Shown one piece after another: positions 1-32,121 of a stretch of 32,121 nucleotides of DNA. Origin of the DNA: a virus; IMG/VR virus record IMGVR_UViG_3300011129_000119, positions 1-32,121 of that record. One strand, written 5' to 3'. Position 1 is the first letter of the stretch. Each line of letters opens with the position of its first letter. The position numbers and the translations under genes are program-made. Under the pieces are notes generated by a model. That model did no database searches. It saw only the letters and a program-made list of their open reading frames with translations, and was not told the origin of the DNA.

Positions 1-47
1 CCAAAATAATACAGCCAAAATAAATACAAAATAATGTGCTATCTGTA

Positions 48-76
48 TTGACATTCCGACATGATACATGTAATGT
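48..76 (+). promoter_or_regulatory. sigma-70-type early promoter P1
   Basis: TTGACA at 48-53 and TAATGT at 71-76 are separated by 17 bases, giving a near-consensus host promoter. Transcription would start around base 83 and leave a leader of about 40 bases before the first gene at 126. The -35 half is identical to that of P4 at 7291. No start site has been mapped, so this is read from the sequence only. Confidence 0.65.
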
Positions 77-125
77 ATTGGTAATGGAGAGGGAAAAACC
101 CATCCAGGAAACGAAGGGAAACGAT

Positions 126-554
126 ATGACAATGACAATCCATCAAGCAAACCTCGGCGCACTCAGCGGCGGTATCAAACCAAACTGCGGCCCAACAGCG
201 GTTGCCAATTTGATTGGACAGAAGACTCGGTCAGTGATGGACATGTTCCGCAGCGAGTTTGGTTACGCAGGCAATTGGCAGGGACGCAGCTACCTGAAGC
301 AGTGCCTCTACATTCTAAAGAAGAACGGCCAGCGTGCAAAGACTATGGGAAATGAGAGCGGGAGAATGTCACGCAAGATGGCGCTCAAGGGCTTTGTCGA
401 TATGCATTGCAAATCCAAGGGACGTTATTTCGTCCGCGTCGGCGGCCACTTCGTCGTCATCATTGACCAGGTCGTTTATGACCAGCACGAAATTGCACCA
501 ATCAGCAAAAGCAAGTGCGCCCGCAAAATGGTCACCCACGCATTTGAAGTTTAA
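126..554 (+). CDS. papain/C39-like cysteine-peptidase-fold protein
   Basis: This 142-residue protein has the hallmarks of a cysteine-peptidase fold. An NCGPTAVAN motif at residues 20-28 puts Cys21 at the start of a helix, and GGHFVVIID near residues 106-114 supplies His108 followed by Asp114. The arrangement resembles C39-like and other papain-like domains. An open frame reaches back to base 36, but the ATG at 126 has a good AAGGGA ribosome site eight bases upstream and lies downstream of promoter P1, so I chose it. It is the first early gene, a usual position for host-takeover or anti-defence functions, but substrate and role are unknown. The fold could also be a non-proteolytic relative such as a transglutaminase or bacteriocin-leader-type domain. 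I see no signal peptide, so it should act in the cytoplasm. Confidence 0.75.
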   Translation: MTMTIHQANLGALSGGIKPNCGPTAVANLIGQKTRSVMDMFRSEFGYAGNWQGRSYLKQCLYILKKNGQRAKTMGNESGRMSRKMALKGFVDMHCKSKGRYFVRVGGHFVVIIDQVVYDQHEIAPISKSKCARKMVTHAFEV

Positions 555-570
555 GAGAGAGGATAAGCAA

Positions 571-1203
571 ATGGCAAAAGTATTAATTGGTTGTGAGCAG
601 TCGGGCGTAGTCCGCGACGCATTTGTTCGGCACGGGCATGACGCCTGGTCTTGCGATGTACTCGCGGAAGAGACACCAAGCAATCGACACATCCAGGACG
701 ATGTGAGAAATGTTCTAGCCCAAGAGAAATGGGACCTGCTCATCATCGCCCACCCACCGTGTACCAGGCTCTGCAATTCTGGAGTTCGCTGGCTGCACAA
801 AGCTCCCCCAGGTAAAACGCTAAAGCAAATGTGGCGCGAGTTGGACGAGGGCGCCGAGCTGTTCTCCGACATGTGGAATGCCGACTGCCCAAGAGTTGCT
901 GTCGAAAATCCCGTCATGCACAAATATGCAAAAGAGAGAATAAAAAATTACGAGCCATTCGCTCAGTCCTTCCAGCCCTGGCAGTTCGCCCAGTCAGATG
1001 ACGCGGCTGACAACGTCAAGAAGAGAACTTGCCTGTGGCTCCGAAACCTCCCAGCCCTAGTGGCGACTGGGAAATGCGATGGAACGACGGCCCGCGATGA
1101 AATACATAAGGCGCCTCCTGGGCCCGACCGATGGAAGTTCCGCTCACGGTTTTTCGATGGTGTCGCAGATGCAATGGCCCAGCAGTGGGGAGAGGTGCTT
1201 TAA
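571..1203 (+). CDS. cytosine-DNA-methyltransferase-like protein
   Basis: The 210-residue protein starts with a Rossmann-like SAM-binding region (LIGCEQSGVVRDAF, residues 5-18, then an acidic end at SCD near 27-29). It carries HPPCTRLC at 61-68, which matches the PPC motif IV holding the catalytic Cys (Cys64) of C5 cytosine methylases, and a VENP motif at 111-114 in the place of motif VI. It is shorter than a typical C5 methylase and has no obvious target-recognition domain, as in several phage Dcm-like proteins. It may modify phage DNA to evade host restriction. The start is the ATG at 571 behind AGAGGATAAG, because the longer frame from 334 overlaps the previous gene by more than 200 bases. 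Target specificity cannot be read from the sequence, and another base-modifying activity on the same fold is possible. Confidence 0.72.
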   Translation: MAKVLIGCEQSGVVRDAFVRHGHDAWSCDVLAEETPSNRHIQDDVRNVLAQEKWDLLIIAHPPCTRLCNSGVRWLHKAPPGKTLKQMWRELDEGAELFSDMWNADCPRVAVENPVMHKYAKERIKNYEPFAQSFQPWQFAQSDDAADNVKKRTCLWLRNLPALVATGKCDGTTARDEIHKAPPGPDRWKFRSRFFDGVADAMAQQWGEVL

Positions 1204-1231
1204 AAAAATATAATCAAATACAAATTAAGTA

Positions 1232-1260
1232 TTGAAAACCACGCCGACTTGATGCATATT
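1232..1260 (+). promoter_or_regulatory. putative promoter P2 before the repressor operon
   Basis: TTGAAA at 1232-1237 and CATATT at 1255-1260 are spaced by 17 bases in the gap between the methylase and the next small gene. The -10 overlaps ATGCATATTA at 1252-1261, which resembles the ATGCATTTTA box found just upstream of P3 and P4. This overlap could make P2 repressible by whatever protein reads that box. Confidence 0.45.
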
Positions 1261-1292
1261 ATGTATACAAACAACTGAAAGGGAGAATTAAA

Positions 1293-1394
1293 ATGCGAGG
1301 CTTACTGAAAGATATTATTGATGTGGCCATCCTGCTAAGTGCAGGGTGTGCCATTATTTTGTGGTTAGATATTCTCGAGGGAGTAATGCAATGA
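1293..1394 (+). CDS. 33-residue single-pass membrane peptide
   Basis: A short frame with a strong GGGAG ribosome site encodes a 33-residue peptide. One hydrophobic segment (residues about 9-25, DVAILLSAGCAIILWL) follows a basic N-terminus (MRGLLK), so a single membrane helix with the N-terminus in the cytoplasm is likely. Its TGA overlaps the ATG of the next gene (ATGA), which implies translational coupling. Function is unknown. Small membrane peptides at the start of early operons can be superinfection-exclusion or host-inhibitory factors, but that is only a guess here. Confidence 0.55.
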   Translation: MRGLLKDIIDVAILLSAGCAIILWLDILEGVMQ

Positions 1395-1537
1395 GTGGAC
1401 CAACCAAGACAACCAAAGGTCAGTTCGCGTTAGAGCTGATGCTGCAAGAAACCATGAGGGAGCAGGACGCCCTGCGCCTTTTAAAGATTAACCTAAATAA
1501 TATTATCGAACGCCTAAATGAATGGAGAAAAAAATGA
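1391..1537 (+). CDS. 48-residue hypothetical early protein
   Basis: This is a 48-residue, mainly helical, charged protein with a lysine/threonine-rich N-terminus (MSGPTKTTKG) and a heptad-like second half that could form a short coiled coil. The ATG at 1391 has GGGAG upstream and is coupled by ATGA to the membrane peptide. A longer frame back to 1346 has no ribosome site. Its own stop overlaps the start of the Cro-like gene in the same way. I do not recognise a family. Confidence 0.55.
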   Translation: MSGPTKTTKGQFALELMLQETMREQDALRLLKINLNNIIERLNEWRKK

Positions 1538-1746
1538 CAACATTAAAAGAATATTGCGAGGACATGAAGGTCTCCTCGTACAAGCTAGCAAAGATGTGTG
1601 GTGTATCTCAACCCTGCGCTCACCGTTGGATTGCTGGAAAGGTGGCACCAACGATGTACAACATCGCAGTCATCACCCAGGTTACTGGTGGCAAAGTGAC
1701 CGCCCTATCATTCGTGCCAGAGATTGAATATGTCACGCCTGAGTAG
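1534..1746 (+). CDS. Cro/CI-type helix-turn-helix regulator
   Basis: A 70-residue protein fits a single XRE/Cro-type DNA-binding domain. The helix-turn-helix core is SSYKLAKMCGVSQPCAHRW at residues 14-32, followed by the AGKVAPTMYN turn typical of Cro proteins. The ATG at 1534 overlaps the upstream TGA and has GGAG in front, so I preferred it to the ATG at 1522. It is the only recognisable transcription factor in the early module and is the natural candidate to bind the repeated boxes at P2, P3, P4 and the leftward promoters. No opposing CI repressor or integrase is visible, so it is more likely an early-gene shut-off factor than part of a lysogeny switch. It overlaps the next gene by 17 bases. 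Confidence 0.75.
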   Translation: MTTLKEYCEDMKVSSYKLAKMCGVSQPCAHRWIAGKVAPTMYNIAVITQVTGGKVTALSFVPEIEYVTPE

Positions 1747-2164
1747 AACCAAGGGAGCCAATTTCGAGCTGTCTTTGTCAAAGATGTTCGAGGCAGAACT
1801 GGGTATTGAAAGGCCACTGAGAAACCTTTCGCAGTACCAGGTAAGTGGTCGGGCCGACTTGATGGCGGGACCGTTTTCTGTGGAGGCCAAAAGGTACGCC
1901 TCAGCCGCAGGTGGATGGTTCCAGGCAGATTGGTGGGAGCAAACCAAGAGCTCCGCAATCGCAGAGAATGCTATCCCGCTGCTGGTTTATAAGTACGACC
2001 GCATTGCCTCCAAGTTTGTGTTCCCGATTTACGCGGTGAATACGGAGTGGATGCATACATCTGGCGATAATTGGTCAACGTATCCAACAGACGGAAACGC
2101 GCTGATGCCGATGGTCTGCGAGCAGGATGTGGCCATGTCGATTATGAGGGAGTGGATAAGCTAA
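1730..2164 (+). CDS. PD-(D/E)XK endonuclease, possibly a resolvase
   Basis: The 144-residue protein has the PD-(D/E)XK layout: an early Glu in KGANFELSLSKMF (residues 8-20, Glu13), then GRADLMAG at 40-47 (Asp43) and SVEAKRY at 50-56 (Glu52, Lys54), followed by an aromatic-rich helix (WFQADWWEQT). Size and order fit phage Holliday-junction resolvase or nickase-like nucleases. The ATG at 1730 lies inside the end of the repressor gene; a TTG at 1724 is the alternative. It sits directly before the replication initiator and overlaps it by TAATG, so a role in processing replication intermediates is plausible. The exact substrate is inferred from fold and position only. Confidence 0.68.
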   Translation: MSRLSRTKGANFELSLSKMFEAELGIERPLRNLSQYQVSGRADLMAGPFSVEAKRYASAAGGWFQADWWEQTKSSAIAENAIPLLVYKYDRIASKFVFPIYAVNTEWMHTSGDNWSTYPTDGNALMPMVCEQDVAMSIMREWIS

Positions 2165-2631
2165 TGAGCTACCGTGCAATGGATTTAGTTTGCGCCCTGG
2201 ATATGAAAGACCCGCAAGCCAAGTACGTCTTGCTGATGATTGCCAAGCACTCCGACGATAAGCTGGAGAGCTACCCATCGGTGGAGCGCCTGGCGGTGCT
2301 GACTGGATTGTCCTCGCGCACCGTTCAAAGAAAGGTCGGCAAGCTCCGAGACGAGGGGTACGTATTCATCTCTCGACGCAACATGAACCAGAAGCAAACG
2401 AGCAACTTATACAAGTTGACTGTCAACGATAAGCCCCGTCACAGTGTCGCGAATACACGACAGAGTGTCACCCACACCCCGACAGAGTGTCACCCTAATA
2501 TATCAACTAATATATCAACTAATATATCATTGGGAGAAAATGAAAAAGTTGATTGGAATGCAGTAGGGCTAGAGGCAATGGGGCATAAAACCAAAACGAA
2601 GGGAACTGAAAATGGAAAATCAAGAAAATGA
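2164..2631 (+). CDS. winged-helix replication initiator with internal origin
   Basis: This 155-residue protein carries a winged helix-turn-helix at about residues 37-85 (SVERLAVLTGLSSRTVQRKV then a basic wing), the fold of lambda O-type and plasmid Rep initiators and of the phage replisome-organiser N-terminal domain. Residues 90-122 form a linker encoded by direct DNA repeats; three AT repeats give NISTNISTNIS. The C-terminal 30 residues are short and lysine-rich. Origin iterons inside the initiator gene's linker is exactly the lambda O arrangement. The ATG at 2164 overlaps the upstream TAA and has GGGAG in front, which excludes the longer frame from 2071. It should bind the GTGTC iterons here and in the second array near 31603-31724 and recruit a helicase, possibly through the product of the next gene. 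Confidence 0.68.
   Translation: MSYRAMDLVCALDMKDPQAKYVLLMIAKHSDDKLESYPSVERLAVLTGLSSRTVQRKVGKLRDEGYVFISRRNMNQKQTSNLYKLTVNDKPRHSVANTRQSVTHTPTECHPNISTNISTNISLGENEKVDWNAVGLEAMGHKTKTKGTENGKSRK
2434..2495 (+). repeat. iteron cluster A (three copies) within the initiator gene
   Basis: Three similar sites of about 18 bases lie head to tail: 2434-2451, 2456-2473 and 2477-2495, sharing the core CASAGTGTCRC with a C-rich flank. Copy 1 matches the inverted copy at 31624-31643 over 17 bases. The core is partly palindromic (GACAC-A-GTGTC in the best copy elsewhere), as expected for a dimeric winged-helix initiator. Confidence 0.7.
2496..2530 (+). repeat. three tandem AT-rich repeats (DNA-unwinding candidate)
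   Basis: TAATATATCAAC occurs at 2496-2507 and 2508-2519, then TAATATATCAT at 2520-2530. This run follows iteron copy 3 with no gap. Iterons next to AT-rich 12-13-mers is the classic replication-origin layout, in which the AT repeats melt first. The same three repeats recur at 31666-31699. Confidence 0.7.
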
Positions 2632-3373
2632 AATTGACAAGAATGACCGCGAACAAATAATTGCGAAGGTCATAATAAAACGCCTAACCACATTGTTCGT
2701 TAAACATGTCCACCTGCAAGATGCCGAGGCCGCTGGCCTGTACCTGTCTTCTTTGACAGAGGCAGTAAACCAGCGCATACCATCGGGCCTAACACGTGAC
2801 CACTTCGAGTCTGTTTGTGGCCGCGTTTGGGATGGTATTACACATAAAGTCAAGACAAAGTATTGGCCCAGCATCTCTGACGTGACAGCTGTGACTAGTA
2901 AAGTATCTCAAGATGTCAACCGAACAATGAGTATTGACAAGAGGATAACTCATAAATTTAAGGGCGAGGTAAACCCAGAGGAGAACCGTGTCAAGGGCCA
3001 GGGTTGGACCGAGGCCGGCGCGTGGGCTGCGCTTAAGCACACGGACGAGCTTATTTCCAGCGGTGAACTTGGACGTGGAATGGGTATGAAGCTAAGGCGT
3101 ATTCCGATTGTTGCCCTTTCCAGGATGAATATTGAAGTGGACGATACACCTCCCGCGCTAGCACCTGTGCCGACCAGTCATGTTGAGTTGCCGATGCCGC
3201 CCGCGCCTTTGCCGCCAGAAACCAAGGCGCTAAAGCCAATAATGTCAATGGACAAATCAGAACTAAACGTGCGCCTAATCGTGGACGGCGCCACCGAACC
3301 AAAGTTTGACGATACGCCGCTTATGGAAGATGAGCTTCCCGACGCACTGACATCAAACTGGGATAATCTTTAG
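2612..3373 (+). CDS. replication-module protein, possible helicase loader
   Basis: A 253-residue protein follows and overlaps the initiator by 20 bases and has AGGGA before its ATG. The N-terminal 90 residues are helical and charged, the middle contains a basic GRGMGMKLRR patch around residues 154-163, and residues 180-210 are a proline-rich linker. I do not recognise a domain and see no Walker motif. By position it matches lambda P or a primosomal DnaT-like loader that would bring host helicase to the origin, but this is inferred from gene order alone. Confidence 0.6.
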   Translation: MENQENEIDKNDREQIIAKVIIKRLTTLFVKHVHLQDAEAAGLYLSSLTEAVNQRIPSGLTRDHFESVCGRVWDGITHKVKTKYWPSISDVTAVTSKVSQDVNRTMSIDKRITHKFKGEVNPEENRVKGQGWTEAGAWAALKHTDELISSGELGRGMGMKLRRIPIVALSRMNIEVDDTPPALAPVPTSHVELPMPPAPLPPETKALKPIMSMDKSELNVRLIVDGATEPKFDDTPLMEDELPDALTSNWDNL

Positions 3374-3382
3374 GAGATAAAA

Positions 3383-3775
3383 ATGTCACTAATCAAATGG
3401 ACCGAGAGAATGAAGCAGCCGAAGGATTTCAAAAACCTTATGCTATCTGGATACTCACCGACAGACATTGACGCAATTTATGATGTCAACGGCCAGAGGT
3501 ACATCATCATCGAGCTGAAGTTAAAAGACGCGCCGATGCCCGAAGGTCAACGTCGTGCCCTGAAGTATCTTGCAGACAACTTGGTGAAGGCTGGTTGTGA
3601 CGTTTGTCTTATGGTGGCCGAGCACAACAACCCAGTGACAGAGCCAATCGACGTGGGCAATGCAATAATTACGAAGTGCGCCACGGCAGATGGCGGAGAG
3701 AAGACAGATAAAAAATATATCGGTTGGTCTGCCATCGACGCCTGCAATGACTTCTTGGGCTTTGATAAAAAATAG
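3383..3775 (+). CDS. small PD-(D/E)XK nuclease-like protein
   Basis: The 130-residue protein contains a compact nuclease core: SPTDIDAIYD at residues 25-34 (Asp28 or Asp30), then YIIIELKLKDA at 40-50 (Glu44, Lys46) and EGQRRAL at 54-60 (Gln56), an order resembling VRR-NUC or resolvase-like members of the superfamily. The start at 3383 is preceded by GGAGATAAAA and lies nine bases after the previous stop. It is the second of four nuclease-fold proteins in the window. It probably cuts or resolves DNA during replication or host-genome breakdown; the exact substrate cannot be told. Confidence 0.62.
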   Translation: MSLIKWTERMKQPKDFKNLMLSGYSPTDIDAIYDVNGQRYIIIELKLKDAPMPEGQRRALKYLADNLVKAGCDVCLMVAEHNNPVTEPIDVGNAIITKCATADGGEKTDKKYIGWSAIDACNDFLGFDKK

Positions 3776-3780
3776 TAGTC

Positions 3781-3822
3781 ATGCATTTTAGGTGTTGCAC
3801 CAGACATCTAAATGTGTATACT
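3781..3822 (+). promoter_or_regulatory. promoter P3 with upstream ATGCATTTTA box
   Basis: TTGCAC at 3795-3800 and TATACT at 3817-3822 are 16 bases apart, in the 72-base gap before the next gene. ATGCATTTTA at 3781-3790 ends four bases before the -35, exactly as at P4, which points to a shared operator or activator site. TGTTGC at 3794-3799 recurs at the two leftward promoters. TGTGTATAC at 3813-3821 is one base from a DnaA-box form. Confidence 0.6.
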
Positions 3823-3847
3823 GGGGAAACAACAGAGGGGAAAAGGG

Positions 3848-4696
3848 ATGGACTTAGAAAAGTTTAGAGAAGAGCTAGCGAAAGCTGGGTTGGAGCACAC
3901 AAGTGCGTCGGCCCTGGAGCGACCGCCATGTCTTCGGGTTTTTGAGTACCTCTACCTGGGCCCTCGCCGCCGTGAGATGCCAGTCGGTGTTCCTGCGATT
4001 GCTGGAACTGCTGCCCACGATGGAATACAGGGTGTGGTATGCGATGGAACTGATATTGAAGACGCTCTGGCAGAAGCCGCCTCACTCATTAGGAGCCACA
4101 AGCCAATTAGCGATTTGGACGAATTGAAAACAAATCAGTACGTGGAAGATGTGGAGCTTGTTATCAAGAATGGTGTCGAGGCCCTGGCGCCTTACGCTGG
4201 CATGGACATGTGGCCAGAGGAGCGTATAACTCTCACACGACCCGAGCTAGCCTTACCTATGATTGGCTTTGTAGACATTGGCTCCGACGACGTAATAATT
4301 GAGCTCAAGACAAAGTGGTCACCGCTTGGCCCTCCCAAAAAAGACCTTACCCGCTCGTTCCGAAAGGTGAAGATACCGACTCGGCCAGACGAAGCACACG
4401 TTCGCCAGGTTGCGGTGTATTGGGCGGCTACAGGGAAAATGCCAATATTAATTTATATTACCAAGGAAGGTTCAGTAACATTCACAGCTGAAAACTGCGC
4501 CGACCTACGAACCGAATCTTTACTGCGACGGTTTAATCAGCTCTTGCACAATGCAATTGTCTGGGAAAATCTATTGTCCATATCTACGGACCCAAAAGTC
4601 CTGGCTATGTACATCCAGCCCGCGTGGGAAGATTTCAGATATCGCTTTATGAGCGATGAATTTCTAAAAGAAGCAAGGGAGCTTTACTCAGTATGA
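3848..4696 (+). CDS. RecB/Cas4-like PD-(D/E)XK exonuclease
   Basis: This 282-residue protein shows RecB-family motifs in order: GTAAHDGI at residues 53-60 (His57), GFVDIG at 140-145 (Asp143), VIIELKTKW at 149-157 (Glu152, Lys154) and RQVAVYWAA at 186-194 (Gln187, Tyr191). The QxxxY motif is diagnostic of RecB/Cas4-type nucleases. In phages such a nuclease commonly works with a single-strand annealing protein, and an ERF gene lies 500 bases downstream, so the pair may form a Red-like recombination system. An earlier in-frame ATG at 3812 lies upstream of the promoter's -10; the ATG at 3848 has AGAGGGG in front and is preferred. I see no cysteine cluster for an iron-sulphur centre, unlike many Cas4 proteins. 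Confidence 0.78.
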   Translation: MDLEKFREELAKAGLEHTSASALERPPCLRVFEYLYLGPRRREMPVGVPAIAGTAAHDGIQGVVCDGTDIEDALAEAASLIRSHKPISDLDELKTNQYVEDVELVIKNGVEALAPYAGMDMWPEERITLTRPELALPMIGFVDIGSDDVIIELKTKWSPLGPPKKDLTRSFRKVKIPTRPDEAHVRQVAVYWAATGKMPILIYITKEGSVTFTAENCADLRTESLLRRFNQLLHNAIVWENLLSISTDPKVLAMYIQPAWEDFRYRFMSDEFLKEARELYSV

Positions 4697-4914
4697 CAGA
4701 AGACGAAGAACACGTAGCGTTCAACATGGACGCGGTTATTGCCATCGGCCAAATGAAAGAGCGTAAAACTATTGTCGCCAGCCTTTTGACTGGATGCCAA
4801 AAGAAAGCGCTGGAGACATCCTTTCATGCCTTACAAGAGGCGGGGGAAATGGAATATGCAGCCAATCTCATGAGGAACTTTGGCGATGTTATTTTAAAGG
4901 AGATTAAGCAATGA
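4693..4914 (+). CDS. 73-residue hypothetical acidic helical protein
   Basis: A small, largely helical protein starts with an acidic stretch (MTEDEEH). Its ATG overlaps the nuclease stop (ATGA), as does its own stop with the next gene, so it is translated as part of the recombination block. No family is recognised. It could be an accessory subunit of the RecB-like nuclease or the ERF protein, by proximity only. Confidence 0.6.
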   Translation: MTEDEEHVAFNMDAVIAIGQMKERKTIVASLLTGCQKKALETSFHALQEAGEMEYAANLMRNFGDVILKEIKQ

Positions 4915-5207
4915 ACCTCACATGGAAAGATTTAATCTTAGAGTTAATTTACGAAGAGGAAGCTCAGGCCAAAATAAAATGTTTGGAGTCCGAGCTTACG
5001 GGAGACTTTACAGGCGTGCCTGGACTCCAAATCAGTCATCTTGTGCTTAACGATGATAATGGGAATGTGTTTTTTGTTCGGGCAAGGGAGTTGGACACGT
5101 TTTCAAATACATATGAAACACTTCAGGAGCACACGCTTATGATGAGCGAGTTGCAAAATGCTTACCCAGAGATTCTTAACGATTATATAGAAAACAAAGG
5201 AGATTAA
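4911..5207 (+). CDS. 98-residue hypothetical protein
   Basis: The ATG at 4911 is coupled to the preceding stop and preceded by GGAG. The 98-residue product is acidic and seems mixed alpha/beta, with a beta-rich centre (ISHLVLNDDNGNVFFVRA) and helical ends. I do not recognise it. It lies three bases before the ERF gene in the same transcription unit, suggesting a recombination-associated role. Confidence 0.6.
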   Translation: MNLTWKDLILELIYEEEAQAKIKCLESELTGDFTGVPGLQISHLVLNDDNGNVFFVRARELDTFSNTYETLQEHTLMMSELQNAYPEILNDYIENKGD

Positions 5208-5210
5208 AAA

Positions 5211-5783
5211 ATGAAAGAACTAGCAGCAGCACTATCAAAGGCCCAAAGCGAATTGGGAGTAGTACCTAAGAGCGGGTATAACCCCCACTTCAAATCCAAG
5301 TTCAGTACGTTTCAGGACCACGTAGATTCTTCGCGGCCCATTCTGGCAAAGAACGGCTTGGCTATATCTCAAATGCCGAACCTGGTCGATGGCCAGTATG
5401 TGCTCACCACCATTTTGATGCACGAAAGCGGCGAGTCAATCGTTGCAAATCAGCCTGTCATTTCTGTGAAGAATGACCCGCAATCCATGATGAGCGCACT
5501 GAGCTACGCCAAGCGCTACGCCTGGGCAGGGGTTCTTGGACAGGCAAGCGGGGAGGTTTTTGAAGACGATGGCAACGCCGCCACCGCACCAGAAAAGACC
5601 AGCCCAAAACAAAACAAAGCACCATCTGGTGCCAAGGTTCAGGGTGTCGAGGAGCGCATTAGTGCGGTCAAGAGTATCGACGAACTGAAGGCCCTCTTCG
5701 ACAATATGACTGCTCGGGGAGAAATTAATGAGGAAAGCAAGAAGCTATTCTCTAAACGTAAAAACGAATTGGCGAAAGGATAA
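5211..5783 (+). CDS. erf: ERF-family single-strand DNA annealing protein
   Basis: This 190-residue protein matches the ERF family. It has the N-terminal helix with ALSKAQSELG, the NPHFKSKFSTFQDHVD region (residues 24-39), the L.KNGLAISQ motif (about 46-55) and the SALSYAKRYAWAGVLG signature (about 99-114). ERF proteins form rings that anneal complementary strands, giving RecA-independent recombination and sometimes circularising phage DNA. The C-terminal 70 residues are a low-complexity linker (PEKTSPKQNKAPSG) and a short helical tail, as in other ERF proteins. It stands between the RecB-like nuclease and the SSB-like gene. AAGGAG precedes the ATG. Confidence 0.88.
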   Translation: MKELAAALSKAQSELGVVPKSGYNPHFKSKFSTFQDHVDSSRPILAKNGLAISQMPNLVDGQYVLTTILMHESGESIVANQPVISVKNDPQSMMSALSYAKRYAWAGVLGQASGEVFEDDGNAATAPEKTSPKQNKAPSGAKVQGVEERISAVKSIDELKALFDNMTARGEINEESKKLFSKRKNELAKG

Positions 5784-5786
5784 ATC

Positions 5787-6152
5787 ATGAGCCAGCAATA
5801 TGACAACACCGACAGCGGTGCAGTATTCCAACCACGTGACAACCACAAGATGATTTTGACGGGGAAGGTAAACAACAACGGGGAAGACAGTAACGTGGTA
5901 ATCACAATGTCCACCCTGGACGACGGACGTAAAATTATGGACGTGTACCAAAAGGTCGGCACCCTCTTCGAGAATGATAAAAAGGGTAACGACAAAGCGC
6001 CTGACTACAGTGGCCCACTAGGTGAGCGTCGTGTAGCAACCTGGCGCCGCGAGAAAGATGGAAACGCCTATATGTCGCTTAAGGTAAGTGATAAAAACGA
6101 AGGCCAATCGGCTGGCGGCTTTACATCATCAGACGATTCAATCCCATTCTAA
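5787..6152 (+). CDS. SSB-like single-stranded-DNA-binding protein
   Basis: The 121-residue protein ends in SSDDSIPF, the acidic Asp-Asp-x-Ile-Pro-Phe tip by which bacterial SSB recruits replication partners. Its body is beta-rich and contains KMILTGKVNNNG and RRVATWRREKDGNAYMSLKV strands that would fit an OB-like or DUF736-like barrel, followed by a short glycine/serine linker before the tip. Classical SSB motifs are weak, so it is better called SSB-like than SSB. Position directly after the ERF gene supports a role coating single strands for annealing or replication. The start follows AAGGATAAATC. Confidence 0.72.
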   Translation: MSQQYDNTDSGAVFQPRDNHKMILTGKVNNNGEDSNVVITMSTLDDGRKIMDVYQKVGTLFENDKKGNDKAPDYSGPLGERRVATWRREKDGNAYMSLKVSDKNEGQSAGGFTSSDDSIPF

Positions 6153-6163
6153 AGGAACGCAAC

Positions 6164-6337
6164 ATGAAAAATATTGTTTTTACATTATTGGCAGTAGCTG
6201 TCTTGTCCACATCCGCCAACGCAGGAATGCGCTGCAAGAAGGACTGGACTGGAGCTACTGTATGCACTGACACCAGCACGGGCGACACAGTCGTGCGTTG
6301 CAAGAAAGATTGGACAGGCGCTTTAGTCTGCGAGTAG
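6164..6337 (+). CDS. tiny secreted peptide with duplicated Cys-hairpin motif
   Basis: A 57-residue protein starts with a good signal peptide (MKNIVFTLLAVAVLSTSANA, probable cleavage after residue 20). The mature 37 residues are almost only a duplication: RCKKDWTGATVC and RCKKDWTGALVC, joined by a TDTSTGDTVV spacer. Each unit has two cysteines ten apart, suiting two small disulphide-bonded hairpins in the periplasm. The duplication is visible in DNA too (about 6223-6261 and 6289-6333). AAAGGA precedes the ATG. An exported peptide among replication genes is unexpected. It might alter the envelope during infection, for instance superinfection exclusion, but the function is not known. Confidence 0.7.
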   Translation: MKNIVFTLLAVAVLSTSANAGMRCKKDWTGATVCTDTSTGDTVVRCKKDWTGALVCE

Positions 6338-6347
6338 GAGATAGAAG

Positions 6348-6686
6348 ATGAGTGGAACAGCTTTCAAATGCACACAATGTGACGGGCAGGGTCAACTGCT
6401 CATCGATGTCTCAGCTGATGGGAACGGCAGGAGCTTCGTCGAGAAGCCCTGCCCGACCTGCGAGGGAGAACGAGTTTTGACAACAGCACAATTAGTCACC
6501 GTCGATGCTGACTACACGTTAGAGCAAGAGAACTTCTTGCCTATTCCGTTGACTGGCGCATTCCGCGCTTACGTGGACGGAAATTTGTACCAGCGGAAAA
6601 TGACATCCAGGCAGCTATATAAGCTAGCGCAACAAGCCCTAAACGTGGCAATCGAAACAGAAAAATACGAGGAGGAAAAGAAGTGA
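6348..6686 (+). CDS. DnaJ-type zinc-finger protein (paired CxxC)
   Basis: The 112-residue protein begins with CTQCDGQGQ near residue 8 and CPTCEGERV near residue 35, two CxxCxGxx units like half of a DnaJ cysteine-rich domain, expected to bind one zinc. The remaining 70 residues are alpha/beta with a basic MTSRQLYKLAQQAL helix. There is no J domain. It may be a protein- or nucleic-acid-binding accessory factor. A second protein with the same paired motif is encoded at 7352. AGGAG precedes the ATG, and its stop overlaps the GTG of the DnaA-like gene. Confidence 0.62.
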   Translation: MSGTAFKCTQCDGQGQLLIDVSADGNGRSFVEKPCPTCEGERVLTTAQLVTVDADYTLEQENFLPIPLTGAFRAYVDGNLYQRKMTSRQLYKLAQQALNVAIETEKYEEEKK

Positions 6687-7201
6687 CAGTAGAAGTTTCA
6701 ATAATAGACATTCCAGAGGACCGTGACTCAGTAATCTTTTCATTGGAAAGCGCACGTAAGGCTGTGTGCGAAGCATTCGATGTAACTAAAGATGAGCTTA
6801 TGAGTAAAAGCCGAGCCAGTTATATTACGGTACCGCGCTTTGCGTTTATGTACTTGAGCTATTACCTGACGGACAATAGCACCACAGTGGTCGGCCAATA
6901 CTTGTCCAGAGACCACACGACAATCATACATGGGCTTCGCAGGGCCATTGAGCTTAAGCGCTCAAACAAAGATGGATTTGCGGAAAAGCTAGAATTAGCA
7001 ACAGAATTGGCCAGGGAAAATGAACAACGAAGAAAACAACAAATCAAAGAAATTAGAGAATTTGTCGAACAAACGCTTGCTGGAGACGATAACACAATTA
7101 ACATCCAAGCTACGGCACGAAGAGAGCCTGAGAAAGAGCTATCAAAAAAGGGCCGAATTGTCGGAGACAAAATTATCTTCGATACTGTGTGCCCCGAATG
7201 A
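6683..7201 (+). CDS. stand-alone DnaA domain-IV-like DNA-binding protein
   Basis: The 172-residue protein carries the DnaA C-terminal signature at residues 75-87 (SRDHTTIIHGLRR), preceded by a helical region matching domain IV (RKAVCEAFDVTKDELMSKS, then the PRFAFMYLSYYLT helix). In DnaA this helix-turn-helix reads the TTATNCACA box. There is no AAA+ domain, so it cannot be a complete initiator. It could compete with host DnaA for boxes, shut down host replication, or regulate phage promoters. The remaining residues (about 95-172) are a charged helix and tail. Translation starts at GTG, coupled to the previous gene by GTGA and preceded by GAGGAGG. Its tail overlaps another reading frame from 7020. 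Confidence 0.78.
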   Translation: MTVEVSIIDIPEDRDSVIFSLESARKAVCEAFDVTKDELMSKSRASYITVPRFAFMYLSYYLTDNSTTVVGQYLSRDHTTIIHGLRRAIELKRSNKDGFAEKLELATELARENEQRRKQQIKEIREFVEQTLAGDDNTINIQATARREPEKELSKKGRIVGDKIIFDTVCPE

Positions 7202-7277
7202 CAGCCGTGGGTGGCTAGACTTCCGTCGCCAGGAGGCGAGGGCCGCCCTCCAGGAGTTGCTAGACAAGTTTAAGTAA
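7020..7277 (+). CDS. 85-residue coiled-coil protein overlapping the DnaA-like gene
   Basis: This frame starts at an ATG with AGGG just upstream and overlaps the end of the DnaA-like gene by 182 bases in another frame. The product is hydrophilic and helical with coiled-coil-like heptads (KRLLETITQLTSKLRHEESL). The part beyond the DnaA-like stop (residues 61-85, RGWLDFRRQEARAALQELL) looks like real coding sequence. Either two frames are used here, or the DnaA-like protein continues into this frame by frameshift or sequence error. I report it as a separate gene with caution. Confidence 0.42.
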   Translation: MNNEENNKSKKLENLSNKRLLETITQLTSKLRHEESLRKSYQKRAELSETKLSSILCAPNDSRGWLDFRRQEARAALQELLDKFK

Positions 7278-7319
7278 TGCATTTTATGTATTGACATTGT
7301 CATGGGTGTGTGGGATAGT
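7277..7319 (+). promoter_or_regulatory. promoter P4 with upstream ATGCATTTTA box
   Basis: TTGACA at 7291-7296 and GATAGT at 7314-7319 are exactly 17 bases apart, in the gap before the gene at 7352. ATGCATTTTA at 7277-7286 precedes the -35 by four bases, the same spacing as at P3. The -35 and its ATGTA lead-in resemble P1. Confidence 0.65.
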
Positions 7320-7351
7320 CATTGGGTAGAAACAAACAAAGGGGAATTAAT

Positions 7352-7591
7352 ATGAAAGAATGGACAGACGAAGACGCGGTGTTTGAGTGCTGGGAGTGCC
7401 ACGGCGAGGGCATTGTGGAATATGATGAGGTTGTCGGTGGACGATACTCTGGTTCCAACGACCCGTGGCAGGGCATTGAGACACGCGAAGAAACCTGCAC
7501 CAATTGCTCTGGAGTTGGTGAGGTGGCATTTATGGATTTAGCAGTAGGAGATGACCCGTGGAAAATGAAGAAATTAAACCAAGAACACTAG
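7352..7591 (+). CDS. small DnaJ-type zinc-finger protein
   Basis: The 79-residue acidic protein has CWECHGEGIVEYD at about residues 13-25 and CTNCSGVGEV at about 50-59, a pair of CxxCxGxG motifs as in DnaJ's cysteine-rich region. Only one zinc site can form. It resembles the gene at 6348 in motif order but not in the rest of the chain, so the two may be distant paralogues. AAAGGGG precedes the ATG. It is first in the short operon read from P4. Similar small CxxCxGxG proteins are frequent in phage early regions without known function. Confidence 0.62.
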   Translation: MKEWTDEDAVFECWECHGEGIVEYDEVVGGRYSGSNDPWQGIETREETCTNCSGVGEVAFMDLAVGDDPWKMKKLNQEH

Positions 7592-7764
7592 CCTACCTGC
7601 GCTCGGCACCAGAGCCAGAGTTCGCAGCCGAGATGTGCGTTATGGATAAGGATGGCTATTACACTGTCATCTGCATGTCAGACCAGGCGCTGGTTAACAT
7701 GGCAGCGACTGCCACCAAGCTAATTGCTGAGAGAAAGTTTTTCAAGGAGAACCCAAATGGATAA
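7558..7764 (+). CDS. 68-residue hypothetical protein (GTG start)
   Basis: The frame begins at a GTG with AGGAG eight bases upstream and overlaps the previous gene by 34 bases. The product is a compact alpha/beta protein: a beta-strand pair in MCVMDKDGYYTVICM, then a long helix (DQALVNMAATATKLIAERKFF). I do not recognise a family. It overlaps the next start by eight bases and is presumably co-translated with it. Confidence 0.55.
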   Translation: MENEEIKPRTLAYLRSAPEPEFAAEMCVMDKDGYYTVICMSDQALVNMAATATKLIAERKFFKENPNG

Positions 7765-7957
7765 CATCGAGGAAACCATCAAGACTGAAACGCAAACACT
7801 GCTTCGTGCAGCAGAGAAGATTGCAGAGCTTAACGGAACTATGGCTGGCACAGTAGCCTCCACCAAACCAGAGGTGCTGAGTGCCTTGGAAGATAGCTCG
7901 TCTATCATGTCTCAAGTTGTGCGCTCACTTCAAGACAGCAAGTGGATGTGGCGATAG
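7757..7957 (+). CDS. 66-residue helical hypothetical protein, last early gene
   Basis: The 66-residue product is nearly all helix and acidic in its first half. It begins MDNIEETIKTETQTLL and ends with a tryptophan pair (KWMWR). AAGGAG precedes the ATG at 7757; the longer frame from 7724 lacks such a site. It is the last gene before the early-module terminator. No function can be assigned. Confidence 0.55.
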   Translation: MDNIEETIKTETQTLLRAAEKIAELNGTMAGTVASTKPEVLSALEDSSSIMSQVVRSLQDSKWMWR

Positions 7958-7993
7958 AATAGGTATCCGTTTTTCTCCATAGGCGGATATCAC

Positions 7994-8037
7994 GGGGCTG
8001 GCTGGCGTTTCCTTTTCGCCGTCAGCCCCTTTTTTTT
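7994..8037 (+). terminator. rho-independent terminator of the early module
   Basis: A G+C-rich hairpin (arms 7994-8007 and 8017-8029, matching GGGGCTG with CAGCCCC and GGCG with CGCC, loop of nine bases) is followed by eight T at 8030-8037. The T run is only on the rightward side, so it stops early transcription before it collides with the leftward late module, whose last gene ends at 8050. Confidence 0.88.
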
Positions 8038-8049
8038 GGCTTTGTATAC

Positions 8050-8517
8050 TTACTGAGCGTTTAGGCCTTTGCTGTATATCTTGCCGTCATAAGTCAGGCA
8101 CTCTTTGCGATTTTCACCTTTAGAGCTGTAGCTTACGTGTATCCACCCACTGTTGGGGTTAACACCATCATAGTGCTCTAGTATAAGTTGGTCAAAGTCC
8201 AGGTTATCTCTAATGAATGTGGCAACCTGGAGATTGTCAAACCCCACAACCTCAAAGTCCACAGCCTCTCCAAGACAATGCTGGCTAGAGGTTCGGCTTC
8301 CTATCTCCAGGCAAAGCTCAGGGCTTCTGTACCCACTAGAGATAAAGACAGGTGATTTAAATTCCTTCCTAATCGGCTCAAGCAGACTTGAGCAAAGAGC
8401 CCTCAAGGATGAAAGATGCTCAGGCGTCGGGTTATTGTCTATCCCCATGCGGGTGGCAGTCTGACTTTTGGTCATCTCCTGCAAAGTAAAGTTATGAGTG
8501 ATTTTGCCTGAAGGCAA
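8050..8517 (-). CDS. M15-family peptidase endolysin
   Basis: This 155-residue protein belongs to the M15 group of zinc D-Ala peptidases. It begins with the FTLQEMTKSQTATRMG region common to phage members and carries SSQHCLGEAVDFEV at residues 77-90 (zinc ligands His80 and Asp87) and GWIHVS at 124-129 (third ligand His127). It would cut peptidoglycan cross-bridges at the end of infection. No signal peptide is present, so it needs the holin encoded just upstream. The only start that keeps the family N-terminus is TTG at 8517, which may lower expression; the ATG at 8475 would remove part of the domain. It is the last gene of the late module. Confidence 0.88.
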   Translation of the reverse strand: MPSGKITHNFTLQEMTKSQTATRMGIDNNPTPEHLSSLRALCSSLLEPIRKEFKSPVFISSGYRSPELCLEIGSRTSSQHCLGEAVDFEVVGFDNLQVATFIRDNLDFDQLILEHYDGVNPNSGWIHVSYSSKGENRKECLTYDGKIYSKGLNAQ

Positions 8518-8537
8518 TTTATTCTCTACAGGAGTAT

Positions 8538-8927
8538 CTACTTTTTTCCGCGCATACCCATCATCTTATCAGCGCCACGCAGTCCAAATGAGCTCAGAAT
8601 TGCAGCATATAGGCAATATTGATACCACTCAGGAAGGGTATTAAGAACCTCAAAGCCAGCTTTAACGTGTTCCGTAAGAGAGGGTATGAATACTAGGATA
8701 GACGGGAGGAGCAGCACCACAAGAGCAAACTCATCTTTCCATGAGTTCTTCGTCGCGTCAGCCATGTTAGCTTCCCAGTCAACTTCACCTGTTGCAATAC
8801 GCTTTTGAACTTCTGCATCTGCCTTCGCCTTCTCTACTTTGACAACCGCCTTGGCCTTGGTTTCTTCTACCTTACCATCAACCCAATTTCCAGCAATACC
8901 TGCAACTGCGCCTAAAATGTTAATCAT
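8538..8927 (-). CDS. holin, GTA 3-TM type
   Basis: The 129-residue protein matches the three-helix holin family first seen in gene transfer agents. A hydrophobic glycine/alanine N-terminal segment (INILGAVAGIAGNWV) is followed by a charged helical stretch rich in KAKA/VEKAKA and a WEANMADATKNSWKDEF motif, then two membrane segments (ALVVLLLPSILVFIPSL and YQYCLYAAILSSFGL) and a basic tail (MMGMRGKK). It would form the membrane lesion that releases the endolysin. The ATG at 8927 has AAGGA at a good distance; GTG at 8930 is the alternative. It overlaps the preceding small gene and is followed 20 bases later by the endolysin. Confidence 0.82.
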   Translation of the reverse strand: MINILGAVAGIAGNWVDGKVEETKAKAVVKVEKAKADAEVQKRIATGEVDWEANMADATKNSWKDEFALVVLLLPSILVFIPSLTEHVKAGFEVLNTLPEWYQYCLYAAILSSFGLRGADKMMGMRGKK

Positions 8928-9069
8928 CACTATGTTCCTTGTGTTCTTTATTTAAAAGCACTTTAACCATGCTGGCATAATAATACATATCGTTGTTCAA
9001 TGTAAGTTTCGCGTGTTGGATAATCGTATCCAGTGGCGACAGCTTAGATATAAGTTCATGCTTTTCCAT
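8920..9069 (-). CDS. 49-residue hypothetical protein in the lysis cassette
   Basis: A short frame with a strong GGAGG site encodes MEKHELISKLSPLDTII and a lysine-rich end with KEHKEHSDD. The start overlaps the end of the upstream nuclease, and the stop overlaps the holin start, so it is embedded in a chain of coupled genes. It has no membrane segment. The function is unknown. Confidence 0.58.
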   Translation of the reverse strand: MEKHELISKLSPLDTIIQHAKLTLNNDMYYYASMVKVLLNKEHKEHSDD

Positions 9070-9505
9070 TCGCATTCCTCCAAAAATCAATTTCATTAAG
9101 GACTTGAGCTAATTGCTCGGCTTCCTGCACTTCGTTCACTTGCTCAGGCGTTCTGTTGTAACGTAAAACATCGTGATTGAACACGGGCTTGAAGTAGCAC
9201 TTCCTGACATCTAGGGCGACTAGGCAGAGAAGGTCTACAGAGGATGCGTTTAAACGAACCTTCGAGCCAGAACCAGTCGCAGTATTCCAAGAATATCTTG
9301 TGGCTCTACCATTGGCTTTTCTGGGGTCTCCCTTGGCGCACATAGTAGTTTTAACTTCCACCCTATAGTGCGTGTCGTCGTCTCTGAGGAGAAGCATGTC
9401 AAAGTTAGCTTGCTGGCAGAGGACTGTCTTGTATCCCATTGACTCTATAACTCCAGAAGCTAGAAGCTCACCTGCTCGGCCAATCTGGACTGCTAGTTTA
9501 GTCAT
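9056..9505 (-). CDS. PD-(D/E)XK restriction/resolvase-like nuclease
   Basis: The 149-residue protein has a clean PD-(D/E)XK core: GRAGELLASGVIESMG at residues 9-24 (Glu13), NFDMLLL at 34-40 (Asp36) and YRVEVKTTM at 47-55 (Glu50, Lys52). This order is shared with Holliday-junction resolvases and group-I-intron or restriction-like endonucleases. It is unusual to find it within the lysis block; a role in trimming DNA branches before packaging is plausible, as is selfish or anti-competitor activity. The ATG overlaps the upstream stop (TAATG). Confidence 0.72.
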   Translation of the reverse strand: MTKLAVQIGRAGELLASGVIESMGYKTVLCQQANFDMLLLRDDDTHYRVEVKTTMCAKGDPRKANGRATRYSWNTATGSGSKVRLNASSVDLLCLVALDVRKCYFKPVFNHDVLRYNRTPEQVNEVQEAEQLAQVLNEIDFWRNANGKA

Positions 9506-9912
9506 TACCTCAATGGATTCGCTACAGCGTCAACTCCGCGCCACAAGTCATCCAACTCCTTGTTAACCTTATCAAACCGAGTGTCGATTGATTTGACCTT
9601 CTCGTCAAACTGTTTGACCAGAAGGTCGTTGGCTGTAGCGGTCTTATCAATCTCTGCAATCCTGTCGCGCAGGTCTAGCAATTCCTTCTGACTCTCCATA
9701 ATGCTCTCCAAGTTCGCGCCCACGGTTGTCAGCTTTTCATTAGCTGCCGCAGTGCCAGACACAGCATCCTCCAGCGAGACAATCCTGCCGTAGAACTCAG
9801 CTGTTGCCCACACTCCGCCAAAGATTGGGGCCGCGATGGAAATAGCAGCAGCAACCCAGACGCCCTTAAAGTTAAACCCACCAACCTTTATTTCTGTGTC
9901 TTCTAAACTCAT
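9505..9912 (-). CDS. membrane-anchored coiled-coil protein
   Basis: The 135-residue product starts MSLEDTEIKVGGFNFKG, has one transmembrane helix (VWVAAAISIAAPIFGGVWAT, about residues 17-36) and then a coiled coil to the end (SLEDAVSG to KELDDLW). The topology fits a spanin-like or holin-accessory component. A short basic cytoplasmic N-terminus would put the coiled coil in the periplasm. ATGA coupling with the preceding gene and AAGGATGG favour the ATG at 9912 over 9924. I see no lipobox. Its neighbours are the endolysin and holin genes, so a lysis role is likely but not shown. Confidence 0.6.
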   Translation of the reverse strand: MSLEDTEIKVGGFNFKGVWVAAAISIAAPIFGGVWATAEFYGRIVSLEDAVSGTAAANEKLTTVGANLESIMESQKELLDLRDRIAEIDKTATANDLLVKQFDEKVKSIDTRFDKVNKELDDLWRGVDAVANPLR

Positions 9913-10694
9913 CGCATTATCCATCCTTGCTCGGTATAAAGTGTTTCACCATTAGACAGCACTTGGTCTGCGGTGACGTTAGTCATAAAGCCGTGGAAAC
10001 TATGGTTCGCATTTGCCTGCTGCCATGTAAACTTCAAAACATCTTGTGTCGCCGAGTATGCAACCTGAGCGTCCTGAAATGAGACATTAAAGTCTTTGGC
10101 GTGTCGGTCTGCTGTCTCAGTAATCCGAACATCTTTGGACGCCGCCAAGAACGCACCAGCTTCACGAGCGTTGACAGAAATGTCTGTCAGCGACTGATTG
10201 AAGTCGTCCACCACCTCTTGCTTGATAGACACATTATTAGTTTCAGCATATTCTTGTACGACTGTCTGGTCTGCAACAGAGCCACTGTCTTTTGCCTTCT
10301 CTGCCTTAACAGCAACCTCCTCAACTTCTTTAAGCTGCGTGGTTGCTACGACAAAGCTATCTACGGCCACCTTAACTGCGGCTATACTCTCCTCAGCCTT
10401 TGCCTCCAAAGCCATCGATGATGTGAAGTACATAGCGTTCTGAACGCCCAGGATGGCTTGATTGTAAGCTACAACTTCGCTTTCGCTAATAAGGTATTTG
10501 TCTTCTTGTTGCGAGTAGTCAGGAATAACTTTGCCTTCATACATATAGTCAACCGCGCCCGTCGCAGCGTGCCTGCCTAGCTTAATCTTAGTGGCGATAA
10601 CCTTGCTGGCCGCCACTAAATCATCAATCGACTGCTCGGCGTGAGCTGCGGAAACGCTCAGAAATACTGAGGCTGCTATCACTACTTTCTTCAT
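9909..10694 (-). CDS. exported alpha-helical protein of the late module
   Basis: The 261-residue product begins with a typical signal peptide (MKKVVIAASVFLSVSAAHA, cut before EQSIDD). The mature part is acidic, rich in Ala, Val and Glu, and mainly helical, with SMALEAKAEESIAAVKVAVD and VEEVAVKAEKAKDSG segments. No enzyme motif stands out. The ATG at 10694 is preceded by AAAGGA; ATG codons at 10703 and 10775 lack a good site, and the latter would hide the signal peptide internally. It overlaps the previous exported gene by 71 bases. It may be a periplasmic lysis or envelope factor. Confidence 0.6.
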   Translation of the reverse strand: MKKVVIAASVFLSVSAAHAEQSIDDLVAASKVIATKIKLGRHAATGAVDYMYEGKVIPDYSQQEDKYLISESEVVAYNQAILGVQNAMYFTSSMALEAKAEESIAAVKVAVDSFVVATTQLKEVEEVAVKAEKAKDSGSVADQTVVQEYAETNNVSIKQEVVDDFNQSLTDISVNAREAGAFLAASKDVRITETADRHAKDFNVSFQDAQVAYSATQDVLKFTWQQANANHSFHGFMTNVTADQVLSNGETLYTEQGWIMR

Positions 10695-11247
10695 CACTTT
10701 CATCCTTTGTACGGAGTATGGCATCATAATACTCTCGGCGCTCTTTGTAATCTGGTATGAATGTTTCTGGGTCACGCTTCATCATTAGGAACGCAGCGCG
10801 GCCAACAATCAACTTACCATTGACAGAGAACGGGCAGGGTGTTCCGCTATCGAACATGGCAATCCAGGTTTCCTTAGAATGACACAAACGAGCCACGGCA
10901 GCAATTGACATGCCCTGCTCCTTCAGAAGCCGAGCGTCACGCCTGCGATTGCACTCCTCGTCTTGCCGATATCCGCCAAAGGAGAGGCCAAGGATATTAA
11001 CTTGAGTGCCAAAGCTGCGACCTATCAGACAGCTATCGCTGCCGCCCGATGGCACACTAGGAGCCACGGCTGTGGGCGGAGGGGTCACATCTGATGCTGC
11101 ACCAGCACCATTGTAGTTGTTGGTTGTGGACGGGTTGTTACTGTCTACAACACTGTCTTGGGTGTTGGTGTTCAAGTCACCAGTCTGCGTGTTCTGCGCT
11201 ATTGCAGGTGTCGCAAGGGCAACCAGTATTAAGATGCGTTTAAACAT
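10624..11247 (-). CDS. exported Cys-containing hypothetical protein
   Basis: This 207-residue protein has a signal peptide (MFKRILILVALATPAIA, then QNTQTGD). An Asn/Thr-rich spacer (residues about 18-70) with a PPPTAVAPSVP patch leads to a globular region with four cysteines (SCLIGRSFG, EECNRRR, RLCHSKE and TPCPFS). The C-terminus is charged and serine-rich. The family is not recognised; four cysteines suit two disulphides in the periplasm. It follows the small XhlA-like gene by six bases and has GGG close to the ATG. Its context suggests an accessory lysis or outer-membrane-spanning role. Confidence 0.62.
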   Translation of the reverse strand: MFKRILILVALATPAIAQNTQTGDLNTNTQDSVVDSNNPSTTNNYNGAGAASDVTPPPTAVAPSVPSGGSDSCLIGRSFGTQVNILGLSFGGYRQDEECNRRRDARLLKEQGMSIAAVARLCHSKETWIAMFDSGTPCPFSVNGKLIVGRAAFLMMKRDPETFIPDYKERREYYDAILRTKDESDEESSDSSLSISERFRSSRRAVD

Positions 11248-11253
11248 CCCAAA

Positions 11254-11424
11254 CTATTTATCAAAAACAAGAGACAATAAGAGGGCAATAATAAATCCAG
11301 CGCTAGCCATCATTACGAGTTCAAGGCGCTTGACTCGATTGACTGTCTCCAACCAACGCTCCGCACAAACTGCTTCGTGTGTATCAATCTGGTGCTTTAC
11401 GTCTTGAACGGTTGGGCGTGACAT
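11254..11424 (-). CDS. XhlA/holin-like tail-anchored membrane peptide
   Basis: The 56-residue protein has a soluble helical N-terminus (DVKHQIDTHEAVCAERWLE) and one C-terminal membrane helix (MMASAGFIIALLLSLV) ending in FDK. This layout, including the AERW-x7-RVKRLE pattern, resembles XhlA-like phage haemolysin or holin-accessory peptides. It overlaps the tail-fibre stop by TAATG. It would help trigger or anchor the lysis complex at the inner membrane. Length and topology are clear; the exact family needs a search. Confidence 0.6.
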   Translation of the reverse strand: MSRPTVQDVKHQIDTHEAVCAERWLETVNRVKRLELVMMASAGFIIALLLSLVFDK

Positions 11425-12584
11425 TAGTTAGCCTCCAGTGCTGCGACTTTAGTTTCAAGTGTTTCAATCTTGGCAATTGCTTCTTTCAGTGCTGCGGTCA
11501 GCAGTGGCACAAGTTTGGATTGGTCAATGCCTTGGTAGTCAGGATTGCCATCGCTATCAAGTGCATCCTTTGTGCCTGTTACCGCCTCTGGCACAACAGC
11601 CTGAGCTTCGTGCGCCATAAAGCCATCTACTACACTGTCATCATCAATGAAGTTAAAGCGTTTTGGCTGCAACTGCTTGAGGCGAGTAATGCCATCAGAG
11701 ATATCTACTGCGTTTTCTTTCAGGCGGTAGTCCGAGGATGTAACATACTGCGTTGCAGTGTTTGTAGTTGAGATAAACCCAACACTTGTTGTAGTGCTTC
11801 GCAAGAACCTAATAGCCGTTTGCTGCGCCGAGCCACCACCAATGTTGACTACCCGCACACCCCAAGCTAATCCGCCATTATAACGAACTTCAAGAGGTGA
11901 GCTAGGCGAGTTCGTGCCGATACCAAACTGCCCACTACTATCAAAACGACCATATTCTTTGTCATGCCCCTCAAATGCTAAATACCCATTTGCATTTTCT
12001 GCAGCGTTTTTACTTGTTATCTTATTCCCATCAACAGTGTTGCCGTTTCGGATTAAAAGAGTCCCGTTAGTAAAAGAGTATTTTACAATGTCGGTAAAGG
12101 TTGCGCCTACGCCTGTAATGTTTCCAGTAAAGGTAGCGCCAGTCAGCATAGCAGCGCCAGCAGCAGTCACATTAGCTGTATCTGTTACATCAGCAGCAGC
12201 CTCAATGCCAGCCAACTTAGTCTGCTCGGCATCAGAGAACTCATTTGTGTCGGCGTTACTCTCGTAAGCAGTCTTGATTTCGGAAGCAGTCTGGTCTGCC
12301 GTGGCCGAAGCCTCAATGCCATCGAGCTTTGTGCCATCTGTGGCTACGTCACGCCCGTCTACAGTGCCGCCAACGGTTATATTGTTTGTTACGTCTAAGG
12401 CTGTGGCCGATGGGCTTGTGAGGGCTACTGTGCCGTCATTAACGTCAGCTAAGTCGGCCATTATCTCACGGAACGCATTGTTCACATCAGATGGATACAT
12501 CAGGTTTTCACCCAGAGGCACATCCTCAACATCGGTGTTATTAGCCGCTGTGTTGTCGTACTCAGTGATGTTTGACTTGGTCAT
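11424..12584 (-). CDS. tail fibre/spike with self-cleaving S74 chaperone
   Basis: The 386-residue protein ends in an intramolecular chaperone of the peptidase S74 type. SSDYRLKENAVDISDG starts at residue 283 with the cleavage Ser284 and catalytic Lys289, followed by LKPK/RF-type strands, GFMAHEAQAVVPEAV and a C-terminal coiled coil (LKEAIAKIETLETKVAALEAN). These domains trimerise a fibre and then cut themselves off. Residues 1-57 form a virion-anchoring module shared with the fibre at 12889. The middle is a repetitive, threonine-rich fibre shaft with TKLDGIEA and TKLAGIEA repeats. It would act in host recognition. Confidence 0.86.
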   Translation of the reverse strand: MTKSNITEYDNTAANNTDVEDVPLGENLMYPSDVNNAFREIMADLADVNDGTVALTSPSATALDVTNNITVGGTVDGRDVATDGTKLDGIEASATADQTASEIKTAYESNADTNEFSDAEQTKLAGIEAAADVTDTANVTAAGAAMLTGATFTGNITGVGATFTDIVKYSFTNGTLLIRNGNTVDGNKITSKNAAENANGYLAFEGHDKEYGRFDSSGQFGIGTNSPSSPLEVRYNGGLAWGVRVVNIGGGSAQQTAIRFLRSTTTSVGFISTTNTATQYVTSSDYRLKENAVDISDGITRLKQLQPKRFNFIDDDSVVDGFMAHEAQAVVPEAVTGTKDALDSDGNPDYQGIDQSKLVPLLTAALKEAIAKIETLETKVAALEAN

Positions 12585-12585
12585 A

Positions 12586-12885
12586 TTAACCCTCGATTAG
12601 TTTTGGTGCGCGGCCCTCGGCGGCTGCAACCATAAGCTCTGTGCTTGTCTCGTTTGCCTTAACCATCTCATTTCGGAAGCTCTCAATAGCCGCGCCCGTG
12701 TGATGTGTCTGCCTGCCATTCTCAAGGAGAAGCAGCGGTATCATGTTTATAGCACAATTCCACTCAGATGCATCCTCACCCGTTTGAGGGTTCTGCCCAC
12801 GAATTTCGGTAAACCAAGCGCAATCAAACTTCTTGCAAGGCTCGAAGTTGTTGATAGGGCAATTGGCTTTTACCTCCAACTTCAT
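12586..12885 (-). CDS. 99-residue cysteine-containing hypothetical protein
   Basis: This small protein sits between the two fibres. It has four cysteines: ANCPINNFEPCKKFDCAW holds Cys9, Cys17 and Cys22, and WNCAINM holds Cys44. Together they could bind a metal or iron-sulphur cluster. A hydrophobic helix (IPLLLLENG) and a helical C-terminal half (AIESFRNEMVKAN) follow. I have the impression of a family conserved in marine phages but cannot name it. A fibre-assembly or fibre-tip partner is possible from its location. Confidence 0.6.
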   Translation of the reverse strand: MKLEVKANCPINNFEPCKKFDCAWFTEIRGQNPQTGEDASEWNCAINMIPLLLLENGRQTHHTGAAIESFRNEMVKANETSTELMVAAAEGRAPKLIEG

Positions 12886-12888
12886 GGC

Positions 12889-13536
12889 TTAGGCCTTGGT
12901 CGCAATAATAATATCAACATACTGAACATCAAGGTTCATTGCTGTTCCAGTAAATGTACCTGTGGAGCCCTCATGATAATGCATTTGCCCACCACCCTCT
13001 TCTGTTGTCGGGTGAAGCGAGCCTGAAGTGCTAATTGGGCGACTCATTTGTACGCCATCCGAAGCTGAAATATTAAAGGTTTGTTGCCTCATGTTGTGAC
13101 TGTGAGCAGGCATCTGCAGCTGTGTAATAGCCCAACCCGCTACATTAACAGTAATTGTACCCGCTGGAGTTTGACTCGCAAATGCAGTTTCAAACGCCAC
13201 GGAGCCGCCAGTACCAACTGTTCCGTTGGTGATGCGGAGAGCCTTGTCGTTGTGTGTTGTGTCTTTTGTCCAGCCCGTGGGAGCGGCAGTCTGATTGAAC
13301 AGCATCTTCGTGCCAGACGGGAAGGCGTCAATAACCACACTGTTGATTGTAGCCGCATCAAAGTCGGGAGAGACAAGAGAGATGGTGCCGTCATTGACAT
13401 CAGCCAGGTCAGCCATCACTTCACGAATTGCGTTGTTAATATTCGCGGGGCTACAGCCCTCGTCAATGTTTTGATTTTGCACGTCTGTGTTGGAGGCAGC
13501 AGTGTTGCTGTAATCTCTGATACTATTCTTCGCCAT
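12889..13536 (-). CDS. tail fibre with collar-type tip domain
   Basis: The 215-residue protein has the same N-terminal module as the S74 fibre (residues 1-57). This is followed by a tail-collar-like domain: FPSGTKMLFNQTAAPTGWTK, then LQMPAHSHNM and MHYHEGSTG. The AHSH and HYH histidines resemble the metal-binding HxH motifs of short tail-fibre tips. It ends with a DVQYVDIIIATK strand, as in phage tail-collar proteins. With the neighbouring fibre it gives two alternative tips on one anchor. The gap to the upstream gene is 20 bases. Confidence 0.78.
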   Translation of the reverse strand: MAKNSIRDYSNTAASNTDVQNQNIDEGCSPANINNAIREVMADLADVNDGTISLVSPDFDAATINSVVIDAFPSGTKMLFNQTAAPTGWTKDTTHNDKALRITNGTVGTGGSVAFETAFASQTPAGTITVNVAGWAITQLQMPAHSHNMRQQTFNISASDGVQMSRPISTSGSLHPTTEEGGGQMHYHEGSTGTFTGTAMNLDVQYVDIIIATKA

Positions 13537-13556
13537 GATTTAGTTTCCTAATAAAG

Positions 13557-15500
13557 TTATTCACTGTCTCTTGTTGCCTGCTGGACCCCGCCCACCTGGC
13601 CGACACGCGTTAAGCCCCGAGAGATACGTTCCGCCGATTTGACCAATTCGACAAACCCTCCAGTGTCTTGAAGTGCGCGACGAACAACGTCGGGGTTCTC
13701 TTCCATGAGAAGCTGTGCTACCTGACGCTTCTGTTGGTCGGTTAGCTTTTCCCCCAGCGCGTTAACAGCCCTAGAAAGAAGTCGCGCTGCCGCCGCGGGG
13801 CTTCCAACTTTAGCGCCAGCCACGTCTACGGTGTTTTGCAACACTCCGCCCTTACCTTGTCGGGCGTACCTAGTAAGGCTCTCCATTGTATCGCTACCAC
13901 CCAGTACCTTGTTTTTGGTTTCCTGAGAGCGGGCAGCACGGTCAAGCATAGCAAAAGTTTTTTCATACGTGTCGCCAGGGAAAATTGTGCGGAATATCTT
14001 AGCCTCCTTTTTTTCCATGTCGGTAAGAACCCGAGGTAGTGTGGTGGCCCTGCCCGTCTCTTTTTTGCGGCGTATGGCGTCCATCATCCCCGCCCTAAAC
14101 GCTGATAGCGCCTCGCCACCCTTGCTCGACGCTTCTTCAAACGCCATTTCAATATCATCCGACGATTTTCCAAAAACCTTTTGGCCACTCTCAAAGAGCT
14201 CCGAGCCCTGCTCAATGGACGCCCACTTAGCCCGAGTGTCCTTCAGCTCAGGGGAAATATCATCCAGTTGGGCGCGAAGACGTTTTTCCAAAGCGTTGTA
14301 TTCAGCTCGAATCGGCCCCTCTATGTTCGCGGACTCAGCTTTTCCTCTTAAAGCCCTGCGAACCTGCTCAACTTCAAGAAGGCTTGGCACCCTGTTCGCA
14401 GAAACCACACCGTCCTTGCTCACACTAAACAATTCGGGAAGTTTTTTAAACTTCAGTAAAGCGTTGATTTGCTTAACAGTCTCTGGGGCAACAGATACGA
14501 TATCCTCAAGCTCACTCACAATTCGTGGGTCAAGCTCTCCCGCCGATTCGAATACCTTGTCATAAGCATCGCTAGCCTCAGTCTTGTTGGCCTTGACGCC
14601 CTTCTTAAACTGCATAATCACATTCGCGTCAGTTTCTGGGGACAATTCTTTCTGTACAGCCCTAGAGGCTTTTTCACGGAGCTCGGCGGGCCTTTCGGCT
14701 AATCGACGGACTGACTCATCACTGATTGAAGCCTTATAGCTACGCAGAGTGGCCTGGGCATTCGGGCTAAGGTCAGCAAGGATTTCACCGTTGGCGACGC
14801 GCTCGATTGCGTCATCAATATCAATTCCCGCGTTATTTGCAATATCTTGGAACTCTTGAGTTACGGCGTCAGAAGCCTTGCCGCCAAACTTTTTACTAGC
14901 CAAGTCTGCTAACTTGGACAAGCCTCTTCCTGCCAGCCTCAGTGTCTCCCCGCCGACAACAGCCCCAGCTCCGCCCAAGCCTGTCGCCACGGCCAAGCCG
15001 CCCACATCTTCCAATCGCTCAGACACACTTCCCTCACGACCACCAAGTTCATACCCCGCCCCGCCTGCAAAGCCGCCCACGAGAGGGCGCCCTACACGAT
15101 TTGCAATAGCCGCCATTCTGGATATATTAGCAGCGGCAGGTACTTGTCCACCAGGCAATCCCATCAAGGCTACTGTGGGAGCTAGGCCGCCAGCAAGCTC
15201 TGCCGCAGCCGACTGCACGGGGTAAACCTTTTGAGCCGCCGCCAACTTTTGACGCACGTCTGCAATGTATTCGTCATACGCCTCAGAGCTTGTACCGAGT
15301 AACCCCGACGCCGACAGAGGATTCATAACCGCAGCCTCTACCTCATCAGCTCCACGGAGGAGTAATCCCTGCGCGGCAAGACGTATGTTCTGAGTCGGGG
15401 TATTTTCCTCAGTCAAAACCTCACCCCCTCGAGGAGTTTTTAACTCGTCGGGAATATTACTGCCAAGGGCGCGGACTTCTTCGTCGTTTAATATGGTCAT
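13557..15500 (-). CDS. large internal virion (ejection) protein
   Basis: This 647-residue protein is the largest of three adjacent proteins of ejection type. The N-terminal 190 residues contain glycine-rich hydrophobic stretches (GGLAPTVALMGLPGG, GGFAGGAGYELGG, ATGLGGAGAVVGGE) suited to membrane insertion. The rest is helical and charged, with coiled-coil regions (EVEQVRRALRGKAES, NALEKRLRAQLDD). No lytic transglycosylase motif is visible. It matches the place of P22 gp16 or T7 gp16-like ejection proteins between the tail hub and the fibres. The ATG overlaps the previous stop (ATGA). The assignment rests on gene order and composition. Confidence 0.68.
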   Translation of the reverse strand: MTILNDEEVRALGSNIPDELKTPRGGEVLTEENTPTQNIRLAAQGLLLRGADEVEAAVMNPLSASGLLGTSSEAYDEYIADVRQKLAAAQKVYPVQSAAAELAGGLAPTVALMGLPGGQVPAAANISRMAAIANRVGRPLVGGFAGGAGYELGGREGSVSERLEDVGGLAVATGLGGAGAVVGGETLRLAGRGLSKLADLASKKFGGKASDAVTQEFQDIANNAGIDIDDAIERVANGEILADLSPNAQATLRSYKASISDESVRRLAERPAELREKASRAVQKELSPETDANVIMQFKKGVKANKTEASDAYDKVFESAGELDPRIVSELEDIVSVAPETVKQINALLKFKKLPELFSVSKDGVVSANRVPSLLEVEQVRRALRGKAESANIEGPIRAEYNALEKRLRAQLDDISPELKDTRAKWASIEQGSELFESGQKVFGKSSDDIEMAFEEASSKGGEALSAFRAGMMDAIRRKKETGRATTLPRVLTDMEKKEAKIFRTIFPGDTYEKTFAMLDRAARSQETKNKVLGGSDTMESLTRYARQGKGGVLQNTVDVAGAKVGSPAAAARLLSRAVNALGEKLTDQQKRQVAQLLMEENPDVVRRALQDTGGFVELVKSAERISRGLTRVGQVGGVQQATRDSE

Positions 15501-16615
15501 TTTCTAACAAGCCCCAACTGTCCGTTTAAGAGATAGTAAGCACCCTCAGGGAGAGATAAAACTTCAGCCTCATCAAAAACTTCAATCGGGTTCCTGGAAG
15601 AGCCCGTTCTGCCTTTATAGATAGAGTCTACGGTCATGCCAGGGAAATTCCTTTCATAATAGTTACCAGAACTTTTAATCATCCCTTCAAGGGCAATTTT
15701 TCTAGCCTTTCGCTTGGCCTCAACAGCCTCTTTGGTCTCCCCAGGAAGGCCAAACAGCTCCTTTTCTTTTCTAAAAAATTCGTCGTCACGGATGGCTGCA
15801 CCAGACTCTCGGCGCAGGGCGGCGTTTACAAACGCCTCTTTTGCCCTTGCATAAAGCTGCCCTTCGGCTGAACGGAAAAAGCCCTCAACTCCCATTGGGG
15901 CAACCCTAGCCCAGTAGTCTTTAGAACCTGTGGGGTCGTACCCGCGAGACTCCTCAAGGAGAGTTAAATCTCTTTCAGCGTTCCACATATTTGCCGCAAA
16001 TGTTCCACCCTTTGTTTCATTCTCGTTATACTTAGGTTCCTTTGAGCCAAGAGAAACTGCTTCATTAAAGGTCGGGAAACCCGCCTTAGCCAAATCCGTC
16101 CCAGGGACTTCAGAAATGCTCTGAATGCCACTTGCAGGGTCATACGTAGTTTGAGTCCTAGGTTTGGACAAAGAAAGCTCGGCTAATTTATAGTCTCTAA
16201 GTTGTTGTGGGCTGGCTGAGCCCGCCTCGATAAGTGGGCCAATTGTTCGGATTACATTCATGGCCTGAGCGGTCATCCCAGTTCCGCTAAACAGTCCACT
16301 GGTTTTGGATTGGGCAGACAGTAGACCAGCCTGGGCCGTCATCCTGTCAGACGCGGCCTTATCTTGCGCCGCTTGCTCTTCGGCGCGAAGCTGTGGTAGC
16401 TGCGCCGCAATCCCAGCGGGTGTAATATTGCGAAGCAGGTGTATGTTATTCAAAGTGGCAAGCTGTGGAGTGTTCATTCGTGCCTGTTGGTAGAATCGGT
16501 TTGTGTCGGCCATACCCTGGACCAAGCTAGGAACCACTCTGCGAAGCAAACCCTGCTGAGGTTGCTGCTGCTGCTGGGATTGTAACAATCCGCCATTTTT
16601 ATTTGAATTATACAT
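15497..16615 (-). CDS. internal virion/ejection protein with poly-Q N-terminus
   Basis: The 372-residue protein starts with SQQQQQPQQG (residues about 13-22), a glutamine-rich disordered arm, and continues as a helical protein with QLRAEEQAAQDKAASDRMTAQ coiled-coil-like sequence. The C-terminal half is more compact, with GKEPK-type turns, a long basic helix (EAVEAKRKARKIALEGMI) and a short beta end (YYLLNGQLGLV). It is the middle gene of the ejection set and is coupled by ATGA to the large ejection protein. It may correspond functionally to P22 gp20. There are no enzymatic motifs. Confidence 0.62.
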   Translation of the reverse strand: MYNSNKNGGLLQSQQQQQPQQGLLRRVVPSLVQGMADTNRFYQQARMNTPQLATLNNIHLLRNITPAGIAAQLPQLRAEEQAAQDKAASDRMTAQAGLLSAQSKTSGLFSGTGMTAQAMNVIRTIGPLIEAGSASPQQLRDYKLAELSLSKPRTQTTYDPASGIQSISEVPGTDLAKAGFPTFNEAVSLGSKEPKYNENETKGGTFAANMWNAERDLTLLEESRGYDPTGSKDYWARVAPMGVEGFFRSAEGQLYARAKEAFVNAALRRESGAAIRDDEFFRKEKELFGLPGETKEAVEAKRKARKIALEGMIKSSGNYYERNFPGMTVDSIYKGRTGSSRNPIEVFDEAEVLSLPEGAYYLLNGQLGLVRK

Positions 16616-16617
16616 AT

Positions 16618-17625
16618 CTAGTTTGTTCCAAATCCGCTAAAGTTCATCGGCTGATAAGTTGGCATCTGAGGCATATATGAGGAAGCGCTTGGGGTCCCAA
16701 GGCTCATGGGAACTCCAGGACCAGGCGCCAAAGGAGGAGGGCCTGAGTTGCGATTAGCGCCAACATATGCACCTGCACCCGCAAGTAGACCTTGCGCTAG
16801 GATGTCTCCCGTCGATGCTTGAGGGGTTCCGTAGATAGGCTGGGTGCTTTCAGAGCCGACATTTAAGCTGCGGGCAATATCAGAGCCCCTCTCTAGGGCA
16901 GTGACATCTGCTTGACGCAATGCATACTCCTGACTTGGCAGTAAGTTCCCGAACTGCATTCCACGACCAATGTCTGCGTATCGGGCGGCCTCAATTTGTT
17001 CGGCTACATTTACACCCTGTGAAAGCTGATTGGCCTGCTGAGCGGCTGTGCTAGATAGACCACCCGCTGCTTGTAAAATGTTTCTCGTATCATCTTGACG
17101 CGCCTGAAGGGCCAACGGAGAAAATGCACCAACAGATGCATTCGCCAAAGAATCTGCAAAAGCGTTACTACCCATTCGACCACCCTGTGCGAACTGAGAT
17201 ACGGTTGGCATCATTGCCCTGTCAACAGCCCGCTGACTGGCCGCCAAAAACTCTGGGGATGACATGGAAGCGCCCGCTTGCCCTACACCCCTGTAAAGCT
17301 CCGCAGACTCTTGTGGAAGCTGGCCCCCAAGCAAGGTGGAAGCAGCCTGTTCCTCAAGCCCTCCAAACTGGTTTCCAGCAGCCGCCCTGTCCATACCCCT
17401 CTGTATCAGGTCCCTCTCATATTGAGAGTATGTCTGAATATCACCCAAAAGACCACGGCTTTGAATACCCTCAAAGTCCCCAGCCAATTGGGCGTAAGAG
17501 CCCTGCAACTCCTGCATTGGGCGAACGCTTGTTGTCGCCGTTCCAACTTGGCCCGCGCCCTTACCCGCCTGTGAAGCGCCGTATACTGTTGATGCTGCGG
17601 TTACTGCTGTTGCTGCCCAAGTCAT
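16618..17625 (-). CDS. internal virion/ejection protein (T7 gp14/P22 gp7-like role)
   Basis: The 335-residue protein begins with a hydrophobic small-residue segment (MTWAATAVTAASTVYGASQAGKGAG), a pattern common in phage internal proteins that enter the host membrane. It then has Gln/Ala-rich helices (AAQQANQLSQGVNVAEQIEA) and a disordered C-terminus rich in Pro, Met and Ser (GPPPLAPGPGVPM, MPTYQPMNFSGFG). It is the first of the three ejection genes and precedes the poly-Q protein by two bases. It probably leaves the virion at infection to form the periplasm-spanning conduit. Confidence 0.6.
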   Translation of the reverse strand: MTWAATAVTAASTVYGASQAGKGAGQVGTATTSVRPMQELQGSYAQLAGDFEGIQSRGLLGDIQTYSQYERDLIQRGMDRAAAGNQFGGLEEQAASTLLGGQLPQESAELYRGVGQAGASMSSPEFLAASQRAVDRAMMPTVSQFAQGGRMGSNAFADSLANASVGAFSPLALQARQDDTRNILQAAGGLSSTAAQQANQLSQGVNVAEQIEAARYADIGRGMQFGNLLPSQEYALRQADVTALERGSDIARSLNVGSESTQPIYGTPQASTGDILAQGLLAGAGAYVGANRNSGPPPLAPGPGVPMSLGTPSASSYMPQMPTYQPMNFSGFGTN

Positions 17626-17627
17626 AT

Positions 17628-18200
17628 CTAATTCCTAATTTCCGATAACAGTCTCTCTAATTCAGAACTGTCTTTGGGGTTTAAATTTACTTCATCAAAG
17701 TTCTTTGCCATAACTTCCTCTTCAACGTCTTTTATATTTGTGGACTCAGACGGGTGAACGGTAACAAAAAAACAATCTTCGTGGACGTAAACTATACGCT
17801 TCGTCCCAACTTCTGTAATAGAATAGTAGGGTGCTTTCACTCTTTTTGTAACACCTTTTTCAACAATTGTCACATCCCCCTCCAGCAAAAAAATAGGATG
17901 ATTTGTGTTGTGTATTTTACTTACAATTATGTGATTTGCTGGCGCCCTAAATTCTCTAATATACTGCTTCTCTGTAAAGTTGTGCTCTACTGGCATGACA
18001 ACATTAAGCATGTTCTCACCCAATGCGTCGTCGCTGGACTCAACCTGTTTTTGGAACTCATCTATGTAGCCCTGCCAAGCCTTATCCGCTTTTTCGCGCT
18101 GCATAAAATTCCAAACGGTTTCGAAGTCAAATGGGAACTTACTCTGGTCTCCACCCAAGGACTCTTCAAAACCAACTCTAGCTAATTCCTTGCTATCCAT
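17628..18200 (-). CDS. cupin-domain protein of the virion module
   Basis: The 190-residue protein has a cupin-type beta-barrel in residues about 75-155. The first conserved block includes KIHNTNHPIFLLEGDVTI, with His pairs and a glycine-containing turn, and the second YVHEDCFFVTVHPSE. The histidines could bind a metal. The N-terminus is helical (ESLGGDQSKFPFDFETVWN) and the C-terminus acidic. It stands between the tail hub cluster and the ejection genes, so it may be structural or an assembly factor rather than metabolic. A strong GGGG site precedes the ATG. Enzymatic activity is not predictable. Confidence 0.65.
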   Translation of the reverse strand: MDSKELARVGFEESLGGDQSKFPFDFETVWNFMQREKADKAWQGYIDEFQKQVESSDDALGENMLNVVMPVEHNFTEKQYIREFRAPANHIIVSKIHNTNHPIFLLEGDVTIVEKGVTKRVKAPYYSITEVGTKRIVYVHEDCFFVTVHPSESTNIKDVEEEVMAKNFDEVNLNPKDSSELERLLSEIRN

Positions 18201-18211
18201 TTCATATCCCC

Positions 18212-18517
18212 TTAACCAATAATTACATATCCAAAGTCATGGTCGTGTCCGTCGTTCTGAGCGCCTACCACAAAGCTGCCATTATTGCGCGTTTGAACCC
18301 AAGGGTGGTTGTGGCTACCATCGCCGCCAATGGGTGTGAATAATATGATGCTATTTACGCTGGCACGGCGGTCAGTAATAGTTAGCTGGGTTGTGTTCGC
18401 GCTAATAGTAAACTCACCCGTAGAGTTAATCTTACCCTCTAGGATATTATTCACTACCTCAGAAATCTGACGCGGTGTTCCGCCCTGTTTTGGAAGGTTG
18501 CGGTATTGGTTAGCCAT
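18212..18517 (-). CDS. 101-residue beta-rich virion protein
   Basis: The 101-residue product has a helical start (NLPKQGGTPRQISEVVNNIL, like other fibre or attachment N-termini). This is followed by a beta-sandwich-like remainder with repeated short strands (TGEFTISANTTQLTITDRR) and a histidine-rich end (GDGSHNHPW, GHDHDFGYVIIG). It overlaps the tail-hub stop (TAATG). It may be a small tail or capsid accessory that binds a metal ion or sugars. The family is not recognised by name. Confidence 0.58.
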   Translation of the reverse strand: MANQYRNLPKQGGTPRQISEVVNNILEGKINSTGEFTISANTTQLTITDRRASVNSIILFTPIGGDGSHNHPWVQTRNNGSFVVGAQNDGHDHDFGYVIIG

Positions 18518-19995
18518 TATCGGCGCCCCGTAGCTTTCCCGTCAACATCAATACCCTGGGCGTGGTTCCAGTCCCCAGATATATTTAAACGGACACGGTG
18601 AAACTTTCCACTTGAGCGAGTGGGGCAAAAATTGTCGTCGTTCAAAGAAGAGGGCGGGCCAAAGTCAGAATTTGAAGTCTGAACACTTCTGCTTGAAACC
18701 TGTGATGTTAATGTGTAATCAGAGCCCGAATTGCTTTCCACGTATGGTATTACTCCTGTAATCACCGACGAGTGACCAGCTTTAAGGTCAAACTCAGAAG
18801 TCTCAATAACCGCTGAAAGATTTTGCCCAGTAAACGACTGGATTCTCTTGTCCCTAGAGCCCGCAAAAAAGAACTCTCCCCCTTTGTATATTTCAGAGTC
18901 AAGAGAGCTAGGGAGTGCATCCAAATCAGAAGATATATTAACAAGGCCTTCAAGAGTGTAGCCAGCAGTAAATAATGGAGCCATAGCGTCCAGACCAATA
19001 TTAGCAGTGCTCCAGCTATCCGTTGCATAGTTATACATTATCATTTCGTCTGGCGTCCCGTCACCCGAATTTACAGACGCATACGACCAAAACACAACCT
19101 GACGAAGAGGGTCCACAACAGAACTCATTCTGCCAGAGAACTCAGACTCAAAGCGTTTTAGGAAATATTTATTTACCCTCTCAGCGCCAATTGGTTTACT
19201 TGTCTGGCCATCAAACATGTAGAACCCATCGTCTGAAAGATAAAAGACCATGTGACCAATGTTGCAAACAGAGTTTGGTATCTTGCAACCCTTTTGCAAC
19301 TGCACCTTGTCAAACTCAAAAATTAGCGGGGACCCAACGTACTGTCCTCGCACGATTCCCTTTTCCATAAGTATGGTCGCGTATTCACCACCGACCAAAC
19401 CTGTTACGGAACCAAGGTCGGCAATATCCTGGAAGTCAGCCTGGGTAGTTGCACTAGGTGCCCAGCTGTCATAGTCATTGATTCCAGACCACCGTACTCG
19501 ATACGGCTTTTCGCCATCAGTTGGGTCGTTTGTGTATCCGCACATGACGAAGTCTCGCACCACCGCAATGTATTTTGCTTTCGGCGGAGAGCCAGCAAGG
19601 TCCGAAAATCTGCCGCCGCCAGCCGCTGTAATTGTTTGAATATTGTCGCTGTAGTTAGTGGCGATTACTTCTTCTCCAAACTGAACAAATCTCCAGTTAA
19701 GCCCATCCCCAGTGGAGTAAGAGGCGTCAGTTGTTTTAGATACATCTTCTAAGCTAGAATCTGTCGCGTCAAGTTTGTACAGAGAATTTTCGTCTCCGAC
19801 GTACAAGGCGCTGCTAGCAGCATCGTCTTTGGCGGCTGTCATTCCCCTGATGTACTTGTTTGCAGCCCCAGAGAACGGTTGAGCATCCTTAAATGGTCCA
19901 TATCCAGATGCAGTGGGGACTACATTCGTTGCTACAGTAGAGCCGCCGTTTTGATAAAAAGGCTGGTCTGGTAAAAATTTTCCAAACTTAATCAT
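18517..19995 (-). CDS. tail hub/nozzle protein (P22 gp10-like)
   Basis: The 492-residue protein is beta-rich throughout and has the beginning typical of podoviral gp10-like hub proteins (FGKFLPDQPFYQNGGSTVATNVVPTASGYGPF). Blade-like repeats such as LYVGDENSLYKLD, VRWSGINDYDSW and MVFYLSDDGFYMFDG follow, consistent with a propeller. It should close the portal channel and carry fibres. It lies downstream of the connector genes, matching the order portal, scaffold, capsid, connector, hub. ATGA coupling links it to the repeat protein upstream. Confidence 0.72.
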   Translation of the reverse strand: MIKFGKFLPDQPFYQNGGSTVATNVVPTASGYGPFKDAQPFSGAANKYIRGMTAAKDDAASSALYVGDENSLYKLDATDSSLEDVSKTTDASYSTGDGLNWRFVQFGEEVIATNYSDNIQTITAAGGGRFSDLAGSPPKAKYIAVVRDFVMCGYTNDPTDGEKPYRVRWSGINDYDSWAPSATTQADFQDIADLGSVTGLVGGEYATILMEKGIVRGQYVGSPLIFEFDKVQLQKGCKIPNSVCNIGHMVFYLSDDGFYMFDGQTSKPIGAERVNKYFLKRFESEFSGRMSSVVDPLRQVVFWSYASVNSGDGTPDEMIMYNYATDSWSTANIGLDAMAPLFTAGYTLEGLVNISSDLDALPSSLDSEIYKGGEFFFAGSRDKRIQSFTGQNLSAVIETSEFDLKAGHSSVITGVIPYVESNSGSDYTLTSQVSSRSVQTSNSDFGPPSSLNDDNFCPTRSSGKFHRVRLNISGDWNHAQGIDVDGKATGRR

Positions 19996-20576
19996 TGTCT
20001 ATTCCATCCTTCTGAGCCCTCGGAAACTATACTCCAGACTTCAGAACCTTCAGTGATATTACTCCAGCTCTCCGAGCCTTCGGAAACTATAGACCATTCT
20101 TCGCCTAAAATCTCTACTCCAGTTTCTGTAAATGTAACAAAAGAAGACATAATGGATTGGGCATCAAATATTCCAAACGCTGTAGCTTCCATAATAGCTT
20201 GCGTTTGCATAGTTGCATTTCCAGTAAGAAGAACTCCGCCCTCTGCAACCATGGACGCTGGGCCTGCCAGCATAGATGCGCCAAACTGTATGCGAATACC
20301 CTCAGCAGATACGGACGCGGAGACGCTTGTGTCACCCTCACCAAACTGAATACGAATACCTGCTGGCGACATAGACGCGGTAACAGAAGGAGCCGCGCCA
20401 CCAAACTGTATTCTAACAGCATTAGAAGATACAGACGCAGACGCGCTAACTGTTGAAGCACCCTCGCGGATGGCCACAGTGTTCCAAAATGAATTGTCTA
20501 GTGGGTAGTTGGGGACAGCTTCAAGAGGCCCCCAGCTATCAAGCTGCTCTAGTGTTGGCCCAACAATATCGGCCAT
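19992..20576 (-). CDS. repeat-containing virion protein
   Basis: The 194-residue protein begins with QLDSWGPLEAVPNYPLDNSFW, then shows three beta-repeat units of about 25 residues, each ending in RIQFG (VRIQFGGAA, IRIQFGEGD, IRIQFGASM). Near the C-terminus are tandem EGSExWS units (EEWSIVSEGSES, WSNITEGSEV, WSIVSEGSEG). The repeats suggest a fibrous or solenoid-like surface protein, perhaps for attachment or decoration. The final gene product ends in Trp-Asn-Arg-Gln. Its neighbours are the hub and a tail-protein-like gene. The function is inferred from context. Confidence 0.6.
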   Translation of the reverse strand: MADIVGPTLEQLDSWGPLEAVPNYPLDNSFWNTVAIREGASTVSASASVSSNAVRIQFGGAAPSVTASMSPAGIRIQFGEGDTSVSASVSAEGIRIQFGASMLAGPASMVAEGGVLLTGNATMQTQAIMEATAFGIFDAQSIMSSFVTFTETGVEILGEEWSIVSEGSESWSNITEGSEVWSIVSEGSEGWNRQ

Positions 20577-20580
20577 AACA

Positions 20581-20970
20581 CTAAGCCGCCGTAATGTCTA
20601 TGCCCGAAGCGGCAACTTTAAAGATGTCACCATCTGCGATTGTCTTGGAGGCTGTCAGGGCAGAGTGAAACAACAAGTTTCCGCCAGTCAACGCATCCCA
20701 AATACCAACGTGAGTAATGGTTCCCCAATCGCCGCCACTAGCAGCAGAAAACTCAACAGCAGCACTGTTAGATGCCGTGCCAGAGGAAGACGCATCAAAA
20801 GCCATCGACTTGCGAGCATAAGCAAAGCCACTAACTTCAGCGCCTGTGCCAGCGTCAGTAGGGTCAGCAGTGTGAAGGCCGACATAAACAGCAGCAGGAG
20901 CTGAGGTGCTTGCCGTGCCGAGGAAGTGGTCGAGAAACTTATTCTCAAGGTAGTCGCTCATTGCGCTCAT
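20581..20970 (-). CDS. tail/virion structural protein
   Basis: The 129-residue protein starts MSAMSDYLENKFLDHFLGT, followed by a compact beta-structure with VYVGLHTADPTDAGTGAEVSG, WGTITHVGIWDALTGGN and ASKTIADGD. This pattern (VYVGLHTADP then HVGIWDA) is seen in a family of small phage tail-fibre or tail proteins found across marine phages. The start overlaps the connector's stop (ATGA); a second ATG nine bases in is also possible. It would belong to the tail or connector assembly. Confidence 0.65.
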   Translation of the reverse strand: MSAMSDYLENKFLDHFLGTASTSAPAAVYVGLHTADPTDAGTGAEVSGFAYARKSMAFDASSSGTASNSAAVEFSAASGGDWGTITHVGIWDALTGGNLLFHSALTASKTIADGDIFKVAASGIDITAA

Positions 20971-21596
20971 GTTAATTCTCCGTAGTCAGATTTTATTTGA
21001 AGGGCAGAGCCCGCGTGTTTTCCGCGCTCTTCTTCTCGTTTAATTTCTTCGATGGCGCGTCCAAACAACTGTTCGTACACAGAGGTTTTTGCGTCATCCA
21101 TTAGGTATACACTAGCAGCTGCCAATGTTCCATAAAGATATGCGTCTGGGTGTCGAGTTAAAATAGTGTTTACCGTGTTGGAGTCCGATAAATCCTGGAC
21201 GCCCTCGGAGTATACAATCTCTGCGGTGTACGCAGAGCCAGGTGTCGGGGCGAACTTCACCTCTCCACCGATAATTGTGTAGCAACGTGGTTGGCCAGAC
21301 TCGAGGTTGGGGTACAGTTCGTTTATTTTTGTTGGGGTGTAGTACTCAAGGACCTCTGTTGGTGTCGTATTCAACTTAACAAGTCGAATAGAGCGAAGGT
21401 CCGTTGGAAGGGAAACGAATGCGTCACCCTCAGTCAAGGTCGCCGTCGCTCGTTTTTCTTGACTACGAGCCTGGAGCTCACGAGACATGCGGGCCTCAGC
21501 TAACGAAATAAAATCAGGTATCTGCGAAGTCATGTCGTCGCGGGCCAAGAAGTTGGCGACAGATGATTGCAGCTCTGAGTAGTTAGTGATTGCCAT
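20967..21596 (-). CDS. head-to-tail connector/adaptor protein
   Basis: This 209-residue protein resembles the adaptor proteins of SU10- and P22-like phages (gp4 role). It has a helical N-terminus (MAITNYSELQSSVANFLARDD, then IPDFISLAEARMSREL), a beta-rich centre (FVSLPTDLRSIRLVKLN, AYTAEIVYSEG) and a helical C-terminus (SVYLMDDAKTSVYEQLF, GRAIEEIKREEERGK). It would dock on the portal ring and link it to the hub. TAATG coupling with the upstream small gene fits assembly-line expression. Confidence 0.75.
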   Translation of the reverse strand: MAITNYSELQSSVANFLARDDMTSQIPDFISLAEARMSRELQARSQEKRATATLTEGDAFVSLPTDLRSIRLVKLNTTPTEVLEYYTPTKINELYPNLESGQPRCYTIIGGEVKFAPTPGSAYTAEIVYSEGVQDLSDSNTVNTILTRHPDAYLYGTLAAASVYLMDDAKTSVYEQLFGRAIEEIKREEERGKHAGSALQIKSDYGELT

Positions 21597-21922
21597 TATA
21601 CGTTTCCGCCGCTAGTTCTAAATGCTCTGTTATCATATTCGTTGAGCCATTTCTTCCAGCCATTCGGATTATCCTTTGGCTGTCCTAGCTCAAGCAGTAA
21701 CTGATGATACAGTGCTGTGGGTATTTCTGCAACCTTCTGTTGGTGCTTCTGTGTGTCACCAATCAGGGTGTTTTTTCTAAAGTCGTTCTGCTGTTCCCTG
21801 TTTGACTTCAGCAAAGCGTCTACGTTCTGGCTTGTCTCAAAAACCATTGAGCCATCATCATTAAAATGCGCCCAAGTTTCTTTGCCAGTAATGTCGTCCC
21901 TTTTAACAAATCTCTTGGTCAT
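21596..21922 (-). CDS. 108-residue hypothetical head-module protein
   Basis: The protein lies between the capsid and connector genes. It is hydrophilic and helical with a Gln/Lys/Asn-rich middle (SNREQQNDFRKNTL, DTQKHQQKV), a conserved-looking FVKRDDITGKETWAHF N-terminus and a GWKKWLNEYDNRAF C-terminus. It has GAGGAG before the ATG. It may be a head-completion or assembly factor, but I do not know the family. Confidence 0.58.
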   Translation of the reverse strand: MTKRFVKRDDITGKETWAHFNDDGSMVFETSQNVDALLKSNREQQNDFRKNTLIGDTQKHQQKVAEIPTALYHQLLLELGQPKDNPNGWKKWLNEYDNRAFRTSGGNV

Positions 21923-21942
21923 AAATTCTCCTCGTAAGTAAA

Positions 21943-21973
21943 AGGGGCGGCGACCTCAATGGCCGCCACCCCC
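21943..21973 (-). terminator. possible leftward terminator after the capsid gene
   Basis: Between the capsid stop and the next gene, the leftward strand reads GGGGGTGGCGGCC, a short loop and GGTCGCCGCCCC followed by TTTTAC. The GGGG and GGCG arms pair with CGCC and CCCC. The T run is only four long, so it is probably a partial terminator that lets some transcription continue to the tail genes, giving more capsid than tail message. Confidence 0.55.
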
Positions 21974-21985
21974 AAACTTGTCAAA

Positions 21986-22924
21986 CTACGACAGGTCGTA
22001 TACCGCACCGTGAGCTTTCGGAGCAGACACTTTCAATGTCCACTCAGTCACGATTTGGAACTTCTCGCTGTCACCAGTTTTCGACAACTCGCTTACAGCG
22101 AAGTTGCGGCTTGGCAATGTGCAGATAGAAGCATAGTCGCTGTCCAGCAGGAATACGCGGTCATCGGACGCAAAGCGGTCGATAACAACGTCCAGTTGAC
22201 CAAAGTCACTCAGGTACAACGAAACAGAACCAACGATAGCTGCTTCACGTGGAGCAGAGTAGTTGATTTGGTTGGTTGCAACGGAGCCGCTGTTCAAGTC
22301 GCTGAAGGCAACTTTCTTAGCAGGAGAAACAACGAGCATGTTTGGCTGGCCACCATCGGTGTATGCAGCTTGCATGGCGTTGTCGATTTGGTCGAGGGTC
22401 AGAGCGCGGTTAGTACCAGCCATATCTGGAACATCAGAACCGTCACCAGTTGCAGCCGAAGTGCCAGAGGCATCGTCTACGTTGGTAATCCAAGCCGAAA
22501 GCGAACCAGCTTTACGTGGGTCGGAACCCGAACGCGCCGTGTCGGCGTGAAGCGATTTCTCGATATCACGACGAAGCTCAAGACCTTTAAGGACTTTCTG
22601 GTATGCAGTTTCTTTGTCACGACCAGCTTTATCAACGGCGTCTAGTGTGCCAGAGATTTGTGCGTCTTTGACGGAAATCTGCATGTAGTTACCAAAACGA
22701 GTGGTGGCTGTAGGAGCGGCAAGAGCAGCGTCAGCACCTTCGTTTACATGGTTGTCAGCAGCGGCTGCGGCCAACTCTTGTACTTGCCACTCGACAAATA
22801 CGCCGTTTCCTGTCTCTTTTTTCAGAGCCGAAAATACGGGGGTTTCTTCTGGGTCGATGCGTGTGATTACGTCCGACAGGTCTTCGCGCTCACCAACGGC
22901 TGCGCTTGTTTTGTAAATAGCCAT
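21986..22924 (-). CDS. major capsid protein, SU10-like (HK97 fold)
   Basis: The 312-residue protein fits the SU10-type major capsid family. The N-terminus (MAIYKTSAAVGEREDLSDVITRIDPEETPVFSALKKE) is a typical capsid N-arm, followed by VEWQVQELAAAAADNHVNEGADA, a spine-helix stretch (KVLKGLELRRDIEKSLHAD), MLVVSPAKKVAFSDL, and a C-terminal VDIVIDRF-like sheet with a final TLKVSAPKAHGAVYDLS. It has a scaffold gene directly upstream. A hairpin follows its stop. No protease gene is seen, so maturation may not need cleavage. Confidence 0.86.
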   Translation of the reverse strand: MAIYKTSAAVGEREDLSDVITRIDPEETPVFSALKKETGNGVFVEWQVQELAAAAADNHVNEGADAALAAPTATTRFGNYMQISVKDAQISGTLDAVDKAGRDKETAYQKVLKGLELRRDIEKSLHADTARSGSDPRKAGSLSAWITNVDDASGTSAATGDGSDVPDMAGTNRALTLDQIDNAMQAAYTDGGQPNMLVVSPAKKVAFSDLNSGSVATNQINYSAPREAAIVGSVSLYLSDFGQLDVVIDRFASDDRVFLLDSDYASICTLPSRNFAVSELSKTGDSEKFQIVTEWTLKVSAPKAHGAVYDLS

Positions 22925-22928
22925 AATT

Positions 22929-23975
22929 TTAATCTCTCATTCGTTGTAAAAGTAAATCAACGGCAGCATCTTTGCTGCCAGTTTTGTTTAGGCGCTCTAG
23001 TGCCTTTTTTCCGCGATTAGCATTGGCCTGGGCCTTAGTTTGCGGCTTGCCAGAACGAGTGACCTTTGGAGCCTTCTTTACTTTCTTTTGAGCTGCTGGT
23101 TTGTTTTCCATTAGCTGGTCGTAAAGATATGCCTTGCGTATAGCGATAACACCACGGCTGTCCGTCATGTTAGAGATTTCAGCTTCACTAAATCCTAGAT
23201 TTCTCTGGGAGTAAGTAATGATAGCCTGCTTCTCTCTGTCCGCAACTTCAGGGTCTTTCCACTCTGGCAACGCTTGCAAAAGTTTCTCTTGCTCCTGTTG
23301 CAGGCGGGCCTGATTTTGCGCGGACAGTTCTTGCTGACGCTCCGCTTCCAATTTCTGTTGCGTTAGAGCTACCTGCTCTGCTGCATCTTTTTGGTCTCGG
23401 GCGGCTTCACGCTGTCGCATGTACTCAATAGGGTCATCGGTATACAGCTTGTCCCAGTATTCCTGGGGCTTATCTGTAGCCGATTTCAAATTGGCTTGCA
23501 GTTCATTTAAGGCCTGAGCATACAGCTCACGCTGCTGCATCATTGCCTGCATTTCCGCTTCGGAGTTCTTTCGAACCTCAGAGGCCTCTTGCATACGCTT
23601 CTGTGCAGCCTGCTCTAATTGGTAGGATTTGACAAGTTCGTCAGCTGTAACGTCCTTCTCTTCACCATCAACCTTTACAGTGTAGTATTCCGTTTCATCC
23701 GCGACTTCTTGAACTTCAGCCGCGTCTACTTCATACTCTTCATCATCGTACTCGTCTTCAGATTCGGATAGCTCTACAGCGTCGTCCTCTTCATACTCAT
23801 CCTCAGATGCCGCTTCAGCTTCTTGGGTTTCCACAACCTCTTCCGCTTCAGCATTAGGCTCTAAAACGTCTTCGCTTGCCTCTTCAGGGGCGCCAACATT
23901 TAAGAGTTCGTCAATTGCTTGACTTTTCGTTAGTGAATCACCGCTACCCAACAGGGTCGTAGTTTCATCAGCCAT
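22929..23975 (-). CDS. acidic scaffolding protein
   Basis: The 348-residue protein is very acidic between about residues 28 and 90 (EEVVETQEAEAASEDEYEEDD, SESEDEYDDEEYE). A short beta-sheet region (EYYTVKVDGEEKDVTADELV) follows, then a Gln/Glu-rich coiled coil (residues about 130-230, such as AEMQAMMQQRELYAQAL) and a basic C-terminus (KKVKKAPKVTRSGKPQTKAQ). That order of acidic, helical and basic parts, with location between portal and capsid genes, is the standard scaffold signature. The basic C-terminus likely binds the capsid protein. Confidence 0.84.
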   Translation of the reverse strand: MADETTTLLGSGDSLTKSQAIDELLNVGAPEEASEDVLEPNAEAEEVVETQEAEAASEDEYEEDDAVELSESEDEYDDEEYEVDAAEVQEVADETEYYTVKVDGEEKDVTADELVKSYQLEQAAQKRMQEASEVRKNSEAEMQAMMQQRELYAQALNELQANLKSATDKPQEYWDKLYTDDPIEYMRQREAARDQKDAAEQVALTQQKLEAERQQELSAQNQARLQQEQEKLLQALPEWKDPEVADREKQAIITYSQRNLGFSEAEISNMTDSRGVIAIRKAYLYDQLMENKPAAQKKVKKAPKVTRSGKPQTKAQANANRGKKALERLNKTGSKDAAVDLLLQRMRD

Positions 23976-23978
23976 TCT

Positions 23979-24248
23979 TTATCTCCTCAAAGATTTATTC
24001 TGGAGGTTAGTCTCCAGTTTCGCTAAGTTGCCCGTCTCGACAACTTCCGTCAAATGGCCGCGCACCACCATTAGTGCTTGGTACATCTGAAAGAGCGTTT
24101 CCCGCCTTTCCGCTGACGGGGAATCTTTCCATTCGCTAACGTACTTCTCCTCAAGAACGCTGAACGTCTCAACAATCAAAGGGTCACGCAAAAGCATTGC
24201 TGCGCGTTCACCCCTTGCCTGCTCGTCCCTTAATTTTCCCTCACTCAA
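23979..24248 (-). CDS. 89-residue hypothetical protein with TTG start
   Basis: The 89-residue protein is helical and charged with DPLIVETFSVLEEKYVSEWKD and TLFQMYQALMVVRGHL helices, between portal and scaffold. Similar small helical genes sit at this position in many podoviruses. The start is TTG at 24248 with AGGAG seven bases upstream, and a promoter-like sequence lies directly before it. No function is assigned. Confidence 0.6.
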   Translation of the reverse strand: MSEGKLRDEQARGERAAMLLRDPLIVETFSVLEEKYVSEWKDSPSAERRETLFQMYQALMVVRGHLTEVVETGNLAKLETNLQNKSLRR

Positions 24249-24270
24249 AACAGTCTCCTATACTGTTGCA

Positions 24271-24298
24271 AAAATACCACATAATACTTTTTGTGCAA
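24271..24298 (-). promoter_or_regulatory. possible leftward promoter for scaffold and capsid genes
   Basis: On the leftward strand TTGCAC (24293-24298) and TATTTT (24271-24276) are 16 bases apart in the 55-base gap after the portal gene. TGTTGC at 24264-24269 lies just downstream of the -10, the motif that also marks P3 and the terminase promoter. The -10 is weak, so this is a tentative call. Confidence 0.38.
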
Positions 24299-24303
24299 TA
24301 CGT

Positions 24304-26361
24304 TTATCCACGAGGGAGGTTTGTTGAGATATTGGCGCCAGCCGCCTTCTCAATAGCTCGGAGCTCTGCTTCCATGGCAATTTCATCTCGGCGTAGCTGG
24401 AGTTCGGCATCTGCTCGCTCGCGTTTCAGCTGGAAGTCTTGCTCCATCTGACGCGCCTTAAGCTCTTGAGTCGCCTGGAACTCGGCCTGCTTCATCTGCA
24501 TTTCAGCCTGGAACTTCTGCATCTCTAGGGCGATAGCTGGGTCTTGCTGTTGCCCCCGCTGCTGCGCCATTGCTTTCTGCTGCTGCACTGTCTGCTCAAT
24601 TTGTTGAGTGGAAGCATAGAACTGGTCGGAGTCTTTAAACCCAGAAAGCTCTGCAATTTTGGCCAAAGTGTTTCGGTACTGCGCTAGGCTTACCATAGGA
24701 TTTTCTGGACCCATTTGAGCAATGATACTTTCCTGCTTGGCAGCGGTTGCCATCAGGAAGCCGATTTGCTCTTGCTTCTGAGCGGTTCCCAGGCCCACGT
24801 TAATCTGCACGTCGTACATGTTGCTCCACTCTCGTGGAGACATTTCGACAAACTCATTGCGAAGTCGAATCATTTTATCTTTATTCTGATACTTGGTGGC
24901 CAAGTGTAGGATGCCACGGAACAGTGCGCGGACGCCTGTCTCAGCAAACACGCGGGCAATCATTTCAATCTTACCCTGTTGGGCCGACTGCATGGCAGAT
25001 ACGGCAGTCGCCGTTGTGGACTGTAGCGCGTCTGCGTCTAGCCCCATTGCCTGCTTGCTAATTCCAGTGCGCTGCTCGCGGACACTGTCCATGTAATTTA
25101 GCGCAGGGAAAACAGAAGACGAAACATCAGGAACCTGAAGAGGCTGAACGGCGCCAGGCTGACGAGCTCGCACAATACCGCCAGGGCGGTTTGTCAAAAG
25201 GTCGTCAAGATTTACCTGACCCTCGACGGCAACAACACGGGCGTTGTTTGTGTTGTAGATGTTATCCAGCAATTGGCGCATCAGTGTCGATTTGATTAGC
25301 TGCACGTCCATAACCAGCTCTGCAATAGAACGACCAATGGCGCGGTGCGGCATAAGGATAGGTGAAATCATTGCGAAGGGGAGGATGTCACACTCTTCGT
25401 TTTCAAGAATGTGGTAGGAACTGCCTACTGTAAGAACGCGACGGAACTCAGCCACCCCGTCACCATCATAGTCAGAACGAATATAGCATTCAGTAACAAG
25501 GACGTTTCGCATGATAGGGTCTTGACTGTCCGTCGAGCCGCTTGTTTCCAAGTCTTCAAAGCGGCTTTGGCGCTCCTCAGAAACATCAAGGTCCGTGTAA
25601 CCAGCATATTTTTCCACCTCATCTTTATCAAATCCCATCTCAACCAGGTCACTCACTGGCATATTTGTGCGATGTGCTACAAAGTTTGCGTCCTCCAGGG
25701 ACTTTGCGCGGGCACTAATTAGGAACTCTTCGGGCGGAACATTTTCAATTTCAATCCGTCCAGAGTTTTTGGTGCGACGTAGCTTTACGTTGTAGGATAG
25801 TGGGGGCGGGATATATTGACCGTCTGGGCCAACCTGCCCATCACCCATTTCAACTTCATCTTGCTCGACAACTTCAACCTCTGTGTCTGCCACCAGCATG
25901 ACCATCTCAGTTTCAGTTAGCCCTTCATACTCCTCTGTCTCTACGTCTACCTTCTCATCCCAGTAGAATTTAACTACACCGTTTTTTAAGATGAGCGCGT
26001 CCTTAAACCAGTTGTGAACGATTTCAAAACCACGATTGTCTGTGTTGATTACCCAGTTGGCATAGTCACTGGCTTGCTCGGCCAGGGCCACATCCTCTGG
26101 GCCAGTCGGAGCAAAGCGAACATATTCGTCGGACTGCGTAAAGATACGCATGAGACTTGGCATAATATGCTCGACCGTGTCGCTGACTTCGGTGCTGACA
26201 ACTTGAGAGCGGTCGGGCTGTTCGTTGCCAAACGGCTCACCGAGGTAGTAGTCCATAGCCTCGATACGGTCTTGTGAATATTCCGTGTCATAATTGCCAA
26301 GGGCCTGCTCTACTTCATTTCGAACAACACTTTGAAATTCTACATCATCCATCTTCGCCAT
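24304..26361 (-). CDS. portal protein
   Basis: The 685-residue protein is close to the usual portal length of podoviruses (roughly 650-760). Diagnostic stretches are RIEAMDYYLGEPFGNEQPDRSQ early, EHIMPSLMRIFTQSDEYVRF, WVINTDNRGFEIVHNWFKDAL, YHILENEECDILPFAMISPI, and the long C-terminal Gln/Glu-rich coiled coil (EMQKFQAEMQMKQAEFQATQ). It is the ring at one capsid vertex through which the terminase pumps DNA. The ATG is preceded by AAGG. It lies downstream of three tiny lysine-rich genes. Confidence 0.88.
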   Translation of the reverse strand: MAKMDDVEFQSVVRNEVEQALGNYDTEYSQDRIEAMDYYLGEPFGNEQPDRSQVVSTEVSDTVEHIMPSLMRIFTQSDEYVRFAPTGPEDVALAEQASDYANWVINTDNRGFEIVHNWFKDALILKNGVVKFYWDEKVDVETEEYEGLTETEMVMLVADTEVEVVEQDEVEMGDGQVGPDGQYIPPPLSYNVKLRRTKNSGRIEIENVPPEEFLISARAKSLEDANFVAHRTNMPVSDLVEMGFDKDEVEKYAGYTDLDVSEERQSRFEDLETSGSTDSQDPIMRNVLVTECYIRSDYDGDGVAEFRRVLTVGSSYHILENEECDILPFAMISPILMPHRAIGRSIAELVMDVQLIKSTLMRQLLDNIYNTNNARVVAVEGQVNLDDLLTNRPGGIVRARQPGAVQPLQVPDVSSSVFPALNYMDSVREQRTGISKQAMGLDADALQSTTATAVSAMQSAQQGKIEMIARVFAETGVRALFRGILHLATKYQNKDKMIRLRNEFVEMSPREWSNMYDVQINVGLGTAQKQEQIGFLMATAAKQESIIAQMGPENPMVSLAQYRNTLAKIAELSGFKDSDQFYASTQQIEQTVQQQKAMAQQRGQQQDPAIALEMQKFQAEMQMKQAEFQATQELKARQMEQDFQLKRERADAELQLRRDEIAMEAELRAIEKAAGANISTNLPRG

Positions 26362-26363
26362 GA

Positions 26364-26531
26364 CTATACCTTGCTGGCCTTCTTGGCCTTCTTAACTGCC
26401 TTGGCAGCTTTTGGTTTGCTTGGAGCCTTCTCGGTCTTAACAGGAGCTGGCTTGAACAAGGGCTCACGACAAACGCGGCAAAGGCCTGTGTACCCATTAG
26501 GGTTTCTGGATTTACACTTATTACAAATCAT
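26364..26531 (-). CDS. tiny zinc-ribbon protein with lysine-rich tail
   Basis: A 55-residue frame encodes a Cys-x2-Cys pair at residues 3-6 (ICNKCKS) and a second pair (LCRVCRE) about a dozen residues on, which fits a single zinc ribbon. The rest is an Ala/Lys/Pro tail (KAPSKPKAAKAVKKAKKASK) like the histone H1 C-terminus. It could bind DNA or packaged nucleic acid. The ATG overlaps the stop of the upstream small gene (ATGA), and its stop lies two bases before the portal start. It is too short for most automated gene finders. Confidence 0.6.
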   Translation of the reverse strand: MICNKCKSRNPNGYTGLCRVCREPLFKPAPVKTEKAPSKPKAAKAVKKAKKASKV

Positions 26532-26677
26532 TTCTTTGTCTTTCTGTTTTTGCGGGGCTTGGCAGAACTTTTAGCCTTAGCTTTCTTGGCGGCTTCTTCT
26601 GCTTCCAACGCCGCTCTTTTCTCAGCTGCTCGGTCGCGCCTGTAAATAGTAATGTGCACGTTTGGGTCTCCTACCAT
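26528..26677 (-). CDS. 49-residue lysine/alanine-rich basic protein
   Basis: This short frame starts MVGDPNVHITIYRRD and continues as a helical stretch (RAAEKRAALEAEEAAKKAKAK) with a basic end (SAKPRKNRKTKK). The start overlaps the stop of the 91-residue gene and the stop overlaps the next start, so it is embedded in a coupled chain. High lysine and arginine content suggests DNA or RNA binding; it may coat or condense DNA in the head. Confidence 0.55.
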   Translation of the reverse strand: MVGDPNVHITIYRRDRAAEKRAALEAEEAAKKAKAKSSAKPRKNRKTKK

Positions 26678-26946
26678 TTAACCTTATGTGACCAATATTT
26701 GGCCGAAAGTTTGCTCGTGGGTTTCCCCTGTGCATTATGCCTTGCATAATAGCTTTTTTTACGAGCCTTGTCTTTAGCAGTCTTGGGGTTTTTCCCCGCG
26801 CCCTTCACGCCCTGCTGACCGAAGCGAATGAGGCGAATCTTGTCACCCTCCTTAGCCAGCACTGCGTGGCTCTTCTTCGGATGCTTGGGGGTGCGCTTGG
26901 GTTTGTTGTATCCAGCAAAACGCTCTCCACGATATTCAATAGCCAT
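26671..26946 (-). CDS. 91-residue basic protein conserved-looking in marine phages
   Basis: The protein is strongly basic (KPKRTPKHPKKSHA, then KNPKTAKDKARKKSYYARH). It has a short beta hairpin (GDKIRLIRFGQQG) and ends in KLSAKYWSHKVKW. The pattern of RKKSYYARHN followed by SAKYW recalls a family of small basic phage proteins, but I cannot name the function. It lies between the ART gene and the other lysine-rich genes, near the portal. DNA or RNA binding is the simplest idea. Confidence 0.65.
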   Translation of the reverse strand: MAIEYRGERFAGYNKPKRTPKHPKKSHAVLAKEGDKIRLIRFGQQGVKGAGKNPKTAKDKARKKSYYARHNAQGKPTSKLSAKYWSHKVKW

Positions 26947-28343
26947 TAAAAGTTATCTTCCTTTTCTTTAGCGAGCAGGCCGCTGGCTACGGCTGGGGCG
27001 GCGACTAGTCCCGCGCCTCCAGCAGTTAGATTTTTCAAGTCTTTTAACCTGGGGTCAAAACGGGCTTCTGGCGACCGAATATTTTTAGGTTCAAAAACCA
27101 CCGTTTCGTCACCCACCCGTATTCCGTCGTACCCAGCTTTGCTGGCCTGCTCAGAAAGTTCTAAAGGGCCCTTTCCGCCGACCCTAACGTAATCAGACAG
27201 TGAGTAAAGTATATTCTCCAAACCCTTAAACGGACTTTTGGAGCTGTATTGCATTTCATCTATAAACTTACGTTTAGCTCTGTTTTTTGCTTCTTCCTTT
27301 GTGAGCGGCACCTGTTGGTCATGGTGGCGCGGCCTAAAGGGAGTGTCTATAGTGTCGAGATAAGTCTTATCTTTATAAACCCTAGGCTCCCTTGTCGGGT
27401 CAGCAATCATGGCCATGTAACCAGTTGAGCCGTCTGCGTTATCAACAAGTGCATAAGAGATGTTTTCATCGACATATTTATCAATATCCCGCAGTGAGCT
27501 CAATCCTATCTGTGTCGGCTCGTCTAACATATCAATTTTGTCTAACTCATTAGCCCACCACTTAAAGTACTCTGGGTCACCTAGAGTTTTATCTCCAACC
27601 CTGTCGCTTAGGTCTAAAAAGTTACCCTTTAAATTGTACTCACCAACATTCGGGCCGTAGTATCTGGCCTCTCCCGAATGAGGCGTAAAGTAGTGTCCAC
27701 TTCCGTAAAATCCCTCGTCCCTAAGTCCTATTTTACTATCGTCAAACGCCAGTATCTCGTCACTATGTGTTCCGTGGTACATCGGGCTGTCCACGTCAAA
27801 CCCCATCTCCCTTGCGCGGGCCATCCGACTCTCAGGGTCCATTGGAAGGTCGTAATTTTCAGACAAGTATCTTGGGTCTGCCTTCCCAAGCATTTCATCA
27901 CTTACCTCGTCGGCCTTGCCTGACTTGAGCAGGTCAATCACATCTTGCGCTTGTTTTTCAGCGTCGGTTAGGCGCCTAGCCAGCTGTGCGGCTCGTGGTG
28001 CGGAAAGGGCCGCCCCTGGAACAGCTGCCGCACCCGCTGTAAACGGAGCAACAGCGTAAAAAGCATCCCCTAGCAATCCAGCGCTCTGGAAGGCCGCATC
28101 CAGTATGTTACCTTGGGAAATGTTTTGTCCAGCGCTAGGGAGCGTCTGCGACGGATTCATCGGGTCTGGGTATCGCCCATAGAAGTCTGCTGTCGCTGCG
28201 CCTGGGGCGAACTGACCAGCCACCAAGCCAGACGCTTCTGGGTTGTTTTTTGCAAAGTTTACTAGGTTGGAGCCAGCATCATACAGACCCACCGACGAGT
28301 CCATAATCAATTGTCCAACAGTTCTTCCGTATGGGCTAGGCAT
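26946..28343 (-). CDS. polyvalent ADP-ribosyltransferase-domain virion protein
   Basis: The 465-residue protein has two parts. Residues 1-110 form a Gly/Ala-rich module opening with MPSPYGRTVGQL and shared with the next upstream gene. Residues about 180-430 match ART domains of phage polyvalent proteins: SPMYHGTHSDEILAFDDSKIG from residue 186 (His190), GFYGSGHYFTPHSGEARYYG at 211-230 (Tyr218), and AGYDGIRVGDETVVFEPKNI from residue 403 (probable Glu413), giving an H-Y-E-like triad. Such domains attach ADP-ribose from NAD to host targets. Sited between terminase and portal, it is likely packaged and injected. The target is unknown and activity is not shown. Confidence 0.72.
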   Translation of the reverse strand: MPSPYGRTVGQLIMDSSVGLYDAGSNLVNFAKNNPEASGLVAGQFAPGAATADFYGRYPDPMNPSQTLPSAGQNISQGNILDAAFQSAGLLGDAFYAVAPFTAGAAAVPGAALSAPRAAQLARRLTDAEKQAQDVIDLLKSGKADEVSDEMLGKADPRYLSENYDLPMDPESRMARAREMGFDVDSPMYHGTHSDEILAFDDSKIGLRDEGFYGSGHYFTPHSGEARYYGPNVGEYNLKGNFLDLSDRVGDKTLGDPEYFKWWANELDKIDMLDEPTQIGLSSLRDIDKYVDENISYALVDNADGSTGYMAMIADPTREPRVYKDKTYLDTIDTPFRPRHHDQQVPLTKEEAKNRAKRKFIDEMQYSSKSPFKGLENILYSLSDYVRVGGKGPLELSEQASKAGYDGIRVGDETVVFEPKNIRSPEARFDPRLKDLKNLTAGGAGLVAAPAVASGLLAKEKEDNF

Positions 28344-29701
28344 TAGTCAAAAATCCCAGCTTCTAGGTCGTCGTAATATTGCATTGCCCCATCAAGCCAC
28401 TCTTGGTCCAACGGTTGTTTAACCTCACCCCCACGTCTTTCAAAAAGATAGTTGTCCTGGTCAAACGGCCTCCCCTCTTCTCTGAACTTTTTGTGAATAT
28501 CTGGGAACATAACCTGACGCGGAAGTGGGCGCTCGAGGCCACCTAAGTAGTCGCCTTTTATTGCCTTGTCATATGTCTTGTGAACATATTCAGGGTCCAG
28601 CGTGAGCTCGGCGCCAGGGATACCCCTAGACACCATATTGCCGCCATATCCCGTCGGCAAGTGAACTAGCTCAGGCTGAGTTATAGCGAGTCTGGTTTCT
28701 GGCACATTAGGGAAACCTAGGCCTTGAAACGTATCAAGTGACATGAGCTCAACAAACTTCTTTCTGTTGCCTTGGGTCGTGTTGTCCAGAAAGCTCTGCG
28801 CGTTTTTGCTATTTAACCCAGGCCATTCAGGCAAAACATTTTTTAATCTTTCGTCAAATTCCTTTGCCGCTTTTCTCGTGACCCCAGCCACTTTCAGTTG
28901 AGCCATTAAAGCATCGGACATGTGAGTTGACGCATCCCCAGAGCGGCCCCCCATTGAAGTATAGCCGAGCAAAACATCGTCATATTCCTGGCCCGCCGCG
29001 TTTATTCTGTTTTGGATTTGCGCGGGGACTCCGCCAGCCGAGGCCCAAACGGAACCGTCTTTCATTTGAGCTTGGCTTTGCGCGTACCGAGGCCCGCCCT
29101 GCAACGGGTCCATTTCAATCTTATTGTCCCCGATTCGGGTCAACAATCCTCCAGCGTTTGTTCTATCCCCTAAAAGCCCAAGCAGGACATTGTCGCCGCT
29201 TCCAACCATCTCCTCTGGTGTCAAGATTTTAGGTGCCAGAAGCCCGCCCTCGGTTGGGACAAACTCAAACTCCATCTCGGAAAAATCTTTCTTGTAATCC
29301 TTGCCAGCCTTGTAGGTTTTTGGCGACGTGTCAATTAGCTTTCCCCCCTGGCCTATGGCGGCTTCAGATATATCGTCACCCGCGTTGGCAATGACGGCAG
29401 GGTTCTTTATTGCCCGAGGGTCTCCACCGTATTTTTTCGCCGCACGGACCGCAGCCGCACTTGGGACGAACGGCAAAATTCCGAGAGAGCTCAAACCTGC
29501 GTTTACAAGCGTTCTCTCTTCGGGCTCATTATAATACATGTTGGCATCCGCCAGGAGGCCAGTAAAGTCACCCAAAATTGGGACGGGCATGGTCGCAATA
29601 GCGGCAGCGTCCAGTGGGTTTGTGGTTGCAAATCTTTTTATAGGCTGGACCAGGTCTCTATTTAAAAGACCCCCAACAGTCATTCCATATGGGCTAGGCA
29701 T
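28343..29701 (-). CDS. virion-associated protein sharing an N-terminal module with the ART protein
   Basis: The 452-residue protein starts MPSPYGMTVGGLL and shows a similar opening to the ART gene: a basic patch, NPLDAAAIA, and GLLADANMYY near residues 48-57, then LVNAGLSSLGILPFVPSAAA. Beyond residue 100 it differs, with GGVPAQIQNRINAAGQEYDDVL, THMSDALMAQLKVAGV and a C-terminal acidic end. No known catalytic motif is evident to me. The shared N-terminus could be a virion-loading or ejection signal on two different effectors. TAATG couplings link it to genes on both sides. Confidence 0.62.
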   Translation of the reverse strand: MPSPYGMTVGGLLNRDLVQPIKRFATTNPLDAAAIATMPVPILGDFTGLLADANMYYNEPEERTLVNAGLSSLGILPFVPSAAAVRAAKKYGGDPRAIKNPAVIANAGDDISEAAIGQGGKLIDTSPKTYKAGKDYKKDFSEMEFEFVPTEGGLLAPKILTPEEMVGSGDNVLLGLLGDRTNAGGLLTRIGDNKIEMDPLQGGPRYAQSQAQMKDGSVWASAGGVPAQIQNRINAAGQEYDDVLLGYTSMGGRSGDASTHMSDALMAQLKVAGVTRKAAKEFDERLKNVLPEWPGLNSKNAQSFLDNTTQGNRKKFVELMSLDTFQGLGFPNVPETRLAITQPELVHLPTGYGGNMVSRGIPGAELTLDPEYVHKTYDKAIKGDYLGGLERPLPRQVMFPDIHKKFREEGRPFDQDNYLFERRGGEVKQPLDQEWLDGAMQYYDDLEAGIFD

Positions 29702-29820
29702 TAACGAATCCTCATGTTGCTCTTGGGTCCAAGTTTTTTACGAAGATTTAACCCGCGTTTTTTGTGTCGGCGACGGGTCGGCGATTTAGCCTCCCAAGCT
29801 GTGTCAGTCTTCTTAGCCAT
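29701..29820 (-). CDS. 39-residue highly basic peptide
   Basis: A very short frame encodes MAKKTDTAWEAKSPTRRRHK and a second basic half ending KKLGPKSNMRIR. Roughly a third of the residues are Lys or Arg. GGAG lies eight bases before the ATG, and it is linked by TAATG overlaps to genes on both sides, which supports translation. It may bind DNA or RNA. Confidence 0.55.
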   Translation of the reverse strand: MAKKTDTAWEAKSPTRRRHKKRGLNLRKKLGPKSNMRIR

Positions 29821-30050
29821 TAACAGTCTCCGTAGATACCTTCTTCAGTCACTTTAATAGACCGTATGATAGTCATATAATCGTCAGGATGCAACTCGGC
29901 TTCTTGAGCGCAGAAGGCAGAGGCAAGCAAGCAAGTGTCAACTAAGTCTTCCCACTTCTCACCCTGTTCACTTAGCTGCTGGAGGACCATCGCCAACAGC
30001 TCGAATGACTCATCAACATAATCCTCGCCGTCAAATTTTAAACTATCCAT
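29820..30050 (-). CDS. 76-residue acidic hypothetical protein
   Basis: The product from ATG 30050 is acidic and helical: MDSLKFDGEDYVDESFELLA, then a Gln/Glu helix with two cysteines (VDTCLLASAFCAQEAEL) and LHPDDYMTIIRSIKVT. An earlier ATG at 30083 would add 11 residues but has no good ribosome site, while GGAAAA precedes the chosen one. It overlaps the terminase stop by 13 bases. No family is assigned; it may be a terminase partner. Confidence 0.58.
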   Translation of the reverse strand: MDSLKFDGEDYVDESFELLAMVLQQLSEQGEKWEDLVDTCLLASAFCAQEAELHPDDYMTIIRSIKVTEEGIYGDC

Positions 30051-31435
30051 TTTGATTTTCCATAATTTATACTCTTGTTCCATTTGTGGGCACCGCCGCT
30101 CTTGGCAATGCTAGCACGAGAGGCAAAGGTTAGGCAAAAGGCATCCGCAAGGTCAGGACTGTTAAGTCCACGCCTTTTCATTTCATCTTTTCCTTCGACC
30201 TTCAGCTTGCCGTTAGACAAGAATGTAAATCTAGGTTTGGATAGGTCGTCGATAAGCTCTTCTTGGTCAGGTATCGCGCAGTCACGAGTCTCAAACCATT
30301 CTTTGCCTAAAAACCACAGCTCATCGCGCAGACGTCCATAACGCTCACCCATGGAAGCGGACTCTGCCACGTTAATTCCCCTGACAGGTAAATCAAGTTC
30401 GGTGAGGCGGTCAACGACACCAGCGCCAAGGCCAATGCTGTCGATAAGAATTTCGACTGGCCTATCAGACCAAGTAGTTGTTTCATATTCATTGAGTATA
30501 ATTCCACACATTTCCATCAAATCTTTGTTTCGCCAAGACTTGATAGGCTCAGTTACCACATTACCCTTGCGCTTGCAAAGGGCAGATTTATCTGTGCCAA
30601 AACGTGCCACATCCAGGCCCCAAACAACGGGTGTCGTGTCGGCTGGGACTTGGTCACGTGTTGCAGCGGACTGCAGGAGGTGGAGTGGAATCACTACGTC
30701 GTCGTCTGCCTCTGGCCACTCTCCAAGCACACGCACACGGAAGATATTACTATCCTCTCCATATTTTTTTATCATGTCGTCAATAAACTTAGGGCCGACC
30801 TGCGTACTATCTTGAGACGCAACCTTCATTGTAAAGAAGCTATCTTTCATTTTATTGAAGGCTTCGTAGAAGTAGCCAGACGTGCGAGTGGGGTTGCCCG
30901 TCATCACGGTCTTCGCACCCTCTGTAGACATTGCACCTTCGCCAACCTCAAAAATAATGTCATCCACACCCGACGCCTCGTCTACAAGGAAGAGCATGTT
31001 TTGACTGTGGAACCCTTGCAGGGCCTCTGGCGTCTCTCGACGGGCCGTACGAGCCACAGCGAAGCTGTCCTGGCCCGTTAGCTCAACCTTTGCGGAGGTG
31101 ACTTCAATAAGCTCCTTGAGGCCATCAGGCATACGTCTGTGCCACTTGGCGACCTCAGCCCAAAGGATATCAGAAAGCTGACTTGCGGTGTTGGCGGTGC
31201 AGGCAATGCGACTGGGGGAGCGGGTGAGCACCCACCAAAGTATCAACCAAGAAAGGAACGCAGTTTTGCCGATACCGTGACCAGAGCGGATGGCCACCCT
31301 GTCGTTGTCTCGGACTGCGTACAAGGCTTTGCGCTGCCAGTCTTCTGGCTTTGCATTCAAGACACCCTCCACGAAAAGAACGGGGTCCAGTGCTATTGCT
31401 ACTAGAAGGTCACTTGTGTTGTTTTCATTCGACAT
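30038..31435 (-). CDS. terL: terminase large subunit (ATPase/nuclease)
   Basis: The 465-residue protein has all core terminase parts. Walker A is SGHGIGKT at residues 51-58, and Walker B with catalytic Glu is MLFLVDEASG at 147-156. The RNase-H-like nuclease has acidic residues in WGLDVARFG at 272-280 (Asp275), IDSIGLGAG at 331-339 (Asp332) and NSPDLADAF at 425-433 (Asp428 or Asp431). It drives DNA into the prohead and cuts it. A GTG start at 31486 would add 17 residues, but the ATG at 31435 has AGGGA seven bases before it. The protein is moderately close to P22-like terminases in layout; packaging type is not decided here. Confidence 0.93.
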   Translation of the reverse strand: MSNENNTSDLLVAIALDPVLFVEGVLNAKPEDWQRKALYAVRDNDRVAIRSGHGIGKTAFLSWLILWWVLTRSPSRIACTANTASQLSDILWAEVAKWHRRMPDGLKELIEVTSAKVELTGQDSFAVARTARRETPEALQGFHSQNMLFLVDEASGVDDIIFEVGEGAMSTEGAKTVMTGNPTRTSGYFYEAFNKMKDSFFTMKVASQDSTQVGPKFIDDMIKKYGEDSNIFRVRVLGEWPEADDDVVIPLHLLQSAATRDQVPADTTPVVWGLDVARFGTDKSALCKRKGNVVTEPIKSWRNKDLMEMCGIILNEYETTTWSDRPVEILIDSIGLGAGVVDRLTELDLPVRGINVAESASMGERYGRLRDELWFLGKEWFETRDCAIPDQEELIDDLSKPRFTFLSNGKLKVEGKDEMKRRGLNSPDLADAFCLTFASRASIAKSGGAHKWNKSINYGKSKWIV

Positions 31436-31602
31436 GTGTAATTCCCTAAGAGGTGAGAGGAGTGGCACAAAGGGAGATAAGGCCACCCCTCTCTATTGGG
31501 AGCGCCAGGGAGGAGTGCGCTCGACCAAATCAATTTCTCTCCCCCAACAAGGAATATACGTGTTATTTGTCTTGTTATGCAAGGGCTGCATAATAGTTAT
31601 TA

Positions 31603-31724
31603 GGGGTGACACTGTGTCGTTTAGGGGCGACACTGTGACGGGGGTGGGGTGTCAGGCTGTCACCCTAATATATCACTTAATATATCAGTAATATATCATG
31701 TTTTAGGGCGACACTCTGACGGGG
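31603..31724 (-). repeat. iteron cluster B (four copies) around AT repeats
   Basis: Sites are at 31603-31619 and 31624-31643 (inverted relative to array A), 31651-31665 (direct, degenerate) and 31706-31724 (inverted). Site 31624-31643 equals array A copy 1 over 17 bases. Sites 31603-31619 and 31706-31724 differ from array A copies by one or a few bases. GACACAGTGTC in the first copy is a perfect odd palindrome. Confidence 0.72.
31666..31699 (+). repeat. AT-rich repeats B (unwinding element)
   Basis: TAATATATCACT (31666-31677), TAATATATCAG (31678-31688) and TAATATATCAT (31689-31699) are tandem AT repeats of 11 or 12 bases. They have the same sequence and order as at 2496-2530, and follow CACCC in the same way. 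The preserved register with the neighbouring iteron argues for a functional unit rather than random similarity. Confidence 0.7.
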
Positions 31725-31753
31725 CTAAATCAGAAAAGAAAAAAAATTTTCAG

Positions 31754-31868
31754 AGGGGGTATATAGGTGGGCTAACTGAAAGGGGGGTGGGGGGGGTAAA
31801 GGGGTCACGTTATTTGAATTAGGTATATTTATTCCTGCCCCCGTCCCTGTGTTCGAAGGGGGGGGTAT
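31754..31868 (+). other. G-run tract (possible G-quadruplex)
   Basis: Several G runs (five or more) cluster here: 31754-31758, 31782-31787 and 31789-31796, a four-G run at 31801-31804, and a run of eleven G at 31858-31865 and neighbours. A C-run with CCCCCG follows at 31838-31842. The runs lie on the strand opposite to leftward transcription, so the RNA would be C-rich. No coding interpretation fits. Confidence 0.5.
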
Positions 31869-31910
31869 AGTGTTGCATAATTACCACACTACAAGTAATA
31901 ATTAATATGC

Positions 31911-31940
31911 ATTATATGCTTGACTGTTGCATTTTGGCAA
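31911..31940 (-). promoter_or_regulatory. leftward promoter P6 with overlapping palindrome
   Basis: On the leftward strand TTGCCA (31935-31940) and TATAAT (31911-31916) are 18 bases apart, giving a strong match to a sigma-70 promoter. A TGTTGC-N6-GCAACA palindrome (31925-31942) overlaps the -35 and spacer, where a repressor could block it. Transcripts would begin about base 31904 and cross the G tract and iteron array B before terL. Confidence 0.6.
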
Positions 31941-31945
31941 CACTG

Positions 31946-32060
31946 CTAATCCGAATCAGCCTCATCGACAACCTCAACATCAATGACCTGCGCCTGGTCG
32001 CTCTTCTGCCTAGCAAGAGCAGCCTGGACACCTGCCAGTCCATCGGCCAACGTATCACCC
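31946..32060 (-). CDS. C-terminal fragment, probable terminase small subunit
   Basis: Only the last 38 codons are visible before the adapter junction. The readable end is GDTLADGLAGVQAALARQKS followed by DQAQVIDVEVVDEADSD and a TAG stop at 31946-31948. The Ala/Gln-rich helix and acidic tail, and its place directly upstream of terL, are typical of small terminases, which recognise the packaging site. The N-terminal part is missing because the contig ends in adapter sequence. The frame that runs across the junction (a different one, ending near 31912) is an artefact. The small-terminase identity is inferred from position. Confidence 0.5.
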
Positions 32061-32121
32061 GAAGAGCACACGTCTGAACTCCAGTCACAGTCAACAATCT
32101 CGTATGCCGTCTTCTGCTTGA
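32061..32121 (+). other. Illumina TruSeq index adapter (not phage DNA)
   Basis: The bases from GAAGAGCACACGTCTGAACT through CCAGTCAC and the index-like AGTCAACA, to ATCTCGTATGCCGTCTTCTG plus CTTGA, match the TruSeq indexed adapter; AGTCAA is index 13. The usual adapter start (AGATCG) is absent, so the join happened inside the adapter at GAAGAGC, perhaps by a short overlap with real phage sequence. These 61 bases should be trimmed. Confidence 0.95.

Follow-up and report, generated by a model that had tools for sequence, protein, structure and literature searches.

A single initiator with binding repeats at two separated sites is known from satellite phage P4, whose alpha protein is a helicase-primase and whose second site, crr, acts together with ori (ori1). 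In phage SPP1, oriL lies inside gene 38 and oriR elsewhere, both are bound by gp38 (G38P), and two models exist for oriR, as a late origin or as a fork barrier that starts concatemer synthesis (PMC6316719, PMC3485210). In phage lambda, the AT-rich part of the origin is dispensable for O binding and needed for unwinding (PMC7466680). Here, we analysed an IMG/VR viral contig of 32,121 nucleotides (the whole stretch, hereafter the window) carrying two arrays of iterons and AT repeats, designated A and B, with the following features:

2164..2631, plus strand: replication initiator of 155 aa (PF13730 HTH_36, E 1.6e-10; PHROG replication initiation proteins, E 6e-18), with a winged helix (residues ~1-88), a disordered linker encoded by array A (90-128) and a C-terminal helix (131-138)
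2434-2530, plus strand: array A as a whole, coding, in frame, in the linker of the initiator
2434..2493, plus strand: iterons of array A, palindromes at 2438-2448, 2459-2469 and 2481-2491
2494..2530, plus strand: AT repeats of array A, three copies of TAATATATCA with a 12-bp period, predicted unwinding element
2612..3373, plus strand: gene after the initiator, with homologous genes at the equivalent position in L035 and in L048, which has no array B
30038..31435, minus strand: terminase large subunit (terL), directly downstream of array B; ORF open to 31486; PHROG E 8e-50
31604-31724: array B as a whole, non-coding, between terL and a terS-like gene
31604..31663: iterons 1-3 of array B, at 31608-31618, 31629-31639 and 31651-31661
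31664..31700, plus strand: AT repeats of array B, three copies of TAATATATCA (31666, 31678, 31689), predicted unwinding element
31710..31720: fourth iteron of array B, beyond the AT repeats, at a position conserved in relatives
31949..32060, minus strand: 3' end of the terS-like gene, truncated by the contig end; complete in L062 (1035-1388)

The iterons of array A are near-palindromic, of the form GACAnnnTGTC, with GTCACAGTGTC at 2438 and GACAGAGTGTC at 2459 and 2481 (spacing 21/22), and they are followed by CACCC and then by three copies of TAATATATCA at 2496, 2508 and 2520. The AlphaFold2 model of the initiator gave pLDDT values of ~91-96 for residues 1-70, 72-79 for residues 71-90 and below 50 for residues 90-128, and a Foldseek comparison of this model with known structures returned generic winged-helix matches only, none below E 0.001. 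The original prediction that three iterons and three AT repeats lie in the linker of the initiator was confirmed, in frame and at 2434-2530. Iterons and an AT-rich element within the initiator coding sequence are the arrangement of the embedded origin of lambda O, where an AT-rich unwinding region likewise comes after iterons that are imperfect inverted repeats, the whole lying mid-gene in O (PMC7466680). The lambda iterons are 19 bp and O is longer, whereas in the window the palindrome cores are 11 bp and recur every ~22 bp, the initiator has 155 aa, and a second unit exists that is non-coding. Unlike P4 alpha, the winged-helix initiator carries neither a helicase nor a primase domain. In the recognition helix (residues ~50-56, window 2311-2331), the residue after RTV or its equivalent varies among relatives with the iteron arm, Q pairing with GACA/GGCA, R with GGGCA, Y with CTCA, H with TGACA and T/S with GTCA, which is a possible specificity code.

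The iterons and AT repeats recur in non-coding DNA near terL, as had been predicted from the sequence, and the 43-nt iteron-plus-AT part of B matches A in the same orientation with 91% identity. B is not a simple copy of A, since its first two iterons are inverted relative to their match in A (40 nt, 88%) and a fourth iteron, absent from the A of the window, follows the AT repeats. The terS-like gene upstream probably encodes the small terminase, judging from its position and its homology to the gene preceding terL in L035. The last 61 bases of the window (32061-32121) are an Illumina TruSeq adapter (index AGTCAACA), an assembly artefact that also interrupts this gene. In the near relative L062, in which B is identical and terL 99% identical, the contig ends of the window are joined by ~280 bp holding most of the terS-like gene; thus A and B, ~29 kb apart on the contig, are ~3 kb apart on the circular map. 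Beside B, at 31725-31860 and in the same slot of relatives, AAAAWTTTT, GGGTA and a tract of 7-9 G are conserved, whether or not array B is present.

Such a recurrence is not expected by chance. The whole 32-kb contig contains six exact matches to TAATATATCA, all of them in the arrays and three in each (expected 0.03; 0 of 100 shuffles); TGTCACCCTAATATATCA has exactly two matches in the contig, both perfect, even with three mismatches allowed (expected 0.02). When the whole initiator gene was searched against its own genome, B was the only match besides the gene itself. Among all 38-bp stretches of the 32,121-base contig, nearest-neighbour energy ranks the AT repeats of A as the least stable and those of B as the second least stable. 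Within the sequence examined per genome, B ranked first or second in all 13 genomes carrying both loci and A ranked first to sixth, usually taking the other of the two top places, and these ranks held despite the sequence differences between arrays. In slots without B, the least stable stretch ranked 6th to 147th. The GC skew turns near B, which does not discriminate because the turn coincides with the change of coding strand.

Relatives, all of them metagenomic assemblies, were collected with terL as bait, giving 80 loci, with the initiator also present in 12 of those records. A scan of IMG/VR with the single initiator protein found no relatives, a search for the AT-repeat pattern in DNA yielded, besides chance matches, the useful contigs L007 and L008, megablast of the window against named phages gave no match, and a host search through terL in GTDB genomes returned distant matches only. 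Both loci are present in 13 genomes; in 12 of these, the iterons and AT repeats of A agree with those of B, although they differ widely from genome to genome. When A was compared locally with its own locus, the matches clustered upstream of terL, again in 12 of 13. Examples of the classes are GGCAnnGTGCC (G017), AGTCTCAnnnTGAGACT (G015), TGACAGnnTGTCA-like iterons with ACTAGTAA repeats (G018) and TAGTCAnnnTGACTA with AATAAGT-like repeats (G005). Across the eight classes, pairing each A with the B of its own genome scored best of 40,320 permutations, which ignore shared ancestry; iterons alone ranked 1 of 40,320 and AT repeats alone, more weakly, 32 of 40,320. Arrays in the fragmentary genomes L102, L105 and L108 also match, and those of L104 broadly do so. 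Because both signals change with the initiator in nearly all relatives, the second one very probably works.

Since the permutation test ignores shared ancestry, the mosaic structure of close relatives matters. Among these, the ~120 bp of B are exchanged as a cassette while the sequence on either side is conserved: L035, L036 and L074 show 100% identity over the 139 bp that flank B towards terL, yet their B cassettes share only 53-64%. At A, the replaced segment comprises the winged helix and the array and lies between recognisable flanks. Compared with G017 protein by protein, only the winged-helix domain sorts with array class, being 100% identical in G034 and G035 (same GGCA class) and 44-47% identical in the other-class genomes G018 and G036. 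For the terS-like gene, identity to G017 is 98% in G018, of another class, and 29% in G035, of the same class; the gene in the loader position, the resolvase and the VRR-like gene vary independently of array class, and the Cro-like gene does not track it either. This sorting points to the DNA-binding domain of the initiator as the probable ligand of B, and the exchange shows that two separated DNA sites have apparently been kept matched to one protein domain through recombination. We also observed that many contigs end ~180-380 bp upstream of terL, at the B slot (L013, L015, L018, L022, L023, L027, L029, L033, L042, L046 and L047), which is expected if strain-level cassette variation breaks assembly there or if this is a physical genome end.

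The exceptions are of several kinds. G013 has an A cassette of the G018 class and is 99-100% identical to G035 over 4 kb including B, possibly as a natural recombinant or through misassembly. L112 has the initiator and A, but its B slot holds a single degenerate iteron and lacks the AT repeats; B is therefore not an absolute requirement. Neither an HTH_36 initiator nor an array was found in L044 (a 31.5 kb record) or L048, the array is absent from L039, L041, L042 and L049, whose contigs are too short to judge the initiator, and L040 has a B with a quite different iteron. In L048, where the winged-helix initiator gene is missing, the gene in the loader position is preceded by non-coding DNA with ATAACAC-like repeats (4180-4400), which may be a different kind of origin. 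Among named phages with HTH-type initiators (Y8A, Vibrio 431E45.1, GF-2, D_HF5_3 and C72C1), no second copy of the initiator-gene array was found, Y8A giving a single 15-nt chance match. Phage C72C1 (OQ984150.1) resembles the window in its terL (58% identical) and in an HTH-type initiator with GTGACA..TGTCA repeats in the gene; however, this initiator is longer (275 aa versus 155 aa) and its gene matches nowhere else in the genome.

The reading that we consider probable is that A and B are two initiator-bound origin units of the SPP1 type, B being a second origin or a concatemer switch. What is observed is that the two sites are built alike, co-vary and have very low duplex stability, and that cassettes are exchanged in step with the DNA-binding domain; from the co-variation we infer that one initiator binds both arrays, and unwinding, origin use and timing are proposals. 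The winged-helix initiator, probably in dimeric or higher-order form, would bind the palindromic iterons of both arrays and would open the adjoining AT repeats at each. A, within the initiator gene, would be the founding origin, probably so because relatives with A and without B exist (L112 and C72C1). B, in the terS-terL slot, would be a second initiator-dependent unit working like SPP1 oriR, either as a second (late) origin or as a bound origin that stalls the fork coming from A and so leads to recombination-dependent concatemer replication beside the packaging genes. The retention of co-varying AT repeats at B speaks for unwinding rather than mere binding, by analogy with the role of the AT-rich part in lambda. 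The window also encodes an Erf-like annealing protein, an SSB-like protein and a Holliday-junction-resolvase-like protein, compatible with a theta-to-concatemer switch. For the gene at 2612..3373, family and PHROG searches matched no family of known function; from its position it is a possible helicase loader. Elsewhere in the window, a protein encoded at 6683-7201 has DnaA domain IV (Bac_DnaA_C, E 9.5e-18) without the ATPase domain and could bind DnaA boxes or compete with host DnaA, and a virion-region protein (26946-28343) has a YHGT...GFYGSGHYF segment that by eye resembles ADP-ribosyltransferase-like domains.

As in SPP1, one origin-like unit of the window lies in the initiator gene and a second in non-coding late-region DNA, and both consist of repeats and an AT-rich unwinding element (PMC6316719, PMC3485210), the second unit having the same repeats and AT-rich element as the first. 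The SPP1 origins are ~12-13 kb apart and oriR sits in a segment with three moron genes, whereas A and B are ~3 kb apart and B sits between the terS-like gene and terL. The claim of two lambda-O-like origin units, one coding and one non-coding, is strongly supported by relatives, through the A/B co-variation, the low stability and the tracking of the winged helix; the idea that two such units would be unprecedented was not borne out, because SPP1 oriL and oriR share one initiator with one origin in its gene. It is a tentative further proposal, which we hold to be doubtful, that the initiator bound beside the terminase genes would form a dedicated switch coupling replication to late expression and packaging rather than an ordinary second origin; this would act by fork stalling or late-promoter control, the two sites being kept matched by repeated concerted cassette exchange.

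Among the alternatives to two origin units, the one that survives best, though unlikely, is that B is a transcriptional control site rather than an origin, at which the initiator just upstream of the terL promoter couples late expression to replication. B does usually lie ~150-310 bp upstream of terL and in the same orientation (540-740 bp in G006 and G008), and a promoter-like TTGCAT/TATATT pair, read by eye, abuts it. However, consensus promoter scans did not report this pair, the flanking pattern on the terL side is the same in relatives without B, and a control site could do without the AT repeats of B, which co-vary with their counterparts in A and belong to the two least stable stretches. 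In plasmids, iteron clusters limit initiation by titration or handcuffing, and B might similarly bind spare initiator or pair with A. Matched iterons separated by ~3 kb of the circular map would suit this (they point the same way in the window and opposite ways in the G017 group), as would the loss of B in L112, which shows that B can be dispensable. Iterons alone would suffice for titration, yet the AT repeats are retained and co-vary (32 of 40,320), and we regard this reading as more improbable still. Both regulation of terL and titration of the initiator are less likely than two origin units because neither needs the AT repeats. That B is a non-functional duplicate or relic fits its decay in L112 and the relatives without it, and is very improbable, as a relic would not be expected to change repeatedly along with A across classes or to be replaced together with the winged helix. 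Equally improbable are packaging (pac/cos) signals, suggested by the place of B between terminase genes, or sites of another phage regulator: the same array also occurs within the initiator gene, and the Cro-like and terS-like genes do not track array class.

Literature searches returned no report of a second array in this clade. As far as we found, three things are new: the clade itself, the location of the second unit between the terS-like gene and terL, and the fact that two separated cassettes have repeatedly been exchanged in concert with a DNA-binding domain. What is understood of a second initiator-bound origin in phages comes mostly from SPP1. The present clade supplies a set of natural variants, with initiator and array matched in at least eight classes, mismatched in one genome, B decayed in another and B absent from several more, and both the function of a second origin and the specificity of winged-helix residues for iterons therefore become directly testable.
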